Positions 1 to 64,000 of a stretch of 64,000 bases of DNA are shown here, piece by piece (position 1 is the first letter of the stretch; every line of letters starts with the position of its first letter). The notes beneath the pieces are model-generated. The model saw only the letters and a list, made by a program, of their open reading frames with translations, had not been told where the DNA came from and did no database searches. The translations under genes were made by a program, and so were the position numbers. The DNA is from Sphingomonadaceae bacterium (GTDB lineage Bacteria > Pseudomonadota > Alphaproteobacteria > Sphingomonadales > Sphingomonadaceae): assembly GCA_947476425.1 (NCBI GenBank), contig CANJQJ010000001.1:1-64000 (forward strand). The letters run 5' to 3'.

Positions 1-69
1 ATGCGATCGCGGGAAAAATGGCTTGATCCGGCGCATCTGCACCTCGCTCAGCATAAACAGATCGTCCAC
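1..69 (-). CDS. IS5-like transposase, N-terminal fragment (cut by window edge)
   Basis: Only the first 23 codons are visible; the frame is open to position 1. The peptide begins VDDLFMLSEVQMRRIKPFFP, the usual opening of IS5-family transposases (a short acidic start, then a Q-M-x-R-[IL]-x-P-[FY]-F-P block). The GTG start at 69 has an AGGAGG Shine-Dalgarno eight bases upstream. The catalytic DDE domain would lie outside the window. The insertion-sequence end should fall between about 70 and 160; an AT-rich stretch and a CTAG at 152-155 lie there, but the terminal repeat cannot be defined without the other end. A plus-strand frame across the same bases has no recognisable content. Confidence 0.7.
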   Translation of the reverse strand, partial: MDDLFMLSEVQMRRIKPFFPRSH

Positions 70-209
70 AAGCAGCACCTCCTGGTGCCACCATTGAATC
101 AACCCTCAGCCCATCATGCAAGCAATTTAACAGGTCCTGACCCTAGCAAGCGCCAGTCGTTACTGAGCAGAACCGACATGCGCTGCATGCCGGTTCTGTC
201 GGGCGCGGC

Positions 210-734
210 TTACATCTTGAGGCGCACGGCACCCATGAAATCGCCCTTGCCGATCGCCGCGCCCTTGTGGCGCAGGATGTCGTAGGCGGTGGTCGCGTGG
301 AAATAGAAGTTGGGCTGCGAGAAGGAGAGCAGGAAATCCTCCGCAGTGAAATCCATACGATAGTCGTCGCCGAACTGGAAGCGCATCGCATTGCCCTCGA
401 GCGCATCGACGTCGGCTGCCGACAGGGCATCGATTCCGGCACGCGCGGCGGCGATCACGGTGCGCAAGCCGTCGAAACTGTCAGGCCAAGGCGAGGTGTC
501 GGGCGAGAAAACGCCAGCCTGGACGCCTTTTATCGCACCGAGGCTGTGCGTGGCGACCGATCGCACCTGGAAGGCGAAAGGCAGCATGTCAGGCGCGAGC
601 TGTGCGTTGAGGATGGCTTCGGGGGCAAGGCCCTGTTCGGTGCAATAGGCTTCGGCCTTGTCGATCAGCCCGGCAACCGCGCCGAGGATCTGCTGGTAGG
701 ATGGGATCGTCGCCGCATAAAGAGTGATAGCCAT
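210..734 (-). CDS. DUF1993 domain-containing protein
   Basis: A 174-residue protein starting MAITLYAATIPSYQQ, typical of the DUF1993 family, which has a DinB-like helical fold and unknown function. Conserved-looking blocks are the N-terminal P-x-Y-x-x-x-L segment, a central P-D-M-L-P-F-A-F-Q-V motif near residue 50, and a C-terminal F-Y-F-H-A-T-T-A-Y-D-I-L-R segment near residue 150. The frame is open upstream to 821, but that would add a hydrophobic 29-residue leader not seen in the family. The ATG at 734 has GGAAC six bases upstream and is preferred. The gene stands alone between the IS5-like end and the TonB receptor on the other strand. Confidence 0.85.
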   Translation of the reverse strand: MAITLYAATIPSYQQILGAVAGLIDKAEAYCTEQGLAPEAILNAQLAPDMLPFAFQVRSVATHSLGAIKGVQAGVFSPDTSPWPDSFDGLRTVIAAARAGIDALSAADVDALEGNAMRFQFGDDYRMDFTAEDFLLSFSQPNFYFHATTAYDILRHKGAAIGKGDFMGAVRLKM

Positions 735-960
735 GATGTTCCAACCGATAATGATGAGAAGGGCGATGGCGATAGCGCGAAGCCGAAGCCGGTAGAACCC
801 CCTTTTGACCTGTTGCGTCATTGCAACAGTAACCTTTCATTATCCGTTCGGAGGGCGTTATGGATCAGATAGGTCCCATACCCCTCCCAAAGATAGGTTC
901 TGGCTCCCGGGGGCTATCCTATCGGCCAACGCCAAGGAAAAAGGGTGGGAAGAGGAATAT

Positions 961-979
961 TTGAGGCCACTGGTCTCAA
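961..979. promoter_or_regulatory. 19-bp imperfect palindrome, possible operator
   Basis: TTGAGGCCA-C-TGGTCTCAA is an inverted repeat broken by a single G-T pair. It lies 145 bp upstream of the TonB receptor, inside the 389-bp gap (735-1123) that separates that gene from the divergent DUF1993 gene. The size and TGGTxTCA half-sites would suit a dimeric GntR- or LacI-type regulator, but no regulator gene is adjacent. I see nothing else in the gap beyond presumed promoters. Confidence 0.4.
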
Positions 980-1123
980 TCCTGGGGATTTCTCAAGCAA
1001 CTAAAACTGCAAGTCGTTTCGCGACTTGATCCAGGTTGCATTTCAACTCGATGTCCTTGCCCGGCAGTTCGGACGACATTTTGTCGGCCGGTCGATAATA
1101 TCTCTTTAAAAGCGAGGGTTAAC

Positions 1124-3760
1124 ATGAATTTTCGTTCCAAGTTGATCTGTTCGACAGTACTGGGCGCAAGCCTGGTTTCCGTCGCAATGCCTGCGTACGC
1201 GCAGGATGCAGACGCCGCTGGCAAGGGTCAGATCGAAGAAATCGTCGTCACCGCACGTAAGGTCGGCGAATCGCTGCAGAGCGTTCCGGTTTCGGTTACC
1301 GCACTGAGCAACGCCACGCTCGCCGCCAAGCAGGTTCTGGAAGTCACCGATCTTCAGCGCACCGCGCCGTCGCTGACCATCTCGACCGGTGGTACCGGTC
1401 CTTCGTCGATCGTCTACATGGCGATCCGTGGCCAGGCGCAGAACAGCCCGAACTCGGTGTCTGACGCGTCGGTCGGCATCTATATCGACGGCGTCTATGT
1501 CGCCCGTCCGATGGTCGGCAATCTCGGCCTGCTCGACATGGCCTCCGCTGAAGTTCTTCGTGGTCCGCAGGGCACCCTGTTCGGCCGCAACACCACTGGT
1601 GGTGCGCTCAACTTGACCACGCATCAGCCAGTCGACAAGTTCGAAGGCTATGCCAAGCTCGGCGTCGGCAGCTACAACCAGCGCGCGATCGAAGGCATGA
1701 TCAACATTCCGCTCAGCGACGAAGTCGCGGTTCGCTTGACCGGCCGTTACTCGAAGCATGACGGCTATTTCAACAACCCGATCGTTGGCTATCCGCAGGG
1801 CGACGTCGCCGGCGAATATATCGCGCGCGCAATCGTCAAGTGGAGCCCGTCAGCGGTTCCGCTCGAAGTGACCCTGTCGGGCGATTATGCCGACTACAAG
1901 GATCACGGCAACCCGACTGCGGTCGCCGCGATCAACCCGGGCTCTTTCACCGGTGTTGACGGCAGCATGGGCCGCTACATCAACCCGGAATTCATCCACA
2001 ACGGCACCGCGACCGCGGCGCAGGTTGCTGATTTCGAGGCTCATCCGAGCGACTGGACCACGACCTTCGGTGCGCCGCAGTCTGGCAATCCAGCGATCGA
2101 CAATCTGCACAACACCAACCGTGCCAAGGCCGTATCGGCGACCGTCAACTGGGACATCGGTGGTGCCAAGCTGAAGTCGATCACCGCCTATCGTGAATCG
2201 AAGACGCAGGACAGCCTCGATCTCCATGGCTTACCGAGCACCAGCTATCCAGCTGCACTCGGACCTATTGGCGGCGCTGCCCAGCTTTACCAGTCCACTC
2301 CAGCGGCCGGTCGCGCCGCACTCTTCAACCCAGGTGGCCCGCTCGCCAGCTTCGTCAACGGAACGACCATTCCGGACGCGACGGCGGCTTTCAATGCATA
2401 CAATGCGACGCTCTTGGGTCTCCCTGCGTTCTCGGCAAGCTCGGGCTTCGTCTCGACCTACACGCAGAACCAGTTCAGCGAAGAACTGCAGCTTTCCGGC
2501 ACGGTCGGCAAGCTCGACTGGATGGTCGGCGGCATGTACTTCGTCGAGAAGGGCACCGAGGAATCGGACGCCTGGATCCTCGGCGGCCTGCAGAAGACCA
2601 AGACGCTGTCGAGCTATCGCTCGCAGTCGACCGGTGTATTCGCCCAGCTGAACTATCATGTTACGGATGATTTCCGTATCACCGGTGGTCTCCGCTACAC
2701 GTGGGATTCGCGCAGCATCGATCGCCAGTCGACCAACTCATGGGCGGTTCCGCTCGACCAACAGGTCTGCACCACCGATCCAGCACCCCATGGCAACGGC
2801 GCGGACTGCCATGATCCGCACTCGGCCAAGTTCAACTACCCGGCTTGGCTGCTGAGCGCCGACTATCGACTCAACGATCAGATCTTCGTCTATGCGAAGA
2901 CCAGCGGTGCATCGATGTCGGGCGGCTTCAACACCCGCTTCGTCCCGGCTCCATACACGTTTGCCTTCGCGCCTGAGAATGTTCGCGATATCGAAGTCGG
3001 CCTCAAGGGCGACTTCTTTGATCGTCACCTGCGTACCAACCTGTCGGTCTTCATGGCGAAGCAGGACAAGGTGCAGCGCATCGTCAACGCGCTGCTCCCC
3101 GATGGCCGCCTGACCCAGTTCAATACCAACGCAGGCAAGGTGGACGCCAAGGGCTTCGAGTTCGAAGGAACCCTGATTCCCTGGGAAGGCATGGAGCTGA
3201 CCGGTGCCGTTGCCTATCTCAAGGCAGAGTATAAGAAGGGCAGCCGTTCCGAACCGCAGCTTTATCCTGACATCATTGCTGGTGGCACGATCGGTAATTC
3301 GGCGGATATCGTCTTCACCGCCGGTAGGCCAACCTACGCCCAGGGCAACCTGATCACCGTCGACCGTACTGGCGAGCCGGTGACCCAGGCACCTAAGTGG
3401 ACCGTCAATGTCGGCGGCACCCAAACCGTTCCGACGAGCTTCGGTTCGGTCTCGGTGCACCTCGACTACGCCTGGACTGCGGATCGTGCGATGGACGCCT
3501 TCACCACGGGTGATCCTACCAAGGCGGCGCAGACCGTTATTTCCAACAAGGCGTCGATCATCAAGGCTTACGGCCTGCTGAACGGCCGCGTGGCAGTCAA
3601 CATCGCCGATCCTAACATCGAGATCGCGGTGTGGGGCAAGAACCTGCTCAATCAGGCATGGTTCACCAACGTGTTCAACAACTACACCGGCCTCGGCGCT
3701 ACCGAGCAGTACCAGGGCGCTCCGCGTACCATCGGTGCGACCGCGACGTATCGCTTCTAA
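1124..3760 (+). CDS. TonB-dependent outer-membrane receptor
   Basis: An 878-residue TonB-dependent receptor for active uptake of a large or scarce substrate across the outer membrane. Residues 1-26 form a signal peptide ending A-Y-A-Q. A TonB box (EEIVVTARK) follows near residue 40. The plug domain contains the usual segments IAIRGQAQN-like, D-G-V-Y and EVLRGPQGTLFGRNTTGGA. The long beta-barrel ends in the expected aromatic residue (TATYRF). The ATG has a GAGG motif just upstream, and the gene ends in an intrinsic terminator, so it is a single-gene unit. The receptor type (abundant Gly-Asn loops, VVTARK box) is one that sphingomonads carry in many copies. Substrate is not predictable from sequence or neighbours. 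Confidence 0.95.
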   Translation: MNFRSKLICSTVLGASLVSVAMPAYAQDADAAGKGQIEEIVVTARKVGESLQSVPVSVTALSNATLAAKQVLEVTDLQRTAPSLTISTGGTGPSSIVYMAIRGQAQNSPNSVSDASVGIYIDGVYVARPMVGNLGLLDMASAEVLRGPQGTLFGRNTTGGALNLTTHQPVDKFEGYAKLGVGSYNQRAIEGMINIPLSDEVAVRLTGRYSKHDGYFNNPIVGYPQGDVAGEYIARAIVKWSPSAVPLEVTLSGDYADYKDHGNPTAVAAINPGSFTGVDGSMGRYINPEFIHNGTATAAQVADFEAHPSDWTTTFGAPQSGNPAIDNLHNTNRAKAVSATVNWDIGGAKLKSITAYRESKTQDSLDLHGLPSTSYPAALGPIGGAAQLYQSTPAAGRAALFNPGGPLASFVNGTTIPDATAAFNAYNATLLGLPAFSASSGFVSTYTQNQFSEELQLSGTVGKLDWMVGGMYFVEKGTEESDAWILGGLQKTKTLSSYRSQSTGVFAQLNYHVTDDFRITGGLRYTWDSRSIDRQSTNSWAVPLDQQVCTTDPAPHGNGADCHDPHSAKFNYPAWLLSADYRLNDQIFVYAKTSGASMSGGFNTRFVPAPYTFAFAPENVRDIEVGLKGDFFDRHLRTNLSVFMAKQDKVQRIVNALLPDGRLTQFNTNAGKVDAKGFEFEGTLIPWEGMELTGAVAYLKAEYKKGSRSEPQLYPDIIAGGTIGNSADIVFTAGRPTYAQGNLITVDRTGEPVTQAPKWTVNVGGTQTVPTSFGSVSVHLDYAWTADRAMDAFTTGDPTKAAQTVISNKASIIKAYGLLNGRVAVNIADPNIEIAVWGKNLLNQAWFTNVFNNYTGLGATEQYQGAPRTIGATATYRF

Positions 3761-3785
3761 GCCGAATATAAATACCAACATCTGT

Positions 3786-3815
3786 GGCCGTCCCTTCGGG
3801 GGCGGCCATTTTTTT
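3786..3815 (+). terminator. Intrinsic terminator of the TonB receptor gene
   Basis: GGCCGTCCC and GGGGCGGCC form a nine-pair stem (one G-T pair) closed by a UUCG tetraloop and followed by a run of seven T. Confidence 0.9.
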
Positions 3816-3834
3816 GTCTGGCGTCGACTAGACT

Positions 3835-3978
3835 CCCCTCCCTGCAAGGGAGGGGCTGGGGATGGGTAGGCCGTGACGGGGGCTCGAAGCCCCTGTCAGG
3901 GCCAACTTTTCGATGCGGTCAGAGAGATCGAGTCTTCGGGCGCGCAGACGCGCGCACCCACCCCCAACCCCTCCCTTA
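3835..3978. repeat. Inverted-repeat (MITE-like) element
   Basis: The left end has an 8-bp palindrome (CCCCTCCC-TGCAA-GGGAGGGG) followed by GGGAGGGGCTGGGGATGGGT (3848-3867). The right end (about 3957-3978) carries the inverted counterpart, ACCCACCCCCAACCCCTCCC, matching at all but two positions. A third strong hairpin, TGACgGGGGCT-CGA-AGCCCCtGTCA, sits inside at 3874-3898. No ORF is encoded. The C-terminus and stop codon of the neighbouring small minus-strand gene fall within the element. Confidence 0.65.
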
Positions 3979-4150
3979 AGCGATGGACCGAATAGGCGAA
4001 GCCGGTGAGCGTGATCCGCTGGTCGATATGGCGGAGCATCGAGGGGTTGCAGTCGAGCGACCAGGGCAGCCCGTCGTCACCGTCGAGAATGAAATGCCCT
4101 CGTTGCTGACGAACGAATCCGGTCTTGCGTACAAGCTTTTCGCGACACAT
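3896..4150 (-). CDS. DUF5818-like small protein
   Basis: An 84-residue protein beginning MCREKLVRKTGFV. The core, with a G-H-F-I-L-x-x-D-D-G stretch, W-x-L-D, and Q-R-I-T-L-T-G-F, resembles the small beta-barrel DUF5818 proteins common in sphingomonads (T-G-x-x ... W-x-L-D ... G-x-R-V-x-V-x-G). The ATG at 4150 has GGGAG six bases upstream; an open frame to 4237 offers no better start. The last 25 or so residues are encoded by the inverted-repeat element, so the original C-terminus was probably replaced by insertion. Family assignment rests on pattern recall and is moderate. Confidence 0.5.
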   Translation of the reverse strand: MCREKLVRKTGFVRQQRGHFILDGDDGLPWSLDCNPSMLRHIDQRITLTGFAYSVHRLREGLGVGARVCAPEDSISLTASKSWP

Positions 4151-4159
4151 CGGCCTCTC

Positions 4160-4390
4160 CCGGAAAGCCGCCGCGAGCGCCCTCGCGGCAGCTTCCACCA
4201 TAAACCTGGTGGTCGGGGAGGTAGTGAGCGCCGCCAAGAGTCGGCCCCATGGCCTTTAGGCAAGCCCTGAACATACGCCATGGGCTCCTCTACCCCAAGG
4301 TCTTGGAGTGCGGCGTTTGCGGTGCCACCCGCTCTCAGTGAGGCTCACTACTTCCCCAGAGCCGTGCGTATCGGCTCCAATCCCTGCATG
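4160..4390 (-). ncRNA. Candidate structured RNA or long structured leader
   Basis: About 230 bp with no convincing gene but dense self-complementarity. A long-range stem pairs GGGGAGGTAGTGAGC (4215-4229) with GCTCACTACTTCCCC (4343-4357), 14 of 15 positions. Local hairpins: GAGCCG/CGGCTC (4359-4377), CCCATGGC/GCCATGGG (4246-4284), CCACC/GGTGG (4195-4212) and an eight-pair GCCGCGAG/CTCGCGGC (4170-4189). A promoter-like pair lies upstream on the minus strand, and the DUF5818-like gene begins just downstream. It could therefore be an independent small RNA, a long 5' leader, or a small non-coding mobile element. It does not match tRNA, tmRNA, SRP or RNase P RNA as I know them, and I cannot assign it to 6S RNA. 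Confidence 0.4.
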
Positions 4391-4394
4391 CCGG

Positions 4395-4424
4395 ATAAGC
4401 CGCGAGGGAGCAAGGGGGTGTCAA
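4395..4424 (-). promoter_or_regulatory. Candidate sigma-70-type promoter
   Basis: On the minus strand a perfect TTGACA (4424-4419) is followed after 18 bp by GCTTAT (4400-4395). Transcription would start near 4388 and run through the structured region into the DUF5818-like gene. Confidence 0.4.
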
Positions 4425-4441
4425 GTAATTGATGTGCAACC

Positions 4442-4624
4442 TTAACCCGCGTGCTCAGGCTTGCCTTTATGCTTCGTGGACGCGAATTCCTCGAGCTGCT
4501 TTTCGCTCATGGATTTTTCCATCTGCTTCGATGCGCCCTTGAGGCTGGATTTCGGCTGGTCGCCGCGTTTCGCCGAAAGCGCTGCTCCGGCGGCTTTCTG
4601 CTGGGCTTTGGACTTGGCGGGCAT
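4442..4624 (-). CDS. DUF3008 family small basic protein
   Basis: A 60-residue, Lys-rich protein with the DUF3008 signature: MPAKSKAQQKAAGAALSAKR at the start, a K-G-A-S-K-x-M-x-x-S-M-S-E-K-x-L-E-E-F-A-S-T core, and K-G-K-P-E-H at the end. The family is widespread in alphaproteobacteria and has no known biochemical role; its composition suggests a stress-associated or nucleic-acid-associated protein. The ATG at 4624 has AGGAG eight bases upstream. An in-frame ATG 33 bases earlier is not conserved in the family and lacks a ribosome site. Confidence 0.85.
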   Translation of the reverse strand: MPAKSKAQQKAAGAALSAKRGDQPKSSLKGASKQMEKSMSEKQLEEFASTKHKGKPEHAG

Positions 4625-4688
4625 GGTGTCTGCTCCTGTGACAAGGAGCGGATTCAACCGATGAGGGGGATCGAGGTTTCACGTCTCT

Positions 4689-4714
4689 GTCATCCCGGCG
4701 ATAGCTGGGATGAC
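4689..4714. repeat. Dispersed palindromic repeat, single unit
   Basis: GTCATCCCGGC-GATA-GCTGGGATGAC, an 11-pair hairpin with a tetraloop. It is one member of a palindrome family found throughout this window and sits between the DUF3008 and PhnA-type genes. Confidence 0.8.
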
Positions 4715-4721
4715 GTAGGAG

Positions 4722-5024
4722 CTAGCGCTTCTTGACGAACTCCGCGCGCAGGACGAGGCCCTTGATCGCCTCGAAGCGGCAATCGATTTCCTGGTCGTCG
4801 CCAGTCAGGCGGATCGATTTTACTACTGTGCCGCGCTTGAGCGTCTGGCTGGTGCCCTTGACCTTGAGATCCTTGATCAGGGTGACGCTGTCGCCATCGG
4901 CCAACAGGTTGCCGACAGCGTCACGGACCTCGACGCCACCGGTCGCAACCGCGCCCTGCTGGGCTTCCGTCGGGCTGATCCATTCGCCGCTCGCTTCGTC
5001 ATAGACATATTCGTCGTCGGCCAT
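4722..5024 (-). CDS. PhnA/YjdM-type alkylphosphonate utilisation protein
   Basis: A 100-residue protein (MADDEYVYDEASGEW start) matching the C-terminal PhnA domain: V-x-D-x-x-G-N-x-L-x-D-G-D-S-V-T-L-I-K-D-L-K-V-K-G, then L-K-x-G-T, then D-D-x-E-I-D-C-R, and a basic end. The family name comes from the E. coli phn region, but the protein is not essential for phosphonate lysis and its role is unclear. Instead of the N-terminal zinc ribbon of E. coli YjdM it has a short acidic segment, as sphingomonad versions do. The start is uncertain: ATG 5039 (AAGAG upstream) would add five residues. Confidence 0.8.
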   Translation of the reverse strand: MADDEYVYDEASGEWISPTEAQQGAVATGGVEVRDAVGNLLADGDSVTLIKDLKVKGTSQTLKRGTVVKSIRLTGDDQEIDCRFEAIKGLVLRAEFVKKR

Positions 5025-5159
5025 CTCGGCTGTCCCCATTTGCTCTTTCGCGCGTTGCCTAGACTGATGCCCGTTTTTAGGGTGTCTGGCAGGCCAGAGT
5101 CATTTGCACGAGGCTCTGGTATAAGGTGTAGGATGCGGCAGCAAGGGAGGCAGGCCGAT

Positions 5160-5498
5160 ATGTTCGTCGCGGTCTATTGGTGGCGGGTCCATTCCGGCAA
5201 GGAGGACCAGTTCCGCGAAGCCTGGCGGCGCGGCACCGATCAGATCACGCGGATCTACGGCAGCTTCGGCTCACGACTGCACCAGGATAGCGACGGCCGC
5301 TTCGTTGGCTATGCGGAATGGCCGGACGAAGCGACCTGGCGCCGCGCGTTCGATGCCAAGATGATCTATGACGATCCCGAGGCGCGCGCGATGTTCATGG
5401 ATGCGGTGATCGAGCAGCCGCCGAACGGCGAGCCAGTGTTTGCGATGGTGGTGACCGACGACCTGCTTATTCGGCATCCGGGTGGTCGGCAGGCCTGA
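5160..5498 (+). CDS. ABM-fold (dimeric alpha/beta barrel) protein
   Basis: A 112-residue protein starting MFVAVYWWRVHSGKEDQFRE, typical of antibiotic-biosynthesis-monooxygenase-like ferredoxin folds (beta strand, K-x-x-x-F-x-x-x-W helix, then a G-S-F-G-S-R-L strand). Members dimerise and bind haem or small aromatics, or have no known activity; the substrate cannot be told here. The ATG at 5160 is preceded by GGGAGG; the open frame extends back to 5040 without a better start. The 3' end overlaps the convergent Mic60-like gene by 32 bp. Confidence 0.6.
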   Translation: MFVAVYWWRVHSGKEDQFREAWRRGTDQITRIYGSFGSRLHQDSDGRFVGYAEWPDEATWRRAFDAKMIYDDPEARAMFMDAVIEQPPNGEPVFAMVVTDDLLIRHPGGRQA

Positions 5499-6321
5499 TC
5501 GCCGGATCGTGCGTTACCGGGTTTATGGGCATCAGCAGCGCTGAGGTTTCGATCAGGTCGAGCGCATTATGCGCGGCGATGTAGCGGCGCGCCTTGCTCA
5601 TCCACTGCGCTGCCCGATCGCGCGCGGGCAGGCGGGCAACCTCGGCGAGCGCGCGATCGACATGATCGGTCGCGAGATCGTGGCGCGCGCGGGTGAGGCG
5701 GTCGTCCGGGGTGGCGCGGGGCAGTTCGGCGCGGCGGACGACGATCGCGCTGGCGAGCTCGCGGCGCATCGTATCCCACCAGCTTGCGTTGGTTGCGGCG
5801 CCCGAGAGATCGGGGGATAGCGTATCGAGATCGGCGCGCAGCTCGTCGAGCGTGACCGGATCGCGTGCGGCGCCGAGGATCGTGGCCACCGCCTGGGGCT
5901 GGGTCCGCCCGAAGCGATCGCGCAGCAGGCTCTCGATATAGCCGAGCTCAAGGCCGCGATCGACCGCGCGGCGGGCGGCGAAGGCGACGAGCAGGCCTTC
6001 GGCGCGATCGGCATTGCCGGCAGCGGCGTTGGCGCGCTGGGCGATATGTTCGATGCGGTTTTCGAGATTGTCGACGCGATGATCGACCGTGGCAGGCGTG
6101 GTTTCCGTCGGCGCCAGAAGCCCGTTCGGCTGGGCGGGGGTGGCGGCGCCGGGCGGCGGCGGGCGCATCCAGCTCAGATAGGGCGCAGCGGTGTCCCAGC
6201 GCGTGAGGATCCAGCCCATGCTGAGCATCCCAGCGACAAACGCGATCCCGACAACGAGCAGCCAGCCGGCCCAGCGCCGCTGTCCGCTGCGGGTATAGTC
6301 GATCCGGTCATAGTCGCTCAT
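5467..6321 (-). CDS. Mic60/mitofilin-like inner-membrane protein
   Basis: A 284-residue membrane-anchored protein. Residues 1-18 are cytosolic. One transmembrane helix covers about 20-42 (W-L-L-V-V-G-I-A-F-V-A-G). A Pro/Ala-rich linker follows to about 75, then a predicted coiled coil (V-D-N-L-E-N-R-I-E-H-I-A), then an alpha-helical domain. Position right after hemC-hemD is where alphaproteobacteria keep the bacterial homologue of the mitochondrial cristae protein Mic60 (annotated HemX or COG4223). It starts eight bases after the hemD stop, so all three are likely one transcript. The ATG at 6321 is chosen because upstream residues are Arg-rich and overlap hemD. Confidence 0.75.
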   Translation of the reverse strand: MSDYDRIDYTRSGQRRWAGWLLVVGIAFVAGMLSMGWILTRWDTAAPYLSWMRPPPPGAATPAQPNGLLAPTETTPATVDHRVDNLENRIEHIAQRANAAAGNADRAEGLLVAFAARRAVDRGLELGYIESLLRDRFGRTQPQAVATILGAARDPVTLDELRADLDTLSPDLSGAATNASWWDTMRRELASAIVVRRAELPRATPDDRLTRARHDLATDHVDRALAEVARLPARDRAAQWMSKARRYIAAHNALDLIETSALLMPINPVTHDPAIRPADHPDAE

Positions 6322-6329
6322 GCCTGTCC

Positions 6330-6977
6330 TCAGCCGTCTCCTGCAGTGCCTTGATCGCACAGCTGCGCCGCTGCCGCCAGCAGGCTTTCATCGTTGGGCT
6401 GCTCCGCAACCGCGATGACACGCCATCCCTCGCCCGCCGCCTCGGCAACCTGGCGGCTGAGTGCGGCGATCGAGATCGTCCGGCGGTCGTTGGCGAGCGC
6501 AGCGAAATGTCGGGCGGCGCGTGCAGAATGGAGGAGTGCGATATCGGCGGGGGGCGGGCTCGTTTCGACCGGATCGGCTGCGTAGACGATGCACCGGTCG
6601 ATGCCGGGAAGTGCGACATGCTCGCGCCCGGCGAGGTGGAGCAGTCGCTGGTTGCGCGCCCTGGCAATCACGGCGGCACCGTCGCGCTCGCCGATCACCA
6701 GCTTCTCGAATCCAGCCTCGGTGGCAGCGCGCGCAGTAGCGGCGCCGACCGCGAACACCGGGAGATGCCGATATAGCGAGAGTTGCGGCCCGCCCCGCCG
6801 CGCGGCATTGGCGCTCGTCATCAGCAGTGCGTCGTAATGTGCCGGATCGGGTGCGTCCCACGCGACCGGACGAATCTCGAAGAGCGGCGCGACGACTGCA
6901 TCGAACCCGAGCGCGCGGGCGCGTGCCGCGGTGACATCCGCGCCCGGCTGAGGGCGCAGGATGAGCAGGCGTGTCAT
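6330..6977 (-). CDS. hemD: Uroporphyrinogen-III synthase
   Basis: A 215-residue cytosolic enzyme that closes and inverts ring D of hydroxymethylbilane to give uroporphyrinogen III, the branch point of haem and cobalamin synthesis. The protein opens with MTRLLILRPQPGADVTAARA, the HemD start. It also has a Y-D-A-L-L-M-T-S-A-N-A-A-R segment near residue 50, F-A-V-G-x-A-T-A near 75, and L-L-H-S-A-R-A-A-R-H-F near 150. Sequence conservation in the family is poor, so position after hemC is strong support. Start and hemC stop overlap as ATGA, indicating translational coupling. Confidence 0.92.
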   Translation of the reverse strand: MTRLLILRPQPGADVTAARARALGFDAVVAPLFEIRPVAWDAPDPAHYDALLMTSANAARRGGPQLSLYRHLPVFAVGAATARAATEAGFEKLVIGERDGAAVIARARNQRLLHLAGREHVALPGIDRCIVYAADPVETSPPPADIALLHSARAARHFAALANDRRTISIAALSRQVAEAAGEGWRVIAVAEQPNDESLLAAAAQLCDQGTAGDG

Positions 6978-7867
6978 CCCGCGAAGAGCGCGCGAAGCGC
7001 CGGGCTTGCGCGATCGAGCAAGTCGCGGGCGAGTGCCGCCGGGTCGCCGCTGGTTTCGCCCGCCACGGCTTCGCTTCCGTCGCCCGAATAGATTTCGGCG
7101 CGCAGCCGGATCGAGTTGCCGTCCTGCACGGCCAGCGCAGACACAGGCGAGCGGCAATCCGCCAGGAGCCCGGCGAGCAAGGCGCGCTCGGCATGGACGC
7201 AAACGCTGGTCGCGGGATCGTCGATCGCGCTGAGCATGGCGCGCATTGTGTCGTTGCTGGCCAGCGTCTCGATCCCGATCGCGCCTTGCGCGGGTGCGGG
7301 CAGCATCGTCTCGATGGGTATCGGGGTGCCGACGTCGCCTTGCCCGAGCCGGTCAAGCCCGGCGGCCGCCAGCAAGGTGGCGTCGGCCTCCCCCTCTTCG
7401 AGTTTGCGCAGCCGGGTCGCGACATTTCCCCGGAAGAGGACGATCTCGAGATCGGGGCGCAAGCGCTTGATTTGCGCACTGCGGCGGGGGGAGGAGGTGC
7501 CGAGCCTGCCACCAGCGCGGATCGAATCGAGGCTCGCCGCGCCAATCAGACGATCGCGAACGTCGGCGCGCGGCAGCATCGCGGCGATGACGATCTCGGC
7601 GGGGCGGAAGGTCTCGACGTCCTTCATCGAATGAACTGCGAAATCGATTACGCCGTCGATCAGCGCGAGATCGAGCTCCTTGGTCCAGAGCGCCTTGCCG
7701 CCGACCTCGGCGAGGGGTCGATCGAGGATGATGTCGCCGCTTGCCTTCATCGACACGATCTCGATCGAATCCTCCGGCAGGCCGAGCGCGGCGCACAGGC
7801 GACGTGCGGTTTCATGCGCCTGTGCGAGCGCGAGCGGGGAGGAGCGGGTTCCGAGACGAAGCTTCAT
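6974..7867 (-). CDS. hemC: Porphobilinogen deaminase (hydroxymethylbilane synthase)
   Basis: A 297-residue enzyme that condenses four porphobilinogens into hydroxymethylbilane. It begins MKLRLGTRSSPLALAQA. The catalytic Asp lies in H-S-M-K-D (Asp83). The arginine-rich cofactor site is around G-T-S-S-P-R-R (123-129) and R-G-N-V-x-T-R-L (146-153). The dipyrromethane-binding cysteine is Cys238 in A-D-C-R-S-P. Length is normal. First gene of the hemC-hemD-Mic60 operon, divergent from tsaD with 44 bp between starts. Confidence 0.97.
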   Translation of the reverse strand: MKLRLGTRSSPLALAQAHETARRLCAALGLPEDSIEIVSMKASGDIILDRPLAEVGGKALWTKELDLALIDGVIDFAVHSMKDVETFRPAEIVIAAMLPRADVRDRLIGAASLDSIRAGGRLGTSSPRRSAQIKRLRPDLEIVLFRGNVATRLRKLEEGEADATLLAAAGLDRLGQGDVGTPIPIETMLPAPAQGAIGIETLASNDTMRAMLSAIDDPATSVCVHAERALLAGLLADCRSPVSALAVQDGNSIRLRAEIYSGDGSEAVAGETSGDPAALARDLLDRASPALRALFAG

Positions 7868-7911
7868 GACTGTTGCCCTAATAGCCTGCGGGGTGGCAGG
7901 GAAGGGCAGAG

Positions 7912-8949
7912 ATGGCATTGATCCTTGGACTTGAATCGAGCTGCGACGAAACCGCGGCCTCGCTGGTGACTTCCGACCGGCAAATCCTGGCGCACCAGCT
8001 CGCCGGACAGGAGGCGGCGCATGCCCCGTTCGGCGGGGTGGTACCCGAAATCGCGGCGCGCGCGCATGTCGAGATGCTGGCGCCCCTGGTGGCGGCGGCA
8101 CTCGCCGAAGCGGGGGTAAAGCTCGCCGATGTGGACGCGATTGCGGCGACTGCCGGGCCGGGGCTGATCGGCGGGGTGATGGTCGGGCTGGTGACAGGAA
8201 AGGCGCTCGCGATGGCGGCGGGCAAGCCGCTGATCGCGGTCAACCACCTCGAAGGCCACGCCTTATCCCCGCGCCTTGCCGATCCGGACCTGCAATTTCC
8301 CTATCTGCTGCTGCTTGTCTCGGGCGGACATTGCCAGTTGCTCTCGGTCGAAGGTGTCGGTCGCTATCGCCGCCTCGCGACCACGATCGACGATGCGGCT
8401 GGCGAGGCATTCGACAAGACCGCTAAGCTGCTCGGGCTTGGCTATCCGGGCGGGCCTAACGTCGAGGCGGCGGCGCGCGAGGGGGATCCGAAGGCGGTGC
8501 CGCTGCCACGTCCGTTGCTCAACTCGCCCGAACCGCATTTTTCCTTTGCTGGCTTGAAGAGCGCGGTGTTGCGCGCGCGCGATTCGGGAAGATATCGCGA
8601 CGCGGATATCGCCGCCTCGTTCCAGCAGGCGGTGGTCGATTGCCTGGTCGATCGAACGAAGCGGGCCTTGGGCAGCATCGCCGAGAGGCCGTCCGCGCTT
8701 GTCGTCGCAGGTGGCGTTGCGGCCAACACAGCAATCCGGAATGCCTTGCAAGGAGTCGCCGCCGCGCATGACCTGCCCTTTTTCGCGCCGCCGCTCTGGC
8801 TGTGCACCGACAATGCGGCGATGATTGCCTGGGCGGGCGCCGAGCGCCTTGCCGCCGGGTTGACCGATCCGCTCGACGTTCCGGCGCGCGCGCGCTGGCC
8901 ATTGGATCCGACCGCCGAAAAGGCGCGCGGCGCAGGAGTGAAGGCATGA
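7912..8949 (+). CDS. tsaD: tRNA N6-adenosine threonylcarbamoyltransferase
   Basis: A 345-residue ASKHA-fold protein that, with TsaB and TsaE, transfers threonylcarbamoyl to A37 of ANN-decoding tRNAs. It starts [17 protein letters not shown]. The metal-binding H-L-E-G-H has His112 and His116. It also has the G[12 protein letters not shown] segment and a C-terminal [11 protein letters not shown] block with the third ligand. Normal length. The stop overlaps the gpsA start as ATGA. Confidence 0.97.
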
Positions 8950-9923
8950 GGATTGGCGTGATTGGTGGCGGGGCCTGGGGCACCGCGCTCGCGCAGGTTG
9001 CGGCGGGCCATGGGGACGACGTCCTGCTCTGGGCGCGCGAGGCCGAGGTCGTTGAGGCGATCAATGGGGCGCATCATAATCCGCTGTTCCTGCCGAACGT
9101 TACGCTCGCTCCCGCGATCCGCGCGACCTCCGAGCTTGCCGCGATGGCGGGTGCAGATGCGCTGTTGCTGGTTACTCCTGCACAGCATCTGCGAAGCATC
9201 CTTGGCGAACTCCCGCAAATGGCCGTGCCGCTCGTACTTTGCGCCAAGGGCATCGAAGCGGGATCGCAAAAGCTGATGTCCGAGGTTGCCGCCGAGGCGC
9301 AGCCGGGTGCGCCGATCGCGGTGCTTTCCGGGCCGACCTTCGCGCATGAGGTAGCGGCCGGGCTTCCGACCGCAGTTACGCTGGCCTGCGCGGACGAGGT
9401 GGTCGGGGCGGCCTTGTGCCAGCGATTGGCGCGCGCGACGTTCCGGCCCTACGCCTCGAGCGACGTGATCGGTGCCGAGATTGGCGGAGCGGTCAAGAAT
9501 GTACTCGCGATCGCCTGCGGCGTGGTGGATGGGATGAAGCTCGGCCTGAACGCCCGTGCAGCGCTGATCTCGCGCGGATTCGCCGAAATGACTCGCTTCG
9601 GCATGGCGCGCGGTGCGCGCGGCGAGACGCTCGCCGGATTGTCGGGGCTGGGCGATCTCGTGCTTACCTGCTCGTCGACGAGTTCGCGCAACTTCTCGCT
9701 CGGCAAGGCAATCGGCGAAGGCGGCCGCGCGGCTGACCTGCTCGCTGATCGCCGCACCGTGGCCGAGGGCGCGTTCACCGCGCCGGTGCTGGCGGAGGCG
9801 GCGCGGGCGGCCGGGGTCGAGATGCCGATCGTCGCCGCAGTGTGCGCGCTGCTGGACGGCTCGGCCGGGGTTGAGGCGGTCGTGACGGGCCTGCTGTCGC
9901 GTCCGTTGAAGACCGAGGGGTAG
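8946..9923 (+). CDS. gpsA: Glycerol-3-phosphate dehydrogenase [NAD(P)+]
   Basis: A 325-residue cytosolic enzyme that reduces dihydroxyacetone phosphate to sn-glycerol 3-phosphate, feeding phospholipid synthesis. The N-terminal Rossmann motif is [10 protein letters not shown] (8-17). Then come [15 protein letters not shown], the catalytic lysine region [12 protein letters not shown], and [12 protein letters not shown]. Start codon overlaps the tsaD stop, so the two are translated from one message; the tsaD-gpsA pairing is common in sphingomonads. Confidence 0.97.
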
Positions 9924-9982
9924 GGTCGATTCATTTGGATTGAACATCTCCGTTCAGTTCCTCCCGTCATTGCAACTCGCTT

Positions 9983-10076
9983 CGTCATCCCGACGAAAGT
10001 CGGGATCCATGGGACCCACAGGTCTCGCGATCGTGCGATAACCGTATCGTGGATCCCGGCGTCCGCCGGGATGACG
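9983..10076. repeat. Paired palindromic repeat (about 95 bp)
   Basis: Two hairpins, ATCCCGAC-GAAA-GTCGGGAT (9987-10006) and ATCCCGGC-GTCC-GCCGGGAT (10053-10072), lie in an outer inverted repeat CGTCATCC/GGATGACG. The centre holds ATGGGACCCACAGGTCTCGCGATCG. Inverted in orientation relative to the copies at 11850 and 58317. Confidence 0.9.
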
Positions 10077-10184
10077 ATTCATTAGTTATGAAACGAACTT
10101 CCCTCCCGTGCAGCGCGGAGCAGGGATGACGGAAGCAAAGGCCACCGATTGCACGCCCAATCCCGACTTGCTATGGCCGGGGCC

Positions 10185-10388
10185 ATGATAAAGCCGCCCG
10201 AAACGATCCGCATCCCAACCGCCCGCGTCGCCTGCGACGGGGCAAGCGACATACCGGGGGGCGCCGCGCTTGGGCATCCCCGAATCTGGCTTCAGATCGA
10301 CGAATCGGGCGCGGCCGAATGCGGCTATTGCGATCGGCGGTTCGTGTTGATCGGCGGGCCTGCGGATAATGGTGTAAAAGCTGCCTGA
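10185..10388 (+). CDS. Zinc-finger domain protein (NDUFS6-like)
   Basis: A 67-residue protein with one Cys near residue 17 (V-A-C-D-G), a His in G-H-P-R-I-W-L, and a C-x-x-C pair in E-C-G-Y-C-D-R-R-F-V-L. This is the zinc-binding pattern of the alphaproteobacterial COG4391/NDUFS6-like family, homologues of a small complex I assembly subunit. The ATG at 10185 fits the usual family length; another in-frame ATG lies at 10173. It precedes tldD by 18 bp and may be co-transcribed. Confidence 0.8.
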   Translation: MIKPPETIRIPTARVACDGASDIPGGAALGHPRIWLQIDESGAAECGYCDRRFVLIGGPADNGVKAA

Positions 10389-10406
10389 ACGACTTATATC
10401 GGTCAC

Positions 10407-11837
10407 ATGAACGATTTCATTTCCGATCCCCGCCGTCTGCTTTATCGCGACACGCTCGACCCGGAGACCGCGCAGCGGCTGGCCGCTTCAGCGCTTTCCA
10501 AATGCGATGATGGCGAGCTTTTTCTCCAGTATCAGACCTCGGAGAGCTTCGGCTTCGACGATGGCCGGCTGAAGACCGCCGATTACAGCAGCCATGCCGG
10601 CTTCGGCCTGCGCGGGGTAACCGGCGAGACCACCGCCTTTGCGCACGCCAACGAACTGAGCGAAGCCGCGATTCGCCGCGCTGCCGAGACGATGACTCTG
10701 CTCGATCCAGCCAAGGGCGCCAAGGCGCCGCCGCCGCGCCACACCAATGTCGCGCTCTATACCGCCGATGATCCGCTTGGCCTTGTGCCGTTCGCGCGCA
10801 AGGTGGCGCTCTGCCAGGAGATCGACGCAGCCGCCCGGGCGCGCGATCCTCGCGTCGTGCAGGTTTCGGTCGGGCTGTCGGCGAGCTGGGGCGTCGTCGA
10901 AGTGGTGCGGCCGGATGGCTTCATCGCGACCGACGTCCGCCCGCTGGTGCGGCTCAATGTCTCGATCGTCGCCGAGCGTGACGGCCGTCGCGAAAGCGGG
11001 TTCTTCGGGCTGGGCGGTCGCTATCTTTACGATCGCCTGTTCGAGCCCGCCACCTGGAACCGAGCGATCGACGAAGCGCTGGCGCAGGCGCTGGTCAATC
11101 TCGATGCAATCCCCGCGCCTGCTGGCGAGTTCACCGTGGTATGCGGCCCCGGCTGGCCCGGTGTGCTGCTCCATGAAGCGATCGGCCACGGCCTCGAGGG
11201 CGACTTCAACCGCAAGGGCACCTCGGCTTTCTCCGGCCGCATCGGCGAGCGAGTCGCCGCGCCCGGCGTCACGGTGATCGACGACGGATCGATGAGCGAA
11301 CGGCGCGGATCGCTCAGCATCGACGATGAAGGCACGCCGACTCAGGCGACCACATTGATCGAGGACGGCATATTGAAGGGCTATCTCCAGGATCGCCTCA
11401 ATGCCCGGCTGATGGGTGTCGCCCCGACCGGCAACGGCCGCCGCGAAAGCTATGCCCATGCGCCGATGCCGCGCATGACCAACACCTTCATGCTCGGCGG
11501 CAAGGAAGAGCCCGGCGAGATATTGGCGCGCGTGAAGCATGGCATCTACGCGAAAAGCTTCGGCGGCGGGCAGGTCGATATCACCTCGGGCAAGTTCGTC
11601 TTCTCCTGCACCGAGGCCTATATGATTGAGAATGGCCGGCTCGGCGCACCAATCAAGGGCGCGACGTTGATCGGCGACGGCCCCTCGGTGCTGACTCGAG
11701 TCAAGGCGATCGGCAACGACATGGCGCTCGACGAGGGCGTCGGGATTTGCGGGAAAGCCGGCCAGTCGATTCCTGCGGGCGTTGGACAGCCGACTCTGCT
11801 GATCGATGGGCTGACGGTTGGCGGCACGGCGGCGTAG
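10407..11837 (+). CDS. tldD: Metalloprotease TldD
   Basis: A 476-residue subunit of the TldD/TldE (PmbA) heterodimeric zinc protease, which degrades unfolded peptides and matures some modified peptides. The zinc motif is H-E-A-I-G-H (His257, Glu258, His261) within V-L-L-H-E-A-I-G-H-G-L-E-G-D. Other family blocks are R-R-G-S-L-S-I-D-D-E-G-T-P-T and a C-terminal G-x-D-M-x-L-D-E-G-V-G-I-C-G-K-x-G-Q. The partner tldE/pmbA is not in this window. Confidence 0.95.
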   Translation: MNDFISDPRRLLYRDTLDPETAQRLAASALSKCDDGELFLQYQTSESFGFDDGRLKTADYSSHAGFGLRGVTGETTAFAHANELSEAAIRRAAETMTLLDPAKGAKAPPPRHTNVALYTADDPLGLVPFARKVALCQEIDAAARARDPRVVQVSVGLSASWGVVEVVRPDGFIATDVRPLVRLNVSIVAERDGRRESGFFGLGGRYLYDRLFEPATWNRAIDEALAQALVNLDAIPAPAGEFTVVCGPGWPGVLLHEAIGHGLEGDFNRKGTSAFSGRIGERVAAPGVTVIDDGSMSERRGSLSIDDEGTPTQATTLIEDGILKGYLQDRLNARLMGVAPTGNGRRESYAHAPMPRMTNTFMLGGKEEPGEILARVKHGIYAKSFGGGQVDITSGKFVFSCTEAYMIENGRLGAPIKGATLIGDGPSVLTRVKAIGNDMALDEGVGICGKAGQSIPAGVGQPTLLIDGLTVGGTAA

Positions 11838-11849
11838 AAACGCTTGATT

Positions 11850-11943
11850 CGTTATCCCGGCGGACGCCGGGATCCACGTTACGGTGGTGTTTCGACTGCA
11901 AGAGCTGTGGGTCCCATGGATCCCGACTTTCGTCGGGATGACG
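11850..11943. repeat. Paired palindromic repeat (about 95 bp)
   Basis: ATCCCGGCG-GA-CGCCGGGAT at the left and ATCCCGAC-TTTC-GTCGGGAT at the right, joined by a segment ending GAGCTGTGGGTCCCATGG. Same family and central sequence as the copies at 9983 (inverted) and 58317. Confidence 0.9.
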
Positions 11944-12049
11944 AAAGGGGTGTGGAGACGGATTCGGATGTGAATCTTACTGCCCGATTTCTGCAATTTA
12001 CCTTCGCGGGTTAACCGCTTTCCCACCAAATCCAATTATCACGACGGGC

Positions 12050-13324
12050 ATGATCAGCGTTACCGCCCGTGGAAAGCATGCGTCGTCCGGCGCCGGCCTA
12101 TGGTCCTCATGGCCATTGCCCGTAATCATCCTGTGCGCGATCATATTGCGGTTGGGCGCGGTGGTCGTCCTCAGGCCGACTCTTGAAAGCGATCCGCTGG
12201 CTTATTTCACGATGGCGAAAAGCCTCGTCGAACACGGCGTGTTGAGTGACAATTTCGGCCAGCACGCCTTTTACAGCGCAGGATATCCGCTCGCCCTGGC
12301 ACCTTTTTTCTGGCTGTTCGGCAGTTCGATCCCGGTTGCGCTGTCGGTCAACATGCTGCTGGCGGCGGTGACGCTGCTGCTGGTCGATCGCCTCGCCCGC
12401 GTCGTTACCGGACGATCCGAAGTCGCGCTGCTCGCCGCGGCTGCCGTCGCGGTGTGGTTGCCTTCGATCTGGAGCGCCACGTTGCTCGCGAAGGAAAATC
12501 TCTCGACCCCCCTGCTGCTCGGCTTCGCGCTGTGCGCCGTACGAATCGCGAGGGGAGAGCGGCTGCTGCTGCATGCGGTGCTGGGCGGGTTGGCCTGGGG
12601 CGCCGGGCTGGTGACCGGGGGCTCGTCGCTGCTTCTCGCGCTGGGCGTTGCCTTGCCCTTGCTGACCATGGCGCGGCTGGATTTTCGGCGGGCATTCACG
12701 GCCGCTTCGTGTTTTGCGATCGGCGCGGCGCTGGTGCTTGGGCCCTGGTTCTACAGCACATATCGCATGGTCGGCACGCCGGTGCTCACCACCAACGCGG
12801 CGTTCAACCTCTATCTCGGCAATAACCCGGCAGCGACTGGCCGCTTCGTGAGTATCGCCGATACGCCGCTCGGCCCGGGCTGGAATCCAACGCGAATCGC
12901 GCTTGGCGAGATCCGCAATGCGCGAAGGTTGCAGGAAAAGGCACATGACTGGATCGTTGCGAACAAGGCGAGGGCCGCGCAACTCGGTGCCTTGAAGCTC
13001 GCCTATTTCTGGGAGCCGAACATTCCGGATTCGACCGATTTTGCCGAGTCCAAGTCTGTCGCCGGGATCCGGCTGATCGAGGTTGCGCAATATCTCCTCA
13101 TCATCGGGCTCGCCCTGTGGGGGTTTCGATCGAACGATGTGGATCGCCGCGCGAAACATGTGCTTGCGGCGATGATCCTCGGTTTCTGGCTGCTCCACGC
13201 CGCGGCCTACATCATTCCCCGATATCGCGATCCTGTCGTGCCCTTGCTCATAATCATGGCCGCGGCGCCGGTTGCCGCCCGGCTGCGTATCCGCATGAAC
13301 TGGAAGAACGAAGATGCTGTCTGA
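12050..13324 (+). CDS. GT-C superfamily (GT39/ArnT-like) membrane glycosyltransferase
   Basis: A 424-residue protein with about ten hydrophobic helices. An acidic E-S-D motif (46-48) after the first helix, followed by P-L-A-Y-F-T-M-A, matches the catalytic Asp of lipid-linked-sugar glycosyltransferases (PMT/ArnT type). A periplasmic N-L-Y-L-G-N-N-P motif near residue 260 is also typical. Such enzymes move a sugar from a polyprenyl phosphate onto an acceptor outside the inner membrane. First gene of a four-gene cassette; its end overlaps the HAD-UbiA fusion by 11 bp. Substrate is not known. Confidence 0.75.
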   Translation: MISVTARGKHASSGAGLWSSWPLPVIILCAIILRLGAVVVLRPTLESDPLAYFTMAKSLVEHGVLSDNFGQHAFYSAGYPLALAPFFWLFGSSIPVALSVNMLLAAVTLLLVDRLARVVTGRSEVALLAAAAVAVWLPSIWSATLLAKENLSTPLLLGFALCAVRIARGERLLLHAVLGGLAWGAGLVTGGSSLLLALGVALPLLTMARLDFRRAFTAASCFAIGAALVLGPWFYSTYRMVGTPVLTTNAAFNLYLGNNPAATGRFVSIADTPLGPGWNPTRIALGEIRNARRLQEKAHDWIVANKARAAQLGALKLAYFWEPNIPDSTDFAESKSVAGIRLIEVAQYLLIIGLALWGFRSNDVDRRAKHVLAAMILGFWLLHAAAYIIPRYRDPVVPLLIIMAAAPVAARLRIRMNWKNEDAV

Positions 13325-14756
13325 GAGAATTCACGCCACCGCCGAGGGCGTGCCGCTGTTCGTGGATGTCGATGGAACGCTGACCCGCGCCGATATCTCG
13401 CTGGAGAGCTTCATCCATTTCGTCCGTTCGAGCTGGTTCGCCTGGGCCATTCTGCTCGTCTGGCTGTTGCGCGGACGCTCGGTTGCCAAGGCGATGGTGG
13501 CGCGGCGACATCCAGTGGATCCGGCAAGGCTACCCTATCGCCCAGAAGTGCTCGACCTGATCAACCAGGCGCAGGCGGAGGGGCGTCCGGTCATTCTCGC
13601 GAGTGCAAGCCATTGGCGCAATATCGTGCGCATCGCGCGGTATCACGGCCTGACGACCGAGATCATCGGGACTCGCGCCAACCATAATGCCAAGGGTAGC
13701 GGCAAGCTGGTCGCGATCCGGGCGTTTGTCGGACCCCATGGCGAATTCGACTATATCGGCGACAGCCGCGCCGACACCTGCTTGTGGCGCGAGGCGCGCA
13801 AGGGCTGGTCGGCGCACTGCTTGCCGAAGGGCGTTGCGGTCGAATCCCTCCACTGTCCGCGCCCACCGTTCTGGCGCGTGCTGATCAAGGCGATGCGTCC
13901 ACACCAGTGGACCAAGAATGCGCTCGTCTTCGTGCCGATCTTCGCCTCGGGCCAGCTGCTCCATCCCGGAAGCCTGCTTGCCGCAGTGGCAGCAGCTGGG
14001 CTGACCTCGATCATTGCGTCGGCGATCTATGTCATCAACGACATGGTCGATATCGATAATGATCGCGCGCACCGCACGAAGTTCCGTCGGCCGCTGGCGC
14101 ATGGTGATCTCAGCATTCCGGCGGCGTTGACGCTTTCGCTGGTGCTGGCCAGTGCTGGCCTGGTCGGCGGCTGGATGCTCGGCGGACTGCCCTTGCTGCT
14201 CTCGCTGCTGACCTATGTGGTGCTGACCACCGCCTACAGCTTCCGAATCAAGGCGGCGATGGTCGCCGACGTAATCATGCTCGCCTCCCTCTACACCGTG
14301 CGGATCTGGATTGGTGCCGTCGCGGTGAGCGTGACCTTGACCTTCTGGCTGCTGCTCTTCTCGATCTTCCTGTTCCTCAGCCTCGCCTATCTGAAGCGCT
14401 ATATCGAGATGAAGGACGCGATCGTGCCGCACCGGCTGATCAGCGGACGCGGCTATGTCGCAAGCGATCTCGATATCGTCATGATGTCGGGGGTTTCCTC
14501 CGGGATGGTCGCAATTCTAGTGCTCGCGCTGTTCGCCAATGACATGAGCCACATGAGCACCTACAAGGCGCCGCAGCTGCTGTGGCTGCTCTGTCTGCCG
14601 CTGCTCTACTGGATCAACCGGATCTGGATGATGGCCCGGCGGGGCGAAGTCGACGGTGATCCGGTGGCCTTTGCCGTGCGGGATCGGCGAAGCATGGTGT
14701 TGGGTATGGTGATGGTAGGGATTTTTGTCGCGGCGCAGAATCTGAGCCTGCGCTAG
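13314..14756 (+). CDS. HAD phosphatase - UbiA prenyltransferase fusion (DPPR synthase-like)
   Basis: A 480-residue two-domain protein. Residues 1-180 are a HAD hydrolase: D-V-D-G-T (18-22) with nucleophile Asp18 and acid Asp20, S-A-S-H near 98, and G-D-S-R-A-D (149-154). Residues 190-480 are a polytopic UbiA-type transferase with N-D-M-V-D-I-D-N-D-R-A-H (242-253) followed by K-F-R-R-P, as in decaprenyl-phosphate phosphoribosyltransferase (Rv3806c) rather than quinone prenyltransferases. Expected reactions: transfer of 5-phosphoribose to a polyprenyl phosphate, and removal of the 5-phosphate by the HAD domain. GGAAG lies just upstream of the ATG. The epimerase pair (DprE1/DprE2) is not in the window. 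Confidence 0.8.
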   Translation: MLSERIHATAEGVPLFVDVDGTLTRADISLESFIHFVRSSWFAWAILLVWLLRGRSVAKAMVARRHPVDPARLPYRPEVLDLINQAQAEGRPVILASASHWRNIVRIARYHGLTTEIIGTRANHNAKGSGKLVAIRAFVGPHGEFDYIGDSRADTCLWREARKGWSAHCLPKGVAVESLHCPRPPFWRVLIKAMRPHQWTKNALVFVPIFASGQLLHPGSLLAAVAAAGLTSIIASAIYVINDMVDIDNDRAHRTKFRRPLAHGDLSIPAALTLSLVLASAGLVGGWMLGGLPLLLSLLTYVVLTTAYSFRIKAAMVADVIMLASLYTVRIWIGAVAVSVTLTFWLLLFSIFLFLSLAYLKRYIEMKDAIVPHRLISGRGYVASDLDIVMMSGVSSGMVAILVLALFANDMSHMSTYKAPQLLWLLCLPLLYWINRIWMMARRGEVDGDPVAFAVRDRRSMVLGMVMVGIFVAAQNLSLR

Positions 14757-14760
14757 GCGC

Positions 14761-16287
14761 ATGATCGGAGTGGCACGTCATCTCGATCGGAAATGGGCGT
14801 GGCTGCTGCTCGCGCTCATCGCGGCGCTGCCGGTGCTCGTCGCGCGGGTGCCCGATCTATCGGACATGCCAAACCATCTCGCGCGCCATCACATCTTCGC
14901 GATGGTCGGCAAAGGCGGGCCGCTCGATCAATATTTTCTGGTCCACTGGCGCTGGATCGGCAACCTCGGGGTCGACCTGCCGGTGATGGCGCTTGCGCCG
15001 TGGTTCGGTGCCGAAGCGGCGACACGGCTGATGGCTGCGTTGATCGCGCCTCTGACGGTTCTGGGTATCCTTACGCTCTCGCGGTCGGTCCATGGCCGCG
15101 TTACTGCGAGCGCGATGCTGGCACTGCCCTTCGCGCTGAGCCAGCCGTTCGTCTACGGGTTCCTCAACTATACGCTTGGCGTTGCGCTGGCGCTGATCCT
15201 CTCGGCCTGGTGGCTCGCCCGCCCGCGACGTGGGCCGGGCACGATCCTTGTGCTGGTGGCGGCATCGCTGGTCGTGTGGACCGCGCACATCATGGGATGG
15301 GCGATCCTGCTCCTCATCGTCGGCGGCGCCGAACTCGCCACGCTCCGCAATCCTCGCAATCTCCTGGCCAGCGCGATCCGGCTGCTGCCGTTCTTCGCGC
15401 CGCTCGTCCCGCTGCTGCTATGGCGCCACCAGTCGGCAGGGCCGCTGTTCGTATTCGAGGATGGGTGGCTTTCGGAGCGAATCCTCAATTTCCTGATCGT
15501 GCTGAAGGGACTGGATCGCTGGTTCGATATCGTGATGACTGCGATTGTCGGAGTTGCAGCTATGCTCGCGTTCGCATGGGCGACGGCGCCCCGGGCTGCG
15601 CCGAGGCTCGCCATCCCCGGGCTTTTCCTCGCATTGGCGACGCTGGCGATGCCGGGCACCGTACTCGGCAGCTGGGGCGCGGACATGAGACTCGCACCCG
15701 TGGCGGTGATGATCGCGATCATGGCGATCGGTCCGGCGCGGGAGCCCGCGCGCGAAAAAGCGCTGATCCTGATCGGCCTTGCGCTGTTTGCCGCTCGCGT
15801 CGGCTATGCCGCAATCCTTTGGAAGCAGGATAGCGACGTGATGGAGCGCCAGCTCACCATGCTTGACGCGGTGCCGCGGGGCAGCCGGATGGGCTTTCTC
15901 TTCGTGCGGAGCGATTGCGACATTCCCTGGCGTCTTACACCCGATCACAAGCTCGGCGCCTACGCGATCGCGCGACGGGACGTTTTTTCGAACACGCTGT
16001 TTCGTATCCCCGGGGCAGACCTCATGATCGCGCGATCGATGGACGATCGTGCGCACTGGTTCGACGGTTCGCAGGATGTGCCAGCGCGCTGCCCGCAACT
16101 CGGGATCAACTTCAGCCTGCTCGATATTCGCATGAACGCAATGGCCAAGGCAGGTTTTGGCACGATCTGGATAAAGGGCGTCGACAGCAACCGGCTGGTT
16201 CCGCCAACGGGCTATCGAATCGTCCGGTCGGTTCCAGACAATGTCCTGATCGCGGCCATTCACCCGATCTTGAGAAATCGCCGATAG
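14761..16287 (+). CDS. Polytopic membrane protein, probable GT-C-like
   Basis: A 508-residue protein with about ten hydrophobic segments in the first 350 residues and a soluble C-terminal domain of about 150 residues. The motif L-S-D-M-P-N-H-L-A-R-H after the first helix (about 33-43) is placed like the catalytic Asp of GT-C enzymes. I do not recognise a named family. It begins four bases after the HAD-UbiA stop and precedes an SMR-like transporter, so a role in building or acting on the same lipid-linked sugar is likely by context only. The ribosome site is weak, consistent with coupling to the upstream gene. Confidence 0.65.
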   Translation: MIGVARHLDRKWAWLLLALIAALPVLVARVPDLSDMPNHLARHHIFAMVGKGGPLDQYFLVHWRWIGNLGVDLPVMALAPWFGAEAATRLMAALIAPLTVLGILTLSRSVHGRVTASAMLALPFALSQPFVYGFLNYTLGVALALILSAWWLARPRRGPGTILVLVAASLVVWTAHIMGWAILLLIVGGAELATLRNPRNLLASAIRLLPFFAPLVPLLLWRHQSAGPLFVFEDGWLSERILNFLIVLKGLDRWFDIVMTAIVGVAAMLAFAWATAPRAAPRLAIPGLFLALATLAMPGTVLGSWGADMRLAPVAVMIAIMAIGPAREPAREKALILIGLALFAARVGYAAILWKQDSDVMERQLTMLDAVPRGSRMGFLFVRSDCDIPWRLTPDHKLGAYAIARRDVFSNTLFRIPGADLMIARSMDDRAHWFDGSQDVPARCPQLGINFSLLDIRMNAMAKAGFGTIWIKGVDSNRLVPPTGYRIVRSVPDNVLIAAIHPILRNRR

Positions 16288-16323
16288 ACCGGCCTTGGAC
16301 TTCCAGGAAAACGTGATCCATTT

Positions 16324-16692
16324 ATGACCTTCCGGCTGCTACTCCTCATCCTCGCCAGCGTCAGCCTTTCGGCCTTTGCGCAGCTCGCGCTCAAGGTCGG
16401 CACCGGGGCCGCCGCAGCGGGCAGGACCGAAGGCGTCGGCGGCGAGATGATGGGGCTGGCGCAATCGCCCTGGGTGATCGCCGGCCTGGGTCTCTACGGC
16501 ATCGGCGCATTGCTTTGGCTGTTCGTGCTTGGCCGCGTACCGCTTTCGCTCGCCTATCCGTTCGTGGGCATCGGGTTCATCCTCACCATGCTGGCGGGCG
16601 CCTTCTTCCTCAACGAGAGCGTCTCGCTGATCCGTATCGGCGGCACGGTGATGATCGCCGCCGGCTGCGTATTGGTCGCACGCTCGGCTTGA
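16324..16692 (+). CDS. SMR/EamA-type small transporter (ArnE/F-like)
   Basis: A 122-residue protein with four transmembrane helices: about 3-23, 45-65 (W-V-I-A-G-L-G-L-Y-G), 70-92 (P-L-S-L-A-Y-P-F-V-G-I-G-F) and 98-118. The L-A-Y-P-F motif and small size match ArnE/ArnF-type flippase subunits and related EamA halves, which move undecaprenyl-phosphate sugars across the inner membrane. Last gene of the glycolipid cassette, so flipping of the product of the UbiA fusion is the natural hypothesis. Only one subunit is encoded here. Confidence 0.7.
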   Translation: MTFRLLLLILASVSLSAFAQLALKVGTGAAAAGRTEGVGGEMMGLAQSPWVIAGLGLYGIGALLWLFVLGRVPLSLAYPFVGIGFILTMLAGAFFLNESVSLIRIGGTVMIAAGCVLVARSA

Positions 16693-16852
16693 ACATCTCG
16701 CTCCGCCGCGAGGTGTGCCCGGAATATGGGCATGGGAATCTGCCTCATTCTTGAGCATCTCTTTACGCCTGCTTAATTAGCGGGCGCTGCGGTGCAGCAT
16801 GGATCCAGCCTGCATTCGGAACGACTCGCCTCGAATGGGGGATTCTCGATTC

Positions 16853-16868
16853 TGGCACGGCATTTGCG
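16853..16868 (+). promoter_or_regulatory. Sigma-54 (RpoN) promoter of glnK-amtB
   Basis: TGGCACG-GCAT-TTGC, matching the -24/-12 consensus TGGCACGN4TTGC at every fixed base. Start of transcription would be near 16880, about 23 bases before the glnK ATG. No clean NtrC site was identified in the 160 bp upstream. Confidence 0.88.
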
Positions 16869-16902
16869 ACGGTCTCCCTTGGGCTCAAAAAAGGGAGGCC
16901 GA

Positions 16903-17241
16903 ATGAAACTCGTTATCGCGATCATCAAGCCGTTCAAGCTGGACGAGGTGCGTGAAGCTCTCTCCGCTCTGGGCGTGCAGGGTATGACCGTCACCGAAGT
17001 CAAGGGCTTTGGGCGGCAGAAGGGCCAGACGGAAATCTACCGTGGGGCCGAATACAGCACCAACATGGTACCGAAGATCAAGGTCGAGGTCGCCACAACC
17101 GACACGCTTGCGAGCCGTGTGGTCGAGGCGATCCAGCAGGCCGCGAACACCGGCGCCATCGGCGACGGCAAGATCTTCGTGCTCGACATCGGTCAGGCCG
17201 TGCGGATCCGCACGGGCGAAACCGATGACGTTGCGCTCTAG
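16903..17241 (+). CDS. glnK: PII nitrogen regulatory protein (GlnK/GlnB)
   Basis: A 112-residue PII signal protein that senses 2-oxoglutarate and ATP/ADP and blocks the AmtB pore when nitrogen is plentiful. The T-loop Tyr51 in T-E-I-Y-R-G-A-E-Y-S-T-N-M-V-P-K is the uridylylation site. M-K-L-V-I-A-I-I-K-P-F-K starts the fold, and K-I-F-V-L-D-I-G-Q-A-V-R-I-R-T-G-E near the end is the PII C-terminal signature. The start has AAGGGAGG. Linkage to amtB 15 bases downstream and sigma-54 control favour GlnK over GlnB. Confidence 0.95.
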   Translation: MKLVIAIIKPFKLDEVREALSALGVQGMTVTEVKGFGRQKGQTEIYRGAEYSTNMVPKIKVEVATTDTLASRVVEAIQQAANTGAIGDGKIFVLDIGQAVRIRTGETDDVAL

Positions 17242-17256
17242 AGAATAGGGGGAAAC

Positions 17257-18720
<1,464 letters not shown>

Positions 18721-18727
18721 CGACTTG

Positions 18728-18764
18728 GGAAGGGAAACCGCAGCGTATCAGCGGTTTCCCTTCC
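18728..18764 (+). terminator. Strong hairpin after amtB
   Basis: A perfect 14-pair stem (GGAAGGGAAACCGC / GCGGTTTCCCTTCC) with a nine-base loop and no T run. It probably protects the 3' end or slows polymerase ahead of the terminator downstream. Confidence 0.6.
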
Positions 18765-18786
18765 AGCTACCCTCCTGCGAAGACTG

Positions 18787-18817
18787 GACCGGCGAGGCAA
18801 CTCGCCGGTCTTTTTTT
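18787..18817 (+). terminator. Intrinsic terminator of glnK-amtB
   Basis: GACCGGCGAG-GCAA-CTCGCCGGTC, a perfect ten-pair stem with a GNRA tetraloop followed by seven T. Confidence 0.95.
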
Positions 18818-18840
18818 CTGGAGGAGATGTCATGGAATGC

Positions 18841-18868
18841 CGTCATCCCAGCGAAAGCCGGGATGACG
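18841..18868. repeat. Dispersed palindromic repeat, single unit
   Basis: CGTCATCCCAGC-GAAA-GCCGGGATGACG, a 12-pair hairpin with one A-C mismatch, same family as the others in the window. Confidence 0.85.
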
Positions 18869-18891
18869 ATTCAATTCCTCGTCAGCCCGCC

Positions 18892-19299
18892 TTAGAAGAA
18901 GCTCCGGATCGGGGTGAGGTCGTAGCCGGCGCCTTCGGCCTTGCGCGAGAGTTCGAGGAAGTCGTCGCCGGAGCGGGCGCGTGCCAAGGCCCAGACCAGT
19001 GTCGATCGCGTGCCCGAGCGGCAAAACGCCAGGACTGGACCGGGTGCGGCGGCGAGCGCCTCTGCCATTGCGACAACCTCGGCTTCGCCGAACCTGCCGG
19101 GCAGGATCGGGATCGCGCGATAGCCGAGACCGGCGGCGGTGGCTGCCGCCTCGATCTCGTCAGCGGTCGGCTGGCCGGGCTCTTCATGCTCGGGCCGATT
19201 GTTGATGATGAAAGTGAATCCCTGCTTCGCGGCCTCGGCGACCTGCGCCGGCGTGATCTGCGGGGAAACCGAAATGCTCTCGTCGATCTTGCGAAACAT
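18892..19299 (-). CDS. TIGR01244 / DUF442 phosphatase-like protein
   Basis: A 135-residue protein starting MFRKIDESISVSPQIT. It has the protein-tyrosine-phosphatase fold of the beta-lactamase-hydrolase-like (BLH) family, often found with sulfur dioxygenases. The P-loop is F-C-R-S-G-T-R-S near residue 100, matching C-x5-R. I-I-N-N-R-P-x-x-E-x-x-x-Q-P near residue 30 is the family's general-acid region. The ATG has GAGGAG upstream. No sulfur-oxidation neighbour is visible here; the next gene is recQ on the same strand, 41 bp upstream. Confidence 0.85.
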   Translation of the reverse strand: MFRKIDESISVSPQITPAQVAEAAKQGFTFIINNRPEHEEPGQPTADEIEAAATAAGLGYRAIPILPGRFGEAEVVAMAEALAAAPGPVLAFCRSGTRSTLVWALARARSGDDFLELSRKAEGAGYDLTPIRSFF

Positions 19300-19340
19300 G
19301 GCCTTACTCCTCAAGACTGGATCCGATGAGCGGGCGCGCT

Positions 19341-21101
19341 TCAGCCGCCTCGTACCACCGCCAGGAACGCCTCGCCATAAGCGTCGAGCTTGCGCTCGCC
19401 AACCCCGGATATCGTCGCAAGTTCCGAGCGACTGCGCGGTTTCAGCGCCGCCATTTCGCGAAGCGTAGCGTCGTGGAAAATCACATAAGGCGGCACGCCT
19501 TGCGATTTTGCCAGTTCGCGGCGGCATTCGCGAAGCGCTTCGAACAGCGGATCGTGCGGATAATCCTGGGCGTTTTTCCTGCTACGCGGCGCACGCTTGG
19601 GCTGCATGACGAGCGGAACGCTTTCTTCGCCACGCAGGATCGCGCGCGCTGCCGGGCCGAGCCCGAGGCCGCCATGTTCGTCGGGGCGAAGCGCGTCGTT
19701 GGCGAGCAGCAGCCGTGCAACCGGCCGGATCAGCGCCTGTTCGTCGTCATTGGCGATTCCGTAGACCGAGAGCCGATCATGCCCGAGAGCGGAAATCCGT
19801 TCGCTGGTTCGACCGGCCAGGACTTCGGCGACATGCCCGACGCCGAAACGCTCGCCGGTGCGATAGACCGCCGAGAGGAATTTGCGCGCGACCTCGGTAG
19901 CATCGACGCTGGCTGGCGGATTGAGGCAATTGTCGCAATTTCCGCAGGCGGACGGCGGCGTCTCGCCGAAATGACGCAGCAGGATCGCGCGGCGGCAATT
20001 GCCGGCTTCGACGAGCGCGCCGAGCCCGTTCAAACGCTGGCGCTCGCCTGCGCGACGGCTTTCCTCGGTATCGGTCTCGATCCGGTGGCGGGCGCGGGCG
20101 AAATCCTCGGCACCCCAGAAGAGCTGGGCGATGGCCGGATCGCCGTCGCGCCCGGCGCGGCCGGTTTCCTGGTAATAGGCTTCGATCGATTTCGGCAAGC
20201 CGGCATGGATCACGAAGCGGACGTCCGGCTTGTCGATCCCCATGCCGAACGCAATTGTCGCGACCATCACCATGTCTTCGGAGGTAACGAATGCCTTCTG
20301 GTTCGCGGCGCGGATCGAGGCATCGAGCCCGGCATGATAGGTGCGGACGGGCCGCCCGGACTTGGCGAGCGCGGCGGCGATCCGCTCGGTGCCGTCGCGG
20401 GTGGGGGCGTAGATGATCCCGGGGCCGGGCGTATCGGCAACGACGGCGGCGATCTGCTTGCCGATGCCGTCGCGCGGCGCGATCGCGTAGCGGATGTTGG
20501 GCCGATCGAAGCCAGCGAGGATCAGCCCGTCGTCGGGAATGCCGAGCTGGGCGAGAATATCCGCTCGGGTGTGGCGATCGGCAGTGGCGGTGAGCGCGAG
20601 GCGCGGGATGTCGCGATAGCTGTCGAGCAGCGGGCGGAGCAGGCGGTAATCGGGGCGGAAATCATGCCCCCATTCGGAAACGCAATGCGCTTCGTCGATC
20701 GCGATAAGCGCGAGCGGTGGGGCTCGATCGAGCATCATTCGAAAGCCGTCGGTCGAGGCGCGTTCGGGGGCGACGTAGAGGAGATCGAGATCGCCGTCGC
20801 GAAAACGGCGCATCGTCTCATCGCGATTATCGTCGGCTGAGGTCAGCGCCGCCGCCTTTATTCCAGCTGCCGCGGCTGAGCGGACCTGATCGTGCATCAG
20901 CGCGATCAACGGGGAGACCACGAGCGCGGTGCCCGGACGGCAAAGCGCGGGGATCTGGTAGGTCAACGACTTGCCGGCCCCAGTCGGCATGACCGCGAGC
21001 GTATGCTGGCCGGCCATGACCCGGTCGATCACTTCGGCCTGGCGGCCACGAAAATCATGATAGCCGAAGGTGCTGTGCAGGGCTTCGAGTGGCGTTGGCA
21101 T
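19341..21101 (-). CDS. recQ: ATP-dependent DNA helicase RecQ
   Basis: A 586-residue 3'-5' helicase for recombination and fork repair. Walker A P-T-G-A-G-K-S is at 39-45 and the DEAH box at 136-139. Motif VI is Q-E-T-G-R-A-G-R-D-G. An RQC zinc site (C-R-R ... C-G-N-C-D-N-C) follows. A C-terminal HRDC domain ends in S-G-V-G-E-R-K-L-D-A-Y-G. The ATG at 21101 matches the N-terminus of E. coli RecQ; the frame continues upstream only with GTG/TTG codons that run into the palindromic operator of the next operon. The divergent start region is shared with that operon. Confidence 0.95.
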   Translation of the reverse strand: MPTPLEALHSTFGYHDFRGRQAEVIDRVMAGQHTLAVMPTGAGKSLTYQIPALCRPGTALVVSPLIALMHDQVRSAAAAGIKAAALTSADDNRDETMRRFRDGDLDLLYVAPERASTDGFRMMLDRAPPLALIAIDEAHCVSEWGHDFRPDYRLLRPLLDSYRDIPRLALTATADRHTRADILAQLGIPDDGLILAGFDRPNIRYAIAPRDGIGKQIAAVVADTPGPGIIYAPTRDGTERIAAALAKSGRPVRTYHAGLDASIRAANQKAFVTSEDMVMVATIAFGMGIDKPDVRFVIHAGLPKSIEAYYQETGRAGRDGDPAIAQLFWGAEDFARARHRIETDTEESRRAGERQRLNGLGALVEAGNCRRAILLRHFGETPPSACGNCDNCLNPPASVDATEVARKFLSAVYRTGERFGVGHVAEVLAGRTSERISALGHDRLSVYGIANDDEQALIRPVARLLLANDALRPDEHGGLGLGPAARAILRGEESVPLVMQPKRAPRSRKNAQDYPHDPLFEALRECRRELAKSQGVPPYVIFHDATLREMAALKPRSRSELATISGVGERKLDAYGEAFLAVVRGG

Positions 21102-21163
21102 GCCCCGACTTACAGGCTCGGGCGCCGGGCGCAATGGAGGGTTTGATATCGCCGTCACCAAAT

Positions 21164-21195
21164 CGCATCATGCAACTAAATGGTTGCATGATGCG
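21164..21195. promoter_or_regulatory. ArsR-type operator
   Basis: CGCATCATGCAAC-TAAATG-GTTGCATGATGCG, a perfect inverted repeat with 13-bp arms. The ATGCAAC...GTTGCAT core is typical of operators bound by ArsR regulators paired with SRPBCC genes. It lies 36 bp before the SRPBCC start, so the ArsR product probably autoregulates the operon. Confidence 0.75.
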
Positions 21196-21231
21196 TTAGT
21201 GTATCGCGTTTATTTTTCCAGGGAGTTCCAG

Positions 21232-21678
21232 ATGGACGATCAAATCGAAAAATCCGTCGATCTGCGCGCGCCGATCGAGCGGGTCTGGCGCGCGCTCACC
21301 GATCATGAGGAATTCGGGACGTGGTTTCGAGTGAAGCTCGACGGGCCGTTCGTGCCGGGGCAGGCCACGGCCGGGCATATCACCTACGAAGGCTATGAAC
21401 ATATGCGCTGGGAGGCGGTGGTCGTGCAGATGGACGAGCCGCGACTGTTTTCGTTCACCTGGCATTCCTATGCCGTCGAGCCCGATGTCGATTATGGCAG
21501 GGAAGGTCCAACGCTCGTCGAATTCAGGCTCGAGCCGATCGCCGAGGGCACGAGGCTGACGGTGACCGAATCGGGCTTTTCGAAACTGCCTGAGCATCGA
21601 CGGTCGGAAGCGATGCGGATGAACGATCACGGCTGGGCAATCCAGATGGAGAATATCAAAGCCCATGTCGAGCAATAG
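21232..21678 (+). CDS. SRPBCC (AHSA1-type) protein
   Basis: A 148-residue protein of the START/Bet v 1-like SRPBCC fold, starting MDDQIEKSVDLRAPIERVWRAL. It has the A-P-I-E-R-V-W-R-A-L-T-D helix, G-x-I-T-Y-E-G-Y-E-H strands and a C-terminal W-A-x-Q-M-E-N-I-K helix, typical of AHSA1 family members. They bind hydrophobic ligands in a deep cavity; the ligand is unknown. GGGAG precedes the ATG. Its end overlaps the arsR-type gene by 14 bp, a classic SRPBCC-ArsR operon in which the regulator controls both. Confidence 0.9.
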   Translation: MDDQIEKSVDLRAPIERVWRALTDHEEFGTWFRVKLDGPFVPGQATAGHITYEGYEHMRWEAVVVQMDEPRLFSFTWHSYAVEPDVDYGREGPTLVEFRLEPIAEGTRLTVTESGFSKLPEHRRSEAMRMNDHGWAIQMENIKAHVEQ

Positions 21679-22000
21679 CGGGGCCAGCCTCGGGCCGATC
21701 TTCGCGGCGCTTGGCGATGCCACGCGGCTTGGCCTGCTGGCGCGGCTCAGCGACGGGCGGGCGCGGTCGATCACGACGCTGCTCGGGGATAGCCCGCTGA
21801 CCAGGCAGGCGGTGACCAAGCATCTCCGCGTGCTCGAATCGGCAGGGCTGGTCCGCAGCCTGCGCCGTGGCCGGGAGCGCCGATTCGCATTTTCGCCGGA
21901 GCGAATCAGCGAAGCACGCGCCTATCTCGACGACGTCGGGCGACAGTGGGAGGACGCTCTAGCGCGGTTGCAGGCGTTCGTGGAAACCGACAAAACGTGA
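21665..22000 (+). CDS. ArsR-family winged-helix repressor
   Basis: A 111-residue regulator with the ArsR winged-helix fold: I-F-A-A-L-G-D-A-T-R-L-G-L-L-A-R-L near residue 12, recognition helix T-R-Q-A-V-T-K-H-L-R-V-L-E-S-A-G-L-V around 46-63, and wing R-R-G-R-E-R-R-F. No metal-binding Cys cluster is seen, so it belongs to the non-metal SdpR/AHSA1-linked group. Co-operonic with the SRPBCC gene and likely binds the palindrome at 21164-21195. Confidence 0.92.
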   Translation: MSSNSGASLGPIFAALGDATRLGLLARLSDGRARSITTLLGDSPLTRQAVTKHLRVLESAGLVRSLRRGRERRFAFSPERISEARAYLDDVGRQWEDALARLQAFVETDKT

Positions 22001-22090
22001 AGGAATAAACCTCTTGCATTGTAGGAAATGACCTAGCATAACACAAGAATGATATTGATATTCCATCATTTATTACACTGCCTTGTCCGG

Positions 22091-23905
<1,815 letters not shown>

Positions 23906-23912
23906 CCGACGC

Positions 23913-23941
23913 GATATAGCGACGATCCCGACAATCGCCAA
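23913..23941 (-). promoter_or_regulatory. Promoter giving a leaderless atm1-type mRNA
   Basis: On the minus strand TTGGCG (23941-23936), a 17-bp spacer, and TATATC (23918-23913). The -10 ends seven bases before the ATG, and no ribosome-binding site is present. Confidence 0.55.
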
Positions 23942-24060
23942 CGATCGCGGCAGAATCAATTCGACAAGGAACTGAAGTCTCGTCGGTCGGTTACTAGTGT
24001 GTCGATCGGCGCCGGACAATTTCCGGCTTGTATGCCGGGTGTTGCTTTGGCGTTTCCTCG

Positions 24061-24084
24061 CCCCGCAGGTGCAAACCTGCGGGG
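24061..24084 (-). terminator. Hairpin after proA
   Basis: CCCCGCAGGT-GCAA-ACCTGCGGGG, a perfect ten-pair stem, 17 bp past the proA stop. There is no T run on the minus strand, so termination is not assured. Confidence 0.5.
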
Positions 24085-24100
24085 CAGTTTCTTGAGTCGA

Positions 24101-25381
24101 TCAGGGCCTGGTCTGGCCAGTGCCGCGAACAATCCACTTGTAGGTGGTCAGGCCTTCGAGCGCGACCGGTCCACGCGCGTGCATGCGGCCGGTCGAAATG
24201 CCGATCTCGGCGCCCAATCCGAATTCGCCGCCGTCGGCAAACTGGGTCGAGGCATTGTGCATCACGATCGCGGAATCGACCCCGTTGAGGAATCGCTCGG
24301 CGGTTGCCACATCCTCGGTGATGATCGCGTCGGTATGCGCCGAGCTGTGGCGGGCGATGTGCGCCATCGCGCCCTCGACTCCGTCGACCAGAGCCACCGA
24401 GCAGATCGCATCGAGATATTCGGTGTCCCAGTCCTCGGCCATGGCGGGCTTCACGCGTGGATCGAGCGCCCGCACCTCGGAGGTGCCGCGCAGTTCGCAA
24501 CCGGTGTTGAGCAGCGCCGCAAGGATCCGCCCTGGATCGGCGAAATCGCGATCGATCAGCAGCGTTTCGGTCGCGCCGCAAATGCCGGTGCGACGCATCT
24601 TAGCGTTGACCACCAGCGCTTCGGCCTTGGCGGGATCGGCGGCCTTGTCGACATAGGAATGGCAGATGCCGTCGAGATGCGCGAGCACGGGCACGCGCGC
24701 TTCTTCCTGGACACGCGCGACGAGGCTCTTGCCACCGCGCGGAATGATGATGTCGATAAGCCCCGCGGCGCGGAGCATCGCGCCCACTGCGGCGCGGTCG
24801 GTCGTCGGGACGAGCTGGATCGCGTCGGCCGGAAGCCCGGCTTCGTCGAGCCCGTCGACGAGGCAGGCGTGAATTGCCCGGCTGGTGTCGATCGCCTCGG
24901 AGCCGCCGCGCAGGATGCAGGCATTGCCAGCCATCATCGACAGCGCGCCCGCATCGGCGGTCACGTTCGGACGGCTCTCATAGATGATTCCAACGACGCC
25001 GAGCGGCACGCGCACGCGCTGGAGCAGCAGCCCGTTGGGTCGCTTGGTCTCGTCGATGATCTGCCCGACCGGATCGGTGAGCCCCGCGACGGCTTCGAGG
25101 CCGGTGGCAACGCCTTCGAGTCGCTTCGGATCGAGCTTGAGCCGATCGATCATGGCACCGGACAAGCCGTTGGCTTCGCCGCGCGCGACATCCTGTGCGT
25201 TGGCGTCGAGGATGGTGGCGGCGCTCGCACGCAGCGCACGGGCCGCGGCCTTGAGCGCGGTGGCCTTCTGGTCGGTCGGGGCCAAGGCGAGGATGGCGGC
25301 GGCGGCACGGGCGCGTCGGCCCATGTCGGCGATGAGGCTTTCCGCGTCGATGGCGGGGGCGAGGGTGGCGATCTCGGTCAT
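24101..25381 (-). CDS. proA: Gamma-glutamyl phosphate reductase
   Basis: A 426-residue enzyme that reduces gamma-glutamyl phosphate to glutamate semialdehyde in proline synthesis. Signature blocks: [39 protein letters not shown]-x-D-G-I-C-H-x-Y-V-D, and the catalytic cysteine in R[12 protein letters not shown]. The C-terminus has [19 protein letters not shown]. The ATG at 25381 has no clear ribosome site; the upstream frame is repeat DNA. proB is nearby on the same strand with one SDR gene between. Confidence 0.97.
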
Positions 25382-25411
25382 GTGGGGGGCTTTAGCATGG
25401 TCGCGCTTTTT

Positions 25412-25513
25412 CGTCATCCCGGCGAAAGCCGGGATCCACGTCACGGTGGTCGTGCGATCGTGAGACCGGTGGGTCCCATTTAGGGGATGACGGGAGGGGA
25501 CGCTGGGATGACG
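25412..25513. repeat. Paired palindromic repeat, partly degraded
   Basis: CGTCATCCCGGC-GAAA-GCCGGGAT at the left, the conserved centre ACCGGTGGGTCCCAT, and a degenerate right end (GGGGATGACGGG) with an extra GCTGGGATGACG at 25502-25513. It separates proA from the SDR gene. Confidence 0.8.
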
Positions 25514-25515
25514 TT

Positions 25516-26421
25516 TTAGAGCCAGCCGGCTGCGCGATAGGCTTTGGCGGTGGCGTCGAGGCCCTCGGCTGGAGCGATTTTCGGCTTCCACAGGCGGAGC
25601 GGCGGGGAAAGCGAGCGGCGGGCTACCCAATCGGGGTGGCAAAAATAGCTGACACGGTCCTGCGTCAGCTTGGCCGCGTCGCGCTTGAACAGGCGTTCGA
25701 GGCGCGAGGCGATGCCGAGAATCATGGCGGGGACCGGGATTGGGATTATCTTGCGGCCCACCGCCTGCCCGAGCAGTCGTGCGAATTCGCGCTGGTCGAG
25801 CCCGCGCACGGTGCCGTCATCGGGTTCGTAGATCTTGCGGATGCCGACATCGCCCTTCGCGCAGGCGAGCAGGAGACGGTTGAGATCGGACACCTCGATC
25901 AGCGACAGGCGCCCTCGCGGCGGCAGCAGCACAACGCCCTTGCTTGCCATCCGGAACAGTTCGAGCATCTCGCGATCGCCGGGACCATAAACCGCAGGCG
26001 GGCGAACGATCGTCCAGTCGAGCGTGCTGTTTTCGACTCGCCGCTCGGATTCGGCCTTCGACCAGCCATAATCGGAAAGCGCGGGTTCGCGCGCGGCAAG
26101 CGACGAAACATGAATGAAGCGGCGAATGCCCGCGTCCTGGGCGGCGGCGATCGTCGCAGCGGTGCCGTCGATATTGCAGGCGGCGAAGGCGGCGCGGCTG
26201 CCGGCGTTGATCGCGCCGGCAACATGGATCACTGCATCGGCGCCAGCCACCAACGAATCGAGATTACGCGCCGGATCGATCGCGCCCTCCATCCATTCGA
26301 CCCCGGGCGTCGCGGGTTGCGGGCTGCGCGCCAGCGCGCGGACGTCATGCCCCTTGGCGACGGCGAGTTCGACGAGATGGCGGCCGACGAATCCCGTAGC
26401 CCCCGTAATCGCAAGCTTCAT
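25516..26421 (-). CDS. Extended SDR / NAD-dependent epimerase-like oxidoreductase
   Basis: A 301-residue atypical SDR. N-terminal G-A-T-G-F-V-G (7-13) binds NAD(P); the catalytic pair is Y-G-W-S-K near 118-122 preceded by V-S-S-L-A. Then comes [12 protein letters not shown]. It resembles NDUFA9-like or UDP-sugar epimerase-like proteins, but the substrate cannot be named. The start overlaps the proB stop as ATGA, so it is coupled to proB and lies between proB and proA. A role in proline synthesis is not implied. Confidence 0.85.
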
Positions 26422-27563
26422 CCGATCAGCACCATATGATCGCGGTGAACCATCGCCCCGCGCGGCGCATAGCCGAGGATCCCGGCGAGCGCGTCGCTTC
26501 GGCGACCGATGATCTTCGTGGCGTCCGGGGCGTCATATTCGGCGAGCCCGCGCGCGAGCACCGTCCCATCCGGTGCAACGATATCGAGGACGTCGCCACG
26601 TTCGAAACGGCCTTCTACCGCGGTTACGCCAGCCGGCAGGAGGGAGCGTCCATCGGCGAGGGCGTGTGCTGCCCCAGCATCGACGTGGAGCTTGCCCTTG
26701 ACCGTGAGGCGCCCGGCGAGCCATGCGCGCCGCGCATTTTCCGGTCGGGTCGCGACGAACACGGTGCCGCGCGCGCCAGCTGCGAACGCGGTGAGCGGGC
26801 GCTCCTGGCCGCCCGAGATGATCGCGAGATGGGCGCCCGCGGCGGTGGCGATGCGGGCGGCCTCGAGCTTCGAGATCATCCCGCCTGAGCCCATGCCGGA
26901 GCCCGAGCCGCCATCGGCCATCGCGCGGATGCGTGCATCGATCCGCGTGACTTCAGCGATGTGGGTCGCGGCGGGATCGCGCTGGGGATTGGCGGTGTAG
27001 AGCCCGTCGATATCGGACATCAGGATCACGCCGCCAGCGAGCGCTGCCTGGCTGATTCGCGCGGCGAGCCGGTCATTGTCGCCGAAGCGGATTTCCTCGG
27101 TCGCGACGGAGTCGTTTTCATTGATGATCGGGACGACGCCGAGCGTCAGCAGCCGATCGAGCGTGGAGGCGGCGTTGAGATAACGGCGGCGGTCCTCGAG
27201 ATCGTCGAGGGTGACGAGCATCTGCGCTGCGGTGAGGCCTTCGTCGCCGAGCAGTTCGGCCCAGCATTGCGACAGCGCGATCTGGCCGGTCGCGGCGGCG
27301 GCCTGCGCATCCTCGAGGCTGGCACGACCGCCCTTGGGGAGCCCGAGCCGGCGCGCGCCAAGCGCGATCGCGCCCGACGAGACGACGACGATCTGTTGTC
27401 CGGCCGAGCGGCGATCGGCAATATCGGCGACGACTCCCTTCAGCCATTCGCGCCGAACCGTACCCGCGGCATCGACGAGCAGCGCCGATCCGATCTTGAT
27501 GACGAGGCGCGGGCAGGCGGTTGGCGAGAAGCGGGCGGCGGCAGGCTTCAGATCGGCGACCAT
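26418..27563 (-). CDS. proB: Glutamate 5-kinase
   Basis: A 381-residue enzyme catalysing the first step of proline synthesis. It has an amino-acid-kinase domain (V-I-K-I-G-S-A-L-L, V-V-S-S-G-A-I-A-L-G, P-I-I-N-E-N-D-S-V-A, G-D-N-D-R-L-A-A, S-D-I-D-G-L-Y) and a C-terminal PUA domain (about 290-370, with F-x-R-G-D-V-x-D-I-V). The Gly/Ser loop G-S-G-S-G-M-G-S-G-G-M-x-S-K is the usual phosphate loop. It overlaps obgE by 16 bp, an obgE-proB order known from other bacteria. Confidence 0.96.
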   Translation of the reverse strand: MVADLKPAAARFSPTACPRLVIKIGSALLVDAAGTVRREWLKGVVADIADRRSAGQQIVVVSSGAIALGARRLGLPKGGRASLEDAQAAAATGQIALSQCWAELLGDEGLTAAQMLVTLDDLEDRRRYLNAASTLDRLLTLGVVPIINENDSVATEEIRFGDNDRLAARISQAALAGGVILMSDIDGLYTANPQRDPAATHIAEVTRIDARIRAMADGGSGSGMGSGGMISKLEAARIATAAGAHLAIISGGQERPLTAFAAGARGTVFVATRPENARRAWLAGRLTVKGKLHVDAGAAHALADGRSLLPAGVTAVEGRFERGDVLDIVAPDGTVLARGLAEYDAPDATKIIGRRSDALAGILGYAPRGAMVHRDHMVLIG

Positions 27564-28597
27564 GGCGTTTCTTCCCCCTCGGGGTCGTCACTGGTCCGCG
27601 CCTCGTCCGACGCGGGCCCGACGGCCTCGAGCAGCTTGTCGAGCACGGCTTCCAGGCCCTCCCCCGAGGCCCCCGAAAGCAGCATGACTTCGCTGCCGCT
27701 GATTTTCTCAAGCTTCTTTTTCAGTTTCGCGACGATCTTCGTGTCGACCGCATCGATCTTGTTGAGCGCGATGACCTGTGGCTTGTCCTCGAGTCCCTCC
27801 CCGTACGCGGCGAGTTCCTCACAGACGATTTCATAGCCTTCCACAGGGTTATCCTCGGAAACATCCACAAGGTGAAGCAGCACGCGGCAGCGCTCGATAT
27901 GGCCGAGGAAGCGATCCCCGATGCCAGCACCATCGGCAGCGCCCTCGATCAGCCCCGGGATGTCCGCGACCACGAATTCGCGGCCCTTGTGGGTGGCGAC
28001 GCCGAGCTGCGGGCGCACCGTAGTGAAGGGATAGGCACCGACCTTGGCCTTGGCATTGGAGACGGCGTTGATGAAGGTGGACTTGCCGGCGTTGGGCAGG
28101 CCGACGAGTCCGACGTCGGCGAGCAGCTTGAGACGAAGCCAGACATACATTTCCTCGCCCGGCCAGCCGCTGCCATGCTGGCGCGGTGCGCGGTTGGTCG
28201 AGGTCTTGTAGCTGGCGTTGCCGCGTCCGCCGTCGCCGCCGCGCATGAATATCTTGCGTTCGCCGACCTTGGTGAAGTCGGCCAGCACATGTTCCTTGTC
28301 GTCGGAAAGGATCTGCGTGCCGACCGGAACCCTGATGACGAGATCGTCGCCGCCAGCACCGGTACGGTTCGAGCCCGATCCGCCGGCGCCGCGCGGCGCC
28401 CGGAAATGCTGGGTATAGCGGAAGTCGATGAGCGTGTTCAGGCCGGCCACGGCGACGAAGATGATGTCGCCGCCCTTGCCGCCGTTGCCGCCGTCCGGAC
28501 CGCCATATTCCATGAACTTTTCGCGCCGGAAGCTCACGGCCCCGGTGCCGCCCATACCTGAGCGGAGGAAAATCTTTGCCTGGTCGAGAAAATGCAT
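27548..28597 (-). CDS. obgE: GTPase Obg/CgtA
   Basis: A 349-residue essential GTPase for large-subunit ribosome assembly. The glycine-rich Obg fold (1-158) has G-G-P-D-G-G-N-G-G-K-G-G-D-I and G-G-D-G-G-R-G-N. The G domain follows, with G-L-P-N-A-G-K-S-T (P-loop), D-I-P-G-L-I-E-G-A, N-K-I-D and S-G-A-S-G-E-G. Normal for alphaproteobacteria, with a short acidic C-terminus. AAGGG precedes the ATG. Divergent from recN with 84 bp between the two starts. Confidence 0.97.
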   Translation of the reverse strand: MHFLDQAKIFLRSGMGGTGAVSFRREKFMEYGGPDGGNGGKGGDIIFVAVAGLNTLIDFRYTQHFRAPRGAGGSGSNRTGAGGDDLVIRVPVGTQILSDDKEHVLADFTKVGERKIFMRGGDGGRGNASYKTSTNRAPRQHGSGWPGEEMYVWLRLKLLADVGLVGLPNAGKSTFINAVSNAKAKVGAYPFTTVRPQLGVATHKGREFVVADIPGLIEGAADGAGIGDRFLGHIERCRVLLHLVDVSEDNPVEGYEIVCEELAAYGEGLEDKPQVIALNKIDAVDTKIVAKLKKKLEKISGSEVMLLSGASGEGLEAVLDKLLEAVGPASDEARTSDDPEGEETPWSPI

Positions 28598-28681
28598 GGG
28601 CTGGCCCTTAGCCGCGAATCGCGCTTGGTGGCAAACAACTCGTTATTTCCTGCTGTTCCTCGTTGGGCTAGAGCAACCTCG

Positions 28682-32445
<3,764 letters not shown>

Positions 32446-32621
32446 GCTAGCGCATGGACGAAAAGGGCGAGGTCGGATGAATTCCTCCTCGTTCCCTTTC
32501 CTTTCAAGGAGGTTCTCCGGTAGCTTGAGATGTTCTTGCGGGTGCGGAACGAAATTTAATTTGGCGGGTTAGCCAATGCCGGATGATCGGTGGCATGGTG
32601 CGGCAGGGGAGCAATCGGGGA

Positions 32622-34505
32622 ATGCGTTCAAACTATCCGTTCCGCCGGCTGCCCGTGATTTCGCTGCTCGCATTGTTGCTGGTGGCGATGGGCGTCGTGG
32701 CCGGACTGGTGCTCGCGCGCAGCCAGGCGGTGGCCAATGAGCGGGTCGCGCATACGATCCAGGTGCAGGTGGCGCTGATCCATGTACTGGAGCGCACGCG
32801 TGCCTTCGAATCCGGCGTGCGCGGTTTCATGTATACGGGGCGCCCGGACCTCGTGCAGGACGCGTTCGCGGCGCGGGAGGATGTGCGCGACGGCGTCGAG
32901 CGCCTGCGAAGCCTTACCGCGGATAATCCCCAGCAAGTCCGCAATGTCGCCGCGCTCCAACGGATGACCGAGGCGCGCATGGCGTTCGGACTGGAAAATG
33001 TCACGCTTCTCAAGCAGGGCGACAGTGATCGCGCCCTTGCTGCTGCGATTTCGGGGCACGGACGTGGACTCATGCAGCAGCTGTCACAGCAGATCGATCG
33101 CATGCGTGGGATCGAGGATCAGTTGCTCGCCAAGCGGACCCGACGTTCGAACCGGCTGATTGGCATGCTGAGCCTCGGGCTGATCGCGACGGTGATGATC
33201 CTCATTGCCGTCGCGGCGATGATCGTCGTGGATGCCCAGCGGCGCTACCGAGCGATTGTCGAAGCCCGCGATGACGCGCGCGAGGCTGCGGAGCAGTCTC
33301 GCCTGGCGCTTGAAGGGCGGGAAATGGCGGAGGTGAAGGTGCGGCAGCTCCAGAAAATGGAGTCGCTTGGCCAGCTCACCGGTGGGATTGCGCATGATTT
33401 CAATAATATGCTTGCGGTCATCATCGGCAGTCTCGATCTCGCCGAACGCAAGATGGGCACTGATCTGCAACGCGCGCTCGAGTGCATCAACAATGCACGC
33501 GACGGTGCAATGCGGGCGGCTTCGCTGACCGCGCGATTACTCGCCTTCTCGCGCCAGCAACCGCTCGCACCGGTACCCCTTGATACAAATCGCCTCGTTG
33601 CCGGGATGTCCGAATTGCTCCGCCGGACGCTGGGCGAGGACGTCATGGTCGAGACCGTGCTGGCTGGCGGCCTGTGGACTACCTTTGCCGATCCCAGCCA
33701 ATTGGAAAATGCGATCCTCAACCTTGCCGTCAATGCGCGCGATGCGATGACCGGCGGCGGAAGGCTGACGATCGAGACCGCAAACTCCTACCTCGACGAT
33801 GAATATGCCAAGAGCCGGGGTGAAGTCGCCCCCGGCCAATATGTTATGATCTGCGTCAGCGATACGGGCTGCGGCATGTCCCATGATGTCATCGAGCGCG
33901 CCTTCGATCCCTTTTTCACGACCAAGGAAGTGGGCAAGGGCACCGGGCTTGGCCTCAGCCAGGTGTTCGGCTTCGTCAAGCAGTCAGGAGGACATGTCGC
34001 GATATATTCGGAGGTCGGCAATGGGACGACGCTCAAGCTCTATTTGCCGCGTCATCAGGGCGAGGCGATGCTTGCGACCGACGTTGGCCGGAACGAGATG
34101 GCGCTGCCGCTGGGGCGCAAGGACGAGGTGATCCTCGTCGTCGAGGACGAAAAAAGCGTTCGCGACTATTCGGTCGATGCGCTCACTGAGCTCGGATACA
34201 CCGCCATAGCCGCAGCCGACGGCAGCGAGGCACTGGTGGCGCTTTCCTATAATCCGGCGATCTCGATGCTCTTCACCGATGTCGTCATGCCGCGGATGAA
34301 CGGGCGCAAGCTCGCCGACGAGGCGGTGCTGGTGCGGCCGGGCATCAAGATTCTCTACACTACCGGCTATACGCGCAATGCCGTCGTCCATAATGGCATG
34401 CTCGATCCAGGTGTCGCGTTCCTGCCCAAGCCCTTCACGATCGCGCAACTCGCCCACAAGGTGCGCATGGTGCTTGACGGGCAAGGCAGCAATCGGCCGG
34501 GGTGA
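32622..34505 (+). CDS. Hybrid sensor histidine kinase with CHASE3-type sensor
   Basis: A 627-residue membrane kinase. Helix 1 is at about 11-32; a periplasmic CHASE3-like domain follows (R-T-R-A-F-E-S-G-V-R-G-F-M-Y-T-G near 60-73); helix 2 is at about 180-203. HisKA carries His258 in G-G-I-A-H-D-F-N-N-M-L, the HATPase has N-A-R-D-A-M and G-T-G-L-G-L-S, and a C-terminal receiver has E-D-E and phosphoacceptor Asp553 in L-F-T-D-V-V-M-P-R-M-N-G. The ATG at 32622 has AGGGGAG ten bases before it; 32583 and 32595 are other in-frame ATGs. No output regulator is adjacent and the signal is unknown. Confidence 0.9.
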   Translation: MRSNYPFRRLPVISLLALLLVAMGVVAGLVLARSQAVANERVAHTIQVQVALIHVLERTRAFESGVRGFMYTGRPDLVQDAFAAREDVRDGVERLRSLTADNPQQVRNVAALQRMTEARMAFGLENVTLLKQGDSDRALAAAISGHGRGLMQQLSQQIDRMRGIEDQLLAKRTRRSNRLIGMLSLGLIATVMILIAVAAMIVVDAQRRYRAIVEARDDAREAAEQSRLALEGREMAEVKVRQLQKMESLGQLTGGIAHDFNNMLAVIIGSLDLAERKMGTDLQRALECINNARDGAMRAASLTARLLAFSRQQPLAPVPLDTNRLVAGMSELLRRTLGEDVMVETVLAGGLWTTFADPSQLENAILNLAVNARDAMTGGGRLTIETANSYLDDEYAKSRGEVAPGQYVMICVSDTGCGMSHDVIERAFDPFFTTKEVGKGTGLGLSQVFGFVKQSGGHVAIYSEVGNGTTLKLYLPRHQGEAMLATDVGRNEMALPLGRKDEVILVVEDEKSVRDYSVDALTELGYTAIAAADGSEALVALSYNPAISMLFTDVVMPRMNGRKLADEAVLVRPGIKILYTTGYTRNAVVHNGMLDPGVAFLPKPFTIAQLAHKVRMVLDGQGSNRPG

Positions 34506-34542
34506 GGTTGCCCAACGCTAAAGTTGAACGACGCGAACGATG

Positions 34543-35466
34543 CTATGCCGTTCGACGCCGAACGAGCCGGAGCGCCGGCCAGTCGCCATTGTCGATCCGG
34601 TCGGCCAACCGCATGCCATGGCGGCGATAGGCATTGGCGACGGCTTCGGCTTGGATATCGAGCAGCCCGGCGAGGATGAGGGATCCGCCCGGCTCGACGG
34701 CGTCGGCAAGGACTGGCGCCATCTCGATCAGCGGGCCCGCAAGGATGTTGGCGATGAGCAGGTCATAAGGCGCGCGACCCCTTAGCCGTGGATGGGCAAG
34801 CCCGGCAGCGACGATAAGCTCCACTGCGTTGCGGCCGCGACCGGTGGCGATGCCGTTGATCGTGGCATTCTCGGCGGTGATCTCGATCGCTACCGGATCG
34901 ATGTCGGAAGCGATCACGCGGGCGCGGGGCCAAAGGCGCTGTGCGGCGAAGGCAAGCAGGCCGGTGCCCGTGCCGATGTCGGCGATCTCGGAAAAACGCG
35001 CGCCTTGCTGTTTCAGGCGATCGAGCATCTCGAGGCAGCCGGCCGTGGTTTCGTGATGGCCGGTGCCGAAAGCGAGACTTGCCTCGATGATGAATGCGAT
35101 TGTTTCGGACGGAATCGCGTGGGCGTGTGCGGGCGTGCAGACGAAGAAGCGGCCGGCGCGAACAGGCGCGAGTCCCTGTTGCGAAAGGGTCAGCCAATCG
35201 GCGGGAGCGAGTCGCTCGACAATCGCCGCGTGGCCAGCCGCGCTTGGAACCAGCGCACGAACTGCCGCGATCAGAGCATCGTCAGGTTCGGTTTCGAAAT
35301 AGGCTTCGAGCAGCCAACTGTCGGGACGCGCCGGATCGGGCTCGCGCGACATCAATACGGGAGGCTCGGGAAGATCTGCAAGCAGGTCGAGGCTGCTGCC
35401 CAGAAGTTCGGCTTCGTCACGGGTGCAGGGAAGCGTGAGCTTCCAGCTGTCAGCTTGCTGGTTCAA
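34543..35466 (-). CDS. prmA: Ribosomal protein L11 methyltransferase
   Basis: A 307-residue SAM-dependent enzyme that trimethylates L11. The family N-terminal domain is about 1-110. The catalytic block is A-F-G-T-G-H-H-E-T-T. SAM motif I is D-I-G-T-G-T-G-L-L-A-F-A-A, followed by A-S-D-I-D-P-V-A. N-I-L-A-G-P-L-I comes after, and the C-terminus includes L-I-L-A-G-L-L. Length is normal. Convergent with the histidine kinase, 37 bp apart. Confidence 0.95.
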   Translation of the reverse strand: MNQQADSWKLTLPCTRDEAELLGSSLDLLADLPEPPVLMSREPDPARPDSWLLEAYFETEPDDALIAAVRALVPSAAGHAAIVERLAPADWLTLSQQGLAPVRAGRFFVCTPAHAHAIPSETIAFIIEASLAFGTGHHETTAGCLEMLDRLKQQGARFSEIADIGTGTGLLAFAAQRLWPRARVIASDIDPVAIEITAENATINGIATGRGRNAVELIVAAGLAHPRLRGRAPYDLLIANILAGPLIEMAPVLADAVEPGGSLILAGLLDIQAEAVANAYRRHGMRLADRIDNGDWPALRLVRRRTA

Positions 35467-35555
35467 TGAGGGATCCTCCAGCCGCCGGGGTTAGACCTTC
35501 GGACGGGAGGAGGAAAGCCCGACGGAAAAACGATCCGCCGGACCAATTGGATGGA

Positions 35556-36926
35556 TCAGGCCGCGACCTTCGCAACAAACGCGTTTGCGTGGGAATAAAG
35601 CGTGCCGAGCTTCTCGTCGACGCTGTTGAAGCCGCGCGCCAGTTCATCGATTTCGCCGGCAACGGCTTCGGTGTCCTTGCGGATTGCGGCGATCGTCGAT
35701 GACATCGAATCGGCGGCGAGAGCGGTTTCGTCGACCGATGCCGTGATTGCGGTGACGGTGCGCGCCTGGCTCTCCATGGCTTCGCGGATGCGCTGCGCCG
35801 AAGTTTGCACCTCGCCGACCGTGTCGCGAATCGAGCTGTTGGCTTCAACGGTCTGGCGCGTTGCCGCTTGGATCGCGGCGATCTTGAGGGTGATCTCGTC
35901 GGTTGCTCGAGCGGTCTGGTTGGCGAGCGACTTCACTTCCTGCGCGACGACGGCGAAACCGCGCCCCGCATCGCCTGCGCGCGCTGCCTCGATCGTCGCG
36001 TTGAGCGCGAGCAGGTTGGTCTGGCCCGCAATGTCGCGAATCAGGCCGAGGATCGATTCGATCGCCTTGGCGTGGCCGGAAAGAGCTTCGGACACTGAAA
36101 GCGCCTGGGCGGATTGCTCGGTTGCGCGGGTGGCGATTGCAGCCGCGGTTTCGACCTGGCTGCGAGCATCCTCGATCGCGCGGATCAAGCCGGAGGCGGT
36201 CTGAGCCGCCTCGCGCATCGCCAGTGCGGATTGTTCGGCAGCGGCTGCGACTTCGCTGGTCTTGCCGAGCATGCCTCGCGCGGATGTCGCGGTATTGCCG
36301 GTGCGCTGCTGGAGATGGCGGCTGTCATCGACCACGGCGGAAACGATGTCGCGCATCGTGCCGGTGAAGTTCTTGCTGAGTTCGTTGCGTGTCGCCGCGG
36401 TCTGGCCGCGCTCGACTGCATTGTTTTCGGCGAGCGTCACCTCGATGGTGATCGCGCCCAGGCGGCTGATTGCGTCGGGAATGCGAAGCAGTTCGGCAGG
36501 CTGGTCCCTGAACGCCTCGATGACGGCATGGCGAAGTGTCTGGTTGACCTGGAGCCGGGATTCGAGGCTGCGCGGCGCGGAACCGTTGATTATGCCCGAA
36601 ATATGGGCGTCCTGAGCAATGCGGCGGATCCACGCGGCATCGACTGGATCGAGGAACATCCGCTTGAAATGCTCGAGCGCGTCTTCCACCGGGTTGCCCG
36701 ACTGATGACGGATCCATTTGATACCGGAGCGCTGCTCGGGCGTGATCGTGGCGAACATCTTGACGAAGGAATTGCGGCAAGCCTCCGACAGGACATCGCC
36801 CGCTATCTCCCAGGCATGGCGCAATTCGCGTTCAAGCTCGCCATTGCGGCCGAACACATGGACGCGTTCCCGGATTTCCTCATCGGTCATCCGGATAGCG
36901 ATTTCACCTTCGATTCCGTCCACCAT
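35556..36926 (-). CDS. Soluble methyl-accepting chemotaxis protein
   Basis: A 456-residue cytoplasmic chemoreceptor with no transmembrane helix. The N-terminal 180 residues form an all-alpha sensor region, possibly globin-like but with no obvious haem histidine in a recognisable motif. Residues about 190-456 are the signalling hairpin with the tip [33 protein letters not shown]-x-E-V, the strongest match. No che gene lies nearby. Divergent from sdhCDA across 174 bp. The C-terminal CheR-docking pentapeptide is absent. Confidence 0.9.
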
Positions 36927-37100
36927 GCCAGATCCGTCCCCAAATTTCAGGTTCGGTATGGCGGCCTGATGGTAAAGAACTGGTTATGCCGGGCGACCAA
37001 TTTGCGCGATTATCGGGAAAGTTTCACGCAATTGCAGCACCGGGTTGCATGATCGCGTGGTTTGGATAAAGACACCCCGCGCATCTAGCTGGGGAAACCG

Positions 37101-37514
37101 ATGTCTCGAAACGCCGCAAGGCCGCTCTCACCGCATCTTACGATCTGGAAATGGGGGCCGCACATGCTGGTCTCGATCCTGCATCGTGTCACAGGTTCGG
37201 CACTCGCCTTTGGCGGAGTCCTGCTCCTGGTATGGTGGCTTGCGGCCATCGCAAGCGGGCCGGCTTATTACAGCTTTTTCCTCGACATGATGACCAAGGA
37301 CCAGGGTGGGCTCAACTGGATCCCGCTGATCATCCTGGTCGGGCTGACCTGGAGCTTCTTCCAGCACCTCTTTACAGGGCTTCGGCATCTCCTGCTCGAT
37401 ACGGGCGCGGGCTATGAGCTCAAGACCAACAAATTCTGGTCGCTGATGACGATGGTCGGCTCAGTTGCCGCCACCATTGCGATCTGGAGCGAACTCCTGC
37501 TGGTGAGGCAATAA
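37101..37514 (+). CDS. sdhC: Succinate dehydrogenase cytochrome b556 subunit
   Basis: A 137-residue membrane anchor of complex II with three helices. R-P-L-S-P-H-L near residue 7, S-I-L-H-R-V-T-G-S near 25 (quinone-site Ser/Arg), and the haem-ligand region H-L-F-T-G-L-R-H-L-L-L-D-T-G near 90 are all present. Its stop (TAA) shares one base with the sdhD start. Confidence 0.95.
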   Translation: MSRNAARPLSPHLTIWKWGPHMLVSILHRVTGSALAFGGVLLLVWWLAAIASGPAYYSFFLDMMTKDQGGLNWIPLIILVGLTWSFFQHLFTGLRHLLLDTGAGYELKTNKFWSLMTMVGSVAATIAIWSELLLVRQ

Positions 37515-37903
37515 TGGGTACTGGAACGGGGATCGGCCGCGTTCGCGGGCTTGGCTCGGCCAAGTCGGGCGCGCTGCACTGGTGGCATCAGCGGCTGACG
37601 GCGGTCGGCAATCTCGTGCTGATGGCGTGGTTCGTGACGTCGCTCGTGCGCATGCCGTCATATGACTATAAGAACGTCTCCGAATGGCTTGCCTCGCCGC
37701 TGGCGGCGGTGCCGATGGCGCTGCTGATCCTCTCGGTGCTCACCCACCTGCGCATCGGCCTGCAGGTGCTGCTCGAAGATTATCTGCACGATGAAGGCAC
37801 CAAGCTTGGTGCCATCATCCTGCTCAACTTCTACGTGATCGCGGCGGGTGCGCTCGCGCTGTTTTCCATTCTCAAGATCGCCCTCGGAGGGGCCCCAGCC
37901 TGA
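37514..37903 (+). CDS. sdhD: Succinate dehydrogenase membrane anchor subunit
   Basis: A 129-residue three-helix anchor beginning with [19 protein letters not shown], the usual SdhD start. The second haem-ligand helix holds [14 protein letters not shown]. The ATG overlaps sdhC by one base and its TGA overlaps the sdhA ATG, so sdhCDA are tightly coupled. Confidence 0.95.
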
Positions 37904-39705
37904 TGACTTCGGCCTACAAGATCATCGACCATGTCTATGACGCCGTAGTCGTCGGCGCGGGCGGGTCTGGCCTGCGCGCCACGATGGGCATCGCCGAGGC
38001 AGGGCTGAAGACCGCCTGCATCACCAAGGTCTTCCCGACGCGCTCTCACACCGTGGCAGCGCAGGGCGGCATCGCCGCGTCGCTCGGCAACAACACGCCG
38101 GATCACTGGACCTGGCACATGTACGACACCGTCAAGGGCTCCGACTGGCTCGGCGATCAGGACGCGATCGAATATATGGTGCGCGAGGCGCCCGCCGCCG
38201 TGCTCGAACTCGAGCATGCCGGCGTGCCGTTCAGCCGCAACAATGATGGCACGATCTACCAGCGCCCGTTTGGCGGCCACATGCAGAATATGGGCGCTGG
38301 CCCGCCCGTGCAGCGCACCTGCGCCGCGGCCGATCGCACCGGGCATGCGATGCTTCATGCGCTCTACCAGCAAAGCCTGAAGTACAGCGCGGACTTCTAC
38401 ATCGAATATTTCGCGCTCGACCTCATCATGCAGGACGGCGTCTGCAAGGGCGTGATCGCGCTCTGCATGGAAGACGGCAGCATCCATCGTTTCCGCAGCC
38501 ATGCGACCGTGCTCGCGACGGGCGGCTCGGGCCGCACCTATTTCTCGGCGACTTCGGCGCATACCTGCACCGGCGACGGCGGCGGCATGGTGCTGCGCGC
38601 TGGACTGCCGCTCCAGGACATGGAGTTCGTCCAGTTCCACCCGACCGGCATCTACGGCGCTGGCGTTCTCATCACCGAGGGCGCGCGCGGCGAGGGCGGC
38701 TACCTGACCAACTCGCAGGGTGAGCGCTTCATGGAGCGCTATGCGCCGTCGGCGAAGGATCTCGCCTCGCGCGACGTCGTCTCGCGCTCGATGGCGATGG
38801 AGATCCGCGAAGGCCGTGGCGTCGGCAAGGAAGGCGACCACATCTTCCTGCATCTCGACCATATCGATCCGAAGGTGCTTCATGAGCGATTGCCCGGGAT
38901 CACCGAGACCGGCAAGATCTTCGCGAATGTCGATCTGACGCGCCAGCCGCTCCCCGTCACGCCGACGGTCCATTACAATATGGGCGGCATCCCCTGTAAC
39001 TATCATGGCGAGGTCGTCACGCTCAAGGACGGCAACCCGGACAGCGTCGTCCCCGGCCTGTTCGCGGTGGGCGAAGCGGCGTGCGTGTCGGTTCACGGCG
39101 CGAACCGCCTCGGCTCCAACTCTCTCATCGATCTCGTCGTGTTCGGTCGCGCAACCGGCTTCCGCATTGCGGAACTCGTCAAGCCGAACAGCAAGCATGG
39201 CCCCGTCAACACGGCGGCGGACGACAAGGCGCTCGCGCGTCTCGATCATTTCCGCAACGCCAAGGGCGGTTCGCCGACGGCGGAAATCCGCCTCAAGATG
39301 CAGCGCACGATGCAGAAGCATTGCGCGGTGTTCCGCGACAGCGAGCTGCTCGCCGAGGGCGTGACGCTGATCGACAATGTCTACGCCTCGCTGCAGGACA
39401 TCGGCATCCAGGATCGCTCGCTGATCTGGAACACCGATCTGGTCGAGACGCTCGAGCTCGACAACATGCTGCCGCAGGCAGTGGTGACGATGCATTCGGC
39501 GGCTGCCCGCAAGGAAAGCCGGGGCGCACACATGCACGAGGATTTCCCCGATCGTGACGACGCCAACTGGATGAAGCACACGATCTCGTGGTTCGAGGGC
39601 GACGCAGGCAAGGGCGGCAAGACGACACTCGATAGCCGTCCGGTGCATGATTACACGCTCACCGACGATATCGAATACATCAAGCCGAAGGCGCGCGTAT
39701 ATTGA
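37903..39705 (+). CDS. sdhA: Succinate dehydrogenase flavoprotein subunit
   Basis: A 600-residue FAD-binding subunit oxidising succinate to fumarate. G-A-G-G-S-G-L-R-A (18-26) binds FAD; the covalent-FAD histidine is His49 in T-R-S-H-T. Substrate-site blocks are [17 protein letters not shown], and [26 protein letters not shown] is the C-terminal FAD loop. Its usual partner sdhB is not next: a palindromic repeat and four other genes intervene. Confidence 0.98.
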
Positions 39706-39711
39706 TCCCGG

Positions 39712-39829
39712 GTTCCCGGCGAAAGTCGGGGCTCAAGCAGGAACCTATCCCGGTGAAAACGGGGTTCTCGAAATTCTTTCTCCGACTTGTGAGAAAGAAA
39801 TGAGATCCCCGCTTTCGCCGGGATAATGA
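39712..39829. repeat. Paired palindromic repeat, divergent
   Basis: CCCGGC-GAAA-GTCGGGG at the left and CCCCGC-TTTC-GCCGGGAT at the right with inner hairpins (ATCCCGGTGAAAACGGGGTT; AAATTCTTTCTCCGAC...GAGAAAGAAAT). It lies exactly between sdhA and the first Rieske gene. Confidence 0.8.
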
Positions 39830-39884
39830 TTCGCGCTATCCATAAACCTGCACAACAGCGAAAACGCATGTGGGGGAGAAACGG

Positions 39885-40844
39885 ATGAACATGCAGGCCA
39901 GCCAGTGGCGTGCGATCGCGCTTGCCGAGGAAGTGACTGGCGGCAAGCCGCTTGGCGTCGTCTTCAATGGCGAACCGATCGTTCTGTTTCGCAATCAGGA
40001 CGGCGTCGTGCGAGCGCTTGAAAATCGCTGCCCGCACCGCCGGGTCCCGCTTTCGCTCGGCAAGGTGCGGCCCGATGGGCTCCTTCAATGTGGCTATCAT
40101 GGCTGGTCGTTCGACGGCGAGACCGGCAAGTGCGGGCTGATCCCCAACCTGCGGGCGGACGAGAAGGTGCCTGCCACATACGGCGTATTCCCGTATCGTG
40201 CGGCCGAGCGGCACAACATGGTCTATATCTCGGTCGGCGGCGATGTCGCCGCATTGCCGGAAGCCAATATTCCGTCAGGCACACGCGACTTTTCGGGTCG
40301 GGTTATGATCGGCCTGTCGCCCGATGATTATATCGAAGCGCTGATGGACGGTCCCGATCTGCTGCTGGATTGCGCAGGAATGCGCATTTCACGGACGATG
40401 GCGGCCGATCCGCATGAGCGGGACGGCATGCTGGTGATGGAGCGTGCGGCCTACTGGTTCGGGCAATCGAGCTTCGACGGCTTCGTCCGCGAATATGGGC
40501 TGCTTTTCCGACTGGCGGTGCAGCCCGGTACCGGCGAGATCTGGGCAAGTTTCCTGCGTCCCGACGGCGTGATGCTGGCGGGCGCACACATGGCGATCTC
40601 GTCAGCGAGGCGGGGTGTCAGCGCAGTGTTGTGGCGCTCGTTCGTTTCGCCGGCTTCCGGACCGCGCGCCGCGCTGCTTGGGCTCGCCGCAAGGCTGGGT
40701 CGTGCGCCCATCGCCCCCCGCCAGGCAATCGACATGGCGGCGGTGGCCGATCTGTTGGCCGGTCCGTCAGAATATTGGGAGCGCGGAACCCAGGACGAAG
40801 GTCTATACGGCGACGTCGTGATGAAGGAGAGGGCCCGGATATGA
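39885..40844 (+). CDS. Rieske-domain protein lacking the mononuclear iron site (subunit 1)
   Basis: A 319-residue protein of the ring-hydroxylating/oxygenase alpha-subunit family. The [2Fe-2S] Rieske motif is canonical: C-P-H (Cys49, His51) and C-G-Y-H (Cys69, His72) with 17 residues between. The following catalytic-domain fold is recognisable, but where D-x2-H-x4-H should sit it reads A-L-M-D-G-P-D-L-L-L-D-C, with no histidine. It should carry electrons but not activate oxygen on its own. GGGGGAG precedes the ATG at 39885 (an upstream GTG is possible). The stop overlaps the next start as ATGA, so the two Rieske-type proteins are made together. Confidence 0.88.
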   Translation: MNMQASQWRAIALAEEVTGGKPLGVVFNGEPIVLFRNQDGVVRALENRCPHRRVPLSLGKVRPDGLLQCGYHGWSFDGETGKCGLIPNLRADEKVPATYGVFPYRAAERHNMVYISVGGDVAALPEANIPSGTRDFSGRVMIGLSPDDYIEALMDGPDLLLDCAGMRISRTMAADPHERDGMLVMERAAYWFGQSSFDGFVREYGLLFRLAVQPGTGEIWASFLRPDGVMLAGAHMAISSARRGVSAVLWRSFVSPASGPRAALLGLAARLGRAPIAPRQAIDMAAVADLLAGPSEYWERGTQDEGLYGDVVMKERARI

Positions 40845-41881
40845 GCGTGACCCAGATGCAAAGCCGCGAATCCACCGAGCGCAAGATCCTCCGCGATTGG
40901 GTGCCCGGACGCACTCCGATGCGTGACGCCTGGATCCCGATTGCGCATGCCGCGCATGTCACGGCACAGCCGACGTGGCGGCCGCTGCACTCGCTTCGCT
41001 ATTATCTGTGGCGCGAGCAGGGCAGCTTGCACGCGGCTGAATTTCATCCGCGCGAGCTGGCGGTTCGGCGCGCCGAGGCAAGTGTGTTTACGGGCGGCAC
41101 AGGCCTTTACCCGGTTGCGGAGCGCTATGGGATGATCTGGGTGTGGTATGGCAATCCGGAGAATGCGCGGGAAAGCCTGCTGCCCAATCTGCCCCATCTG
41201 CCGATCGACGGCGGCCTGCCGGCCTATATGCGTGGCCAGACCCGGATAAACAGCTGTGCTGAGCTGACCATGGAAAATCTCATGGACCTGACTCACACCG
41301 ATTTCGTCCATGCCGATCTGCTTGGCGATCCGATTGCCGACAGCGATGTCGTGACCGTCGATTCGACCTCCGAAACGATCACCATGGTACGGACATGCCA
41401 TAACAAGGCGGTCGCGCCGCTGATGCAGAAGGCAGCGGGGATAAAGGCGACGACGCAGAATGTCCGTTTCACGATCCACATCTACGTCCGCAGCCATGTC
41501 GCTGCGATCTTCAGCCGTTTCGAACCTGGCCTCGACGTACGGCTGCTCCATTGCAGCACCCCGGAAACGCGGGACAGCAATCGGGTGAATTTCATCCAGA
41601 ACACCGAATCGGCGAAGCGTCCATGGCGCTATGTCTTTCCGCTGGCGTCGTACAAGATTGGTGCGCAGGATGATTATGTGCTTCGCCCGCAGGCCGCGCG
41701 CTATCACGAGGCGATCGACCGGCGCGATCTGCATTCGCGGTTCGACACGGCTTCGGTGCGCTATCGCTTCCTGGTGGAACAGATTCTCGAGCGCCAGAGT
41801 CGGGGCGATTATTCCTATGAATCCGATGACTTGATCAGCGGCGACAAGAGCGACATATTGGGCATGCACCGTCCGGTTTAG
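40841..41881 (+). CDS. Rieske-oxygenase-family protein with iron site but no Rieske cluster (subunit 2)
   Basis: A 346-residue protein whose C-terminal two thirds match the catalytic domain of Rieske oxygenases. E-N-L-M-D-L-T-H-T-D-F-V-H provides the bridging Asp149 and iron ligands His152 and His157, and A-Q-D-D-Y-V-L (about 277-278) supplies the third, carboxylate ligand. The N-terminal domain keeps flanking Rieske-fold blocks (R-D-A-W-I-P-I-A and G-L-Y-P-V-A-E-R-Y-G-M-I-W-V-W-Y-G) but is shortened by about 20 residues and has neither C-x-H nor C-x2-H. The other plus-strand frames there hold no such motif either, so a frameshift does not explain it. Substrate unknown; no reductase or ferredoxin gene is adjacent. 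Confidence 0.88.
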   Translation: MSVTQMQSRESTERKILRDWVPGRTPMRDAWIPIAHAAHVTAQPTWRPLHSLRYYLWREQGSLHAAEFHPRELAVRRAEASVFTGGTGLYPVAERYGMIWVWYGNPENARESLLPNLPHLPIDGGLPAYMRGQTRINSCAELTMENLMDLTHTDFVHADLLGDPIADSDVVTVDSTSETITMVRTCHNKAVAPLMQKAAGIKATTQNVRFTIHIYVRSHVAAIFSRFEPGLDVRLLHCSTPETRDSNRVNFIQNTESAKRPWRYVFPLASYKIGAQDDYVLRPQAARYHEAIDRRDLHSRFDTASVRYRFLVEQILERQSRGDYSYESDDLISGDKSDILGMHRPV

Positions 41882-41901
41882 GCGGGAGGGGGGAATGTCT
41901 G

Positions 41902-43314
41902 TTGAGCGAATTGCCGCCAGGTTCCGAACGCACGTCTGAACGTACTCCTGGCCGCAAGCTGATGTTTGCGCTGCTCGTCGGGGTGCTGCTTTCGATCCCG
42001 CTCTTTTCGGTTTGGCTGCTTGTCTATGACCGGCAGAGCCAGTCTGAAGTCGCGCGATCCTCGATTGCGGAGGGCTGGGGCGGGCCGCAGACCTTCGCCG
42101 GGCCGATGCTCGTCATTCCCTTTCAGGATACCACCACGGAGACGGTGACCGAGGGCGGCACGCCGGTCACCAAATCGCGCACGATCTGGCGAGAATTGTT
42201 CATCGCCCCCACTGCGGTCGCGCTCGACACGCAGATCAAGCCTCAGCGCCGCCAGCGCTCGATCTATGAGGCGGTGGTCTACGACACCGCCGTCAACGGG
42301 CACGCCGCGTTTGCCCTGCCCTCCGATCTGCCGCGCTATGGCGTGACGCTCGATCGGCTGCTTTTCGATCGCGCCGAGATCCGCTTCGGTCTCTCCGATG
42401 CGCGCGGGGTTGCGGCGGATAACAAGGTATCGGTCAACGGCACGGCGCTGACTCTCCAGCCGGGCAATGGCCTTGTCGCGACCAACCGGTCAGGCTTTTT
42501 CGCATGGTTTGACGGCGCGGCGCTGAAGAGCGGCGTGGTAACGGCCGATTTCCGCTTCGGCTTCCGCGGCAACGCCAATGTCACACTCGCGCCCAGGGCA
42601 GGGGAGACGGTTTGGACGGTGCGTTCCACCTGGCCTAGTCCGAGCTTCACCGGCGGCTTCCTGCCGGTCGATCGCCATGTCTCGGACAAGGGCTTCACGG
42701 CGACCTGGCGGATCAGCAATCTCGCGCTCGGGGCGTCGCTGGTCACGACCGAAGACGGTAATGATACCAATGCGCCCGGAAATGCCCCTGATCGCGGCAG
42801 CGTAACGCCGCCGGGCGACTTTCAGGCGCGGGTCGATCTCATCCAGCCGGTCGATCTCTATGCGCAGGTCAGCCGCGCCGCCAAATATGGCTTTCTCTTC
42901 ATCGGCTTCACCTTTCTCGCTTTCCTGATGTTCGATGTGATTGGCGGGGTGCGCGTCTCGACCGTGGAATATCTGCTGGTCGGTGCGGCGCTGGTACTGT
43001 TCTTCGTGCTTCTGCTCGCCTTCGCCGAAGTGATTGGCTTTACGCCGGCCTATATCGTCGCGAGTGCCGCGACGATCGGACTCATCACAACCTATTCCGC
43101 TGCGGTGCTGCGAAGCTGGCGGCGTGCAGGCTTCGTTGGCGGTCTGCTGCTCGCACTTTATGCGGTGCTCTATGTGCTGCTCAGTCTCGAAGCCTATTCG
43201 CTGCTGATCGGATCGGTGATGCTGTTCGCGGCGCTCGCCTTCGTGATGTACGTGACCCGACGCCTTGACTGGAGCGGGCGGCGTTCATCGCCAGCGGAGG
43301 TTGGTCCGGCCTAG
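41902..43314 (+). CDS. creD: Inner-membrane protein CreD family
   Basis: A 470-residue protein with one helix near 18-40, a large periplasmic beta-rich domain (about 45-330, with G-W-G-G-P-Q-T-F-A-G-P-M-L-V-I-P near 60), and five to six helices at the end. This is the layout of CreD, an envelope-integrity protein controlled by CreBC in enterics; no creBC is seen here. A V-D-x-Y-x-x-V-x-R-A-x-K-Y-G-x-L-F-I block before the last helices is the best match. The start is probably TTG at 41902 after GGAGGGGGGA; no ATG is in frame before 41962. The 3' end overlaps the convergent oxidase gene by 30 bp. Confidence 0.88.
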   Translation: MSELPPGSERTSERTPGRKLMFALLVGVLLSIPLFSVWLLVYDRQSQSEVARSSIAEGWGGPQTFAGPMLVIPFQDTTTETVTEGGTPVTKSRTIWRELFIAPTAVALDTQIKPQRRQRSIYEAVVYDTAVNGHAAFALPSDLPRYGVTLDRLLFDRAEIRFGLSDARGVAADNKVSVNGTALTLQPGNGLVATNRSGFFAWFDGAALKSGVVTADFRFGFRGNANVTLAPRAGETVWTVRSTWPSPSFTGGFLPVDRHVSDKGFTATWRISNLALGASLVTTEDGNDTNAPGNAPDRGSVTPPGDFQARVDLIQPVDLYAQVSRAAKYGFLFIGFTFLAFLMFDVIGGVRVSTVEYLLVGAALVLFFVLLLAFAEVIGFTPAYIVASAATIGLITTYSAAVLRSWRRAGFVGGLLLALYAVLYVLLSLEAYSLLIGSVMLFAALAFVMYVTRRLDWSGRRSSPAEVGPA

Positions 43315-44433
43315 GTCTGCGACCGAGCGTGCGCCCATCAGGCGCATGTCGCGCTCGATCTCGGCCTTGAGCTTGGCGAGCACGCGATCGACGCCAGCTT
43401 CGCCAGCCGCCGCCAGCGCATAGAGATAGAGGCGACCGCCCGAGACGGCCTTGGCGCCGACCGAGAGCGCCTTGAGCACATGGCTGCCGCGCTGGATGCC
43501 GCCGTCGCAGATCACGTCGATGCTGTCGCCGACTGCATCGCATATTTCGGCGAGCTGGTCGAAGGGCGCGCGGCTGCCGTCGAGCTGGCGACCGCCATGG
43601 TTGGAGACCATGATCGCGGTCGCGCCGATATCGACCGCTCGCTTCGCGTCGTTCACCGACATGATGCCCTTGAGGCAGAATTGCCCGCCCCATTGCACAC
43701 GGATCTTCTCAGCGGTTTTCCAGTCGAGCGCCGGATCGAGCATCTCGTTGAGATAGGACGCGACCGAGATCGCGATGTTCGAGCCTTGTGCGACATGCTT
43801 GCTGAGGTTTGGCAGGTCGAAGCGTTCGCGCAGGAGATAGTTGAGCGTCCAGCGCGGGTGGGTAGCGAAGCTCAGCGCCGAGCGCGGGGTCAGCCGGGGC
43901 GGCGAGGTGAAGCCGCTGCGCAGGCAGCGCTCGCGATTTCCGGCGACGACGGTGTCGACGGTCAATGCGAGTGCGTCGAAGCGCGCCGCCTTGGCGGCCT
44001 CGATCATCGCGTCGTTCAGCCCCCGATCCTTGTGGACATAGAGCTGGAACAGTTTCGGGCTTGATATCGTCCGGCCGATTTCCTCGAGGCCGACCGTGCC
44101 GAGCGAGGATATGCCGAACCAGGTGCCGATACGTTCTGCCGCACGGGCGACCGCGCGTTCGCCTTGCCAGTGGAAGAGGCGCTGGAGGGCGGTTGGCGAC
44201 AGCATCAATGGCATTGCGATCTCGCGTCCCATCACGGTGGTGCGCAGATCGACGCTGTCGACGCCGGCCAGCACGTTGGGAACGAGGTCGCAGCTTGCAA
44301 AGGCCTCGGTGTTTCGCCGTTGGGTAAGTTCGTCGTCAGCGGCGCCATCGATGTAGTGGAATACCGGGCCCGGCAGGCGCTGCCGGGCCAGTTTGCGGAA
44401 ATCCTGGACGTTGTGGCAGTCCTTGAGACGCAT
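43285..44433 (-). CDS. FMN-dependent alpha-hydroxy-acid oxidoreductase (LldD-like)
   Basis: A 382-residue TIM-barrel flavoenzyme of the lactate/glycolate/mandelate dehydrogenase family. R-L-P-G-P-V-F-H-Y-I-D-G-A-A-D-D-E is at the N-terminus, Q-L-Y-V-H-K-D near 130, L-T-V-D-T-V near 155, and the catalytic-base block S-N-H-G-G-R-Q-L-D-G near 275. The substrate is not decided by sequence. The enzyme could feed electrons into the quinone pool beside succinate dehydrogenase. It is on the opposite strand to everything around it, convergent with creD and divergent from sdhB (158 bp). Confidence 0.93.
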   Translation of the reverse strand: MRLKDCHNVQDFRKLARQRLPGPVFHYIDGAADDELTQRRNTEAFASCDLVPNVLAGVDSVDLRTTVMGREIAMPLMLSPTALQRLFHWQGERAVARAAERIGTWFGISSLGTVGLEEIGRTISSPKLFQLYVHKDRGLNDAMIEAAKAARFDALALTVDTVVAGNRERCLRSGFTSPPRLTPRSALSFATHPRWTLNYLLRERFDLPNLSKHVAQGSNIAISVASYLNEMLDPALDWKTAEKIRVQWGGQFCLKGIMSVNDAKRAVDIGATAIMVSNHGGRQLDGSRAPFDQLAEICDAVGDSIDVICDGGIQRGSHVLKALSVGAKAVSGGRLYLYALAAAGEAGVDRVLAKLKAEIERDMRLMGARSVADLGRTNLRWR

Positions 44434-44539
44434 GCTATTCCATCCCCCGATCCGTTCGGATCCTGCCGTGACCTATCCCCGGAGCAGGGGCGCATCAACC
44501 GCCCTTGGTCAAAAGCGCGTTCATAGGCCGGGAATGGCA

Positions 44540-44568
44540 TTGAACCTGCCGTTTCTATTCGCTATCGC
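44540..44568 (+). promoter_or_regulatory. Candidate promoter of sdhB
   Basis: TTGAAC, 17-bp spacer, TATCGC, ending 23 bp before the sdhB ATG. An own promoter would be needed because sdhB is cut off from sdhCDA by a minus-strand gene. Confidence 0.45.
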
Positions 44569-44591
44569 GGCTCCGCAACCGAGGAAGACAC

Positions 44592-45380
44592 ATGGCTGAA
44601 TTCTCCCTGCCCGCGAACAGCAAGATCAAGAATAACGGCAAGACCTACAAGGCGGCTTCTGGCGCGAGCAATGTCCGTTCGTTCAAGGTCTACCGCTATG
44701 ATCCGGATTCGGGACAGAATCCCCGTTACGACCGCTATGAGGTCGATCTCGACGAATGCGGCCCGATGGTCCTCGATGCCTTGCTCAAGATCAAGAACGA
44801 GATGGATCCGACGCTGACCTTCCGGCGCTCGTGCCGCGAGGGCATCTGCGGTTCCTGCTCGATGAACATGGACGGCACGAACGGCCTTGCCTGCACCACC
44901 GCGATCGAGGATTGCTCCTCGAAGGAAGTGCAGATCACTCCGCTGCCGCACATGGACGTGATCAAGGATCTCGTTCCCGATTTCACGCATTTCTATGCGC
45001 AATATGCTTCGATCAAGCCTTGGCTCCAGACTGTCACGACGACACCGTCGGGCTCCGAGCGGCTTCAGTCGCCTGAGGATCGCAGCAAGCTCGATGGCCT
45101 CTACGAGTGCATCCTGTGCGCCTGCTGCTCGACATCGTGCCCGAGTTACTGGTGGAACAGCGACAAGTTCCTCGGCCCGGCGATCCTGTTGCAGGCCTAT
45201 CGCTGGCTTGCCGACAGCCGCGACGAAATGACCGGCGAGCGGCTCGACGAGCTCGAGGATCCATTCCGCCTCTATCGCTGCCACACGATCATGAACTGCG
45301 CCAATGTCTGCCCCAAGGGCCTCAACCCGGCGCGCGCGATCGCTGAAATCAAGAAGATGGTGGTGGAACGCGCGGTCTGA
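44592..45380 (+). CDS. sdhB: Succinate dehydrogenase iron-sulfur subunit
   Basis: A 262-residue subunit relaying electrons from FAD to quinone. [2Fe-2S] ligands are in C-R-E-G-I-C-G-S-C (Cys81, 86, 89) and Cys101. The [4Fe-4S] and [3Fe-4S] sites are [12 protein letters not shown] and [17 protein letters not shown]. Intact and of normal length, with GAGG upstream of the ATG. It is 4.9 kb from sdhA with an opposite-strand gene between, so it must be separately transcribed. Downstream is a thioesterase gene only three bases away. Confidence 0.98.
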
Positions 45381-45383
45381 TCC

Positions 45384-45830
45384 GTGACAACGACGAGCTT
45401 GTTCGGATTCGATGCCGATCCCGATAATCCAGGCTGGCATATCTGGGGTCCCCGCGAGAACGGGCAGTTCAATACGCTGTTCGATCCCATTCGAGTGCTT
45501 CCCGAGGCGCCCGGCCGGGCTCGCGTGCGAGTCAATCCGCAGCTGTTGCTGACCAGTGTCGCTGGGCCGCTCCATGGTGGCGCGCTGCTCGGATTCATCG
45601 ACATTGCGTTGTTCGCCGGCGCGCGCGGCTGCGGCTATGTCGCGAAGGGGTTTCCGGTGACGCTCGAACTTTCGACGCAGTTCATCAGTCCGGGGCGACA
45701 CGGCATCGCGCTCGATGCGGTGGTCGAGCTGGTGCGGGAGACCGGTCGCCTGCTGTTCTTGCGCGGCACCGTCGAACAGGATGGCGAGATGGTCGCCACC
45801 TTCATCGCCACGATCCGCAAGGCAAGCTGA
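45384..45830 (+). CDS. PaaI-family hotdog thioesterase
   Basis: A 148-residue hotdog-fold protein. G-P-L-H-G-G-A-L-L-G-F-I-D (62-74) is the H-G-G acyl-CoA-binding motif; T-L-E-L-S-T-Q-F-I-S-P follows near 92. Likely hydrolyses an acyl- or aryl-CoA; the acyl group is unknown. It begins with GTG three bases after sdhB and ends just before the zapE start, so it forms an sdhB-thioesterase-zapE run. Confidence 0.85.
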   Translation: MTTTSLFGFDADPDNPGWHIWGPRENGQFNTLFDPIRVLPEAPGRARVRVNPQLLLTSVAGPLHGGALLGFIDIALFAGARGCGYVAKGFPVTLELSTQFISPGRHGIALDAVVELVRETGRLLFLRGTVEQDGEMVATFIATIRKAS

Positions 45831-45834
45831 GGCG

Positions 45835-46947
45835 GTGCCGGAAGTTCTCGACCGCTATGACGCGCTCGTCGCCGCCGGTGAGCTTCGCCCTGATCCCGAT
45901 CAACGCCGCACAGCCGAGCGGCTGGACGTGCTCGCGCGCGAGCTTCGCGAGCAGCCGCCGCGCGGCAGCGTGTTGTGGCGGATGCTGCGCAAGCCTCCGC
46001 CGAGCCCGCGCGGGCTTTATATGTGGGGCGGCGTAGGACGCGGCAAATCGATGCTGATGGATCTGTTCTTCGGCTGCGTGGACATCGGTGCAAAGCGACG
46101 TGTCCATTTCCACGAATTCATGATCGAAGTGCATGATCGGCTGCGGGTCGAGCGCGCCAAGGAAAAGGGCGATCCGATTGCGCCGGTCGTCGTGGCTCTG
46201 GCCGAGGAGGCGCGATTGCTGGCGTTCGACGAGATGGTGGTCAACAACACCGCCGATGCGATGATCCTGTCGCGGTTGTTCACCGGGTTGATCGAGGCCG
46301 GGGTTACCGTGGTCACGACCTCGAATCGTCCCCCGGCCGATCTCTACAAGGACGGGCTGAACCGCGAGCATTTCCTCCCGTTCATCGCGCTGATCCAGGA
46401 AAAGCTCGACGTGCTGTCGCTCAACGGCCCAGTCGATTACCGGCTCGAACGACTTGGCGGGCATCCCACCTGGTATTATCCACTCGGCGAAACCTCGACG
46501 GAGGCGGTCCGTGCCGCCTTCTACAGGCTTACCGACTATCCGCCCGAGGATAGCGCGCATGTGCCTTCCGAGACGATCCCGATTCCGGGCGCGCGGACGA
46601 TCATGGTCCCAAAGAGCCTCAAGGGCGTGGCGGTCTTCTCGTTCAAGCGACTGTGCGGCGAAGCACGGGGTGCGGCCGATTATCTCGCGATCGCCCGGCA
46701 TTTCCATACCGTCATAGTCGTCGGCGTTCCGATGATGGGACCGGAGAAGCGCAACGAGGCATCACGATTCAAGACGATGGTCGATGCCTTCTATGAGCAG
46801 AAGGTCAAGCTGCTGGTCACCGCTGACGCGGAGCCCGAGGCGCTTTATCCCGATGGCGACGGTGCCTTCGAATTCGAACGGACGATTTCGCGACTCAAGG
46901 AAATGCAGTCGGCGGATTATCTGGGCCAGGGGCATGGCGAGACCTAG
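45835..46947 (+). CDS. zapE: Cell division protein ZapE (AFG1-like ATPase)
   Basis: A 370-residue P-loop ATPase. Walker A is G-G-V-G-R-G-K-S (about 63-70), Walker B L-L-A-F-D-E-M near 125, with a V-T-T-S-N-R-P-P-x-D-L-Y-x-x-G-L-N-R block near 160 and a C-terminal R-T-x-S-R-L-x-E-M. In E. coli ZapE affects Z-ring stability; the mitochondrial relative Afg1 acts on respiratory complexes, and a position next to sdhB is common in alphaproteobacteria. The start is GTG at 45835. Confidence 0.92.
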   Translation: MPEVLDRYDALVAAGELRPDPDQRRTAERLDVLARELREQPPRGSVLWRMLRKPPPSPRGLYMWGGVGRGKSMLMDLFFGCVDIGAKRRVHFHEFMIEVHDRLRVERAKEKGDPIAPVVVALAEEARLLAFDEMVVNNTADAMILSRLFTGLIEAGVTVVTTSNRPPADLYKDGLNREHFLPFIALIQEKLDVLSLNGPVDYRLERLGGHPTWYYPLGETSTEAVRAAFYRLTDYPPEDSAHVPSETIPIPGARTIMVPKSLKGVAVFSFKRLCGEARGAADYLAIARHFHTVIVVGVPMMGPEKRNEASRFKTMVDAFYEQKVKLLVTADAEPEALYPDGDGAFEFERTISRLKEMQSADYLGQGHGET

Positions 46948-47129
46948 GCGAGCCAATTTTCGGTCGAAAAATGGGAAAAATCGACATATCGGTGGCTTGC
47001 TGCAGGGCAATGACAAAAGTAGGGGGTGACAAGCGCCGCCGCTTGGATCATCCCACCGCTGAAATTATGCGGACGCGACGTTCTAAGGTTGCCGCCTCGT
47101 GCGAATCGGCCTAAGCGGTGCCCGCTTTT

Positions 47130-47151
47130 GATGCTGCAACGCCGCAGCATC
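47130..47151 (+). promoter_or_regulatory. Hairpin in the mdh leader
   Basis: GATGCTGC-AACGCC-GCAGCATC, a perfect eight-pair stem 34 bp before the mdh ATG, followed at 47163-47168 by a run of six T. It could be a weak terminator or attenuator for read-through from zapE, or a 5'-UTR element. The rest of the 238-bp gap (46948-47185) holds nothing I can name. Confidence 0.4.
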
Positions 47152-47170
47152 GTTTCAGGTCCTTTTTTGA

Positions 47171-48148
<978 letters not shown>

Positions 48149-48156
48149 TCCGATAC

Positions 48157-48180
48157 GTGCCCCGGCCTTCGCCGGGGTAC
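48157..48180. repeat. Palindromic repeat
   Basis: GTGCCCCGGC-CTTC-GCCGGGGTAC, a ten-pair hairpin right after mdh. The complementary form of the hairpin recurs at 56021-56043. Confidence 0.75.
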
Positions 48181-48227
48181 AAGAAGGCACGAGACATAAT
48201 TTAGCTATCTCCAGGAAACCGTAGAAC

Positions 48228-49115
48228 ATGTCGATCCTGATTAACGCCAACACCAAGGTCATCACCCAGGGGATGACCGGCAACACCGGCACCTTCCACA
48301 CCGAGCAGGCCCTCGCCTACGGCACCAAGATGGTCGGCGGCGTCACCCCCGGCAAGGGCGGTACCACGCATATCGGCCTCCCCAATTTCGACACGGTGCA
48401 TGAGGCGGTCCACGCCACCGGCGCCAACGCCAGCGTGATCTACGTTCCGCCGCCCTTCGCCGCGGACTCGATCCTCGAGGCGATCGACGCCGAAGTGCCG
48501 CTGATCGTCTGCATCACCGAGGGCATTCCAGTGCTCGACATGATCCGCGTCAAGCGCGCGCTGCAGGGTTCGAAGTCGCGCCTGATCGGTCCGAACTGCC
48601 CGGGCGTGCTCACCCCGAACGAATGCAAGATCGGCATCATGCCCGGATCGATCTTCTCCAAGGGTTCGGTCGGCGTGGTCTCGCGCTCCGGCACGCTGAC
48701 CTATGAGGCGGTTTTCCAGACCACCAATGCAGGTCTCGGCCAGACCACCGCGGTCGGCATCGGCGGCGATCCGGTCAACGGCACCAACTTCATCGACGTG
48801 CTCGAGCTGTTCCTCGCGGACGACGCGACCAAGTCGATCATCATGATCGGCGAAATCGGCGGCTCGGCTGAAGAAGAGGCCGCGCAGTTCCTTGTCGACG
48901 AGGCCAAGCGTGGCCGCAAGAAGCCGATGGCCGGTTTCATCGCTGGCCGCACAGCACCTCCGGGACGCCGCATGGGCCATGCCGGTGCGATCGTCTCCGG
49001 CGGCCAGGGTGGCGCCGAGGACAAGATCGCGGCGATGGAAGCTGCCGGTATCAAGGTTGCGGCGAGCCCGTCGGAACTCGGCACGACGCTGAGCGAAGTC
49101 TTGAAGAACCTCTGA
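48228..49115 (+). CDS. sucD: Succinyl-CoA ligase alpha subunit
   Basis: A 295-residue subunit that binds CoA and carries the phospho-histidine. [11 protein letters not shown] (about 16-26) binds CoA. I-G-P-N-C-P-G is near 120, S-R-S-G-T-L-T-Y-E near 150, and the active-site His is in R-R-M-G-H-A-G-A-I near 246. Normal length. The beta subunit gene sucC, its obligatory partner and usually the adjacent upstream gene, is absent: only 79 bp separate mdh and sucD. Confidence 0.97.
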
Positions 49116-49117
49116 TT

Positions 49118-49199
49118 GTCATTCGCGCGAAGCGGGAGTTCGGCCGGTTCCAGCGATCTGGCTGAGGACGCCGGATTCCCGCTCGCGCGTCGATGACGA
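49118..49199. repeat. Paired palindromic repeat, divergent
   Basis: TCATTCGCGCGAAGCGGGA at the left and TCCCGCTCGCGCGTCGATGACG at the right form an outer inverted repeat with small mismatches. It lies between sucD and sucA. Confidence 0.7.
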
Positions 49200-49291
49200 A
49201 GGTAGTGGATTTTTTAATGCGCTGCGTTAGGGCTGGTTAACCATATCCGGTGCATAGCGCGCGTTCGCAGGAACGCACTAAGGACGGTACA

Positions 49292-52192
49292 ATGGGCGTC
49301 GAAGGACTTGGGTTCGAAGGGCTGGAGGGTGTCAGCCCCTCCTTCGTCGAGGCGCTCTATCGCCAGTATCTGGGCGATCCCGGTTCGGTCGACGAGAGCT
49401 GGCGCCGCTATTTCGAAGGGCTTGTAGCGGCGATTGTGAGCCCGAGCTGGGCGCGCGCCGGCTGGCCGCCTTCCGACGGCGGACCGCTGACCGAAGCGCT
49501 CGATCCGACGCAGATGGAGCCTGCCTCCAAAGCGCCGCGCAAGGACCCCGCACCTGTCGTCGCGCCCGCGGCACCCAGTGCACCCAGCAGTGCCCAGATC
49601 AATGCCGCCGTGAACGACTCGATGCGCGCCATGATGCTGATCCGCATTTATCGCGTACGCGGCCACCTGCTCGCCAATCTCGATCCACTTGGCCTCTCGC
49701 AGCCCGAGACGACTGCCGACCTGACGCCGGAATTCCACGGCTTCTACGAGCAGGACCTGGATCGGCCGATCTACCTCAACGGCGCGCTCGGCTTCCAGAC
49801 GGCGACGGTGCGCGAGGTCATTACCGTCCTTCGCCGCAACTATTGCGAGCATGTCGGCCTCGAATATATGCACATCAGCGATATCGAGGAGCGCCGCTTT
49901 CTCCAGGACCGGATGGAAGGCAAGGACAAGGAAATCCACTTCACCGATCTCGGCAAGAAGGCGATCCTGTCAAAGGTCATCGAAGCCGAGGAGTGGGAGA
50001 AGTTCCTCGGCCGCAAATATGTCGGCACCAAGCGCTTCGGGCTGGATGGCGGCGAATCGATGGTGCCGGCGCTCGAATCGATCATCAAGATCGGAGGCCA
50101 GTTCGGCATCGGCGAGATCATCATCGGCATGTCGCATCGCGGCCGGCTCAACGTGCTCGCGAACGTCATGTCCAAGCCGTACCGTGCGATCTTCAGCGAG
50201 TTCGCGGGCGGATCGTTCAAGCCCGAAGATGTCGGCGGATCGGGCGACGTCAAATATCATCTCGGCACGTCGACGGATCGTGAGTTCGACGGCCACAAGG
50301 TCCATCTGTCGCTGACCCCGAACCCAAGCCATCTCGAAGCGGTCAACCCGGTCGTGCTCGGCAAGGCGCGCGCCAAGCAGACGCAGATCGACGATCTTGC
50401 TCGTGAGAAGGTGCTTCCGATCCTGCTCCACGGTGATGCCGCGTTTGCGGGCCAGGGTATCGTCATGGAGTGCTTCGGCTTCTCAGGCCTGCGCGGCTAC
50501 AATACCGGCGGCACGATCCATTTCGTGATCAACAACCAGGTCGGCTTCACGACCAGCCCGCAGTTCGCGCGCTCATCCCCTTACCCGTCCGACATCGCCA
50601 AGATGGTCCAGGCCCCGATCCTGCACGTCAATGGCGACGATCCCGAGGCGGTAACCTTCGCGTGCAAGCTCGCGACCGAATATCGCCAGACCTTCAAGCG
50701 CGACGTCGTCATCGACATGTGGTGCTATCGTCGCTTCGGCCATAACGAGGGCGACGAACCCAGCTTCACCCAGCCGCTGATGTACGAACAGATCCGCAAG
50801 CATCCGCCGGTTTCGGCGGTCTATGCGGCGAAGCTCAAGGCCGAGGACGTCATCGACGAGAACTGGGCGCAGGATACCGTCAACGCCTTCATCGCCAAGC
50901 TCGAACAGGAATTCGACGCCGGCAAGACCTATCGGGTCAATGAGGCCGACTGGTTCGGCAGCTATTGGCAGGGCTTCGCCTCCCCGCTCGAGTCGGTTAC
51001 CGAGCGGCGCGCCGCGATCACGGGGATCGGCGAGGAGCAGGTCGAGAAGCTCGGCAAGCAGCTCACCACCGTTCCCGCCGATCTCAATATCCACAAGACG
51101 CTCCAGCGCATCCTCGACGCCAAGAAGGCGATGTTCGATGCGGGTGAGGGCTTCGATTGGGCGACCGCGGAGGCGCTGGCCTTTGGTTCGCTGCTCCAGG
51201 AAGGCTATGGGGTTCGCCTCTCGGGCCAGGATTCGGGACGCGGTACGTTCAGCCATCGCCACGCCGTCTGGGTCGACCAGAAGGACGGGCATAAATATAT
51301 TCCGCTCTCGGCGCTCGATCGCAGCTTCCAGGTGCTCGATAGCCCGCTTTCCGAATTCGGTGTGCTCGGCTTCGAATATGGCTATGCCTCGGCATCGCCC
51401 AATACGCTCGTTCTGTGGGAAGCGCAGTTCGGCGATTTCGCCAACGGCGCCCAGGTGATGATCGACCAGTTCATCGCTGCCGGCGAAGCCAAGTGGCTGC
51501 GCGTCAACGGTCTCGTACTCCTCCTCCCGCATGGCTATGAGGGCCAGGGCCCGGAACATAGCTCGGCGCGTCTCGAGCGTTTCCTGCAGCTGTGCGCCGA
51601 AGACAATCTGCAGGTCTGCAACATCACCACCCCGGCGAACTATTTCCATGCGCTTCGCCGCCAGATGGTCCGCAATTTCCGCAAGCCGATGATCATCATG
51701 TCGCCCAAGTCGCTGCTGCGTCACAAATCAGCGGTCTCGACGGTGGATCAGTTCATCGGCGAGAGTCACTTCATGCGGCTGATCTCCGATCCGAACGCGC
51801 CTGTGGACAAGGATGTGAAGCGGCTCGTGCTGTGCTCCGGCAAGGTGTTCTACGACCTCGCCGAGGCGCGGGATGCAGCTGGCGACAAGAACACCGCAAT
51901 CGTTCGAGTCGAGCAGATCTACCCGTTCCCGTCGGATGCCCTGGTCAAGCGCCTCCTGAAGATGACCAACGTCGAGACCGTGGTCTGGGCCCAGGAAGAG
52001 CCCAAGAACAACGGCAGCTGGTTCTTCGTCGAACCATTCATCGAGGAATGTCTCGCCCAGGCCGGAACCGGGCCTTCCCGACCGATCTACGCGGGGCGTG
52101 CCGCTTCGGCCGCCACCGCGACCGGCCTCGCCAGCAAGCATGTCGAGCAGCAGAAGGCGCTCGTCGCTGCCGCGCTCGGTCACAAGGAATAG
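49292..52192 (+). CDS. sucA: 2-Oxoglutarate dehydrogenase E1 component
   Basis: A 966-residue thiamine-diphosphate enzyme decarboxylating 2-oxoglutarate and loading succinyl on E2 lipoate. The N-terminal E2-docking motif (S-F-V-E-A-L-Y-R-Q-Y-L-G-D-P near 13-26) is present. Other landmarks are G-M-S-H-R-G-R-L-N-V-L (near 280), H-L-G-T-S, L-T-P-N-P-S-H-L-E-A-V-N-P-V, the ThDP motif G-D-A-A-F-A-G-Q-G ... N-N-Q-V-G-F-T-T, and C-terminal G-Q-D-S-G-R-G-T-F-S-H-R-H. The ATG at 49292 has AAGGA upstream; an earlier in-frame GTG at 49250 is not favoured. Confidence 0.97.
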   Translation: MGVEGLGFEGLEGVSPSFVEALYRQYLGDPGSVDESWRRYFEGLVAAIVSPSWARAGWPPSDGGPLTEALDPTQMEPASKAPRKDPAPVVAPAAPSAPSSAQINAAVNDSMRAMMLIRIYRVRGHLLANLDPLGLSQPETTADLTPEFHGFYEQDLDRPIYLNGALGFQTATVREVITVLRRNYCEHVGLEYMHISDIEERRFLQDRMEGKDKEIHFTDLGKKAILSKVIEAEEWEKFLGRKYVGTKRFGLDGGESMVPALESIIKIGGQFGIGEIIIGMSHRGRLNVLANVMSKPYRAIFSEFAGGSFKPEDVGGSGDVKYHLGTSTDREFDGHKVHLSLTPNPSHLEAVNPVVLGKARAKQTQIDDLAREKVLPILLHGDAAFAGQGIVMECFGFSGLRGYNTGGTIHFVINNQVGFTTSPQFARSSPYPSDIAKMVQAPILHVNGDDPEAVTFACKLATEYRQTFKRDVVIDMWCYRRFGHNEGDEPSFTQPLMYEQIRKHPPVSAVYAAKLKAEDVIDENWAQDTVNAFIAKLEQEFDAGKTYRVNEADWFGSYWQGFASPLESVTERRAAITGIGEEQVEKLGKQLTTVPADLNIHKTLQRILDAKKAMFDAGEGFDWATAEALAFGSLLQEGYGVRLSGQDSGRGTFSHRHAVWVDQKDGHKYIPLSALDRSFQVLDSPLSEFGVLGFEYGYASASPNTLVLWEAQFGDFANGAQVMIDQFIAAGEAKWLRVNGLVLLLPHGYEGQGPEHSSARLERFLQLCAEDNLQVCNITTPANYFHALRRQMVRNFRKPMIIMSPKSLLRHKSAVSTVDQFIGESHFMRLISDPNAPVDKDVKRLVLCSGKVFYDLAEARDAAGDKNTAIVRVEQIYPFPSDALVKRLLKMTNVETVVWAQEEPKNNGSWFFVEPFIEECLAQAGTGPSRPIYAGRAASAATATGLASKHVEQQKALVAAALGHKE

Positions 52193-52195
52193 AAT

Positions 52196-53407
<1,212 letters not shown>

Positions 53408-53408
53408 C

Positions 53409-53479
53409 GCCATTCCGACGAAAGCTGGAATCTCGGTGCCTTGGCAGGTGCGAGATTCCAGCGTGCGCTGGAATGACGA
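53409..53479. repeat. Paired palindromic repeat, short form
   Basis: CATTCCGAC-GAAA-GCTGGAATCTCG and CGAGATTCCAGC-GTGC-GCTGGAATGACG face each other across about ten bases. A variant with GGAAT in place of GGGAT, between sucB and lpd. Confidence 0.8.
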
Positions 53480-53491
53480 GAAGGAAGCAAC

Positions 53492-54886
53492 ATGTCCGAC
53501 TATGATTTCGACGTCCTCGTCATCGGCGCCGGTCCGGGCGGATATGTAGCGGCCATCCGCGCCGCACAGCTGGGCCTGAAGACCGCCTGCGTCGAGAGCC
53601 GCGAGACGCTGGGCGGGACCTGCCTCAACGTCGGATGCATCCCCTCCAAGGCGCTGCTCCACGCCTCCGAATTGTACGACGAGGTCCATTCCGGTGCGCT
53701 CGCCAAGTTCGGGGTCAAGATCGACGGATCGAGCCTCGATCTGGGCGCAATGCAGGCGGAAAAGGACAAGGTCGTTACCGAGCTGACCGGCGGCATCGCG
53801 TTTCTGTTCAAGAAGAACAAGGTCGAATGGCTCAAGGGCCTCGCCAGCTTCACTGACAAGGATAGCGTCAGCGTCGGCGACCGCACGGTGCGCGCCAGGA
53901 ATATCATCATCGCCACCGGGTCGAGCGTAACACCGCTGCCGGGCGTGACGATCGATCAGAAGGTAGTCGTCGATTCCACCGGCGCGCTCGCGCTGCCCAA
54001 GGTGCCGAAGCATCTCGTCGTGATTGGCGGCGGCGTTATCGGGCTGGAGCTCGGCTCGGTCTGGCGTCGCCTCGGTGCGGAAGTCACCGTAGTCGAATTT
54101 CTCGATCAGCTCCTCCCCGGCATGGACGGCGAAGTCCGCAAGGAAGCGGCGAAGATCTTCAAGAAGCAGGGCTTCGCGCTCAAGCTCGCAACCAAGGTCA
54201 CTGGCGTTAGCGTGAAGGGCGACAAGGCCACCATCACGGTGGAACCCGCCGCCGGCGGAACTGCGGAAACGCTCGAAGCGGATGCGGTGCTGGTCTCGAT
54301 CGGACGACGTCCCAATACCGAGGGCCTTGCGCTCGACAAGGCAGGCCTCGCGGTCAACGCGCGCGGCCAGATCGATATCGATCATGATTTCGCAACCGGC
54401 GTGCCCGGCATCTGGGCGATCGGCGACGTCGTTCCCGGCCCGATGCTTGCGCACAAGGCCGAGGATGAAGGCGTCGCGGTCGCCGAGAATATCGCTGGCC
54501 TCACCGGCATCGTGAACCATGCCGTGATCCCGGGCGTGGTCTACACGCACCCGGAATTCGCGAGCGTCGGCCTTACCGAGGAAGATGCCAAGGCGCAGGG
54601 CGAGATCAAGGTCGGCAAGTTCCCGATGATGGCGAACAGCCGCGCCAAGGCCAATCGCGACACCGACGGCTTCGTCAAGGTAATCGCCGATGCGAAGACC
54701 GATCGCGTGCTGGGCGTCCACATCATCTCGTCGATGGCGGGTACAATGATCGCCGAAGCCGCGCTGGCGATGGAATTCGGGGCGACCTCGGAAGACATCG
54801 CCTACACCTGCCACGCCCATCCGACGCATTCCGAGGCGCTCAAGGAAGCGGCAATGGCGGTGCAGGGCAAGCCGATCCACATCTAG
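53492..54886 (+). CDS. lpd: Dihydrolipoyl dehydrogenase (E3)
   Basis: A 464-residue FAD disulfide reductase. FAD-binding G-A-G-P-G-G-Y-V-A (12-20), redox cysteines 44 and 49 in G-G-T-C-L-N-V-G-C-I-P-S-K, the NAD motif G-G-G-V-I-G-L-E-L-G-S-V near 183, G-D-V-V-P-G-P-M-L-A-H-K-A-E-D-E-G near 310 and C-terminal H-A-H-P-T-H-S-E with the catalytic His-Glu pair. Completes the 2-oxoglutarate dehydrogenase set. A palindromic terminator follows. Confidence 0.97.
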   Translation: MSDYDFDVLVIGAGPGGYVAAIRAAQLGLKTACVESRETLGGTCLNVGCIPSKALLHASELYDEVHSGALAKFGVKIDGSSLDLGAMQAEKDKVVTELTGGIAFLFKKNKVEWLKGLASFTDKDSVSVGDRTVRARNIIIATGSSVTPLPGVTIDQKVVVDSTGALALPKVPKHLVVIGGGVIGLELGSVWRRLGAEVTVVEFLDQLLPGMDGEVRKEAAKIFKKQGFALKLATKVTGVSVKGDKATITVEPAAGGTAETLEADAVLVSIGRRPNTEGLALDKAGLAVNARGQIDIDHDFATGVPGIWAIGDVVPGPMLAHKAEDEGVAVAENIAGLTGIVNHAVIPGVVYTHPEFASVGLTEEDAKAQGEIKVGKFPMMANSRAKANRDTDGFVKVIADAKTDRVLGVHIISSMAGTMIAEAALAMEFGATSEDIAYTCHAHPTHSEALKEAAMAVQGKPIHI

Positions 54887-54909
54887 ATCGCGTTGGCCGC
54901 AGCTCGAAT

Positions 54910-54992
54910 CGTCATTCCAGCGAAAGCTGGGATCCCTCTAGCGTGCTTCGCCGAGTAGAAGGGAGATCCCAGCTTTTTTTCGCTGGGATGAC
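54910..54992. repeat. Paired palindromic repeat serving as terminator
   Basis: CGTCATTCCAGC-GAAA-GCTGGGAT at the left and ATCCCAGC-TTTTTTTC-GCTGGGATGAC at the right; the loop of the right unit has become a T run. Confidence 0.85.
54923..54980 (+). terminator. Terminator after lpd
   Basis: AAAGCTGGGATCCCT pairs with AGGGAGATCCCAGCTTT (a two-base bulge) across a 22-base loop, and the stem runs into seven T. Built from a member of the dispersed repeat family. Confidence 0.7.
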
Positions 54993-55044
54993 AAGATGGA
55001 AGTGCCATGGGGGTGACCGATAGGCACTCCTTAGCGTGCCGAGA

Positions 55045-55644
55045 TCAGGGCCGTTCCGATTCCGGCCGGATAACCGCTTTTTCCATCACCGAACGGAACG
55101 TTGCCGCGAAGGCACGCGCCTCGGCGCGGCGTTCCTCGGGCGTCTGCTTGAGATCCACCGCCAGACTTGCCGCAAGCCACATAGCGATACTGATCATCGC
55201 GGCATGGTCGGGATTCATTCCCGGTTGCAGCCAGTCGCGCGCGGCGACCTCGCGATAATGGTCGCGCGCGGTAGCGATCAGCGGATCGGTGCCGGCATCA
55301 TGGCTCAGCATGCGATGAAAGCAGCTGCGCAGCAATTCGGGACTGTCCACCATGATCCCGGCCACGACGAGATAATCGTCGCGGGATGGAGCCTTGCTGA
55401 TGTCGAACATCGCGCTCAGCCGCTCATCGACATGCTTCTGCAGCGCCACGATCAGATCGGCCCGGTCCGAGAAGTGATGGTAGACCGTACCTCGTGTCTT
55501 TTGCGCACGTTCGGCCACGGCATTCATCGTGATCCCGGGCAACCCCTCTTCGGACCAGATCGCCATGCCCGCATCGAGAAGCGCATCGACGGTCTTTTTC
55601 CCGTCCGATCGCCGCGTGGGGCGTCTCGTTATCATCTCCGTCAT
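55045..55644 (-). CDS. TetR-family repressor
   Basis: A 199-residue regulator. The N-terminal helix-turn-helix (about 18-64) has G-L-P-G-I-T-M-N-A-V-A-E-R-A-Q-K-T-R-G-T-V-Y-H-H-F, the TetR signature; the C-terminal two thirds are an all-helical ligand domain. Divergent from the phosphotransferase remnant and molybdopterin oxidoreductase, with an 18-bp palindrome between them, so it probably represses both itself and them. The ligand is unknown. Confidence 0.92.
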   Translation of the reverse strand: MTEMITRRPTRRSDGKKTVDALLDAGMAIWSEEGLPGITMNAVAERAQKTRGTVYHHFSDRADLIVALQKHVDERLSAMFDISKAPSRDDYLVVAGIMVDSPELLRSCFHRMLSHDAGTDPLIATARDHYREVAARDWLQPGMNPDHAAMISIAMWLAASLAVDLKQTPEERRAEARAFAATFRSVMEKAVIRPESERP

Positions 55645-55662
55645 GGCCCCACTCTATCAATC

Positions 55663-55680
55663 TTGAACACCGGTGTACAA
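55663..55680. promoter_or_regulatory. TetR operator candidate
   Basis: TTGAACACCGGTGTACAA, an 18-bp palindrome with one mismatched pair. It abuts the -35 of the rightward promoter and overlaps a TTGTAC(N17)ATAGAG promoter-like pair reading leftward to the tetR-type gene. Confidence 0.65.
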
Positions 55681-55685
55681 TCTTA

Positions 55686-55713
55686 TTGACAGCCATTCGA
55701 TGAGGCCTATCTT
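55686..55713 (+). promoter_or_regulatory. Rightward promoter of the molybdopterin oxidoreductase operon
   Basis: TTGACA, 16-bp spacer, TATCTT, 33 bp before the ATG at 55746. Confidence 0.6.
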
Positions 55714-55745
55714 TCGCTCCAAAGAGACAATGGAGAGAATGTCCT

Positions 55746-56066
55746 ATGAATATTGCCGTTTCCGAGTCGGACGCCACCCGCGAGATTCATGATAAAATCC
55801 GCAGCTTCGTGGCTGAAGAGTTCGACTCGAAGGTGACGCGAATCGAGCGTCAGCGGCGTTGGCGCCCAATGTGGCGCGTCGATATCGAGAAGGATGGCGT
55901 CGAGAGCGGATTGTTGTTCAAGGCGGATCGCGCCTGGGCGGCGCACCCCTATCCGCTCAAGCGCGAGTGGGACGTTCTCCAGGTGCTCGAGAATAATGGC
56001 ATTCCCGTTACGCCGCTGCATGCCCCGGCGAAGGCCGGGGTGCGCTCTACAAGGACAAGTATATGA
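55746..56066 (+). pseudogene. Truncated phosphotransferase (APH-like) N-lobe
   Basis: An open frame of 106 codons. The first 87 or so residues match the N-terminal lobe of phosphotransferases of the aminoglycoside/choline kinase fold (R-Q-R-R-W-R-P-M-W-R-V-D, L-L-F-K-A-D-R-A-W-A-A-H-P-Y-P-L-K-R-E-W, V-L-E-N-N-G-I-P-V). The homology stops at I-P-V-T and the frame then reads through a GC-rich palindromic repeat into unrelated residues. The catalytic loop (H-x-D) and DFG-like Asp are missing. The tail overlaps the start of the next gene by four bases. It looks like a deletion remnant that kept the promoter and start of the operon. Confidence 0.7.
56021..56043. repeat. Palindromic repeat at the truncation point
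   Basis: CCCCGGC-GAAG-GCCGGGG, homologous to the hairpin at 48157. It begins within about ten bases of where the phosphotransferase homology ends. Confidence 0.75.
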
Positions 56067-58255
56067 TCGAGACCAAGATCGGCATCTGCAAGATATGCCC
56101 AGCGAACTGCCCCCTCGAAGTGACGATCGAGGACGGTCGCGCCACGAAGGTGGCAGGCGATCGCCAATCGCCTATCTATGGCGGCTATACCTGTCCCAAG
56201 GGGCGCGCACTGCCCGAGGCGCATTATGATCCCAAGCGGCTGCTCCACAGCCAGAAGCGCCGCCCGGACGGGACCTACGAGGAGATCCCGACCGCGCAGG
56301 CGATCGAGGAGATCGCCGATCGGCTCAAGGCGATCATCGCGCGCGACGGCGTCGAGGCGGTCGCGGTCTATCCCGGCAATGGTGGTGTGGCCAATCCGCT
56401 CAACCCGCTGATGGGCGCGATGTTCACGATGTCGCTCGGCAACTATCCCGACAAGTTCTTCTCCGTCCAGACGATCGACCAGCCTGGCAAGGTGGTCGCG
56501 CAGGCGCTTCACGGGCGTTGGGACGCTGGTCCCAATCCGTTCCACAGTGCCGAGACGTGGATGCTGGTCGGCGCGAACCCGGTGATCTCCAAGATGGGCC
56601 TGCCGATCAATCCTGGGCAGACGATCAAGCAGGCGGTCAAGAACGGCATGAAGCTGATCGTCGTCGATCCGCGCAAGACCGAGTCCTCGGCGCACGCATT
56701 CCTGAACCTTCAGCCGCAGCCCGGCCAGGATCCGACGCTGCTCGCCGGCATGCTTCATATCATCCTCAACGAGGGCCTCTACGACGTCGGGTTCGTTTCC
56801 GATAGCACGCGCGGTCTCGAAGCGCTCAAGCGCCACGTCGCGGTGTTCACACCCGCGCATGTCGCCGAGGTCGCAGGCGTTCCCGAAGCCGACCTGCTGC
56901 TGGCGGCCCGCACCTTCGCCAGCGCGAAGAGCGGTTGCGTGGTCACTGGCACCGGACCGCACTTTGCGCTTCACGGCACGCTTGTCGAATATCTGGCGCT
57001 ATGCATCAACACGATCTGCGGCCGCTGGCAGCGCGCCGGCGAAACCAATGGGCACCCCCATGTCCTCCTCCCCGAGGTCGAGACCCGCGCGCAAGCCAAG
57101 GCACCCTACAAGCCTTGGGACGACAGCAAGCGCAATCGCCTCGATACGCTCCCGGTCACGATCATGGGCGGCGCCACTGGCACGCTCGCCGATGAGATCC
57201 TCACCCCCGGCAAGGGCCAGGTCCGGGCGCTGATCTGCTCGGGAAGCAACCCTATGGTATCGCTTCCCGATCAGGTGCGTACCGAGAAGGCGCTAAAGTC
57301 GCTCGAACTGCTCGTCTCGCTTGATGTCGAGATGTCGAACACAGCGCGGCTCGCGGATTACATCATCCCTGACAAGATGGTGCTCGAAACGCCTGCGGTC
57401 ACCCAGTTCACCGAGAGCATGAAATATTACGGCACTTGGACGCAGGGCTATGAAGTGCCCTACGGCATGTATGCGCCAGCGCTGGTCGATCCGCCTGAAG
57501 GCTCGGATGTCATCGAGATCTGGCAGTTCTACTACGAACTTTGCCGCCTGATGGGCCTCCAGCTCGCATATTACGTGAATTCGGCGGGCTATGGCCAGCA
57601 TTGGGACAAGCCTCCGGTCGCGGTGCCGCTCCCGACCGACAAGCGCCCGACCACCGAGGAAATGTTCGAGATCATGTGTACCGGTTCGCGGGTGCCGCTC
57701 TCGGAAGTCAAGCAGCACATCCACGGCAAGCTTTTCGACGAGCTCGACAACATCATCCTGCCGCGCGACCCCGCCAATGACGGCTGGCTCGAACTCGCGG
57801 ACGAATTCATGATGAAGGAGCTCGAACAGGTCGGCGAGAAGCGCGGCGATACCGCGCAGCCCGATGTGGATTATCCGATTCTGATGACGCCGCGCCGGAT
57901 GAACGAGGTGCTCAATTCAATCGGCCGCACCAACCCGAAGCTGGGCGGCAAGCATCCCTTCAACCCCGCCTATCTGAGCCCCGAAGATCTGACGCGCTAT
58001 GGCGTGCAGACGGGTGACCTGATCCGCATCCGATCACGCCATGGCGAGGTCGTTGGCGTGGCGACGGCCGAGCCGGGATTGCGCCCGGGAACGCTGTCGA
58101 TGGCGCATTGCTTCGGCAACAATCCCGCTGAGCAAGCGGATCCGCGCGGACAGGGTGCCAGCTCCTCGCGTCTGCTGAGCGCGGATGCGGATTTCGATCC
58201 GCTGTTCGGTCAGCCGAAGATGGGTGCAGTGCCGGTGTCGATTTCGGCGGCTTGA
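56063..58255 (+). CDS. Molybdopterin-dependent oxidoreductase (DMSO reductase family)
   Basis: A 730-residue enzyme. A [4Fe-4S] site (C9, C12, C16, C44; C-x2-C-x3-C-x27-C) opens the protein. Molybdopterin-guanine-dinucleotide domains follow, with landmarks V-G-A-N-P-V near 180, V-D-P-R-K-T-E near 208, and C-S-G-S-N-P-M near 395. The C-terminal M-T-P-R-R-M-N-E-V-L-N-S domain is the usual dinucleotide-binding end. At the position where Cys or selenocysteine often ligates Mo there is T-I-D-Q-P (137-141), so Asp139 is a possible ligand. No twin-arginine signal, so cytoplasmic. Substrate unknown; no partner subunits are adjacent. It starts within the phosphotransferase remnant. Confidence 0.9.
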   Translation: MIETKIGICKICPANCPLEVTIEDGRATKVAGDRQSPIYGGYTCPKGRALPEAHYDPKRLLHSQKRRPDGTYEEIPTAQAIEEIADRLKAIIARDGVEAVAVYPGNGGVANPLNPLMGAMFTMSLGNYPDKFFSVQTIDQPGKVVAQALHGRWDAGPNPFHSAETWMLVGANPVISKMGLPINPGQTIKQAVKNGMKLIVVDPRKTESSAHAFLNLQPQPGQDPTLLAGMLHIILNEGLYDVGFVSDSTRGLEALKRHVAVFTPAHVAEVAGVPEADLLLAARTFASAKSGCVVTGTGPHFALHGTLVEYLALCINTICGRWQRAGETNGHPHVLLPEVETRAQAKAPYKPWDDSKRNRLDTLPVTIMGGATGTLADEILTPGKGQVRALICSGSNPMVSLPDQVRTEKALKSLELLVSLDVEMSNTARLADYIIPDKMVLETPAVTQFTESMKYYGTWTQGYEVPYGMYAPALVDPPEGSDVIEIWQFYYELCRLMGLQLAYYVNSAGYGQHWDKPPVAVPLPTDKRPTTEEMFEIMCTGSRVPLSEVKQHIHGKLFDELDNIILPRDPANDGWLELADEFMMKELEQVGEKRGDTAQPDVDYPILMTPRRMNEVLNSIGRTNPKLGGKHPFNPAYLSPEDLTRYGVQTGDLIRIRSRHGEVVGVATAEPGLRPGTLSMAHCFGNNPAEQADPRGQGASSSRLLSADADFDPLFGQPKMGAVPVSISAA

Positions 58256-58316
58256 TCTTCGACGTCGGCGGCCAGTCATTCGTCTCGGTCTTCGGGGAAC
58301 TCTTGGCGTAAAGACT

Positions 58317-58413
58317 ATCGTGGATCCCGGCGGACGCCGGGATCCACGATACGGAGTTCCCTCGATCGCGAGACCTGTGGGTCCCATGGATCCCGACTTT
58401 CGTCGGGATGACG
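58317..58413. repeat. Paired palindromic repeat (about 95 bp)
   Basis: ATCGTGGATCCCGGCG-GA-CGCCGGGATCCACGAT has perfect 16-bp arms (58317-58350). Then comes the conserved centre ACCTGTGGGTCCCATGG and ATCCCGAC-TTTC-GTCGGGAT. Closest relative of the copy at 11850. It lies in the 214-bp convergent gap between the oxidoreductase and fumarase genes. Confidence 0.92.
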
Positions 58414-58469
58414 GGGGACGTGTCAAGATGACGAAGGGGGCGTCGCGATGACGCGCCCCGCCAGTCGAC

Positions 58470-59993
58470 TCAAGCCCCCTGAAGCAGCTTCTCCCGCGCG
58501 ATCTTCTCGCGCCACACCAGCGGACCGGTATTGTGGACGCTCTCGCCCGTCGCATCGACCGCGACCGTCACCGGCATGTCCCTGACGTCGAACTCGTAGA
58601 TCGCTTCCATGCCGAGATCCGCGAAGCCGACGACCTTGGCGCCCTTGATCGCGCGCGCGACCAGATAGGCGGCGCCACCGACCGCCATGAGGTAGGCCGC
58701 CTTGTGCTTCTTGATCGCCTCGATCGCGACCGGGCCGCGTTCGGCCTTGCCGACCATCGCGATCAGTCCCGTCTCGGCGAGCATCATCTCGGTGAATTTG
58801 TCCATGCGGGTCGCCGTGGTGGGGCCAGCCGGGCCGACCACTTCGTCGCGGACAGGATCGACCGGGCCGACATAATAGATCACTCGGTTCCTGAAGCTGA
58901 CCGGAAGTTCCTCGCCCGCCGCCAGCATGTCCTGGATGCGCTTGTGCGCTGCGTCGCGGCCGGTGAGCATTTTGCCGTTCAGGAGGATGCGATCGCCGGG
59001 CTTCCAGCTTGCGACCTGCTCGGCGGTGAGCGTGTCGAGATCGACGCGGATCGCGTCCTTCGAGGGAGTCCATTCGACCTTGGGCCACTCCTCGAGGTTC
59101 GGCGGATCGAGATAGACCGGGCCCGAACCATCCAGCGTGAAATGCGCGTGGCGCGTGGCGGCGCAGTTCGGGATCATCGCGATCGGCTTGGAGGCCGCGT
59201 GGGTCGGATAGTCGAAGATCTTGACGTCGAGGATCGTGGCGAGCCCGCCCAGCCCCTGCGCGCCGATGCCGAGCGCGTTGACCTTGTCGAAGATCTCGAT
59301 GCGCAGACGTTCGATATCGTTCTGCGGGCCGCGCTCCTTGAGCTGCGCCATGTCGATATGCCCCATCAGCGATTCCTTGGCGAGGCTCATCGCCTTTTCC
59401 GCAGTGCCGCCGATGCCGATGCCGAGCATGCCGGGCGGGCACCAGCCGGCGCCCATCTGCGGGATCATCTCGAGCACCCAATCGACAATGCTGTCGCTCG
59501 GATTGAGCATCTTGAACTTTGATTTATTCTCGGAGCCACCGCCCTTGGCCGCGACGTCGATCGAGACCTTGTTGCCCGGCACCATCTCCACTGACATCAC
59601 GCAGGGCGTGTTATCCTTGGTGTTGACGCGGCTGAACGCGGGATCCTTGAGGATCGAAGCGCGGAGGCGATTCTCGGGGTTGAGGTAGGCGCGGCGTACG
59701 CCCTCGTCGACAACATCCTGGAGCGATTTCTCGCTATCGAGCAGGCACTGCTGGCCCCATTTCACGAACACCGTGACGATGCCGGTATCCTGGCAGATCG
59801 GGCGATGGCCCTCGGCACACATCCGGCTGTTGGTCAGGATCTGCGCAATCGCGTCCTTGGCGGCCGGGCCCTGTTCGGCCTCGTAGGCGACGCCAAGCGC
59901 CTGGATATAATCCATCGGATGGTAATAGCTGATGTACTGGAGCGCGTCGGCGACGCTCTCGATGAGGTCTGCTTCCTTGATGATCGTCGTCAT
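58470..59993 (-). CDS. fumA: Fumarate hydratase class I
   Basis: A 507-residue, iron-sulfur-dependent fumarase converting fumarate to malate. The protein has the two-part class I architecture: an N-terminal alpha domain (A-E-G-H-R-P-I-C-Q-D-T-G-I near 60, G-G-S-E-N-K-S near 155, G-x-G-W-C-P-P-G near 183) and a C-terminal beta domain from about 340 (G-P-A-G-P-T-T-A-T-R-M-D, G-G-A-A-Y-L-V-A-R). Cys in R-P-I-C-Q, P-N-C-A-A and G-W-C-P-P are candidate cluster ligands. AGGA precedes the ATG. Single-gene unit. Confidence 0.95.
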   Translation of the reverse strand: MTTIIKEADLIESVADALQYISYYHPMDYIQALGVAYEAEQGPAAKDAIAQILTNSRMCAEGHRPICQDTGIVTVFVKWGQQCLLDSEKSLQDVVDEGVRRAYLNPENRLRASILKDPAFSRVNTKDNTPCVMSVEMVPGNKVSIDVAAKGGGSENKSKFKMLNPSDSIVDWVLEMIPQMGAGWCPPGMLGIGIGGTAEKAMSLAKESLMGHIDMAQLKERGPQNDIERLRIEIFDKVNALGIGAQGLGGLATILDVKIFDYPTHAASKPIAMIPNCAATRHAHFTLDGSGPVYLDPPNLEEWPKVEWTPSKDAIRVDLDTLTAEQVASWKPGDRILLNGKMLTGRDAAHKRIQDMLAAGEELPVSFRNRVIYYVGPVDPVRDEVVGPAGPTTATRMDKFTEMMLAETGLIAMVGKAERGPVAIEAIKKHKAAYLMAVGGAAYLVARAIKGAKVVGFADLGMEAIYEFDVRDMPVTVAVDATGESVHNTGPLVWREKIAREKLLQGA

Positions 59994-60144
59994 GATCCTG
60001 CCCGTCCCCGGAATCGTGAAGTCGAGGGCTCTCTAGAGCCTGATCGCTTGGGACGAAAGCGCTTTACGTTTCCGCAGATGATGCAAATCGGGCTCTATCG
60101 AGGGAGGACGGAAATGCCACGACTTCGTCATTCCAGCTTATTCT

Positions 60145-60234
60145 CGTCATCCCCGCGAAAGCGGGGAACCATCTCCCGACCTCGCATCCGGACGATCGGG
60201 CAGGAGATGGATTCCCACCTACGCGGGAATGACG
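60145..60234. repeat. Paired palindromic repeat, divergent
   Basis: CGTCATCCCCGC-GAAA-GCGGGGA on the left and ATTCCCACCTACGCGGGAATGACG on the right, with an inner inverted pair (CCATCTCC / GGAGATGG). In the 254-bp gap between fumA and a membrane-protein gene. Confidence 0.8.
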
Positions 60235-60247
60235 ACGATTGCGGACT

Positions 60248-60766
60248 TCAGGCCGTTGCCGCCGTGCGCGACTTGCCGATCCGGGTGAACAGCAGCACGC
60301 CTGCGCCAAGCAGCGCTGCGCCGAACAGCATCGAAAGTGCCATGCCCTTGATCTCGGCTTCGGTCTGCAGCGGCGGGATCGTTCCAACGGACAGATAGAG
60401 CATGAACGAGAAATTGATGAGGATCGGCACCCAACCCATGATCATCGCATAGACGGCGAGGCTGACGAGGACCAGCGCGATGCCGAGCCCGGCATGGCCA
60501 TATTGGATCGGCAGTGCGTAGACGAGCCAGGCGAGAACCAGTCCGCCCGAAGCCCCGATAACGGCCGGCCAATATTCTTTGGTCGAGCCGCCCTTGATGC
60601 CGGCCCAGTAGAGCGAAAAGAGAAAGCCGCCATAGAGAGACGTCAGTCCGATCGCCATGCCGAGGCCGCCATAGATGACGATGGCTACGATCACGAAAAG
60701 CAGGACGAGTAAGGCCTTGAACGCTCCAAGCTTGGCGCCTGCGTCGTGCGTGTTGTCATTATCCAC
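60248..60766 (-). CDS. Membrane protein, five helices, unrecognised
   Basis: A 172-residue hydrophobic protein with about five transmembrane helices (roughly 17-40, 42-56, 66-84, 90-120 and 142-162). I do not recognise the family. The GTG start at 60766 has AGGAGA six bases upstream, a strong ribosome site, which together with codon structure supports a real gene. It lies alone between fumA and the GST, all three on the minus strand. Confidence 0.7.
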   Translation of the reverse strand: MDNDNTHDAGAKLGAFKALLVLLFVIVAIVIYGGLGMAIGLTSLYGGFLFSLYWAGIKGGSTKEYWPAVIGASGGLVLAWLVYALPIQYGHAGLGIALVLVSLAVYAMIMGWVPILINFSFMLYLSVGTIPPLQTEAEIKGMALSMLFGAALLGAGVLLFTRIGKSRTAATA

Positions 60767-60874
60767 AGTGTCTCTCCTGCTCCGTTGGCGGATCGGCGAT
60801 CTTTGTCGCTCTCGCCTTTTCTCGCCACGGAGAGGGTCGGATCGTCACCTGCCAAACGGCAAGCGCGAAAAATA

Positions 60875-61522
60875 TCAGGCGGCCGGAAACATGTGCAGAT
60901 AGGGCGCCGCCTCCTCCAGCACACGAGCGAAGGATGGACGGACGCTGAGGCGGTCCAGATAGGCCGCGAGCGATGGATGGCTGCTCCCGAAAGGCTGGAC
61001 CCGATTGGCATAATAAAGTGCGGGTGCAGCCGCGCAGTCCGCCAGTCCGAACCGATCGCCCGTCGCCCACCGCCGATGGGTCATCGCGCTGTTCGCGAGA
61101 TCAAAGGCCTTGGCGAGGAGCGCGCGCGCCTCCGCCACCCCCTGGGCATCGCGCGCATCCTCGGCGCGGATGCGATCGGCGACGATCTTCTGCATCGGCA
61201 CCTGGATATACTGATCGTAGAAACGGTCCCACAGGCGGGTCTGCAGCGCGGCATCGGTCTCCTTGTCGACGAGAGGCGCGTGTGCCGTGGCGATCGTGTC
61301 GAGATATTCGATGATGACGCTTGATTCCGGAATGGTCAGCCCGGTAGTTCCGTCGCGAAGCACGGGGAATTTCGCGATCGGCCATACCTGTTCGAGCACG
61401 CCGCGCGATGCGGGATCGCCCAGGTCGATCAGCTCGGGGGTGAACGCAATTTCATGCTCGTAGAGCGCGATCAGCGCCTTCCAGCAGAAGGACGAGAGTG
61501 GATGGTAATAGAGGGTGAGCAT
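60875..61522 (-). CDS. Glutathione S-transferase family protein
   Basis: A 215-residue GST. The N-terminal thioredoxin-fold domain starts MLTLYYHPLSSFCWKAL with Ser10/11 at the catalytic turn, and P-E-S-S-V-I-I-E-Y-L (about 65-74) is the glutathione-binding segment. The C-terminal helical domain has G-D-R-F-G-L-A-D-C-A-A-A-P-A-L near 155, the N-capping box. GAGGAA precedes the ATG. Substrate not predictable. Confidence 0.92.
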   Translation of the reverse strand: MLTLYYHPLSSFCWKALIALYEHEIAFTPELIDLGDPASRGVLEQVWPIAKFPVLRDGTTGLTIPESSVIIEYLDTIATAHAPLVDKETDAALQTRLWDRFYDQYIQVPMQKIVADRIRAEDARDAQGVAEARALLAKAFDLANSAMTHRRWATGDRFGLADCAAAPALYYANRVQPFGSSHPSLAAYLDRLSVRPSFARVLEEAAPYLHMFPAA

Positions 61523-61790
61523 GTTCGCTTTCCTCGCCTGGGGTTTGCGCGATTTTATAAATAGTTATCATTGCCGGTATGCCTCGTAAACACCGCGCGC
61601 GGTCGCATTCCCGCAGGTAAAGACCTATGCCGGACATCCGCGTCGCGGATTGCGTGAATAAATGCTGCAGGATGATGCCTGCCCAGCTGTGTTAAATGGA
61701 CTGATGCCGCTAACCCCGCAGACGTCCTTGGGTTAACCAAGTGTCAAGTCACTTTTGGTTCCGTGTACGTGTTAAATAAAAATAAAGATC

Positions 61791-61859
61791 TTGAATCCGC
61801 ATCCAGATCAGGCACAATCTGTAGTGTCGATGCCAGGGGGCCGGCACAAGATTGAGTTA
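61791..61859 (+). promoter_or_regulatory. nrdA promoter with two NrdR-box-like sites
   Basis: GCACAATCTGTAGTGT (61812-61827) and GCACAAGATTGAGTTA (61844-61859) resemble the NrdR box and are spaced 32 bp start to start, about three helical turns, as in known NrdR targets. A promoter-like TTGAAT (61791-61796), 16-bp spacer, CACAAT (61813-61818) overlaps the first site. The second box is weaker. The rest of the 487-bp gap (61523-62009) shows nothing I can identify. Confidence 0.6.
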
Positions 61860-62009
61860 TCGTGGTGGAGCCACCATATAAGGTGGGGGTTCAAGTTTCT
61901 GGTCATCCGATGGATGAGAGGGGCGGCTTGGATTCACGCGATCCCAATCGGCTCACAGCTGTTATGCTGTAGACCCCCGAGTCGAACGGAACGGGAACGG
62001 GGTGCGCAG

Positions 62010-63905
62010 ATGAATCTTTCGAGCAGCAATGAGCTAGGCACAGCCGATATGGCGACTTTAATGGAAAACTCCCTCGCGGAGGCTTCGGTGAGCAGCCAGG
62101 GCGCGCAGCCGCGTCCCTATGCGCTCGACGTCGATCATGGCCGTGATGCACTCCTTACCGATTTCGGGAAGGAAACGCTCAAGGATCGCTACCTCCTGCC
62201 AGGCGAAGGCTATCAGGATCTCTTCGTCCGCGTCGCCTCGGCCTATGCCGACGATCAGCCGCACGCACAGCGGCTCTACGACTATATCTCCCAGCTCTGG
62301 TTCATGCCGGCGACCCCGGTGCTTTCGAACGGCGGCACTGGACGCGGGCTCCCGATCAGCTGCTATCTCAACTCGGTCGATGACAGTCTCGAAGGCATCG
62401 TCAACACCTGGAACGAGAATGTCTGGCTCGCCGCGCGCGGCGGCGGCATCGGCACCTATTGGGGCGCGGTCCGCGGCATCGGCGAGCCGGTCGGCCTCAA
62501 TGGCAAGACCAGCGGCATCATTCCGTTCGTTCGCGTGATGGATTCGCTGACGCTTGCAATCTCGCAGGGCTCGCTGCGGCGTGGTTCCGCGGCTTGCTAC
62601 CTCGATGTCTCGCACCCCGAGATCGAGGAGTTTCTCGAGATCCGCAAGCCATCGGGCGATTTCAACCGCAAGGCGCTCAATCTCCATCATGGCGTGCTGC
62701 TCACCGATGATTTCATGCGGGCGGTGCGGGACGGCACGGAATGGCAACTCAAGTCGCCCAAGGACCAGTCGGTTCGCCAGACGGTCGATGCGCGAGCACT
62801 GTTCCAGAAGCTCGTCGAGACCCGGCTGGCAACCGGTGAGCCCTATATCGTCTTCATCGACAAGGTGAACTCGTCGATGCCGCGGCATCATCGCGAGCTC
62901 GGCCTCAAGGTCTCGACCTCGAACCTGTGCTCGGAGATCACGCTTCCCACCGGCCGCGACCATCTTGGCAATGATCGCACTGCGGTCTGTTGCCTGTCGT
63001 CGCTCAACCTCGAAATGTGGGACCAGTGGAGCGGTGACAAGCAGTTCATCGAGGACGTCATGCGTTTCCTCGACAATGTGCTGACCGACTATATCGACCG
63101 CGCCCCGCCCGAAATGGCGCGCGCCAAGTACAGTGCGTCGCGCGAACGCTCGGTCGGGCTCGGCGTGATGGGCTTCCACAGCTTCCTCCAGGCGCGAAAC
63201 CTGCCGTTCGAAGGCGCGATGGCCAAGTCCTGGAACCTCAAGATCTTCAAGCACATCTCGACTCAGGTCAACGAGGCCTCGATGATGCTCGCCAATGAGC
63301 GCGGTCCGTGCCCGGACGCCGCCGACATGGGCGTGATGGAGCGCTTCTCGTGCAAGATGGCGATCGCGCCGACGGCGTCGATCTCGATCATCACCGGCGG
63401 CACCTCGGCGTGCATCGAGCCGATCCCGGCGAACGTCTATACCCACAAGACGCTGTCGGGCAGCTTCTCGATCCGCAATCCCTATCTCGAAAAGCTGCTC
63501 ATGGAGAAATCCAAGAACAGCGATGCGGTGTGGAACTCGATCCTCGAAAAGGCGGGCTCGGTCCAGCATCTCGATTTCCTGACCCAGGACGAGAAGGATA
63601 CCTACAAGACCAGTTTCGAGATCGACCAGCGCTGGCTGATCGAGCTCGCTGCCGATCGCACCCCCTATATCGATCAGGCGCAGTCGCTGAACCTGTTCAT
63701 CCCCGCCGACGTCGACAAGTGGGACCTGCTGATGCTCCACTATCGGGCGTGGGAACTCGGCATCAAGTCGCTCTATTATCTCCGCTCGAAGTCGGTGCAG
63801 CGCGCGGGCTTCGCTGGCGGGGTCGAAGCCGACAACACACCTGACCTCAAGGAAATCCAGCTCGAGGCCACCACCGATTACGACGAGTGTCTCGCATGCC
63901 AGTGA
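62010..63905 (+). CDS. nrdA: Ribonucleoside-diphosphate reductase alpha subunit
   Basis: A 631-residue class I catalytic subunit making deoxynucleotides. Active-site cysteines are Cys118 (L-P-I-S-C-Y), Cys307 in N-L-C-S-E (with Asn305 and Glu309) and a Cys in the 327-328 pair (A-V-C-C-L-S-S). The C-terminal redox pair is Cys627/Cys630 (E-C-L-A-C-Q). Unlike E. coli NrdA (761 residues) it lacks the N-terminal ATP-cone: only about 40 residues precede the L-T-D-F-G-K-E-T-L-K-D-R-Y block. Overall activity control must be elsewhere, possibly in NrdB or by NrdR. The ATG at 62010 follows ACGGGG; the frame extends upstream through the promoter and is not used. Confidence 0.95.
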   Translation: MNLSSSNELGTADMATLMENSLAEASVSSQGAQPRPYALDVDHGRDALLTDFGKETLKDRYLLPGEGYQDLFVRVASAYADDQPHAQRLYDYISQLWFMPATPVLSNGGTGRGLPISCYLNSVDDSLEGIVNTWNENVWLAARGGGIGTYWGAVRGIGEPVGLNGKTSGIIPFVRVMDSLTLAISQGSLRRGSAACYLDVSHPEIEEFLEIRKPSGDFNRKALNLHHGVLLTDDFMRAVRDGTEWQLKSPKDQSVRQTVDARALFQKLVETRLATGEPYIVFIDKVNSSMPRHHRELGLKVSTSNLCSEITLPTGRDHLGNDRTAVCCLSSLNLEMWDQWSGDKQFIEDVMRFLDNVLTDYIDRAPPEMARAKYSASRERSVGLGVMGFHSFLQARNLPFEGAMAKSWNLKIFKHISTQVNEASMMLANERGPCPDAADMGVMERFSCKMAIAPTASISIITGGTSACIEPIPANVYTHKTLSGSFSIRNPYLEKLLMEKSKNSDAVWNSILEKAGSVQHLDFLTQDEKDTYKTSFEIDQRWLIELAADRTPYIDQAQSLNLFIPADVDKWDLLMLHYRAWELGIKSLYYLRSKSVQRAGFAGGVEADNTPDLKEIQLEATTDYDECLACQ

Positions 63906-64000
63906 TACCGGCCATGGCGGCGCTGTTCGCGCTGTTCGTGATCGCGCTGATCGGTCTCGACATGCTCGTGCGCGCGCCCAAGCGCCGCGAGGAGGGCGGG
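63896..64000 (+). CDS. Small membrane protein, partial (right edge)
   Basis: An open frame of 35 codons from the ATG at 63896, overlapping the nrdA end by ten bases and open to the window end. The peptide has one clear transmembrane helix (M-A-A-L-F-A-L-F-V-I-A-L-I-G-L-D-M-L-V) and then a basic segment. It is not the start of NrdB. It may be a small membrane protein between nrdA and nrdB. Confidence 0.4.
   Translation, partial: MPVIPAMAALFALFVIALIGLDMLVRAPKRREEGG

Follow-up and report, generated by a model that had tools for sequence, protein, structure and literature searches.

Genes at the locus

The window, that is, the whole stretch of DNA that was analysed, comprises 64,000 nucleotides of a Sphingomonadaceae genome. 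Two genes of the Rieske oxygenase type lie on its plus strand: chain 1, a Rieske-bearing protein of 319 amino acids (39885..40844, the start being the ATG at 39885), and chain 2, the putative mononuclear-iron chain of 346 amino acids (40841..41881). The stop of the former and the start of the latter overlap as ATGA (40841..40844, plus strand), as a preliminary description of this DNA had stated, and the same overlap is found at two further loci of the window's clade (L077 and L079). Both chains are predicted to have the two-domain fold of Rieske oxygenases; the catalytic domain of chain 1 is degenerate, and the N-terminal domain of chain 2 is without Rieske ligands.

In chain 1, the Rieske motif is intact and reads C49-P-H51-x17-C69-x2-H72, with the four ligands of a [2Fe-2S] cluster, Cys49, His51, Cys69 and His72, encoded at 40029..40100 (plus strand). 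At the place of the oxygenase motif D-x2-H-x4-H, residues 152-163 read ALMDGPDLLLDC; in this degenerate mononuclear-iron site (residues 151-163; 40335..40373, plus strand), Asp155 is present and both histidines are missing. The only Pfam family matched by chain 1 is Rieske (E = 9.7e-23, residues 7-91), Rieske_2 remaining under the cut-off, and a PDB sequence search matches the chain to the N-terminal part of 58 distinct sequences. Rieske-type ferredoxins consist of a single small Rieske domain of about 110 amino acids; chain 1, given its length and a model that aligns over both oxygenase domains, is not of this kind.

Chain 2 carries the motif E145-N146-x2-D149-x2-H152-x4-H157 (41273..41311, plus strand), which contains two iron ligands and the bridging aspartate. 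Further towards the C-terminus the chain reads Q276-D277-D278, in which Asp277 (41669..41671, plus strand) is taken as the third, carboxylate ligand. There is no cysteine before residue 139 of the window's chain 2. Its only Pfam match is VanA_C (E = 2.7e-33, residues 136-317), and its matches in the PDB sequence search are mainly confined to a stretch of about residues 89-165 of a few oxygenases. Ring_hydroxyl_B (PF00866) is matched by neither chain type in Pfam searches of the window's pair and of 27 sequences of each type. Neither chain alone is thus a Rieske oxygenase alpha subunit, because the Rieske and iron motifs do not occur in one chain; only the pair together has both.

Conservation of the complementary losses

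We compared 91 pairs, some of which are near-copies. They consist of 85 of the 86 chain-2 rows (L132, which has no chain 1 on its contig, was excluded) and six pairs that were read among the more divergent ones given by whole-genome profile searches. The 86 rows represent 78 different sequences; L074 and L093 are identical. Note that the scan pattern ENL[IM]DLTH includes Asp149 and His152 and therefore partly selects them; His157, Asp277 and all residues of chain 1 are outside the scan patterns. Gene starts were derived from simple ORF rules, and negative spacings are unreliable. Alignments A3 and A4 contain 27 hand-chosen sequences each.

Complementary ligand loss is established for every one of these pairs. 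The four Rieske ligands are identical in 91/91 chain 1s, and Glu145, Asn146, Asp149, His152, His157, Asp277 and Gln284 are invariant over the 91 chain 2s. A 2-His-1-carboxylate site with a bridging aspartate (Asp149, His152, His157 and Asp277) is consequently present in chain 2 only, and a regular expression for the Rieske motif matches none of 92 chain-2 ORFs. At the degenerate site of chain 1, Asp155 and Pro157 are each kept in 90 of the 91. The Pfam results are equally uniform: all 27 chain 1s match Rieske-type families only, a Pfam catalytic domain being found in none of them, and all 27 chain 2s match VanA_C only. The preliminary description had assigned an intact Rieske motif without an iron site to the first chain, and D149-x2-H152-x4-H157 with a C-terminal DD and no cysteine ligands to the second; the sequence, the Pfam matches and the comparison of homologues agree with it on both.

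A joint alignment of 23 chain 1s and 23 chain 2s with 24 ordinary oxygenases adds further detail. Two residues next to the cluster, Arg53 and Trp74, are invariant in chain 1 (23/23 each) and occur in 0/24 ordinary oxygenases. The Asp277 column is aspartate in 24/24 ordinary oxygenases and a gap in the 23 chain 1s; its constancy in the former points to Asp277 as the third ligand. The 24 are the top sequences by chain-2 score among 49 collected by a regular expression that demands both motifs; hence, their D/H/H columns are not independent evidence, whereas the Asp277 column is.

It had been stated beforehand that the interpretation would fail if homologues held the missing ligands in other places, and no such homologue was found. 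Displaced Rieske ligands in chain 2 can be set aside: columns 20-130 contain no cysteine in 67 of 86 chain 2s, one in 18 and two in one. A shifted iron site in chain 1 can likewise be rejected, since a loose D-x2-H-x4-H occurs in three chain 1s only and always off the site, upstream of it in L144 and L155 and downstream in L145. In 15 of 85 chain 1s there is a histidine at column 165, which one alignment can place against the first histidine ligand; the column of the second is never histidine in the 23 chain 1s aligned with the 24 ordinary oxygenases.

The median pairwise identity is 35% among chain 1s and 45% among chain 2s. These values bear on the suggestion that the chains are decaying pseudoenzymes, or misread through a sequencing error or a wrong frame. 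Such an origin would explain why each is without a centre that the family normally needs, but it leaves unexplained that the retained ligands are identical in 91 pairs despite so much divergence, that the frames are open, and that the pairs are spread over several orders and plasmids; we regard it as practically ruled out.

Pairwise identities within one chain type are correlated with those within the other (r = 0.97, a value inflated by common ancestry). Of 12 pairs examined from four multi-pair genomes, however, only 8 have chains that share their closest outside relative, which speaks against a joint enzyme. The chain-2 tree divides into three principal clades, namely that of the window (with L077, L078 and L079), a mostly sphingomonad clade (40 rows) and a Pseudomonas/Burkholderiales/Rhodocyclales clade (42 rows). 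In an unrooted tree of the 23 chain 1s, 23 chain 2s and 24 ordinary oxygenases, each chain type forms one clade (support 100/99 and 100/100), but such a tree cannot tell whether the two clades are sisters. The scores of the 49 ordinary oxygenases to the two chain models are not correlated (rho = -0.23, p = 0.11), so that no common closest relative can be named.

Other Rieske proteins of the source genome

As a control, we considered the remaining Rieske proteins of the same genome. PF00355 is found at 17 places, two of which are chain 1s (contigs C1 and C3). A further 13 are full-length oxygenases of the ordinary kind, and every one of them has the iron motif in the same chain, 12 being recognized by regular expression and one (L170) by eye in the printed frame. 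The last two places hold short frames of 230 and 207 aa. The first expression used, D-x2-H-x4,5-H, caught 5 of the 12. Once this was seen, its first position was opened to E, N or C as well, and in this wider form it also hits three of the 91 chain 1s, away from the site. Since all ordinary oxygenases of this genome carry the iron motif in the same chain, the complementary loss in the window's pair is not due to chance.

Two observations may be recorded here. The second pair of the source genome, at L071 (G000:C3:66000-84000), occupies 8478-10499. On the minus strand of L171 (G000:C16:49900-53200), outside the Pfam places, there is a 373-aa frame with a loose Rieske match and no iron motif; it may be a shadow frame that matches by chance.

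Occurrence of the pair

Among 249 genomes of the family, chain 1 and chain 2 each have six strong places; the two sets coincide and are well separated from the matches that follow. At a limit of E = 1e-10, 93 of the 249 genomes match chain 1 and 30 match chain 2; beyond the six pairs, the matches run from E = 9e-23 and 3e-14 upward, respectively. These weaker matches, which were not individually read, look like ordinary oxygenases and were excluded from the pair counts. When 296 genomes of the order were searched, six matches to the chain-1 profile reached at least 401 bits, and ten more, at 109-117 bits, covered the Rieske part only; with the chain-2 profile, six matches of at least 555 bits appeared, at the same six places in four genomes.

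Wider searches give the same picture. A scan of the genome contigs of 84,980 species with the chain-2 alignment yielded 134 relatives, and the 80 best were retained; 79 of these 80 loci have a chain-1 Rieske frame directly upstream on the same strand, and the 80th is at a contig end. In 20 further genomes, selected for carrying a pair and searched with limits of 1e-40 and 1e-20, all 29 chain-1 places adjoin a chain 2. Chain 2 has 30 places; the surplus one is a C-terminal piece abutting the end of a contig, and it is complemented by an N-terminal piece that abuts a different contig end in that genome. A search of 72,556 plasmids with either chain leads to one set of four records, on which the two genes are adjacent. 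Of 398 genomes sampled from the phylum, the window's own is the only one in which the pair was found (E limits 1e-30 and 1e-35). Note that the genome searches score only the best first-look candidates of each genome (five; seven or six for the 296-genome searches), so absence is not proof.

The preliminary description would also have been refuted by the occurrence of either gene without the other in most genomes. Except at contig ends, this was not seen in the 296 genomes, the 20 genomes, the 72,556 plasmids or the 80 loci. Pairing is thus an observed property of these genes, and the profile searches made from both sides lead us to conclude that the pair is uncommon and, within the material searched, obligate.

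Carriers, by record title, include genera of Sphingomonadales and Acidocella, Hirschia, Pseudomonas, Stutzerimonas, Paraburkholderia, Polaromonas, Massilia, Aromatoleum, Thauera and Zoogloea, together with a Porticoccaceae bin; in Sphingomonadales, Pseudomonas, Burkholderiales and Rhodocyclales, the pair is often found amid catabolic-looking genes. One cultured carrier with a cluster of this sort is Novosphingobium resinovorum SA1. Some genomes have several pairs, namely four in the Porticoccaceae bin (G454) and three each in G467 and G468. The four of G454 (L158, L159, L077 and L083) are strongly diverged from one another. In the Gammaproteobacteria bin BRH_c0 (L157), two different pairs are about 7 kb apart on one contig, and between them are frames that we take to be SDR-, luciferase- and transporter-like. 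The chain 2 of L079, 76% identical, is in a bin labelled Verrucomicrobiaceae, which represents either a cross-phylum transfer or a mis-binned contig.

Gene neighbourhoods

The window's pair is a two-gene island between the presumed sdhA (37903-39705) and sdhB (44592-45380), in a presumed run of sdhC, D and A (37101-39705) and sdhB that is interrupted by the pair and two further frames. Of the latter, we take the membrane protein frame at 41902-43314 to be CreD-like and the minus-strand frame at 43285-44433 to be like flavin hydroxy-acid oxidases. No ferredoxin or reductase gene was seen beside the window's pair, which is a point against the joint enzyme proposed below. The L077 pair (6997-8978), a close relative of the window's, presumably lies between groESL-like/groEL-like genes and a sodB-like (superoxide-dismutase-like) gene. 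In the window's clade, the two genes may thus be mobile by themselves, without accompanying genes.

Neighbouring genes vary between clades. A plant-type ferredoxin gene is present in 36 of 86 neighbourhoods, mostly in the sphingomonad clade, in which TetR, luciferase-like, FAD_binding_2, SDR and sulfotransferase genes also recur; typical neighbours of the Pseudomonas pairs are SDR, VOC, CoA-transferase, acyl-CoA dehydrogenase and phosphotransferase genes. Genes annotated for coenzyme F420 synthesis are found near the pairs of plasmids pSA2 and pCME4A9I (L166 and L168), and the L071 pair is followed by genes that resemble, by order and sequence, the F420 synthesis and F420-dependent genes of these plasmids. 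F420 synthesis beside a catabolic-looking cluster seems unusual in Sphingomonadales. Genes of the FAD_binding_2, ferredoxin, SDR and F420 types led us to consider a role in steroid or terpenoid breakdown, but we do not claim it.

The surroundings also bear on whether each degenerate chain serves, structurally or in regulation, as a subunit of a complete Rieske oxygenase whose gene lies elsewhere. Partners would be available, since the source genome has at least 13 complete oxygenases, and a ring-hydroxylating beta-chain gene and a complete alpha-chain-like gene are near the pair in 11 and 10 of 86 neighbourhoods, respectively. However, a complete oxygenase is nearby in a minority only, the two chains accompany each other in every complete case, and the complementarity of their losses would be left without explanation. 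We therefore consider this arrangement very improbable.

In three annotated plasmid records, chain 1 is named 'Rieske (2Fe-2S) protein' or 'Rieske 2Fe-2S domain-containing protein', and chain 2 'oxygenase' or 'aromatic ring-hydroxylating dioxygenase subunit alpha'. If the two form one enzyme, such separate, generic names matter, because expression of a single gene would then give inactive protein.

Predicted structures

AlphaFold models were built from 27-sequence alignments and have a mean pLDDT of 89.1 for chain 1 and 83.0 for chain 2. The closest known structure is dicamba monooxygenase in both cases: 3gte_C for chain 1 (Z = 22.9, rmsd 3.6, 279 aligned, model residues 2-314) and 3gke_A for chain 2 (Z = 28.5, rmsd 2.6, 280 aligned, model residues 24-322). 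In their predicted structures, both chains thus share the two-domain fold of an alpha subunit.

The preliminary description had called the pair a split oxygenase. The complementary losses expressed by this term hold for the 91 pairs, but the word 'split' is misleading: both models align over nearly their full length with dicamba monooxygenase, so the gene was not cut between domains. As modelled, the pair looks like two paralogous alpha-type chains, each of which is without one centre, rather than one gene cut in two.

Another possibility is that chain 1 is an oversized Rieske carrier that docks transiently on a homotrimer of chain 2, with no mixed ring being formed. Chain 1 does keep only a redox centre, and, judging from its lower median identity, it evolves faster. 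A carrier, however, would not need the two-domain oxygenase fold that the chain 1 model retains over 279 residues, nor does this possibility account for the Asp155 that persists in the degenerate catalytic domain, or for the Asn/Asp device of chain 2, which in known enzymes faces the Rieske domain of the neighbour. We consider a transient carrier unlikely, without dismissing it.

Proposed mechanism and assembly

We think it highly likely that chains 1 and 2 make up one oxygenase, in which the Rieske chain feeds the iron chain; its assembly and activity are inferred. The interpretation given in the preliminary description is supported, in that two of its three tests of refutation were run and both came out in its favour. 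The metal content of the chains is inferred as well, and the following steps are a proposal. A ferredoxin or reductase would reduce the [2Fe-2S] cluster of chain 1. The electron would then cross the interface to the neighbouring subunit via the Asn146/Asp149 device of chain 2 and reach an iron presumably held by His152, His157 and Asp277, where O2 would be activated and the substrate, probably a hydrophobic ring compound, mono-oxygenated or demethylated. Both this electron path and the type of reaction are inferences. Chain 1 would serve as a dedicated electron-delivery chain and chain 2 as the catalytic chain, and neither should function alone or as a homotrimer.

Known oxygenases provide the background for such a path. 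The distance from the Rieske centre to the iron is about 12 A across subunits and 45 A within one subunit (PMC12445004), and a universally conserved aspartate appears to bridge the two centres (PMC5033481). In our pairs, Asp149 is present in 91/91 chain 2s though none has a Rieske motif, so chain 2 appears to be built to take electrons from a neighbour's Rieske centre. Since it is also accompanied by chain 1, a mixed oligomer is the most likely enzyme. Physical association of the chains is inferred from pairing and conservation, and the linkage could also mean co-regulation without a complex.

A problem arises when the standard architecture is applied to this pair. Because the standard ring has three members and each of its contacts has a direction, an alternating 1:1 trimer is impossible. 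The inferred options are a 2:1 ring, a dimer or an even-membered ring; the standard C3 arrangement does not fit otherwise. Chain 1 has conserved Asp155 and chain 2 an entire pseudo-Rieske domain, which suggests that a non-working contact is also made. In its most specific form, our proposal is a bacterial family in which electron transfer and O2 activation are divided over two obligate paralogous chains, whose assembly is not a C3 homotrimer but a 2:1 ring having one working Rieske-to-iron contact, a dimer or a ring with an even number of members, and in which Asp155 of chain 1 and the pseudo-Rieske domain of chain 2 form the non-working, ring-closing contact. We offer this form tentatively, as a proposition that stands slightly below an even chance. 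It is this odd-ring problem that makes the architecture of the pair worth solving.

Comparison with known systems

The alpha3 oxygenases of the dicamba monooxygenase DdmC/VanA type are the closest solved fold for both models and first or second among the sequence matches; the pair probably works like a Rieske oxygenase. DdmC (DMO), GdmA and SxtT differ from it in being alpha3 homotrimers (PMC12445004), with both centres in each alpha chain. Inter-subunit electron transfer in Rieske oxygenases is normally studied in homotrimers of this kind. A natural enzyme with one centre per chain, if real, would allow each centre to be studied, mutated and titrated separately, and the cross-subunit route would become directly testable.

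In the caffeine demethylases, each of the chains NdmA and NdmB is a complete oxygenase, whereas neither chain of the bacterial pair is. They resemble the pair in forming an alpha3 alpha'3 hetero-oligomer of two alpha-type chains (PMC12445004). The alpha3 beta3 ring-hydroxylating dioxygenases also build their oxygenase component from two gene products, but both chains here are of the alpha type and the beta chain has an unrelated fold. In addition, that beta chain is without catalytic centres (PMC12445004). The 'two-subunit' wording of PMC12746152 refers to another enzyme, and its own subject is an ordinary alpha/beta oxygenase. No bacterial two-chain or heteromeric Rieske oxygenase of this kind was found in the open-licence PMC literature; subscription papers may hold one.

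The known parallel is the chlorophyllide a oxygenase of Micromonas pusilla (MpCAO). In work by Kunugi dating from 2013, the Rieske and iron sites of MpCAO reportedly lie on different chains. MpCAO is a eukaryotic plastid enzyme, unlike the bacterial pair, and an independent origin of the latter is likely, although no comparison with the MpCAO sequence was made. MpCAO is one Rieske oxygenase on two polypeptide chains, which gave chlorophyllide b with VanB and NADPH and for which a heterodimer or a trimer of dimers was proposed (PMC9615114). Two chains with complementary centres, the feature looked for in comparison with the algal enzyme, are present in the window's pair and in 90 others. What had been observed for a single pair is confirmed and generalised to a conserved family with an algal parallel.
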